Below are positions 1 through 20,397 of a DNA stretch of 20,397 nucleotides, piece by piece. Every line of letters starts with the position of its first letter. The first letter of the stretch is position 1. The notes below the pieces were generated by a model. It did no database searches and was not told the origin of the DNA. It saw nothing but the letters and a program-made list of their open reading frames with translations. This DNA is from a virus, in the IMG/VR virus record IMGVR_UViG_3300009156_000344, positions 1 through 20,397 of that record. The stretch is one strand, 5' to 3'. The translations under genes were made by a program, and so were the position numbers.

Positions 1-262
1 GCGGGCGCGCCACCGGCAGCGTGTCGCCACCGACTAGCCATGTCGCTGGTGCGGTCAGAGCAGAAAGACCCGTGCCAACCGTAACCGGCGGGATGATCTC
101 CATCGGTTCGCCCAACGGAGCTGGCGCGGCCTCCAGCGCATTGCTCGCCTCGATCAGCAGATCGGCGGCGTCATGCATTACCAAACTGACCCAGCCGGTC
201 GTTGGCTCGCCCGCCAAGATGGCCGCGGCGCAGGTCCGCATGCGGTCGGTCAGGTCAGTCAT
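1..262 (-). CDS. Hypothetical protein, partial (runs off left edge)
   Basis: Last visible gene of the leftward operon. An ATG at 262 opens a frame that stays open to the window edge (87 codons seen, C-terminus missing). The start overlaps the stop of the upstream gene by 8 bases (ATGACTGA), the same kind of translational coupling used throughout this operon, which decides the start. The N-terminus begins MTDLTDRMRTCAAAIL and contains a helical stretch HDAADLLIEASNALEA, followed by a more proline- and glycine-rich part. The MRTCAA...DA..LLIEA pattern also occurs in the next gene, which suggests a duplicated small domain. No family function is recognised and no catalytic motif is seen. The protein is probably a small soluble, partly helical early phage protein. 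I am fairly sure it is a gene and have no claim on function. Confidence 0.6.
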   Translation of the reverse strand, partial: MTDLTDRMRTCAAAILAGEPTTGWVSLVMHDAADLLIEASNALEAAPAPLGEPMEIIPPVTVGTGLSALTAPATWLVGGDTLPVARP

Positions 263-776
263 GTCTCGCCTCCACCTTGCGCAGCGCGTCGAGATCGCGG
301 AGCAAGCCGTAGAGCACGCCGATCTTGATCACCATCTTGAAGTCATCCGGCAACGGCGCGGCCATGCCTGAATCGGCGGTGGCGATCCGCTCGCGCACGT
401 GGCGCTCAGCCGCCGACATGCCGATGGCGCGCATCGGTTGCTCCGTGAGTTTCTCGATTGTCTCGGCCGCCTCGATCAGCAGCTTCCGCGCATCGATGAT
501 TGCCTCCATCTTCTCGTCGGTAAGTATCTCGCTGATCTCGATGGCGTCGAGGAACGCCGCGCATGTCCGCATGTCATCAGCCCGCAGGCGCTCGATCTCG
601 GCATTCGCGATATCCCGCATCTCGACGCATACCCGATGGGCCGCGCACTCGTCAGCCAGCGCCGCCCGTAGCCGCTCGATCTCGTCGGCCGCGTCGGCAA
701 GGTCGTCCATTAACGCCGGATGTAGTTGCGCATCAAAAATGCGGCGCTTGCGCAGTCTCTCAACGATGTCAGTCAT
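255..776 (-). CDS. Hypothetical helical/coiled-coil early phage protein (173 aa)
   Basis: The frame extends upstream to 845, but the ATG at 776 forms an ATGA overlap with the stop of the preceding gene, so MTDIVERLRKR is taken as the start. The protein is almost entirely predicted-helical by eye. An N-terminal segment rich in Asp/Glu/Arg with heptad-like Leu/Ile (DAADEIERLRAALADE, residues about 28-43) suggests a coiled coil. A second helical block reads DMRTCAAFLDAIEIS and then LLIEAAETIEKL, and this block resembles the downstream partial gene at 1-262. No signal peptide or membrane segment is present. The MTDIVERLR opening is common in small phage early proteins, but I cannot assign a biochemical role. 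The gene overlaps its downstream neighbour by 8 bases. Confidence 0.65.
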   Translation of the reverse strand: MTDIVERLRKRRIFDAQLHPALMDDLADAADEIERLRAALADECAAHRVCVEMRDIANAEIERLRADDMRTCAAFLDAIEISEILTDEKMEAIIDARKLLIEAAETIEKLTEQPMRAIGMSAAERHVRERIATADSGMAAPLPDDFKMVIKIGVLYGLLRDLDALRKVEARHD

Positions 777-1123
777 CGTCGGCATCTCCAGCCTTGCCAT
801 CGTCCGCGCATGACGACTATCCTGCGCATGCCGTGCTTCGCGCACACATCACTGCGTAGCGATGCTCGACGCACGATGCGGACAGCCGGTGGGGATTGTG
901 GTCTGACGCTCACGACCTCCACCGGCACCTCCCGCACCACGGTGGCGGGCGCCAGGGCATTGACGCCAGACCATCGAGCGCGAAACGTACTGTCATCCAT
1001 GCGGACTGCCCGCACGCCCTCGGTCGCAACCGCCCTGACCGTGATCGGCTGCGCCGCCTTGGGCCACGCGACCCACATCAGCAGCGGCAGCGGGATCGCA
1101 GCCAGGACGATCGCGTAACGCAT
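773..1123 (-). CDS. Small exported or membrane-anchored hypothetical protein (116 aa)
   Basis: The N-terminus MRYAIVLAAIPLPLLMWVAWP (residues 1-21; the hydrophobic run is about 4-20) is a signal peptide or single membrane anchor. The remainder is basic and ends in a Cys-containing motif (residues about 92-116, with DVCAKHGMRR and GWRCRR). This Cys-x-x-His-Gly plus terminal Trp-Arg-Cys-Arg pattern resembles small secreted hypothetical proteins I associate with rhizobial phages and genomes; that is recollection, not a search. The start is fixed by a TGATG junction with the upstream gene, and the stop overlaps the next start (ATGA). The two cysteines could form a disulfide outside the cytoplasm (inference). 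No enzymatic motif is visible. Confidence 0.6.
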   Translation of the reverse strand: MRYAIVLAAIPLPLLMWVAWPKAAQPITVRAVATEGVRAVRMDDSTFRARWSGVNALAPATVVREVPVEVVSVRPQSPPAVRIVRRASLRSDVCAKHGMRRIVVMRGRWQGWRCRR

Positions 1124-1584
1124 CAGTGCCTTCGTTCTTCAAGGTTGCCGCGCCATTGCGCCAGCAGATGCGATGGTGTTTCCGGATTGGATATCCATTT
1201 GATCACCTCATCCATCTGGATGAAAATCTCGTCTGAATTGACCTTGCCGTTTAATTTTATTCGAAACCAAGTGGAATCGGTGGCGGTTGCGATCAGGCGT
1301 CCTGCGCGCAGTTCACCCAGCACTTCCTCGCTGGTGAACCCACCGCGCTCCCTGAAGTCGGTCAACGTCATGGCGACCGATGCCGGATCGGCATCGAGCT
1401 TTGCTGCCGCTTCGGCAGGCTTGAGCTGCTTTGGCGGTTCCGCTTTTACGGGTTTGAACGGCAGCTTGCCCTCCTGACTGGCTTGGGCGAGTTTCGCCAC
1501 CGCATCATAGTGCGAGCATTTCTCCACCTTCATAACGTGCGAGATCGCTTCAGCGATTGGCATCCACTTCTTGTTCCTTGCCAT
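1123..1584 (-). CDS. Hypothetical protein (153 aa)
   Basis: The ATG at 1584 (MARNKKWMPIAEAI) is preferred over a start 21 bases further upstream because it lies one base after the stop of the preceding gene (TGACATG) with GAGGTGG shortly upstream. The N-terminal 35 residues (WMPIAEAISHVMKVEKCSHYDAVAKL) look like a small helical DNA-binding or adaptor segment. A Lys/Pro linker follows. The C-terminal half (about 75-145) is mixed alpha/beta with TDSTWFRIKLNGK and FIQMDEVIKWI. Proteins of this type, with an N-terminal WIPLTEA-like opening and a C-terminal FxxDEVxxW segment, are common in alphaproteobacterial genomes as hypothetical proteins. No catalytic residues are recognised. The stop overlaps the next gene as TGATG. 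Confidence 0.65.
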   Translation of the reverse strand: MARNKKWMPIAEAISHVMKVEKCSHYDAVAKLAQASQEGKLPFKPVKAEPPKQLKPAEAAAKLDADPASVAMTLTDFRERGGFTSEEVLGELRAGRLIATATDSTWFRIKLNGKVNSDEIFIQMDEVIKWISNPETPSHLLAQWRGNLEERRH

Positions 1585-1585
1585 G

Positions 1586-1780
1586 TCACGCCACCTCGCG
1601 CTCATTGGCCTTGACCTGCTGCCGATAGTCCTCCGCGATGGCCTCCATGATGGCGATCTGCTTGTCAGCCGTCTTTCTGGTCATCTGGTTTCGCTCAATC
1701 ATGCCCTTGTAGACGCGCCTGCGAAAATACAGCTCGCGCTCGACCTCTTTCAGCTTGTCGGCTGCGGTGTAGTCGGTCAT
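1586..1780 (-). CDS. Conserved small phage hypothetical protein (64 aa)
   Basis: The ATG at 1780 gives MTDYTAADKLKEVERELYF. It is chosen because GAGAGGAAGCCC lies directly upstream as a strong ribosome binding site, whereas upstream in-frame codons would encode a low-complexity extension. The protein is short, highly charged and helical, with the pattern KLKEVERELYFRRRVY followed by TADKQIAIMEAIAEDYR. I recognise it as a recurrent small protein of rhizobial prophages and phages, always annotated hypothetical. Function is unknown. A short helical protein with regularly spaced Arg/Glu could be a partner-binding or nucleic-acid-associated peptide, but nothing in the sequence settles this. It is followed after one base by the start of the next gene. 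Confidence 0.7.
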   Translation of the reverse strand: MTDYTAADKLKEVERELYFRRRVYKGMIERNQMTRKTADKQIAIMEAIAEDYRQQVKANEREVA

Positions 1781-1879
1781 GGGCTTCCTCTCTGTTTCAT
1801 CCGCGCCCCGGCGTCCTTGCGTGCTCCACACGGCTCATTGGAATACCGGGGCGCGGCGTTGCCGGTGGTTGCTACCTGC

Positions 1880-2104
1880 TCAACCGCCGGAAAGGATCGT
1901 GGTCTTGTCGAGCTTCTCCTTGGTGAGATCATCCGCCCAGACGTTGGCCTTGCCGAGGGGCGTGTCGAGCGTAGCGGCTGCTTTGCCCTGATGATCGTAG
2001 AGTGCGAGCACCTTGCAGCCGCGAATCTTGAGCGGCGTGATCCTGGCGTCTGCGTTCACCTTGTTCTGCCACGTCACGCGATCGCCAATCTTGATCACCG
2101 TCAT
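1880..2104 (-). CDS. Small hypothetical protein, possible SH3/KOW-like beta barrel (74 aa)
   Basis: The start ATG at 2104 overlaps the stop of the upstream gene as ATGA. The N-terminus MTVIKIGDRVTWQNKV followed by short beta-like strands (KVLALYDHQGKAAATLDT) and a charged end is the kind of pattern seen in small KOW/SH3-like barrels (GDRV at residues 7-10). This is a structural guess only. There are no cysteines beyond one and no membrane segment. The gene is followed by a 99-base gap (1781-1879), the largest spacing inside the leftward operon, in which I see no convincing gene or terminator. Confidence 0.6.
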   Translation of the reverse strand: MTVIKIGDRVTWQNKVNADARITPLKIRGCKVLALYDHQGKAAATLDTPLGKANVWADDLTKEKLDKTTILSGG

Positions 2105-2301
2105 GCTGCTCCTCCTGGCGGCGCCTTGGCGGCCACCTCCTGTTCCAAGTCTTGCACCCGGTGGAGCGTATTTTCCAGCTTGTGCAAATTCTGTTTTGCC
2201 GCGTTGATGAGAATGACCATGCGCTGCGTCAGCGCAATGATGTGGCGCGCCTCCACCGCCACGGTGTGATAGGCCTCGAACAGCTCACCCTCTTTGGTCA
2301 T
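2101..2301 (-). CDS. Small coiled-coil hypothetical protein (66 aa)
   Basis: The start at 2301 is supported by CGAGG eight bases upstream and an ATGA overlap with the preceding stop. The sequence is one continuous amphipathic helix, with MTKEGELFEAYHTVAVEA and then INAAKQNLHKLENTLHRVQ, where leucine/valine spacing suggests a dimeric coiled coil from about residue 25 to 57. It ends in a short Ala/Pro/Gly-rich tail. It has no recognisable enzymatic motif. The tight coupling on both sides argues that it is co-translated with the flanking small genes. The function is unknown; a small adaptor or inhibitor is possible but unsupported. Confidence 0.6.
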   Translation of the reverse strand: MTKEGELFEAYHTVAVEARHIIALTQRMVILINAAKQNLHKLENTLHRVQDLEQEVAAKAPPGGAA

Positions 2302-2489
2302 GGCTTGCCTCGCAGCATTACCGCGTACAGGCGCACGGCCGATTCGATCTCTTCCGGCCGAAAACGTTTGGTATTGCTCAGGCCCTCGCGAAAGGTGCGT
2401 ATCTTGCGGCGCCTTTCCAGTTCAGCCTGTGTTTTGATCTGCTTTCGCAATCTTGGCAGTTCGAGATATCTTTTCTGGCTTGGGCGCAT
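2298..2489 (-). CDS. Small basic hypothetical protein (63 aa)
   Basis: The ATG at 2489 (MRPSQKRYLELPRLRKQI) is preferred to an upstream in-frame ATG because AAAAGGAAG sits eight bases before it. The protein is strongly basic and helical (KTQAELERRRKIRTFREG) and then has a helix with FRPEEIESAVRLYAVML. The basic N-terminal half could bind nucleic acid (inference). It overlaps the 3' end of the upstream gene by 68 bases in another frame, a longer overlap than elsewhere in this operon. It is coupled to the next gene by ATGA. The translation-initiation sequence shares twelve bases (AAAGGAAGCCAA) with that of the minus-strand gene starting at 19335. Confidence 0.55.
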   Translation of the reverse strand: MRPSQKRYLELPRLRKQIKTQAELERRRKIRTFREGLSNTKRFRPEEIESAVRLYAVMLRGKP

Positions 2490-2709
2490 TTGGCTTCCTT
2501 TTGACACTGCGGATCTGCACTTGGGGTTTTTCAATTGGAGCATTGATCCAGAACATTGTCTGGGCGACGACCACGATGTGGCCGGGTTCTGATCGCGCGA
2601 CTTCCTCCGCGCGGGCCATGGCTTTGGTCAGCGAGCCGAAGGCATCCGGCGCGTCGCCACCCGAGATGAAACCGCTGCCATCGATTACGAAATATTCACG
2701 GCGGGGCAT
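2422..2709 (-). CDS. Hypothetical protein (95 aa)
   Basis: The start ATG at 2709 is preceded by GGAGG with seven bases of spacing, the best ribosome binding site in this operon, although it lies within the 3' end of the upstream gene. The N-terminal 60 residues look folded: MPRREYFVIDGSGFISGG, then a helix AFGSLTKAMARAEEVAR and a strand HIVVVAQTMFW. The last 30 residues are Lys/Pro-rich and probably disordered. The general shape, a short beta-alpha-beta domain with a basic tail, fits several small phage proteins, but I recognise no named family. The 3' third is overlapped by the next gene. Confidence 0.6.
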   Translation of the reverse strand: MPRREYFVIDGSGFISGGDAPDAFGSLTKAMARAEEVARSEPGHIVVVAQTMFWINAPIEKPQVQIRSVKRKPNAPKPEKISRTAKIAKADQNTG

Positions 2710-2870
2710 ACGCTTTCCTCCGCTAACTCGTCCCTGCGGTTTTTCACGTATCGATCGAAGTCACGCAGCTCGGCACTCATCAGCACGGGGGCCATGGGGC
2801 TGTTCACCATTGCGACCAAGGCGATCTTTGCGCCGAAGTAGACGCACATGCGCGCGAACTCGATCTCCAT
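2685..2870 (-). CDS. Hypothetical protein with hydrophobic helix (61 aa)
   Basis: The ATG at 2870 (MEIEFARMCVYFGAKIAL) is chosen because it follows the upstream stop by one base (TGACATG) and has AAAAGGCG upstream. An in-frame ATG 90 bases earlier would overlap the upstream gene extensively. Residues about 7-30 (MCVYFGAKIALVAMVNSPMA) are moderately hydrophobic and could associate with a membrane or form a buried helix. The C-terminal half is charged (LRDFDRYVKNRRDELAEE). Function is unknown. It overlaps the following gene by 25 bases. Confidence 0.55.
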   Translation of the reverse strand: MEIEFARMCVYFGAKIALVAMVNSPMAPVLMSAELRDFDRYVKNRRDELAEESVCPAVNIS

Positions 2871-2871
2871 G

Positions 2872-3135
2872 TCATTGCGCCTTTTGTCTTTGCGCAATCC
2901 GGCCTCCATGCTTGCCCACCCCTTTGCGAGCGGGCCGAGGCTTGCGTCTTGCTGTGGCATGCGCCTCTCCTTTGCGTCTGCGACTGCGGCTCGACCAGCG
3001 TTGGATCACGCTGTCGGACCAGAGGATCAGCCGCCCATTGCGCGTGGTGGGCTTGGGAAAATGCCCCAGGTCCACCCAGCGCATGATGGTTCGCTTGCTC
3101 TTGCCGATCCGCTCGGAGACATCATCCAGCGTCAT
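2872..3135 (-). CDS. AlpA/MerR-like helix-turn-helix DNA-binding protein (87 aa)
   Basis: Residues 1-42 form a winged helix-turn-helix of the excisionase/AlpA/MerR type. MTLDDVSERIGKSKRTIMRW is the HTH, followed by GHFPKPTTRNGRLILWS, the typical FPxP...wing and the W-S/D...I-x-x-W end. This architecture is known from phage regulators and recombination directionality factors. Residues about 50-87 are a very basic tail (SRSRRRKGE, ARRKPRPARKG), likely non-specific DNA contact. The start at 3135 has AAAGG nine bases upstream; an alternative ATG at 3159 would add MARQRLHG. The gene overlaps the end of the ERF gene by 14 bases. No integrase is visible nearby, so a regulator role seems as likely as excisionase. 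Confidence 0.75.
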   Translation of the reverse strand: MTLDDVSERIGKSKRTIMRWVDLGHFPKPTTRNGRLILWSDSVIQRWSSRSRRRKGEAHATARRKPRPARKGVGKHGGRIAQRQKAQ

Positions 3136-3997
3136 CCCGTGCAGCCTTTGCCTTGCCATCCTGGACCGCCTGGATCATGTGGCGAAGCTTGTTGAACTTG
3201 CCGACATCGTAATGCTTCAGCGCCTCGAACCCGTCGCTGTTGGCAACGATCCACTCATCGACGCGTTCGAATGTCCTGGCGGCTTTGATGTAGGCGAAGA
3301 GGTCGTTGGCCCATCGCTTCCATTCGTCTTCGCTGTTCCTCTCGTTGATCTCCAGCTCGTAGGGGTCGATCTCGACCGGCGCTGGCTTCTCGATCGGATC
3401 GCGATTTGCCCTGACGGGTGATCGTGGCGGCGCGGCATCGCCCGCGGCATCGCCATCATCATCATCCGTTGCGGTCAGTCCGAGGGCGGCGTTCAACGTA
3501 TAGCGTTGCAGGTATGTCACCGCGCTACCGATCGCCTGGATGGCATTCTTGTTGCCCGAGAGGTCCGCAGTGGCAGAGAGTGAGTTCTCCTCGCTGTAGC
3601 CGTCGCGGTGGCTGATGATGCAGGTCACGGTGACGACAGCGGGTGCGGTGGTCACGGTGCGGAAGCGATAGGTCAGGCCATGCTTGCTGAGTGGCTTGTC
3701 GATGGCTTCGGCGATCGCTGCCATGTCTGCGAATTTGTAGAAAGTGCGTTGTCCCTGGCGGTTGGTGTAATCGACCTTGCGTTCCTTCTTGATTGCCGGA
3801 AACTCCGCCTTGGCGTCGGCCATGGCAGCGGCATAGGCCTTGTGCGCCTTGTTCGCGACAGCACGTTCGTGCAGCCCCATGAGTTTCTCGAACACGTCGA
3901 TATTGGCACCGCTGACCACCGCGCGCTGTATCAGCTCCATCGGAGAGATATCCTGAGCAACAATCATTTCGTTCTGTCGTTCTGCGACTGCGTTCAT
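3122..3997 (-). CDS. erf: ERF family single-strand annealing recombinase
   Basis: This is a 291-residue protein with the ERF core at about 45-182. It has NKAHKAYAAAMADAKAEFPA, then FYKFADMAAIAEAI, GLTYRFRTVTT, VTVTCIISHRDG and the hallmark NKNAIQAIGSAVTYLQRYTL leading into ALGLTATDDDDG. Known ERF proteins (P22 Erf type) bind single-stranded DNA and anneal complementary strands, promoting phage genome circularisation and recombination in the cytoplasm. The region after 182 is a Pro/Ala linker and a helical C-terminal domain of about 80 residues that is more variable in the family. The ATG directly follows the stop of the Gp157-like gene (TGAATG), which fixes the start and places the two in one operon. 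ERF and Gp157 together form a common phage recombination pair. Assignment is secure at family level. Confidence 0.93.
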   Translation of the reverse strand: MNAVAERQNEMIVAQDISPMELIQRAVVSGANIDVFEKLMGLHERAVANKAHKAYAAAMADAKAEFPAIKKERKVDYTNRQGQRTFYKFADMAAIAEAIDKPLSKHGLTYRFRTVTTAPAVVTVTCIISHRDGYSEENSLSATADLSGNKNAIQAIGSAVTYLQRYTLNAALGLTATDDDDGDAAGDAAPPRSPVRANRDPIEKPAPVEIDPYELEINERNSEDEWKRWANDLFAYIKAARTFERVDEWIVANSDGFEALKHYDVGKFNKLRHMIQAVQDGKAKAARDDAG

Positions 3998-4492
3998 TCA
4001 GGTCACCATCAGGGTTGGTTCTGCGTTGGAGAGGGTTGCGCCGGGGATCGTGCGGCCCTCCTTGATGAGGCGTTTGATCTCGGTCAGGTTGGGTTCGCGT
4101 GTCACCCGGATGCAGTCTTCCGGCAGCTCGCTCTCGTTGGTGACGATCACCCAGGGCGTGCCGTTGCGGATCGAGAGGGTGGCCTGGACCAGCTCCAGCT
4201 TTTTCAATCCGGCGTCCTGCATGATGTTGAAGGCGAGGTCGCGCATGGCCTTGTGGCGGGCGAGGTAGCGATCGCGCCGGGTCTTGAGGTCTTTGATCAA
4301 GGCGGCCTGGGCGAGGGCCATCTTCTCGGCATCGGCCATGCGGTCGACGAGGATATCCATGAACTCGTGGGTGTCGGTTTCGCTGGCGATCGCGAGCTGG
4401 AACAGCTCCTCATCGTCGCAGACATCGGGATGGGTGAGGCGAAGGCGCTCGATCTGCGAGCGGAGGTCAGCCGGGTTCAGAGCGCGCGGCAT
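3998..4492 (-). CDS. Gp157 family protein (siphovirus Gp157-like)
   Basis: This 164-residue protein has a length typical for the family. It starts MPRALNPADLRSQIERL at 4492, with AAGGTGAG about six bases upstream. Longer in-frame extensions are open but cross the non-coding leader and lack a ribosome binding site. The N-terminal part is helical with DTHEFMDILVDRMADAEK. The C-terminal part carries the recognisable Gp157 pattern: LVQATLSIRNGTPWVIVTN, then LPEDCIRVTREPNLTEIKRL and the IPGA motif before the end. Gp157 proteins are named after a streptococcal phage protein linked to phage resistance, and they are usually found next to ERF or RecT recombinases, as here. The biochemical role is not established. 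It is the first gene of the leftward operon and so is controlled by the divergent region to its right. Confidence 0.88.
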   Translation of the reverse strand: MPRALNPADLRSQIERLRLTHPDVCDDEELFQLAIASETDTHEFMDILVDRMADAEKMALAQAALIKDLKTRRDRYLARHKAMRDLAFNIMQDAGLKKLELVQATLSIRNGTPWVIVTNESELPEDCIRVTREPNLTEIKRLIKEGRTIPGATLSNAEPTLMVT

Positions 4493-4581
4493 TGCGCTCA
4501 CCTTTGTGCTGTATGGTGAGATGCTTAAAGGTCGATCAATAAAGGGGCGCCGAATGGGCGCCGGGTGGTTAGTAAGGCAAT

Positions 4582-4673
4582 GAACCCTTGGAGGAAGATT
4601 GCCCCCCGCGTATTCCCTCTTTCGAGGTGTTGTATTTCGCGGGCCGCCCGACATAAGGGAGGCCCAAGGGTTC
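4582..4673. ncRNA. Candidate structured RNA: three nested inverted repeats
   Basis: A perfect 10-base inverted repeat, GAACCCTTGG (4582-4591) with CCAAGGGTTC (4664-4673), encloses a second pair, CCCGCG (4605-4610) with CGCGGG (4638-4643). That pair encloses a small hairpin CCTC-TTTC-GAGG (4616-4627). Pairs at three levels in register suggest a folded RNA rather than a simple binding site. If leftward transcription starts to the right, it lies in the 5' leader of the Gp157-ERF operon, 90 bases upstream of the start. If not, it could be a stand-alone RNA on either strand. No known riboswitch class is recognised. GC-rich DNA yields chance pairings, so the call is moderate to low. Confidence 0.35.
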
Positions 4674-4685
4674 TGAATGCCACGA

Positions 4686-4707
4686 CTGGCGCTTACTACG
4701 GCGCCAG
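4686..4707. repeat. Inverted repeat/hairpin
   Basis: CTGGCGC (4686-4692) and GCGCCAG (4701-4707) form a perfect 7-bp stem with an 8-base loop, only 12 bases from the end of the nested repeats at 4582-4673. There is no T run on either side, so it is not an obvious intrinsic terminator. It may belong to the same structured leader. Confidence 0.5.
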
Positions 4708-4814
4708 CCGCACGGTCACTATACGCACCGCTCAGCCAAAATGAGAAGGGTAGAAACGCAGTTCCTGCCGTCGGATGACGGTGCGGCAAATGTGGCGGGA
4801 ATCGTCACTTTTTC

Positions 4815-4829
4815 GCTTGACTGCGCCGC
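4815..4829 (+). repeat. 15-base direct repeat, copy 1 (copy 2 at 5096-5110)
   Basis: The sequence GCTTGACTGCGCCGC occurs here and again at 5096-5110, 281 bases apart and in the same orientation, both inside the divergent control region. Each copy contains TTGACT, a plausible -35 element, so they may be duplicated promoter or regulator sites. No good -10 element follows either copy at 16-18 bases. Confidence 0.5.
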
Positions 4830-4834
4830 ACAAT

Positions 4835-4851
4835 GCTCACGCGCGGTGAGC
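4835..4851. promoter_or_regulatory. Operator-like dyad GCTCAC-N5-GTGAGC
   Basis: A 17-base dyad with perfect 6-base arms lies midway between the two divergent operons. The size and geometry match binding sites of phage Cro/CI-type helix-turn-helix dimers, and two candidate HTH regulators (2872-3135 and 5155-5379) are encoded on either side. I see only one exact copy, whereas classical phage switches have several related sites, so the assignment to a particular regulator is inference. Confidence 0.4.
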
Positions 4852-5011
4852 AACCGCCTGATTTGTCAAGCGTGATTATCATTATAAAAAAGGGCAAGGC
4901 GGCGGACTGGGGAGAATCTGCAGGCGGGAAATGTCCGCGGCAGAAAGTGCTGTTAGATCAATGTGTTCTATGGTCAATACGTTGTCCTGATACCTCCGTC
5001 CTCCAGGGTTG

Positions 5012-5027
5012 TTTTCCACAGGTGGAA
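5012..5027 (+). promoter_or_regulatory. DnaA-box-like site overlapping a dyad
   Basis: TTTTCCACA (5012-5020) fits the relaxed DnaA box consensus TTWTNCACA, and TTCCAC-AG-GTGGAA (5014-5027) is a 14-base dyad overlapping it. It could be a DnaA-linked or a repressor site. A single 9-base match to a relaxed motif is weak evidence. Confidence 0.3.
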
Positions 5028-5095
5028 CCGTGCTGCGGCCAGATGCCGCAACGTCACTAGAGCCGCATTTGCAGCCCTTTCCTCACATCGGTTGA

Positions 5096-5110
5096 GCTTG
5101 ACTGCGCCGC
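5096..5110 (+). repeat. 15-base direct repeat, copy 2
   Basis: This is the second copy of GCTTGACTGCGCCGC, ending 44 bases before the start of the Cro-like gene. It continues into a short inverted repeat GCCGC-CT-GCGGC (5106-5117). Its position suits a control element for the rightward operon. Confidence 0.5.
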
Positions 5111-5130
5111 CTGCGGCGGGACGATGCAGC

Positions 5131-5159
5131 GCCATCACCACGGGAGAGCGTGTGATGGC
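5131..5159 (+). promoter_or_regulatory. Hairpin enclosing the start of the Cro-like gene
   Basis: GCCATCAC (5131-5138) and GTGATGGC (5152-5159) are perfect 8-base complements. In mRNA they would form a stem that contains the ATG at 5155, with the likely ribosome binding site (GGGAG, 5142-5146) in the 13-base loop. As DNA it is also a dyad at the gene's 5' end that the encoded regulator might bind. Either would give translational or transcriptional feedback; this is inference from position. Confidence 0.45.
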
Positions 5160-5379
5160 AAGGCTCAATACCACCGATGAAGTGATCGACCGGCTCGGCG
5201 GCACCGCAGCGGTCGCGGCGCTGACCGGGCGCGGCGTGACCTCCGTGTGCAACTGGCGCGCCGAGGATCGTTTCCCGGCCAACACGTATCTGGTGATGAC
5301 CACGGCGCTGCGGCGCAAGCGGCTGTCCGCACCGGCAGAGCTGTGGAGCCAAGTCGCGCCGCGCATGGCCGTGGCATGA
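5155..5379 (+). CDS. Cro/YdaS-like helix-turn-helix regulator (74 aa)
   Basis: This is the first gene of the rightward operon. The protein is a compact HTH: TTDEVIDRLGGTAAVAALTG leads into a recognition helix GRGVTSVCNWRAEDRFP, the LGG-x-x-A-V-A-x-L-x-G...V-x-N-W-R...FP arrangement typical of Cro/YdaS-type phage regulators. The C-terminal segment (ANTYLVMTTALRRKR, APAELW) completes a small all-helical domain. ATG 5155 is preceded by GGGAGAG; a GTG codon immediately before it is possible but less likely. The start lies in a perfect hairpin (5131-5159). Its location opposite the leftward operon suggests it represses one or both divergent promoters, as Cro does. No partner CI repressor is seen in the window. 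Confidence 0.8.
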   Translation: MARLNTTDEVIDRLGGTAAVAALTGRGVTSVCNWRAEDRFPANTYLVMTTALRRKRLSAPAELWSQVAPRMAVA

Positions 5380-5801
5380 GCGCGGGGCGTCAGCTCCATC
5401 TGTTCAAGGGCAAGCGACAGAAGGGCACGCCCCTGCCGCGGGCGAAGGAGTTCGAGCTGCACTGCATGGTGGCCGACACACTGCGCCGCTGGTGCCATCC
5501 GATGTGGCGCTACACCCACATGCCGATGGGCGAGCGGCGCGAGCTGGTCACCGCGATGCGGCTTAAAAGGATGGGGGTTACTCCCGGCTGGCCGGATTTC
5601 CTGTTCGTCGGGCCGCGCGGTGCGATCGTGTGGCTGGAGCTGAAGCGTCCCGGCGGCGGGCACATGAGCGTGGAGCAGGAAAGCCTCGCGCTGCACCTCA
5701 CCACGGTGTGCGGCCACGTGCACATCGTCACCAACGATTACCAGATGGCGCTCGACCAACTGCACGACCACGGCATCGTGCGCGCGACGGTGAGCGCATG
5801 A
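5376..5801 (+). CDS. VRR-NUC domain nuclease (141 aa)
   Basis: The start at 5376 overlaps the regulator's stop as ATGA. The protein matches the small phage VRR-NUC type of PD-(D/E)XK nuclease. Visible features are an N-terminal acidic helix with E25/E27 (KEFELH), the catalytic Asp74 in GWPDF, the Glu88-x-Lys90 pair in IVWLELKRP, and Gln101 in SVEQE following the core. Stand-alone VRR-NUC proteins are known or proposed to cut branched DNA such as Holliday junctions and flaps. In a phage this would resolve recombination or replication intermediates before packaging. Length is as expected. The neighbour three genes downstream may be a second PD-(D/E)XK protein. The family assignment is strong; the exact substrate is inferred. 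Confidence 0.85.
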   Translation: MSAGRQLHLFKGKRQKGTPLPRAKEFELHCMVADTLRRWCHPMWRYTHMPMGERRELVTAMRLKRMGVTPGWPDFLFVGPRGAIVWLELKRPGGGHMSVEQESLALHLTTVCGHVHIVTNDYQMALDQLHDHGIVRATVSA

Positions 5802-6619
5802 CGCCGCTCGCAGCCTATCTCGCCAAGCAGACCATCGCGCGGCCGAAGCATCGCGAGGGTATCTGGCGCGATCCGCAGGTGATCCCCGATCTGCGCAAGA
5901 GGCTTGAGGACATCCACTGCTTCGAGGTGTCTGCGTGTTGGGATCTCATCCTTCAGACGATGAAGCATACGAGCTTTGCGCGAGCGTTCGACACGTTTGG
6001 TTTCCTGCCTGCGCCAAACACTTGGCTGGAGTGGACGGTCCCCGGCGCGCCGCGCGACCGCAACCGGCGCGCTGTGCTGCTGAACGAATATCCCGATCCG
6101 GTAGAGGATGAAGAAGGCGTGGTGCGCGAAGCGGTCGGCGTCAACTTGTTCGAGCATCACAGAGCGATTGGCATCGGGTTTCTCATCCCCAAGACGGGAA
6201 GCTTTCAGCTTGAGGAGGAAGCGCTGCGGAACTGGCGATTGGTCGACCGGGACCCATTGCACGCAGCGTCTGCCCTGATGGGTATTACGCAGACAATTCT
6301 GGTCCTGATCAACAGCCCGCGGATTATCGGGCGGCGTCAATATATGCCGAACCGGGCGTTGGAGCGCGAGCTGACGCGCGGTTTCGGGCGCGGCAAATTC
6401 CCGCTGCATGCATGGACCGAGATCAAGCTGGAAGTCGCCAAGCCGCCCGAGATCGATGATGGCGAGCCGCACGAGGCGCATCTGACCGGCAGGCGCGCCC
6501 TGCATTTCTGCCGCAAGCACATCCGCATCCGCAACGGGCAACTTGAATATGTCTCGGCGCACTGGAGAGGCGATCCGGCGCTGGGCATCAAGCGGGCGCG
6601 CTACAGGGTGAGCGCATGA
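5798..6619 (+). CDS. Conserved hypothetical phage protein (273 aa)
   Basis: The start at 5798 overlaps the VRR-NUC stop (ATGA), and the stop overlaps the next start in the same way. The N-terminal half is helical (KRLEDIHCFEVSACWDLIL). The middle has FLPAPNTWLEWTVPG and a charged loop. The C-terminal end has the distinctive ALHFCRKHIRIRNGQLEYVS followed by HWRGDPALGIKRARYRV. I recognise this C-terminal HxRxRxGxLEYVxxHWRGD...G signature from hypothetical proteins of rhizobial phages and related prophages. It resembles a basic nucleic-acid or protein docking segment, but no function is established to my knowledge. No membrane segment or nuclease motif is visible. Location between two probable nucleases suggests a role in DNA metabolism (inference). 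Confidence 0.8.
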   Translation: MTPLAAYLAKQTIARPKHREGIWRDPQVIPDLRKRLEDIHCFEVSACWDLILQTMKHTSFARAFDTFGFLPAPNTWLEWTVPGAPRDRNRRAVLLNEYPDPVEDEEGVVREAVGVNLFEHHRAIGIGFLIPKTGSFQLEEEALRNWRLVDRDPLHAASALMGITQTILVLINSPRIIGRRQYMPNRALERELTRGFGRGKFPLHAWTEIKLEVAKPPEIDDGEPHEAHLTGRRALHFCRKHIRIRNGQLEYVSAHWRGDPALGIKRARYRVSA

Positions 6620-7125
6620 AGGTTTGCCTGACCTATCCGCAGATGAGCATTGCGACGCATGTCGCGACGATGCGGCACGGCAACAATCAGAAGCATCGCC
6701 GCGCCCACCGGCATGGCCTGAAAAAGTTCACCTGGGACATGGAGGTCGATGGGTGCGCGGCCGAGATCATACTCGCTGCCTATCTCAATCTGTACTGGGA
6801 TGGCGGCAAGCTCAACGAATACGACGAGCGCGACGTTGGCGGGTGCGTCGATGCACGGCAGACCGAATGGCCGGATGGCCGATTGCGGGTGCATCCAGAC
6901 GATCCCGATGGAGTGCCGTTCGTATTGGTGACCGGACACGACCGCACGTTCGACATCGTCGGCTGGCTGTTTGGGCACGAGGCGAAGCGTAACGAATGGT
7001 GGTGCGATCCCGTTCCAGGCCGCTTCGCTTTCTTCGTGCCGCAGATCAACTTGCACGACATGCAAGCCCTGCGCGCCTGGGTGTGGGACTTCATGAAGGT
7101 TGGGTGCGAGGAAGCAGCGGCATGA
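6616..7125 (+). CDS. Hypothetical protein, possible PD-(D/E)XK-like fold (169 aa)
   Basis: The start is fixed by an ATGA overlap at 6616. The core reads DGCAAEIILAAYLNLYW, then DVGGCVDARQTEWPDGRL and PFVLVTGHDRTFDIVGWLFG with EAKRNEWW after it. A conserved arrangement of an early Glu (E50, in A-A-E), Asp in D73-V-G-G, R-Q-T, then V-L-V and G-W-(I/L)-x-G-x-x-A-K is one I associate with a family of phage proteins with a restriction-endonuclease-like fold. The canonical (D/E)-x-K is not obvious, so activity is uncertain. Its N-terminus is His-rich (KHRRAHRHG). It is co-translated with both neighbours in the rightward early operon. Alternative: a non-catalytic DNA-binding relative. Confidence 0.7.
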   Translation: MKVCLTYPQMSIATHVATMRHGNNQKHRRAHRHGLKKFTWDMEVDGCAAEIILAAYLNLYWDGGKLNEYDERDVGGCVDARQTEWPDGRLRVHPDDPDGVPFVLVTGHDRTFDIVGWLFGHEAKRNEWWCDPVPGRFAFFVPQINLHDMQALRAWVWDFMKVGCEEAAA

Positions 7126-7346
7126 CGTTCGATGAGCTGGTGGCCGAGGCGGAAGCGCGGCGCTGTGAACGGCGCGCATTCGGCGCGGTGAGCTTCATTC
7201 CGAGGACGATTCCGCGGCGGGTGCGGCTCGAGCCGCATTGCGGCTGCGCCATGTGCGAGGGGAAGGTGCGCGATGAGCGGAAAACCGTTGGTGAAGCCGG
7301 ATGGGCACTACCCGGCGATGTGGCGCATTCATTGGCCGGACGGTGA
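7122..7346 (+). CDS. Small hypothetical protein with CxCxxC motif (74 aa)
   Basis: The ATG at 7122 overlaps the preceding stop as ATGA. The first 50 residues (MTFDELVAEAEARRCERRAF, then RVRLEPHCGCAMC) look like a genuine small protein with a Cys-x-Cys-x-x-Cys cluster at 40-45 that could bind a metal. The C-terminal 25 residues overlap the next gene in another frame and are less protein-like. No family is recognised. The overlap of 74 bases with the next gene is long, so either the C-terminus is not conserved or the downstream gene starts later (ATG at 7318). Confidence 0.55.
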   Translation: MTFDELVAEAEARRCERRAFGAVSFIPRTIPRRVRLEPHCGCAMCEGKVRDERKTVGEAGWALPGDVAHSLAGR

Positions 7347-7530
7347 AGTCTCGGACATGGTCAACCTGACGCGGGCAAACGACGCGGTCAGGGTCTGGCT
7401 GGAAACGCAGGGGCGGCAGAAGCGGCGGGAGGCCGCGCTGATGCGTTTTGCGGGTGACCCGGTGTCCGACAGCCCGCGGATGGCAAAACGCACCAGCCGC
7501 CGTGCCGCGGCCCAACGCCGGGGAGACTGA
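7273..7530 (+). CDS. Conserved small phage protein (85 aa)
   Basis: The segment MWRIHWPDGEVSDMVNLTRA (residues 16-35) is a pattern I recognise from short rhizobial phage proteins (x-R-I-H-W-P-D-G-x-x-S-D-M-V-N-L-T-R-A). It is followed by a helical, very basic tail (RRAAAQRRGD at the end). GAGGGGAAGG sits a suitable distance upstream of the ATG at 7273, which supports this start; ATG 7318 is the alternative and would remove 15 residues and most of the overlap with the previous gene. The basic tail suggests nucleic-acid binding. It ends three bases before the helicase gene, so it is probably co-expressed with replication functions. Confidence 0.65.
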   Translation: MSGKPLVKPDGHYPAMWRIHWPDGEVSDMVNLTRANDAVRVWLETQGRQKRREAALMRFAGDPVSDSPRMAKRTSRRAAAQRRGD

Positions 7531-7533
7531 CGC

Positions 7534-8760
7534 ATGGCCGATGACCCCGACAACGTCGTCCACATAAGCCAGCCGCAGAACTGGCGTGCGCTCTGCCAGA
7601 AGGGCGAAAAGGGCAAAGGCCTGCGCTGCAATTCCAGCAATGTGCTGATCGCACTGCGCAACGATGTCGCCCTGCGCGACTGCTTCGCATACGACGAGAT
7701 GCTGCGCACCGCAGTGGTCGAGCACGAGATCGGCATGATCGATGCGTGCCACCGCTGGCTGACCGACACGGATGTGCTGAAGCTGCACGTCTGGCTGCAG
7801 CAGAACGGATTTCCCGGCATCGGCATCGAGACAGTGCGCAACGCCCTGCAACAGCGATGCGAGGAGTGCAAGTTCCATCCGGTCTACCGCTATCTCAAGT
7901 CGCTGGTCTGGGACGAGCGGCCACGCATCGGGGTGTGGCTGACGCGGTACCTGGGTTCCCCGCTGAACCCGTTCACGATGCACATCGGACGCATGTTCCT
8001 GGTGCAGATGATCGCCCGCATCCGCGAGCCAGGATGCCAAGCGGATCACATGCTGGTGCTGGAAGGCCCCCAGGGCGCCCTGAAATCGAGCGCCTGTCGC
8101 GTTCTGGGCGGCGAGTGGTACTCGGACCACCTCCCCGAAATCAGCGCATCCAGAGAGGCCTCACAGCATCTGCGCGGCAAATGGCTGATCGAGGTCGCCG
8201 AAATGCACGCCATGAACCGCGCCGAGGCAACCATCCTGAAAAGCTTCATCACACGCACGACCGAACGCTATCGGCCCTTCTGGGGACGCAACGAGGTCTG
8301 CGAGCCGCGCCAGTGCGTGTTCATTGGAACCACGAACCAGGACGCCTACCTGCGCGACCCAACCGGCGGCAGGCGCTTCTGGCCGGTCGCAACCGCGGTC
8401 GACGCAAAGATTGATCTGGACGCGCTCGCCGACGATCGCGATCAGCTCCTCGCCGAAGCCGTCGAAAGCTATCGACAGGGCGACCAATGGTGGCCCGATC
8501 AGCAGTTCGAACACGAGTTCATCCAGCCCGAACAAGCCAGCCGATATGCAGGCGATATCTGGGAGGACAAAATCACCCAGCACATCAGCGGACGGACCAA
8601 GGTCACCACAGCCGAAATCGCCAAGGATTGCCTCTTCATCGAAGCAGGACACCAAACCAGCTCTCACGATATCCGCATCACCAATATCCTCAAGGAACTC
8701 GGATGGCGCCGCAAACGATCCAAACACGGCGTCTCATGGGTCTTCGGCGCCGAAATCTGA
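7534..8760 (+). CDS. VapE/VirE-type replication helicase (SF3-like ATPase)
   Basis: This 408-residue protein matches the phage virulence-associated E (VapE) family. Walker A is at 178-186 (GPQGALKSS), the acidic Walker B-like strand at 217-223 (WLIEVAE), sensor 1 at 265-268 (GTTN), and an arginine-finger-like DPTGGRRFWPV at 275-285. Upstream, residues 110-140 (FHPVYRYLKSLVWD) form the usual linker, and the C-terminal 60 residues look like a winged helix (VTTAEIAKDCL, then HDIRITNILKELGWRRKR). Known relatives are primase-helicase-like replication initiators of phages and satellite elements that act at the origin. No primase domain is seen. GGGGAGA precedes ATG 7534. It lies immediately beside the repeat-rich block at 8761-9110, the natural place for its origin. 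The 3' part is notably C- and A-rich on this strand. Confidence 0.88.
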   Translation: MADDPDNVVHISQPQNWRALCQKGEKGKGLRCNSSNVLIALRNDVALRDCFAYDEMLRTAVVEHEIGMIDACHRWLTDTDVLKLHVWLQQNGFPGIGIETVRNALQQRCEECKFHPVYRYLKSLVWDERPRIGVWLTRYLGSPLNPFTMHIGRMFLVQMIARIREPGCQADHMLVLEGPQGALKSSACRVLGGEWYSDHLPEISASREASQHLRGKWLIEVAEMHAMNRAEATILKSFITRTTERYRPFWGRNEVCEPRQCVFIGTTNQDAYLRDPTGGRRFWPVATAVDAKIDLDALADDRDQLLAEAVESYRQGDQWWPDQQFEHEFIQPEQASRYAGDIWEDKITQHISGRTKVTTAEIAKDCLFIEAGHQTSSHDIRITNILKELGWRRKRSKHGVSWVFGAEI

Positions 8761-8765
8761 GGGGG

Positions 8766-8785
8766 GTGTTCCGAAATCGGAACAC
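8766..8785. repeat. 20-bp palindrome after the helicase gene
   Basis: GTGTTCCGA-AA-TCGGAACAC has perfect 9-base arms with a 2-base centre and starts 6 bases after the stop codon. It is followed by G-rich sequence, not a T run, so it is not a standard intrinsic terminator. A protein-binding site or the edge of the origin is more likely. Confidence 0.6.
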
Positions 8786-8786
8786 G

Positions 8787-8969
8787 GGTGTAGGGTGTAT
8801 GGGGGTGTATGATTTGCTTGATATAAGACTAGAAATAAAGAGAGAGAGAGAGAGTATATAGGGGTGATCGTACAACCCATACACCTCCTACACCAGTGTA
8901 TGGTTGGTGTATGGTTTGAGCGTGACATATTTGTTGGAGCGCGGTGTAGGGTGTGTATGATGTGTATGG
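8787..8969. repeat. Iteron cluster, GGTGTA(T)GG-type repeats
   Basis: Forward copies are at 8787-8794 (GGTGTAGG), 8794-8802 (GGTGTATGG), 8804-8812 (GGTGTATGA), 8895-8903 (AGTGTATGG), 8906-8914 (GGTGTATGG), 8943-8950 (GGTGTAGG), 8952-8960 (TGTGTATGA) and 8961-8969 (TGTGTATGG). Inverted copies are at 8877-8885 (CCATACACC) and 8887-8894 (CCTACACC). The 12-mer GGTGTAGGGTGT occurs at 8787 and 8943. CCATACAC (8877-8884) with GTGTATGG (8896-8903) can form a hairpin. Spacing is irregular and there are no unique spacers, so this is not CRISPR. Confidence 0.75.
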
Positions 8970-9033
8970 TTCGGCGCATATACTAGCCTAAAATCGACGC
9001 GCCGTTGCATCCGAACCCACTCTCCAATTACGC

Positions 9034-9042
9034 TGTGGATAA
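9034..9042 (-). promoter_or_regulatory. Perfect DnaA box
   Basis: The plus strand reads TGTGGATAA, the exact reverse complement of the strong E. coli DnaA box TTATCCACA. It lies 65 bases beyond the last iteron and 69 bases before the next gene. One exact 9-mer can arise by chance, but its location in the repeat-rich block supports DnaA recruitment. Confidence 0.55.
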
Positions 9043-9110
9043 CGCAACTTCGCAACAATGTTGCGGGGAACTCACCAGCTCAAACTGAGAGAGCATAGGA
9101 ACTTGCCTAA

Positions 9111-9398
9111 ATGCCCAGAGCCGCAGTTAATCTACAATCCTTGGCTCGCGTGCATACCGAGACGTGCATCCGCCAGCTCGCCGCGATCGCCGCGCAGAGC
9201 GAGAGCGACAGCGCACGCGTGACCGCGTGCGGCATGCTGCTCGACCGCGGTTGGGGCAAGGCGCCGCAGTCGCACACTGGCGAGAACGGCGAAGGCGGCA
9301 TCCGCGTCGTCATCCGGCACATCGTGGAAGGTCGCGATGCACCGCGCATCGTTGACGCAAAGCCTGTGCCGATTATTCGCGCACTGAACGACGAATAA
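9111..9398 (+). CDS. Possible small terminase subunit / DUF5681-like protein (95 aa)
   Basis: The N-terminal 55 residues are helical with the pattern LARVHTETCIRQLAAIAAQ and ARVTACGMLLDRGWGKAPQS. The ARV-x-A-x-x-x-L-L-D-R-G-(W/Y)-G-K motif is the part shared with DUF5681-like and other small proteins found just upstream of large terminases in alphaproteobacterial phages. The C-terminal third (GGIRVVIRHIVEGRDAPR) is beta-like. Position two steps before TerL suggests the DNA-recognition (small) terminase subunit, but it is short and lacks a clear HTH, so this is mainly positional. AGGA lies about ten bases upstream of the ATG. A 7-base inverted repeat (TTATTCG at 9373 with CGAATAA at 9392) covers the stop codon. 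Confidence 0.6.
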   Translation: MPRAAVNLQSLARVHTETCIRQLAAIAAQSESDSARVTACGMLLDRGWGKAPQSHTGENGEGGIRVVIRHIVEGRDAPRIVDAKPVPIIRALNDE

Positions 9399-9498
9399 CT
9401 GTTCGAGCAGCAGTCTGCCGATCAACAAGATATGCCTGTGCTGCAATGGTTTGTGAGACGTGCACACACATGCTGTCACTAGCTTGGCACTATTGAAC

Positions 9499-9521
9499 CG
9501 CATGCATGGCATGTGCATGCG
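9499..9521. repeat. 23-base palindrome before TerL
   Basis: CGCATGCA (9499-9506) and TGCATGCG (9514-9521) are perfect 8-base inverted arms around a 7-base centre TGGCATG. It lies midway between the putative TerS and TerL genes, where a packaging site or a late-gene operator would be expected. No T run follows. Confidence 0.5.
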
Positions 9522-9698
9522 AGGGTCGCTGGTGCGCTTCGCATCGAGACTTGCCCACATACTCCCGATGCCTCCCGACGCACCAGCGGCCTCCCTATTA
9601 AGGCCACCAGGGCCGCCGTCATCTCCAGGGGCTATTGTGTCCAAGGGAACCCATCCGAGAGCGGGAGGTGATCGGCGAGGCTCTCACATACCCCACAA

Positions 9699-9704
9699 TA
9701 TAAT
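9699..9704 (+). promoter_or_regulatory. TATAAT -10-like hexamer near the TerL start
   Basis: A perfect TATAAT ends 12 bases before the ATG at 9716, in a stretch with no Shine-Dalgarno sequence. If used, transcription would start at about 9711 and give a nearly leaderless TerL mRNA. There is no good -35 at 16-18 bases upstream (9676-9681 is CGAGGC), so the call is weak. Confidence 0.3.
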
Positions 9705-9715
9705 TCTGGCGTGTG

Positions 9716-11131
9716 ATGCTTAATCTGACGCCGCCTGATGAGGCAGGCTCCTCGCGATTGACTGAGGTACATATTCCGTATGGAGGTTGGTTACCGCGGC
9801 GACATCAGCAGAAGCTGTGGGATTATCTTCATTATGGTGGTCGGCGAGCGCTGGCGGTTTGGCATCGTCGTGCTGGGAAGGACGAGATATGTTTGCATCA
9901 CGCTGCGGTAGCGGCGTGGGAGCGTCCGGGGAATTACTGGCATTGTTTACCGGAATACAATCAAGCGCGCAAAGCGATTTGGACGGCGGTTAATCCTCAC
10001 ACGGGCAAGCGGCGTATAGACGAGGCGTTTCCGCATGCGATGCGGGAGAGCACGAACGATCATGAGATGTTTTTGCGGATGACGAATGGGTCGACGTGGC
10101 AGCTGATTGGTTCTGATCGTTATGATGCGCAGGTAGGGGCGGGGGCAGCGGGGATCACGTTCAGCGAGTGGGCGTTGGCGAATCCGGCGGCGTGGGGTTA
10201 TTTTCGGCCGATGGTTGAGGAGAACAACGGTTGGGCGTGTTTTATCACGACGCCGCGTGGTCGGAATCATGCGCATGCCCTTTACCAACATGCGCGTCAA
10301 TCACCGGACTGGTTTTGCGAGTTACTGACGGCGTCTGACACTGGAGCGATGAGTAGTTCGCAGCTTGAGGATGCCCTGAACGAATATATGGCGCTCTATG
10401 GAGAGGATGTAGGCCGGGCGGCGTATTTGCAGGAGTACTTTTGCGATTGGAACGCAGCTATTCTCGGCGCATTTTATGGATTGGAAATGGCGCGCGTACG
10501 GAACGAGGGGCGTATCGTCGCGATCGATGCGTTGCAGCATGAGCCGGTTCATCGTGCGTGGGATTTAGGGATGCGTGACGACACGAGTGTGTGGTGGTTT
10601 CAGACTGTTGGTGCGCAACTTTACATTTTGGATCATGTTGCGCAATCGGGTGGTGGGGTTGAGTATTTTGTTGAGCAGATTGAGGATCGTCGGCGGCGTT
10701 ATGGGTGGCTGGATGGAGTGGATCATGTACCGCATGATGCGAAGGTAAAGGAGTGGACGGCGGGAGGTCGGACGCGGATTGAGACGATGCAGCATTTGGG
10801 GTTGAATCCGCAGCTGGTGACTGGGGCGTCGTTGGAGGATGGTCGGAACGCGGTACGCAGAACACTGCCTTTCTGTGTCTTTCATCCGCGCTGTGAGGTT
10901 GGCGGCATAGACGCCCTCGAACAACATCACAGGGAGTGGGACGACGACAAGAAGGCGTTTCGTGCGTCGGCCGTCCATGACTGGACGAGCCACCCTGCGG
11001 ACAGTTTCCGCTACTTATGCCTTGCGTGGCGACCGTCGCGGCCGCGCACAATAACACCTCCTCCACAGTTACCGTCGGCTTGGATGATCCCCCCTGTGCG
11101 AGAGGTTCGGCGTGGGGGGATACAGTTGTGA
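9716..11131 (+). CDS. terL: Terminase large subunit (471 aa)
   Basis: This is the ATP-driven packaging motor and nuclease. Visible motifs are an adenine-binding-like PRRHQQKLWDYL (28-39), a deviant Walker A HRRAGKD at 50-56, a Walker B-like GITFSEW at 146-152 with Glu151, and a coupling motif ITTPRGRNH at 178-186. The RNase H-like nuclease domain has Asp283 (AWDLGMRDD), Asp341 (VPHDAK) and Asp429 (HPADSFRY). Length is normal for the family. A GTG immediately precedes the ATG, and neither has a clear ribosome binding site; a leaderless start is possible. Codon use in 9716 to about 10850 is unusually rich in G and T at third positions compared with the helicase gene and with the TerL 3' end, suggesting strand-asymmetric mutation or a mosaic origin. 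It is followed by a GTGA-coupled small gene. Confidence 0.93.
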   Translation: MLNLTPPDEAGSSRLTEVHIPYGGWLPRRHQQKLWDYLHYGGRRALAVWHRRAGKDEICLHHAAVAAWERPGNYWHCLPEYNQARKAIWTAVNPHTGKRRIDEAFPHAMRESTNDHEMFLRMTNGSTWQLIGSDRYDAQVGAGAAGITFSEWALANPAAWGYFRPMVEENNGWACFITTPRGRNHAHALYQHARQSPDWFCELLTASDTGAMSSSQLEDALNEYMALYGEDVGRAAYLQEYFCDWNAAILGAFYGLEMARVRNEGRIVAIDALQHEPVHRAWDLGMRDDTSVWWFQTVGAQLYILDHVAQSGGGVEYFVEQIEDRRRRYGWLDGVDHVPHDAKVKEWTAGGRTRIETMQHLGLNPQLVTGASLEDGRNAVRRTLPFCVFHPRCEVGGIDALEQHHREWDDDKKAFRASAVHDWTSHPADSFRYLCLAWRPSRPRTITPPPQLPSAWMIPPVREVRRGGIQL

Positions 11132-11286
11132 AGCGGGAGCCGTGGCAATGGTGGTGTGCTTATCGCGCGCCGCTCTGGTTTGCGCCTGAGCTTTGGTCTG
11201 ATGAATATCGCGGTTTTTGGCAGGCGTGGCTAAGGGGGCACAAGGTTGTTGCGTTGTTGCGTATTGGCGACTGGAGGCAGCCGTGA
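11128..11286 (+). CDS. Small Trp-rich hypothetical protein (52 aa)
   Basis: A GTG at 11128 overlaps the TerL stop (GTGA), with a GGGGGGA ribosome binding site seven bases upstream, which decides this start over an upstream ATG inside terL. The product MKREPWQWWCAYRAPLWFA contains seven Trp residues in 52 and continues with FWQAWLRGHKVVALL. It is aromatic-rich and basic, possibly membrane-associated, but without a clean transmembrane run. No family is recognised. The position between TerL and the portal, with perfect coupling on both sides, argues for a real virion-assembly or packaging-accessory peptide. Confidence 0.6.
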   Translation: MKREPWQWWCAYRAPLWFAPELWSDEYRGFWQAWLRGHKVVALLRIGDWRQP

Positions 11287-11492
11287 TCAAGCCGCAGGAA
11301 CTGCGTGATCATGCGGTTGACGATCACAAGCCGGGGTGTGGCGGTCGGGTTTACACGTGTTCGTGCGATTACGACAAGATCACCGGGCAATATCTGCGTG
11401 CTGCGGCGAAGCGGATTGAGGAGTTAGAGGCGACCAACCGGGGTTATCGCGAGCGGATGGCGCTGAAGCGCGAGGACGAGCAGGATGGCTGA
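11283..11492 (+). CDS. Small hypothetical protein with Cys cluster and coiled coil (69 aa)
   Basis: A GTG at 11283 overlaps the previous stop (GTGA) and has GGAGG five bases upstream. The N-terminal half has HKPGCGGRVYTCSCDYDKI with Cys19, Cys26 and Cys28, and with nearby His it could bind a metal. The C-terminal half is a charged helix (YLRAAAKRIEELEATNRGY) with coiled-coil spacing. I do not recognise the family by name. The stop overlaps the portal start by 8 bases, so expression is tied to the portal. Alternative starts further upstream lie inside the preceding gene and are unlikely. Confidence 0.65.
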   Translation: MIKPQELRDHAVDDHKPGCGGRVYTCSCDYDKITGQYLRAAAKRIEELEATNRGYRERMALKREDEQDG

Positions 11493-13806
11493 CGACACCG
11501 ACACGATTGACGCGCCGGTCGACGATGACATTCGGCACGACGATCTTGAGTTCAATCCGCAGCTTGAGCCGAAGAAGGCGCAGGCTTGGCTGAATTTGCT
11601 GGAGGAGAGTGAGCGGGCATTTGAACCGTGGAACGCGCATTGTGATCGGCTGGAGAAGCAGTTTGCCAATCTTGAGCGGCTGGCGGACATGCAGCGGGAC
11701 AAGGAATTTCAGATGTTCTGGGCGAATTGCGAGGTGATCCGCCCCTCTATTTACGCCAAAGCCCCTATTCCGGTTGTGGTGGCGAAGTTCAAGGACCGGA
11801 GGCCGGTATATCAGGCCGCGGCGGAGTTTCTCGAGCGGTGTGCCACCGTCGCGTTCGACTTGGCCTATATCAACGACGTGATGATGGCATTGCGAGACGA
11901 TGTTGCGCTGACTGGGCGGGGCGTGCCGTGGTGTCGTTACGAGGGCAAGGGCGACGGGTATTACGATTATGAGCGAGTGTGCATTGACTACAAGCACCGG
12001 CGGGATTTTCTGCATTCGATCAGCCGGAGCTGGTGCGAGGTGACGTGGGTTGCGGCGGCCTCGTATCTGACGCGGGCGGAGGCGCGCGCTCGTTTCAAGG
12101 AGCACAGTGGCGACGAATACCAGACTGCGGACTATCGGGTTGATCGTGACGCCAGGGAAGTCGGTGGTGCGGATAACAGGGAGCGGGCGAAGTTCTGGGA
12201 GATATGGGACCGCAAATCCCGCCGCGTCGTGTGGGTTGCGGACGGCTGCGAGAACATCCTGGACGAGGACGATCCGCATCTGGACCTGTCGTCGTATTGG
12301 CCGTGTCCGCAGCCGGTGTACGGGACGCTGCAGCGTGGCAGTCTGGTTCCGGTTCCTGACGTGATGCAATACAAGGATCAGTTGGAGGAATTGAACCTTC
12401 TTACATCCAAGATACACGCCCTTTCCGACGCGCTCGAAGCCAAGGGCTTTTATCCGAGCGGCAACAGCGAAATCAGCGATGCCATTCAGATGGCGAAGGC
12501 GCTCAAGACGCCGGGTCAGGTGCTGGTGCCGATTTCCAACTGGGCGGCATTCGGGAATACCAAGGACGTGATCATCTGGATGCCGATGGCGGAGGTTGTG
12601 GGCACGATACAGACGTGTATCGCCATACGGAAAGAGGTGATCCAGGACATTTACCAGATCATGGGGCTGTCGGACATCATGCGCGGAGCGAGCGATGCGC
12701 GCGAGACATTGGGCGCGCAGCAGCTCAAGACGCAGTATGGCAGCTCGCGCATTCGCGACAAGCAATACGGCATGGTGCGGATTGCGCGGGATCTGGTGTG
12801 CATCGTTTGCGAGATCATGACGGAGAAGTTCGATCCGGTGACGCTGATTGAGATGAGCCAGACGCAATTGCCGACGCAGGAGATGCAGCAGCGGCAGGTA
12901 TCGCAACTGCAGGAGCAGCTTGGCAATCAGCAGCTTGCGATCCAGAAGATGCAGCAGCTTCCGCAGTTTAGAGAGATGCAGCAGAGCAATCCGGATCAGG
13001 TTCAGACGATGATGACGCAGGCGCAGGGCCTGCTGAAGTCCGGGCAGGATGCCATTGCGAAGATCATGGGCAAGCCGACGATCGAGCAGGTGCTGCATTT
13101 TCTCGATGACAATCGTGCGCGGAATTTCGTTCTCGACATCGAGACGGACTCGACGATCATGATTGACGAGAACGCCGAGAAGCAGCGGCGTGCGGAGTTC
13201 ACCGGGGTGCTGGCGCAGCTGCTGCCGCAACTGGCGCAGATGATCATGCAGGAGCCGCAGACGGCGGAGTTCTGCGGGGAAATCCTCAAGTTTGCCACGG
13301 CTCCGTTCCGCGCGGGCAGGAGCCTGGAGGGCGCGATTGACGAGCTGGTCGAGCTGATGAAGTCGAAGGGCGATCAGCCGAAGGGCGACGATCCGATGAC
13401 GCTGCAGGCGAAGACCGCCAAGGACATCGAGGCGATGAAGATCGCGTACCAGAAGGAGAAGGACAAGGCGGAGATTGCGCTGAAGGGGTCCGAGCTGCAG
13501 CTCAAGGACAAGCATGCGCAGATGAAGCTGCAGAGCGATCAGGCGATCGAGCTGGCGAAGCTGCAGGCGGACCGCCAGCAGGACGCGGCGCAGGCACAGA
13601 ACACCAATCTCAAGATGATGGCGGATCGCGAGAAGCATCAGGCCTCGATGATCAAGTCAGACATCGACATGCAGTCGGCGCGGCAGAAGGCGGAGATTGC
13701 CGCGCAGCAATCGCAACTGAAGCAGAACGACATGCTGGCGCGGCAGTCGGAGCGGCGCGCGATGCAGCAGTTCAAGCTGACGCAACCGCAATCGCGGGGG
13801 TTCTAG
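11485..13806 (+). CDS. Portal protein (773 aa)
   Basis: This is the dodecameric ring at the capsid vertex through which TerL pumps DNA. The size (773 aa), the position after TerL and the N-terminal pattern fit large podovirus/P22-like portals: EPKKAQAWLNLLEESERAFE, then FWANCEVIRPSIYAKAPIPV and KFKDRRPVYQAAAEFLER, a helical core and the TGRGVPWCRYEG segment. Residues about 290-420 have the typical YKDQLEELNLLTSKIHALSD helix pair. The C-terminal 300 residues are Gln/Lys/Glu-rich coiled coil (barrel-like), ending MQQFKLTQPQSRGF. Start: ATG 11485 with GAGG nine bases upstream. Codon use is G-rich. An opposite-strand open frame inside it is a shadow. The assignment as portal rests on these features together rather than on a single motif. 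Confidence 0.85.
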   Translation: MADDTDTIDAPVDDDIRHDDLEFNPQLEPKKAQAWLNLLEESERAFEPWNAHCDRLEKQFANLERLADMQRDKEFQMFWANCEVIRPSIYAKAPIPVVVAKFKDRRPVYQAAAEFLERCATVAFDLAYINDVMMALRDDVALTGRGVPWCRYEGKGDGYYDYERVCIDYKHRRDFLHSISRSWCEVTWVAAASYLTRAEARARFKEHSGDEYQTADYRVDRDAREVGGADNRERAKFWEIWDRKSRRVVWVADGCENILDEDDPHLDLSSYWPCPQPVYGTLQRGSLVPVPDVMQYKDQLEELNLLTSKIHALSDALEAKGFYPSGNSEISDAIQMAKALKTPGQVLVPISNWAAFGNTKDVIIWMPMAEVVGTIQTCIAIRKEVIQDIYQIMGLSDIMRGASDARETLGAQQLKTQYGSSRIRDKQYGMVRIARDLVCIVCEIMTEKFDPVTLIEMSQTQLPTQEMQQRQVSQLQEQLGNQQLAIQKMQQLPQFREMQQSNPDQVQTMMTQAQGLLKSGQDAIAKIMGKPTIEQVLHFLDDNRARNFVLDIETDSTIMIDENAEKQRRAEFTGVLAQLLPQLAQMIMQEPQTAEFCGEILKFATAPFRAGRSLEGAIDELVELMKSKGDQPKGDDPMTLQAKTAKDIEAMKIAYQKEKDKAEIALKGSELQLKDKHAQMKLQSDQAIELAKLQADRQQDAAQAQNTNLKMMADREKHQASMIKSDIDMQSARQKAEIAAQQSQLKQNDMLARQSERRAMQQFKLTQPQSRGF

Positions 13807-13887
13807 ATGGCCTACCGCATTGACCACACCATCGTGTACGCGCTGATCGCACTCTTGATCGGCTGGCATCGGCGACGACATGGCTAG
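13807..13887 (+). CDS. 26-residue membrane microprotein
   Basis: An ATG immediately after the portal stop opens a 26-codon frame, MAYRIDHTIVYALIALLIGW followed by HRRRHG. It has GGGGG seven bases upstream and overlaps the tailspike start by 8 bases. A central hydrophobic run (residues 9-20) between a short N-terminus and a basic C-terminal end fits a single-pass inner-membrane peptide with the basic end in the cytoplasm. Length alone gives little statistical support, but the perfect gene packing and the membrane-like composition argue for translation. Possible roles (membrane effector, lysis-related or superinfection peptide) are speculative. Confidence 0.45.
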   Translation: MAYRIDHTIVYALIALLIGWHRRRHG

Positions 13888-15478
13888 CCTGCTGAACATC
13901 AAGGATTTCGGCGCGGTCGGCGATGGCAGCACCGACGATACTGCCGCGATCAACCGCTGTTTCAGGCATGCATTCGGCAACTACTACGGCCCGCATGGCG
14001 GCTACGGCGACACGCCGGGGCCATATGCCAACCGGGAGGTTTACTTCCCCGCTGGCGACTACCGGGTGTCTTCCGACTACAGCGCGGATATCCTTGGTGT
14101 GACCAAGAGCGCCTGCTCCTCGCACGGCTACTACTATCCGCTGATCGAGGTTGCCAGCACGGACGGCCTGCGCTCCACCGACATGATCTACGTGCGCGGC
14201 TCGCATCCGAGCGTCAACGGCAGCTACGGCATCGAGGTCGTTGACGACACGCACTTTGTGCTCTGGATGGCGCAATACGTCGAGGACGTTGGCGCGGGCG
14301 GGACGGCGACCAAGCCGTGCTTGCAACTGCACATGGTGCAGGGCGGGCATATCTTCGGCGCAGGTCGGATCGCCACGCAAATTACCGCAACCTCTCCGAA
14401 TTGCGCGGCGCTCAGCCTCAACGGCTGGGGCTATGCGCGCATGGAAGCTCTCGGCATCAGCTCTGCCGCGGGCGGCATTGGTCTGGACTACAACTGGGCA
14501 CAGCGCGACGGCGACACGGTCAGCAGCCAATCGAACACGTTCCGCGACCTCTCGATTGCAGGCGACGACTATGGCCTGACCATCGGCTGGGGTCAGGCGA
14601 TGTGCAGCGAAACGCTGTGGCAGAACTGCTACCTCAGCGCACCCGGCGGCACCGGCGTTCTGGTCAAGAACTACAACGCGCTGCAGCAAACGTTCATCGG
14701 CGGCAACATTGCGCAATGCCGCGACTACGGCATTCACGTCGCAAGCGGCGCCGCACCCGTCATCATCGGCGTGGGATTTCAAAACTACCAACACCCTGGC
14801 AAGGCCGACATTTACATTGAGAACGGCGTGCTCGACGCCTACGCGATCATCGGCTGCCGATCCGAAAGCCCCAACTTTTTCAAGAGCGGGCCGTCGATGC
14901 CCTACAACTTGATCGCGTGCGCTCAGTTGGGAGCCACGCCGGGGTTTTTCTACAGCGGCGTCGGACCTGCCAATCTGATCGGCTGCGCCAGCGAGGCTGG
15001 TTGGGTCGAGGGCGGCGGTGGCACGCCGCTCAATCCGCAGGGTTGCAAATTCCAACTGCCGGATTGGAACAGGTGGTACGGGCCGCCCATCGGCACGCCA
15101 CGCTATGTCAGCCTGACCGCGAACGAACAGGGCATGATCGTTGATGGTGGCGTCACGTTCGACAATGCTGGCGCGACGGGCGAGGTGCAGTACGTCCTGC
15201 CGGTGGATCAGACGGAGCTGACGCCGGGGGTGAATGCAGGACGATTGCCCGCAGGGGCGCGGATTAGATTTCTGGTGCTCGCGCCGCACGACCTCAAGAT
15301 CAAGGCGAGCACTGACAGCACGATCCGGTTGCTCACCGCGTCGCCCACCGCAAAGGGCGGGCACATCCAATCGAGCACGGTCGGCAGCTACATCGAACTG
15401 ATGGCAACCGACGATGGCGGATACCACTGGGTCACCACGGCATCGACCGGCGACTGGAAATCCGGGGAGGCGCAGTGA
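13880..15478 (+). CDS. Tailspike with pectate-lyase-like beta-helix (532 aa)
   Basis: The N-terminus has LLNIKDFGAVGDGSTDDTAA (residues 4-23), the signature opening of the pectate-lyase-superfamily right-handed beta-helix found in phage tailspikes. It is followed by repeated Gly/Asn/Ile-rich strand turns through about residue 390 (for example GGHIFGAGRIATQITATS and QQTFIGGNIAQCRDYGIHVA). The C-terminal 130 residues (about 400-532) are beta-rich and end TTASTGDWKSGEAQ. Such proteins trimerise on the tail and bind or cleave host surface polysaccharide. The catalytic residues and substrate cannot be read from the sequence. There is no long particle-binding head domain before the beta-helix, so attachment may depend on another protein. 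Its 3' junction carries a 16-base repeat shared with the next gene's end. A long opposite-strand open frame is a composition shadow. Confidence 0.85.
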   Translation: MASLLNIKDFGAVGDGSTDDTAAINRCFRHAFGNYYGPHGGYGDTPGPYANREVYFPAGDYRVSSDYSADILGVTKSACSSHGYYYPLIEVASTDGLRSTDMIYVRGSHPSVNGSYGIEVVDDTHFVLWMAQYVEDVGAGGTATKPCLQLHMVQGGHIFGAGRIATQITATSPNCAALSLNGWGYARMEALGISSAAGGIGLDYNWAQRDGDTVSSQSNTFRDLSIAGDDYGLTIGWGQAMCSETLWQNCYLSAPGGTGVLVKNYNALQQTFIGGNIAQCRDYGIHVASGAAPVIIGVGFQNYQHPGKADIYIENGVLDAYAIIGCRSESPNFFKSGPSMPYNLIACAQLGATPGFFYSGVGPANLIGCASEAGWVEGGGGTPLNPQGCKFQLPDWNRWYGPPIGTPRYVSLTANEQGMIVDGGVTFDNAGATGEVQYVLPVDQTELTPGVNAGRLPAGARIRFLVLAPHDLKIKASTDSTIRLLTASPTAKGGHIQSSTVGSYIELMATDDGGYHWVTTASTGDWKSGEAQ

Positions 15479-15481
15479 TGG
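15466..15481 (+). repeat. 16-base direct repeat bounding the ART gene, copy 1
   Basis: GGAGGCGCAGTGATGG occurs here and again at 16449-16464. Both copies contain the ribosome binding site, the last codons of the upstream gene (both proteins end Glu-Ala-Gln), the stop and the start codon of the next gene. Recombination between them would remove exactly the ADP-ribosyltransferase gene and leave the tailspike joined cleanly to the polyvalent protein gene. Confidence 0.75.
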
Positions 15482-16461
15482 GTGCGCGCGAGGCGATCGT
15501 GCGAGCACTGCTCAAGGGTGCCCCCGGTGGCCCGCATCCGAGCGGCATCCATGTGTATCATCAATCGCCGCACGACATCGATCGGTTCGATTGGTCGAAG
15601 ATCGGCACTGGCGAAGGCGGCGCGGCATTCACCAAGGGCTTCTATTTTGCCGAGAACCCGGCAGTGAGCGGCCAGGGCGGGCAGTATTGGCAGCAGTTCA
15701 AGGGGCGGTTCAGCGAGCCTGAAATAGCCGCTGCCGAGAAATTGCAGAGCACTGGCTTTGATCGTGAGGCTGCGATTGCGGCGTACCAAAAGCGCATTGA
15801 CGAGATGGAGGCGCTACGCAAGAGCGGCGTGCTGCATCCTAGCGTGAAGGGCAACTACTCCGACCCGGTGATCATCGACAGCATCAACAAATCTTTGCTC
15901 CGCAATCTTCAGGAGGAGCGCGATCTACTGACACGCGGCGCTCCGGTCGGCCCGCGCACCTACGAGGTGAACATCAACGCGCGGCCCGATTTGATGTTGG
16001 ACTGGGATGAGCGATTGGTCGCGCAGCCGCAGGTCATGGAGCAGCTCAAGACGGTGCAGGGACTGCCGCGCAGTGTGCAGAACTTCCTGGCTGACCCGCG
16101 CCCGCGCGCCACCGGCAAAGACCTCGCCAGCGAGCTGGAGTGGGACATTGGCCGCGAAGGACCGCCGCAGGTTCTGCGCGAGGCTGGTATTCCCGGTATT
16201 CGCTATCTCGACCAGGGTTCAAGGTCCGGTCAGGCGCTGCAGAACCAGATCAGGCAATACGAAGCATTGCCGGAAACACAGTTCAGCAAGACAAGACTGG
16301 AAGAGCTGCGCGGGCGATTGGCGGCATCGCCCCCGACCTACAACTACGTGATCAACGATCCCTCCAAGCTCGACATTCTCGGCAAATACGGTGTGGTCGG
16401 CACGGCAGGCGGCGGCCTGGGCGTGCTCGCTGCGCAGGATCAGTATCCGGAGGCGCAGTGA
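15478..16461 (+). CDS. Putative ADP-ribosyltransferase (ART-PolyVal-like, 327 aa)
   Basis: The N-terminus carries the ART-PolyVal pattern: HVYHQSPHDIDRFDWSKIGT (residues 25-44) then GFYFAENPAVSG (54-65). It gives the conserved His28, Tyr56 and Glu59 expected near the NAD-binding pocket; the usual HGS is HQS here. The C-terminal part has GIPGIRYLDQGSR (about 236-248) and YNYVINDPSKLDILGKYG, segments that recur with this domain. ART-PolyVal is known as a domain of phage and conjugative polyvalent proteins thought to be delivered into the host to modify targets. A central region (80-210) is helical. The ATG at 15478 (TGATG with the tailspike stop, GGGGAGG upstream) is preferred over an adjacent GTG. 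Activity is predicted, not shown. The gene is bounded by exact 16-base repeats. Confidence 0.75.
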   Translation: MGAREAIVRALLKGAPGGPHPSGIHVYHQSPHDIDRFDWSKIGTGEGGAAFTKGFYFAENPAVSGQGGQYWQQFKGRFSEPEIAAAEKLQSTGFDREAAIAAYQKRIDEMEALRKSGVLHPSVKGNYSDPVIIDSINKSLLRNLQEERDLLTRGAPVGPRTYEVNINARPDLMLDWDERLVAQPQVMEQLKTVQGLPRSVQNFLADPRPRATGKDLASELEWDIGREGPPQVLREAGIPGIRYLDQGSRSGQALQNQIRQYEALPETQFSKTRLEELRGRLAASPPTYNYVINDPSKLDILGKYGVVGTAGGGLGVLAAQDQYPEAQ

Positions 16462-16464
16462 TGG
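16449..16464 (+). repeat. 16-base direct repeat bounding the ART gene, copy 2
   Basis: This is the second copy of GGAGGCGCAGTGATGG, spanning the stop of the ART gene and the start of the 923-residue protein. The similarity extends slightly upstream (ATCCGG precedes both, with a 2-base length difference). Confidence 0.75.
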
Positions 16465-19232
16465 CGAGCTGGCGTTGGCCGCTGATCAAGGGCGTGGGCA
16501 TGACCGGCGCAGGCATTGCCGGGGGCACTGCGGCGACGCTCGATGCGTACCGCGATGAGCCGTGGGTCGGTGATCTGCGCGAGCTGCTGCATCCCGATCC
16601 GCGCAACCGCATGGGCAGCACGGTCGAGCCGAGCGCATATGACGAGGGACCGGCAGCCGCGCAGTCCGCGCGCGAGATGGCGGCGCGGCGTGTGCGTGGC
16701 GAGCTTGCGCCATCCGTAGCCGTCGAGCGTCGCTTTGGTGAGTTCGCGCCACTGTCGCCGCCCGCGCCGCCAACACGCGCCGACGCCTATCGCATGGGCG
16801 GCATCGCCGACATGAGCGAATACCAGGAGGCGCCGCGGGACTTCTACAAGAAGCTCGATGTTGCGGGGGCCGAGCGCGATGTCGCGCCCGATCCGCAGAT
16901 GAACCTGTTCGCCGCATCACCGCAGCAGACGCGCGTCGGCAAGGCGGCGGCAACTGTCCCGGATGCGCTGCTGATCCCGACCAGCCCGGTGGATCTCGCG
17001 CTGATGTCGCTGGGGCCTGCGGGCAAGATCGCTGGTGTTCCCGGCAAGGTCGCCGCCATGACGGCGGGCTTGATGGCGAGCGGCATTGATCCGGCCGAGG
17101 CAGGCATATCGGCCCAGGCGGCGAAGGCGATGCGCCGGGCGCGCCGCGAGCGCCTGATGGGTGGCGCGTTCGAGGGCGTCGAGCAGGAGCTGTACAACCC
17201 GCGTGCCGTCATCGGTGGCAACATGCCGCCCGAGGGCATGCGGATCTCGCCCGAGCTGCCGCCCGCGATCGCGGAGGCCTCGCCCGCCGCCCAGGCGGCG
17301 GCCATCCCGCTCGACATCGCAGCCGCACCGCCAAAGAGTTGGAACGCCAGCCTGCCGCGGCCGCGACCGGCCGCGACCTCGACGGCTATTCCGGATATCC
17401 GCAACATGCCGGTCGCCGACGCGATCGCGATCGCACGCACGCAGCCGCACCTGATCGAGGCAGGCGAGGGTAGCGCAGGCAAGTATGTCGGTGGCCCGCA
17501 CGATATTCAGTCAAAGCAGGCACTCAACGCACAGCGTCGCCGCTTCGATGAAATGGTCGCATCCGATCCGCGCGGTGGCGATTGGTACGACCGCTATCGT
17601 GCCGGTCAGAACGTCACCACGGGCGGCGATCCGGTGCAGAACCTCTGGCAGTCGGCACAGCATGGACAATTCTCTGCAGGCGTCAGTCCCGAGCACGAGC
17701 TGAACCTTGCACTGAAGGAGAACAACGCATCGATCGCGGGCATGCCGTACAAGGCCGGAACGCCCGCGCAGCATGAGGCGCATCTGCGTGCGCTCGCCGC
17801 CAAGGACCCGATGCTCTACCAGCTTGGCGAGAAGACCGGCGAATATCAGGTCAAGGTCGATCCCACGCAGCCGGGTGTGCCTGCGGGCGGCACCGCGACC
17901 GGCGTGAATGATTTTCGCCAGGGTAACGTGCATGGATACCCGGAGGGGTGGGACAAGGCATTCACCTCCGCGCAGCACAAGTATCTCGACTACGAGACGG
18001 CGCTTGCGGTCGATCGTGCCAATCAGGCGCAACTGGGCGGGCGCAGCGACTGGACCGGCGAGAAGCTCCAGGCGATCCCGTGGGTGATCGACAAGGCACG
18101 CGCCCTGATGTCGCGTAATGCCGAGCTGACCTACGAGCAGGCGATGCAGCTCGCGCTCAAGACCGTCGTGGACTTCTATCCGAAGCACACCTACTTCGCG
18201 ACGCATGAGGCGCAGCCGGGAGCCAATGTGGTCGGGCACATGGCGCAATCGGTGAACGCACCGCAGAGCGTGCGTGATCAATTCGCGCTCGATCCGCAAA
18301 GCTCGTGGGCCAATGCGCCGATGGGACGCGATGCGATCTACGCGGGCCTGGGCGTCGAGGGCACCGGCAATTACATGCGCGTGTTGCCATCGATCCCGAT
18401 GCAGGGCGTCTACGATACGCCCGCGGGCAACACTGAGTTCAATCTCGGACAGGTGGCGCGACCGCTGGGCGCGTTCCAGGCGCCTGCGCGCGATCCTGAG
18501 ACAAAGAAGGTCATCGACAAGACTGCGCCGTTCAAGCGGGTGGCTGATGCCGAGGAGACGATCCTCAATGCAGGCGAGGCGCTGCGCGGCTACATCGATG
18601 CGCAGAACGTCTCGACGTGGCACAAGCACTGGGCGGGCGGGCCGAACAAGGAAAGCGGATCGCTGTTCATCCCGCGCGACGGCCCTGCATCGCAGGCTGA
18701 TGTTCTCGCGCTGCGCAACATCGCGTCGCAGTATGGCCTGGGTGACGTTGTCGACACCGGGCGCGGCCTGACGGTCACCTCGTTTGGCAACATGCCTGCG
18801 GACAACAAGGCACTCGATAAGGCGCTGAAGGCGGGCGTGTTTGATCAGTTTGGGCCGCAGATGCGGACGCGCCTGGACACCGGCTACATCGACTACGTCG
18901 GCAAGTTCGATCAGGCCGGATCGGGCGAAGCCACCCGGCACATGCTCGAATACGTCAACAAGACGCCCGAGCTGCGTGATGCGTTCAATCGCAATCAGTA
19001 TGTCGGACAGAACGCGCTCGCACGCATGGAGCGCGACGAAAAATGGGCGGCCCGCTGGGGATCTCCACGCGAGGACATCCAGAAGGCGCGCGAGATTATC
19101 TCTCAGGGACCGGGTTGGGTCGATCGCCTGGAGGAGGCGCTGCGGGCTGGCGTTCTGCTGCCTGCGACGGTTGCGGCGATTTTTGCGGGGGCGACTGCGG
19201 TCCCGCGCGGGGGGTCGAATGATGGATCGTGA
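16461..19232 (+). CDS. Large polyvalent-type / internal virion protein (923 aa)
   Basis: The ATG at 16461 is coupled to the previous stop (TGATG) with GGAGG seven bases upstream; the frame is open further upstream only as a shadow of the ART gene. The N-terminus (LIKGVGMTGAGIAGGTAATL) and the end (AGVLLPATVAAIFAGATAV, about 894-912) are hydrophobic and membrane-like. Residues about 165-205 are an Ala/Gly-rich segment. The middle (about 360-430) has WYDRYRAGQNVTTGGDP and QFSAGVSPEHELNLALKENN, a pattern I associate with large polyvalent or ejected phage proteins. The rest is a long helical, charged protein with no clear enzyme motif. Likely an internal virion protein that enters the cell with DNA, alongside the ART protein (inference). 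The 3' end is overlapped by an antisense gene. Confidence 0.7.
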   Translation: MASWRWPLIKGVGMTGAGIAGGTAATLDAYRDEPWVGDLRELLHPDPRNRMGSTVEPSAYDEGPAAAQSAREMAARRVRGELAPSVAVERRFGEFAPLSPPAPPTRADAYRMGGIADMSEYQEAPRDFYKKLDVAGAERDVAPDPQMNLFAASPQQTRVGKAAATVPDALLIPTSPVDLALMSLGPAGKIAGVPGKVAAMTAGLMASGIDPAEAGISAQAAKAMRRARRERLMGGAFEGVEQELYNPRAVIGGNMPPEGMRISPELPPAIAEASPAAQAAAIPLDIAAAPPKSWNASLPRPRPAATSTAIPDIRNMPVADAIAIARTQPHLIEAGEGSAGKYVGGPHDIQSKQALNAQRRRFDEMVASDPRGGDWYDRYRAGQNVTTGGDPVQNLWQSAQHGQFSAGVSPEHELNLALKENNASIAGMPYKAGTPAQHEAHLRALAAKDPMLYQLGEKTGEYQVKVDPTQPGVPAGGTATGVNDFRQGNVHGYPEGWDKAFTSAQHKYLDYETALAVDRANQAQLGGRSDWTGEKLQAIPWVIDKARALMSRNAELTYEQAMQLALKTVVDFYPKHTYFATHEAQPGANVVGHMAQSVNAPQSVRDQFALDPQSSWANAPMGRDAIYAGLGVEGTGNYMRVLPSIPMQGVYDTPAGNTEFNLGQVARPLGAFQAPARDPETKKVIDKTAPFKRVADAEETILNAGEALRGYIDAQNVSTWHKHWAGGPNKESGSLFIPRDGPASQADVLALRNIASQYGLGDVVDTGRGLTVTSFGNMPADNKALDKALKAGVFDQFGPQMRTRLDTGYIDYVGKFDQAGSGEATRHMLEYVNKTPELRDAFNRNQYVGQNALARMERDEKWAARWGSPREDIQKAREIISQGPGWVDRLEEALRAGVLLPATVAAIFAGATAVPRGGSNDGS

Positions 19233-19335
19233 GCGAGGTCGCCCCGCCGACACGCTGGTAGAAGTCCATCTCTTCTTCGGGGGTGAGTGGCGCTTCGATC
19301 CAATACCCACCGCGGTCGTTCATACGCTTAACCAT
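19096..19335 (-). CDS. Small minus-strand hypothetical protein, antisense to the polyvalent gene end (79 aa)
   Basis: An ATG at 19335 has a strong ribosome binding site (AAAGGAAG, eight bases upstream) and opens MVKRMNDRGGYWIEAPLTPE followed by EEMDFYQRVGG. This N-terminal half is compact and reads like a genuine conserved small protein; I recall similar EAPLTPEEEMxFY proteins from rhizobial phages. The C-terminal 40 residues are Pro/Gln/Ser-rich and overlap the 3' end of the 923-residue gene for 137 bases on the opposite strand. The conserved-looking half falls in the 154-base gap that otherwise has no gene (19233-19386), which supports it. Function is unknown. It runs against all other late genes, so it needs its own promoter. 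Confidence 0.6.
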   Translation of the reverse strand: MVKRMNDRGGYWIEAPLTPEEEMDFYQRVGGATSLTIHHSTPRAGPQSPPQKSPQPSQAAERQPAAPPPGDRPNPVPER

Positions 19336-19386
19336 GTTTGGCTTCCTTTGAACGATGGAACTTAAGGCAACGGAGAGGAGACTGCA

Positions 19387-20103
19387 ATGGCGCAATCTGC
19401 ACTGACGGTGACCCCGCCGTCGCCCACGCCCCCGACGAACATGTCGTTCACCGGGGCAACGCCGCCGAATGTCCCCAATTATACGAAAGCCACCTACGCT
19501 GAGGATTTGCGCAATCCGCCTACGCCGCGCGTGTCGCCGCCGCCCTACTTCGATGACGGCTCCGCCGGATCGCTGGTGGCGTTCGCCGCCAACACGGCAG
19601 CACTCGCGAGCGGTACGGGTGCGACATCCGGCGGGACCGAGGGATCGTACCCTGGCGCCGCCGCAGGCGCCGTGCCCGCCAGCACCAGCGTACCGCACGA
19701 AGGCGCAGGCACCGAGGTGGTGGTGACGGCGACCAGCGCCAACCCCAGCACCTACGGCCAGACGCAGACCGTCTCATGTCTCGGCAGCTACACCGCGACG
19801 CCGAACGCCAGCCATGCGTCGTACCTGACCGCGGCAACGACGCCGACCATCACCGGCTCGCCTGCGCCGAACAACGTCGCGTCGGGCGCGGGCACAGTGT
19901 CCATCACGCTCACCGGCACCGGCTACACGCGCGCGTCCGTGGTCTACATCGACGGTGTCGCGCAGACCACCAACTACGTCAGCGCAACGTCGCTGACGGT
20001 TGCCAATGCTCCCAAGCGGGCGACGGCGGGCACGCGCTCCGTCACGGTCGTGAACGGCGTTGGCGGCACTCCGAGCGCGGCTTCGACCTGGACCTTCGTG
20101 TAG
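19387..20103 (+). CDS. Virion protein with C-terminal IPT/TIG Ig-like domain (238 aa)
   Basis: GGAGAGGAG lies upstream of ATG 19387. The N-terminal 75 residues are Pro/Thr/Asn-rich with PSPTPPTNMSFTGATPPNVP and FDDGSAGSLVAFAANTAALA. The region 80-150 is Ala/Thr/Gly-rich and low in charge. The C-terminal 90 residues (PTITGSPAPNN, then GTVSITLTGTGYTRASVVYI, and SVTVVNGVGG...STWTF) match an IPT/TIG immunoglobulin-like fold, common on phage capsids and tails as a decoration or adhesion domain. No signal peptide is needed for a virion component. Following a late-gene block and preceding a likely scaffold-type gene, it could be a head decoration or minor structural protein. The role is inferred from fold and context. 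Confidence 0.7.
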   Translation: MAQSALTVTPPSPTPPTNMSFTGATPPNVPNYTKATYAEDLRNPPTPRVSPPPYFDDGSAGSLVAFAANTAALASGTGATSGGTEGSYPGAAAGAVPASTSVPHEGAGTEVVVTATSANPSTYGQTQTVSCLGSYTATPNASHASYLTAATTPTITGSPAPNNVASGAGTVSITLTGTGYTRASVVYIDGVAQTTNYVSATSLTVANAPKRATAGTRSVTVVNGVGGTPSAASTWTFV

Positions 20104-20111
20104 AGGCTGCA

Positions 20112-20165
20112 ATGGCTCACGTTACCAAAAATCCGGCACGAACTATGGGAGAAAAAGTTACATGA
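20112..20165 (+). CDS. Possible 17-residue leader peptide
   Basis: The ATG at 20112 with GAGG upstream opens MAHVTKNPARTMGEKVT and ends with an ATGA overlap at the start of the next gene. It is basic, with no hydrophobic core. Seventeen codons give little evidence; it may be a translated leader that couples to the next gene, or chance. Confidence 0.25.
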   Translation: MAHVTKNPARTMGEKVT

Positions 20166-20397
20166 CCAACCCGAGGACGCCCGACGATGGCCGCAACGAG
20201 CGGCAGCGCGAGAACGAGGCCACCCGCAAGGAGCGGGTGCCAGACGATGGCCGCAGCGCGCGCCAGCGCATCGAAGCGGAGAAGCAGGGTCCCGACTTCG
20301 CCAAGCGCATGGAGGAGGAACGGCTGCGTCCCGACTTCATCGAGCGGACCAAGCCGGAAGACCCGAGCGATCGTTTCGGGCAATTGACTCGAGACAA
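20162..20397 (+). CDS. Highly charged, repeat-containing phage protein, partial (runs off right edge)
   Basis: The ATG at 20162, with GGGAGA nine bases upstream, stays open to the window end (78 complete codons). The protein is nearly all charged and polar: MTNPRTPDDGRNERQRENEA, then VPDDGRSARQRIEAEKQ. It has an internal duplication PDDGR-x-x-RQR (at residues about 7 and 27) and two PDF motifs (GPDFAKRMEEE, RPDFIERTKPE). It is predicted disordered/helical and could be the start of a scaffolding or head-assembly protein, given that capsid genes should follow. No family is recognised. The frame on the opposite strand is a composition shadow. Confidence 0.65.
   Translation, partial: MTNPRTPDDGRNERQRENEATRKERVPDDGRSARQRIEAEKQGPDFAKRMEEERLRPDFIERTKPEDPSDRFGQLTRD

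Follow-up and report, generated by a model that had tools for sequence, protein, structure and literature searches.

A likely C4-type antisense RNA ahead of a Gp157/ERF operon in a viral genome and its alphaproteobacterial relatives

Introduction

C4 of phage P1 is a small antisense RNA that acts as a switch and pairs with messenger RNAs. In the available excerpts of PMC2864571 and PMC5320573, C4 appears so far mainly as an immunity RNA of gammaproteobacterial phages. The C4 precursor of phages P1 and P7 is reportedly cut by RNase P, and the Group 1 small RNAs of Acinetobacter baumannii, which are reported to be C4-type, are apparently processed from longer transcripts at the RNase P position, as is inferred in the excerpted text (PMC5320573). 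For Xylella De Donno, the excerpt of PMC12189769 lists C4, isrK and sRNA-Xcc1 as separate families, all inside a stretch of about 400 bases. The leader of P1 c4 matches IsrK (RF01394) below threshold (35.1 of 50 bits). In the GenBank record of P1, putative a1 and b1 sites are followed by c4 and then by a2 and b2 ahead of icd. Rfam 15 unites C4 (RF01695) and its a1/b1 sites (RF03163, c4-a1b1) in clan CL00128 and lists sRNA-Xcc1 (RF02221) in no clan, although the plan and the target logic are common to both. sRNA-Xcc1 is a small RNA of Xanthomonas, where work has dealt with how virulence regulators control it.

Here, we describe an element in a viral genome that appears to work like C4. By score it is not a member of RF01695 and falls short of the RF02221 threshold. 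The kind of RNA is already known; the new parts are an alphaproteobacterial group to which the element belongs and the link between sRNA-Xcc1 and C4.

Results

The window, the whole stretch of DNA that we analysed, comprises 20,397 nucleotides (positions 1 to 20,397 of IMG/VR record IMGVR_UViG_3300009156_000344). A preliminary description had proposed an undescribed structured RNA between its divergent operons, formed by three nested complementary pairs and a following hairpin. All arms named there are present, namely an outer 10-bp pair (GAACCCTTGG at 4582-4591 with CCAAGGGTTC at 4664-4673), a 6-bp pair (CCCGCG/CGCGGG, 4605-4610 with 4638-4643), a 4-bp pair (CCTC/GAGG, 4616-4619 with 4624-4627) and a 7-bp hairpin (CTGGCGC...GCGCCAG, 4686-4707). 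The Gp157 start at 4492 on the minus strand indeed lies 90 bases from 4582. The repeats exceed chance, as dinucleotide shuffling produced a perfect 10-bp inverted repeat 3 times in 500 for 4570-4720 and once in 500 for 4570-4680. Folding of 4570-4720 gave z = -3.03 for the plus and -4.15 for the minus strand, and on either strand none of 200 shuffles folded as well. Compensatory changes were found in the relatives (15 aligned, window left out). With these energies and changes, and with the promoter- and terminator-like sites that flank it, the proposal of a structured RNA beside the recombination operon, whether leader or stand-alone small RNA, is supported. The term undescribed does not hold for its kind, as the RNA appears to work in the manner of P1 C4 and is distantly related to Rfam sRNA-Xcc1. 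The three pairs also do not make up a single nested structure. The 6-bp and 4-bp pairs belong to the second helix of a C4-type RNA, and the 10-bp pair competes with the third hairpin. Its arms had been taken for a closing stem; they are a target and its antisense (b1 and b'), a relationship that had been missed, and the 3' arm of the closing helix (4560-4568) lies outside the segment originally delimited. The informative strand is the minus strand, the same as that of Gp157.

Read along the minus strand, the element begins with a promoter-like site (4718-4747) composed of a -35 hexamer TTCTCA (4747-4742), an 18-nt spacer and a -10 hexamer TATAGT (4723-4718). This is the sole match in 4440-5000, where 0.2 are expected in shuffles. 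A -10-like hexamer 55-95 nt ahead of the RNA was found at 14 of 40 loci; for a control stretch the figure was 6 of 40. The 7-bp hairpin (4686-4707) follows as a leader hairpin whose loop displays site a1 (TAGTAAG, 4698-4692), the complement of junction a'. Site b1 (GAACCCTTGG, 4664-4673), a 10-bp complement of loop b', ends 11 nt before the RNA. The C4-type antisense RNA, about 97 nt in its putative mature form (4556-4652), opens with the 5' strand of the closing helix P1 (GTCGGGCGG, 4644-4652), assigned by covariation and the match to our model R1, and with that of P2 (CCCGCG, 4638-4643), which covaries in relatives. A conserved core (AAATACAACACC) and the CCTC arm of a small apical stem occupy 4624-4637; the GAGG arm of this stem (4616-4619) and the 3' strand of P2 (CGCGGG, 4605-4610) complete the two short pairs of the preliminary description. 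The P3 hairpin (GGGCAAT...ATTGCC, 4576-4604) carries antisense loop b' (CUUCCUCCAAGGGUUC, 4582-4597) and is followed by antisense junction a' (UUACUAA, 4569-4575) and by the 3' strand of P1 (CCACCCGGC, then GCCC; 4560-4568). A terminator-like hairpin, then CCTTTATT, spans 4546-4562. It is one of three terminator-like matches on both strands of 4440-5000, with 0.6 expected in shuffles, and the only such hairpin on the minus strand of this interval. Downstream lie a Gp157-like gene (PF05565, 3998-4492, minus strand) and directly after it an ERF gene (PF04404, 3122-3997), both assigned by Pfam and PHROGs, and then small genes.

The only good Rfam match of the element was sRNA-Xcc1 (RF02221), which aligned over its full length to 4652-4552 of the minus strand with 43 bits (window-wide E 9.4e-5), below its threshold of 53 bits. 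RF01695 (threshold 45 bits) gave no match to the element at E up to 10. IsrK likewise gave none, either at E up to 10 in 4545-4660 or at E up to 5 in 4400-5200. Model R1 was built from alignment A2 of 15 relatives, from which the window was left out and which includes two phage relatives of the window, L191 and L193. It found the window element with 75.9 bits (E 9.8e-16, R1 E-values being only roughly calibrated), the next-best match in the window reaching 14.6 bits. Judged by R1, the element is a strong member of an alphaproteobacterial C4-type group. Under the structure of P1, P2, apical stem and P3, 93.3% of the cells in A2 pair, which drops to 38-56% in slid versions. Eight of the 22 pairs change on both sides, and the covariation score was reached in 0 of 500 shuffles. 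On further sources R1 found the RNA in 23 of 24, missing only P1, and it had no match in three named phages with related terminases. As RF01695 fails on the window and R1 misses P1 c4, the link to P1 rests on architecture rather than on sequence.

Two readings other than an antisense RNA can be weighed against these data. One takes the repeats for a DNA operator, or another set of protein-binding inverted repeats in a divergent control region, with no role as RNA. The element does adjoin the divergent early region, in which an operator-like inverted repeat occurs at 4835-4851, but the match to an RNA family is strand-specific, the covarying helices surround a conserved loop sequence, and the re-pairing tests described below likewise speak for RNA; we regard an operator as very improbable. 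The other assumes an integron cassette carrying sRNA-Xcc1 as in Xanthomonas, where the excerpted PMC12444791 describes this nearest Rfam family as integron-borne. Neither a GTTRRRY nor an RYYYAAC core site occurs on either strand of 4500-4720, however, and the setting is a phage operon, so that a cassette has next to no probability.

The core AATACAAnACC..GAAA..GGGAAT, which the window shares with sRNA-Xcc1 together with the same helix plan, is common in viral contigs, where a pattern scan retrieved at least 120 stretches. RF02221 gave 13 matches above threshold in 12 of 15 such loci tested. At many of them the RNA precedes a message start with complements of loop and junction, as seen by eye and then by a permutation test. 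This layout is the one known for P1 c4/ant, and the gene in that position is named antirepressor in two Escherichia phage records. The first alphaproteobacterial relatives came from a DNA search of plasmids, which returned three, from Phenylobacterium, Sphingomonas and Novosphingobium. A pattern derived from them retrieved 64 genome stretches, mostly of Alphaproteobacteria by record title, and 11 viral stretches. Ten non-proteobacterial loci among the 64 were set aside by title; R1 matched none of these ten, nor locus L158. Also left out were L195 (cut off), L127 (at the locus edge, failing the pattern) and L128 (a duplicate of L066), although L127 and L128 do match R1. The thresholds of RF02221 and RF01695 were reached by none of the 16 alphaproteobacterial loci tested alongside the window's own virus, the 17th source. 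In samples, R1 matched 15 of 196 genomes from the order to which a Sphingomonas belongs and, from the class of a Caulobacter, 31 of 289, both counts being lower bounds owing to strict filters.

A protein search with Gp157 returned only L125, the same virus, which is identical over 3500 bases and was not counted as a relative. The annotated-phage DNA search found no match to the L193 element. With the window segment it returned two records of one Aeromonas phage, which we rejected as chance (E 6e-3, in a coding gene).

In most of the group, the antisense segments match the RNA's own leader. In the window, loop b' matches b1 over 10 nt and junction a' matches a1 over 7 nt, a1 lying in the loop of the 7-bp hairpin. 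Both sites in the order a1 to b1 are present at 24 of 40 loci, the window among them, and the same leader layout recurs across loci with different letters. For the duplex-energy test, 59 loci were reduced to 48 clusters; in 20 of these, including the window, the own upstream region beat all 47 others, compared with one expected. The test of the longest Watson-Crick run used 40 representatives of 58 loci at a stricter cut; L134, whose 3' end was wrongly parsed, was omitted from this permutation test and kept in the duplex-energy test. Upstream runs averaged 9.30 nt for own and 5.51 nt for crossed combinations (0 of 20,000 permutations) and were at least 8 nt long in 32 of the 40. Among 18 independent loci found later by R1 the means were 8.11 and 5.15 nt (0 of 20,000), with at least 8 nt in 12 of 18. 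Loop and leader thus change together between loci, which amounts to covariation of a pairing outside the C4 fold.

The alphaproteobacterial set also has a real downstream signal, weaker than the upstream one (6.88 vs 5.63 nt, 0 of 20,000 permutations; 2 of 20,000 in the hold-out). Downstream matches of at least 7 nt within 22 nt of a start codon occur at 13 of 40 loci, the window not among them, vs 9.6% of crossed combinations. In sRNA-Xcc1-type phage loci, unlike in the group of the window, a complement of at least 8 nt is more often found downstream (10 of 30) than upstream (5 of 30). Gammaproteobacterial-type loci (104 loci with rougher boundaries, 30 representatives) also give some upstream signal (mean 6.20 vs 5.08 nt, 0 of 20,000). 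The contrast between upstream and downstream is therefore a matter of degree.

The candidate downstream target in the window (4473-4502, minus strand) is a weak one. It combines an a2 site (GGTGAG, 4502-4497) at the ribosome-binding site with a 7-nt b2 match (TGAACCC, 4479-4473) in Gp157 codons 5-7, and pairing as good as this is reached by 6% of all 80-nt segments. Nine of 47 foreign downstream regions pair at least as well as the window's own. No strong target turned up in the rest of the window, although some sites pair about as well as b1. The minus-strand segment 5015-4998, which lies upstream of the promoter-like sites and has no known transcript, has a slightly more favourable pairing energy with loop b' than b1 has (-19.8 vs -18.3 kcal/mol), because UCCUCC in the loop pairs with a Shine-Dalgarno-like sequence.

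Discussion

Taken together, the data argue for a C4-type antisense RNA on the minus strand of the window, a reading to which we assign a probability of roughly 0.78. Like the window, P1 has the order promoter, a1, b1 and antisense RNA, and its a1 lies in the loop of a leader hairpin according to the Rfam c4-a1b1 model. When the folds are compared, both RNAs have a closing helix around the second and third hairpins and carry the antisense in the third-hairpin loop and the junction. The window differs from P1 C4 by its AATACAA core, by Gp157 and ERF instead of icd/ant downstream and by its weak a2/b2 site. The Group 1 RNAs of A. baumannii, from other hosts, can be set beside the window by description only, as RNAs reported to be C4-type (PMC5320573, excerpt).

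We infer the following course of events. Transcription from about 4720 would yield a leader in which a hairpin loop displays a1 and b1 is single-stranded, followed by the RNA of about 97 nt and the terminator-like hairpin. The body would fold into P1, P2 and P3, with the junction presenting a' and the P3 loop presenting b'. In the precursor b1 would pair with b' and keep the antisense closed. Cleavage at the base of P1 by host RNase P, a step reported for P1 c4, would probably detach the leader. Once free, the RNA may limit itself by binding a1 and b1 of new transcripts. Following the P1 precedent, it may also pair with the start of the downstream message, most likely that of Gp157/ERF, and expression of the recombination genes would be lowered. 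By this analogy the RNA probably damps the Gp157/ERF operon.

The predicted energies of the precursor, -82.2 kcal/mol with b1:b' paired vs -72.8 with the C4 fold enforced, suggest a locked precursor that is freed by removal of the leader, the b1:b' fold and the P1/P3 fold being mutually exclusive. This exclusion is also what a cis-acting switch would require, in which the alternative folds of a single Gp157/ERF mRNA leader decide on read-through of the terminator and no small RNA acts in trans. Furthermore, the 3' strand of P1 overlaps the terminator-like stem at 4562-4560, so that P1 formation and the terminator compete. Yet in many relatives the downstream site is a separate one and the genes that follow differ, the form fits the released RNA known for P1 c4, and the U-tract (CCTTTATT) is poor. 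We therefore consider such a switch quite improbable.

Among the annotated genes tested, no antirepressor operon follows the RNA; Gp157 and ERF are found instead. Together with the weak site at Gp157, the missing antirepressor would fit a decoy or remnant, a C4-type RNA that has lost its original antirepressor-like target and retains only a self-complementary leader. However, a1 still has its 7-nt and b1 its 10-nt match, and L191 and L193 have kept this arrangement, which makes a remnant unlikely. Both viral contigs have genes in common with the window, among them the terminase and VapE in L193; in L191 there are two. Genes for a YqaJ exonuclease and for RecT flank the RNA in L191. In L193 it lies downstream of YqaJ and ahead of a short reading frame that has a 10-nt b2 match at its start. 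From these positions, the antisense RNA stays in the recombination or early operon of the lineage while the neighbouring genes change.

A broader reading, which we put forward tentatively and with more doubt than confidence, is that the RNA represents a C4-type branch that is widespread in Alphaproteobacteria, occurs on chromosomes, plasmids and phages alike and has its own 5' leader as its best conserved partner. Its precursor would be locked by its own copy of the target and released by processing, its level would set its own output, and in the phage lineage of the window it would have left antirepressor control for the recombination operon. Since C4-related RNAs recur across Alphaproteobacteria below the Rfam thresholds, the standard RNA catalogue mostly misses this group, and within the open-licence literature we found no paper that joins C4 antisense RNA with Alphaproteobacteria. 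The a1 and b1 sites, only putative in the P1 record, form the most strongly maintained pairing in the group, so that their role becomes testable. The common plan further suggests that sRNA-Xcc1 belongs to the C4-type antisense RNAs and that its loop and junction reveal its targets.

Several minor observations were made along the way. The repeat at 4835-4851 (GCTCAC...GTGAGC, GCTCACCGCGCGTGAGC) lies just downstream of a TTGACA at 4869 on the minus strand and resembles the repressor operator of an early promoter. Upstream of its start, the Gp157 frame runs on without a stop through the entire RNA as far as a TTG at 4789 (3998-4789, minus strand), which we take as chance. At 5780-5580 and 3339-3899, L191 contains DNA repeat units that carry CATGAACTCC and lie between the RNA and RecT, together with a reading frame of similar repeats (NAVAN..NS..LRPxRPA); by eye, the repeats resemble that phage's own site b1. 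At two loci (L140 and L196) C4-type RNAs precede genes that by eye resemble DNA methyltransferases. In chromosomal and phage members alike (L129, L135, L146, L150, L192 and others), the RNA often precedes small genes whose starts look by eye like signal peptides or lipoproteins.

Follow-up and report, generated by a model that had tools for sequence, protein, structure and literature searches.

The PICI origin of replication, located 3' of rep, always has an AT-rich region with one iteron set on each side; a Gram-negative example was tested in E. coli, and the two-set layout was called unique to PICIs by its authors (PMC6092414). The C-terminal domain of SaPI Rep recognises iterons located directly downstream, and that of Cch2 binds its own repeats (PMC7581432). 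The origin of Streptococcus phage Sfi21, when present in many copies, confers phage resistance and blocks related phages (PMC6356513), and PLE satellites alter iterons and initiator domains jointly, escaping an origin-cutting nuclease (PMC8263062).

The locus considered here belongs to a linear-ended IMG/VR virus record, 20,397 bases long, the whole of which is referred to below as the window. Its 350-base block at 8761-9110 is very probably the start site of phage DNA copying, and the helicase encoded by the preceding gene appears to grip a short repeated word within it. The rep-ori type itself was already known; what is new is the large, naturally occurring collection in which initiator domains and iterons are paired.

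The helicase gene, the adjacent block and their surroundings

The features of the locus are listed below by coordinates, strand and description.

7534-8760, plus strand: VapE-type AAA+/SF3 helicase, proposed initiator (408 aa; PF05272, PHROG match, AF2 model)
8560-8745, plus strand: C-terminal winged-helix domain (residues 343-404), proposed iteron reader (AF2 model; covariation with the repeat unit)
8659-8697, plus strand: recognition helix (residues 376-388), in which S376 and I380 covary with the unit
8704-8745, plus strand: wing (residues 391-404), in which R395 and V400 covary with the unit
8766-8785, no strand: 20-bp palindrome GTGTTCCGAAATCGGAACAC, with 9-bp perfect arms (GTGTTCCGA-AA-TCGGAACAC)
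8787-8812, plus strand: iteron cluster I, three forward units (8787, 8794, 8804)
8813-8874, no strand: AT-rich spacer, proposed melting site, with (AG)8 and TATATAGGG; kept in the relative L002 despite different units
8877-8894, minus strand: iteron cluster II, two reverse units (8877-8885, 8887-8894)
8895-8914, plus strand: forward unit pair adjoining cluster II (starts 8895/6 and 8906)
8943-8969, plus strand: iteron cluster III, three forward units spaced by 9 bp (8943, 8952/3, 8961/2)
9034-9042, minus strand: perfect DnaA box TTATCCACA, probably accessory, sole exact copy in the window
9111-9398, plus strand: 95-aa ORF, putative small terminase, bounding the block (weak PHROG match, E 0.13)

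The helicase matched the Pfam VapE-like domain PF05272 (E 4.9e-72) and a PHROG DNA helicase (E 1.7e-91). Its AlphaFold2 model (pLDDT 92) displayed a C-terminal domain composed of helices 342-351, 359-365 and 376-388 and strands 391-396 and 399-404. The closest structure, far ahead of the next entry, was PriRep1-dsDNA 7pds (Z 32.9 over 391 residues, 15-408), a SaPI-family Rep bound to double-stranded DNA whose molecule name is 'Similar to D. nodosus vapE'. By its Pfam match, model and fold match, the proposed initiator is an AAA+/SF3 helicase with a C-terminal DNA-binding domain, as in SaPI/PICI rep-ori, and is presumably hexameric. The 20,397-base window yielded no recognisable primase. With 408 aa the window helicase is short, while many relatives (L132 and L191 for instance) carry a long N-terminal extension within one ORF of 600-970 aa. 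When the 69-aa C-terminal domain alone served as scan query, no relatives were found.

The block begins at the helicase stop codon, the gene ending at 8760 and the next plausible gene starting at 9111. Ten copies of GTGTA[GT]G were located in it, eight on the plus and two on the minus strand, while the remainder of the window held none; dinucleotide-shuffled versions of the block contained 0.2 copies on average and four at most. Clusters I and II flank the AT-rich spacer, in which (AG)8 occupies 8839-8854, forming two iteron sets around an AT-rich region as in the relatives. The first-pass annotation had described ten repeats in two orientations, a 20-bp palindrome, an AT-rich (AG)8 stretch and a perfect minus-strand DnaA box, all within a non-coding block right after a VapE/SF3-like helicase gene, and each of these parts was recovered here. 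The palindrome was absent from the nearest relative, L002. An Rfam search of the window returned no structured-RNA match. Cumulative GC skew, computed on this 20,397-base fragment only, reached its minimum at 3358, near the switch of gene direction, and was uninformative because the minimum is confounded by gene direction and the sequence is a fragment.

Homologues of the ORF at 9111 (52-65 % identity) are located before the large terminase in near relatives, and in the window it is followed by a large-terminase-like gene and a portal gene (E 5.8e-177). As a satellite has no structural set of its own and the window carries these portal and large-terminase-like genes, the element is a phage and not a PICI. 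Other genes of the window deserve mention. An Erf-like ssDNA annealing protein (phrog_155, E 2.2e-39) lies beside a Mu Gam-like end-protection protein (phrog_253, E 5.6e-20) at 3122-4789 on the minus strand, the pair forming a recombination module on the strand opposite to the helicase gene. The protein encoded at 5385-5798 (plus strand) weakly matched the phage nuclease families phrog_824 and phrog_93; in Staphylococcus and Paenibacillus phages, VRR-NUC genes come after VapE. A 1030-aa ORF at 16140-19232 (plus strand), following a tail-spike-like gene, had no Pfam match and is possibly a large virion-internal or ejection protein.

Recurrence of the array in relatives

Three scans gathered 209 loci with helicase relatives, some contigs being represented twice. 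The tested set comprised 163 loci, the window included, after removal of duplicates and restriction to relatives at or above 35 % identity whose downstream sequence was long enough. The cellular relatives were almost all alphaproteobacterial (Methylobacterium, Bradyrhizobium, Xanthobacter, Roseomonas, Acetobacter and others).

For each locus, the repeated-7-mer score of the 350 bases 3' of the helicase stop was compared to that of every other window of its own contig. The post-helicase block exceeded all control windows in 98 of the 163 loci, where about one was expected. An inverted-cluster architecture, defined as two or more same-orientation copies spaced by 7-12 bp plus two or more in the opposite orientation, with centres 20-160 bp apart, was centred within 250 bp of the helicase stop in 104 of the 163 loci. 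All remaining 250-bp bins of those contigs together yielded about ten occurrences, some of which were arrays pushed downstream by inserted genes (L011, L055, L153, L170, L184). The candidate origin lies directly 3' of the proposed initiator gene, as in SaPI/PICI rep-ori. Typically, the core was formed by two clusters of opposite orientation with two to four units each, flanking a spacer that was AT-rich in most loci; same-orientation units were spaced with a peak at 8-10 bp, and low-GC stretches were present inside the blocks of most relatives.

Neither measure detected an array beside the gene in 46 of the 163 loci. About seven of these carried one farther downstream, several showed diverged repeats by eye and some showed none. 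Among relatives below 35 % identity (first scan), an array was found in just one out of 20, yet several distant named phages possess one. Arrays follow VapE in phages of Marinobacter, Staphylococcus, Paenibacillus, Streptococcus, Corynebacterium and Yersinia, as well as in a Streptococcus satellite; in phage LPPA36 the array lies 405 bp downstream, past a small gene. By the array measure applied to named phages, Phocaeicola BM127P4, Ruegeria V16 and E. coli WFC displayed none.

Two named phages showed other kinds of repetition. In Rhodobacter phage RcIroh (L218), four head-to-tail GCCGCTCAGTT units, unlike the inverted clusters found elsewhere, follow a VapE-type primase gene past position 4392. 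In Phocaeicola phage BM127P4 (L216), past position 4290, a post-VapE stretch of about 100 bases is duplicated near-exactly some 200 bases on, in place of short iterons.

Lineage-specific words and the helicase C-terminal domain

Place and layout of the repeats were kept in relatives, but their letters were not, and these followed the DNA-reading domain of the helicase. The first-pass annotation had counted non-conservation of the repeats in relatives against an origin; taken literally, the locus fails that check, but in substance it passes. Against GTGTATG in the window, the unit of other lineages was TGACGCA, AGTGACG, TGTCACC, GTCCAAC, GTCCCAA, CAGTACC, GGTGAAC, TTCCAGT, GGACGAT or TGAGGCA. 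The nearest relative, L002 (72 % protein identity), aligned over the block: the spacer with (AG)n and TATATAGGG was kept, while the units were replaced in place, from GTGTAKG to GTGACA.

Covariation was assessed on 111 loci with a usable unit motif, the motifs being extracted automatically. In pairs with at least 60 % ATPase identity, the recognition helix (beta 0.23, p 0.002) and the wing (beta 0.19, p 0.002) were independent predictors of unit similarity, whereas the ATPase core was no predictor (beta 0.00, p 0.53); the permutations shuffled taxa, which removes shared ancestry in part only. The best four covarying columns out of 312 were V400 and R395 in the wing (partial r 0.31 and 0.30) and S376 and I380 in the recognition helix (0.26 and 0.24), all of which exceeded the permutation 99 % maximum of 0.20. 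Prediction of the unit from the nearest neighbour scored 0.653 when neighbours were chosen by the helix/wing segment versus 0.610 by the ATPase core (p 0.002, with ancestry partly removed).

Two Methylobacterium elements, L132 and L136, form a natural swap pair. Their ATPase cores are 95 % identical and their C-terminal domains only 49 %; their units are GGCGCAC and CGGACGAC, respectively, the inter-cluster spacer is alike, and similarity ends past the array. This joint change of C-terminal domain and units is what is expected if the former reads the latter. The conserved spacer of this pair is mostly an alternating purine-pyrimidine run rather than simply AT-rich, and may melt or bend differently.

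Altogether, the repeat word tracks the recognition helix and wing of the C-terminal winged-helix domain and not the ATPase core, and strong covariation together with the swap pair suggests that this domain sets iteron specificity.

Interpretation of the locus and known systems

The origin proposed by the first-pass annotation, with repeats bound by the adjacent helicase, was supported by position, architecture, covariation and structure across more than 100 relatives, and other functions of the block were weighed against it. The next gene, at 9111, is a putative small terminase in the window and its nearest relatives, and in L011 and L055 inserted genes separate the array from the helicase, leaving it just upstream of the terminase gene; the repeats could then be a packaging (pac/cos) site for that small terminase. 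This is extremely improbable, since 101 of the 111 array loci lacked the window-type small or large terminase in their flank, the downstream sequence of 88 of these exceeding 3 kb (unrelated terminases being possible in some), unrelated phages and a satellite also carry the array after VapE, and the unit covaries with the reading domain of the helicase. A phage pac/cos site was accordingly rejected, its linkage to the small terminase failing across relatives in those 101 loci. An operator array serving a phage regulator, with the helicase as a mere neighbour, draws on the fact that repeated sites in non-coding DNA can be operators and on the palindrome located at the gene end. It was judged exceedingly unlikely: opposed clusters around an AT-rich spacer recur together with the helicase, the unit follows the helicase's own reading domain, and no sigma-70-like promoter was found in 8600-9300, although alphaproteobacterial promoters may differ. 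Autoregulation by the helicase may be an additional role.

The DnaA box, offered by the first-pass annotation as an origin mark, was indeed above background, with three boxes in the 44 kb of array blocks compared to two in 889 kb of background (0.068/kb versus 0.002/kb, approximately 30-fold), but these three belonged to only three of the 111 blocks; the box is probably accessory and no shared part of the array. Its perfect match inside the block and this enrichment favour an origin started by host DnaA, or by another phage protein, with the helicase acting only after loading. We regard this as very unlikely, as 108 of the 111 array blocks had no DnaA box and the repeats covary with the helicase. 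A DnaA-dependent, oriC-like theta origin was likewise dismissed: it needs a cluster of DnaA boxes, and a single perfect one is present here, boxes being found in three of the 111 blocks. An iteron plasmid origin of RepA/RepE type calls for a small winged-helix Rep gene, and the neighbour here is an AAA+ helicase.

The reading retained, with high confidence, is a SaPI/PICI-type origin at which the VapE helicase would bind the GGTGTATGG iterons via its C-terminal domain, melt the spacer and load itself. In the proposed course of events, the winged-helix domain (recognition helix 376-388, wing 391-404) would contact the iterons, and helicase copies would assemble on the oppositely oriented clusters flanking the AT-rich (AG)8/TATATA spacer. 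The assembled helicase would melt this spacer, load as hexamers and unwind outward, after which the host replisome would join, possibly with DnaA at the nearby box. The block would thereby serve as the origin in vivo.

The layout is wider than PICIs: it was seen in terminase/portal phages, in alphaproteobacterial genomes and after VapE in named phages of several bacterial phyla, which suggests one replicon type common to satellites and phages and provides a rule for spotting phage origins by eye, namely to inspect the region 3' of the VapE gene. More than 100 naturally paired initiator domains and target words are supplied, making origin recognition, phage/satellite incompatibility and origin-based interference directly testable. 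Judging from the nuclease escape of PLE and the origin interference of Sfi21, the rewriting of words may be favoured here by escape from origin-targeting or by compatibility of co-resident elements. More broadly, it is plausible, if slightly doubtful, that VapE helicases and their origins constitute one very large specificity system spanning phages, prophages and satellites. Iterons on either side of a conserved spacer would be rewritten in place together with a few helix and wing residues, perhaps under a simple residue-to-base code, yielding mutually compatible replicons and escape from competitors that titrate or cut origins.

Compared to described systems, the locus is closest to SaPI/PICI rep-ori (SaPIbov1, EcCICFT073; PMC6092414, PMC7581432), with which it shares an initiator helicase gene followed by two iteron sets around an AT-rich region, a specificity apparently residing in the helicase C-terminal domain (here as read from covariation) and the nearest solved fold, PriRep1-dsDNA 7pds. 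It differs by its portal and large terminase genes, the lack of a fused primase, a third iteron cluster and the unit GGTGTATGG, which is absent from the iterons described in PMC6092414 and PMC7581432. The 302-bp origin of Streptococcus phage Sfi21 (PER element; NC_000872, PMC6356513) is annotated as such, is likewise non-coding and contains repeats and an AT-rich core; it directly follows the 3' end of a gene for a D5/SF3-type ATPase. That ATPase (orf382) matches Pox_D5/DUF5906 instead of the VapE domain, and no alignment to the window protein was obtained; orf382 was therefore excluded as a VapE-domain relative and is an analogue only. In SCCmec Cch2 with its putative origin (PMC7581432), the helicase C-terminal domain binds short direct repeats located just past its operon, which parallels the arrangement proposed here, but with three AAGTG-type repeats only, another helicase branch and another element type. 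Finally, in the PLE RepA-ori of Vibrio cholerae satellites (PMC8263062, PMC7145576), iterons change together with the reading domain of the initiator and the two are exchanged as one module, as proposed here, although that initiator is of RepA_N type and not a helicase, and the iterons are semi-palindromes of about 30 bp.
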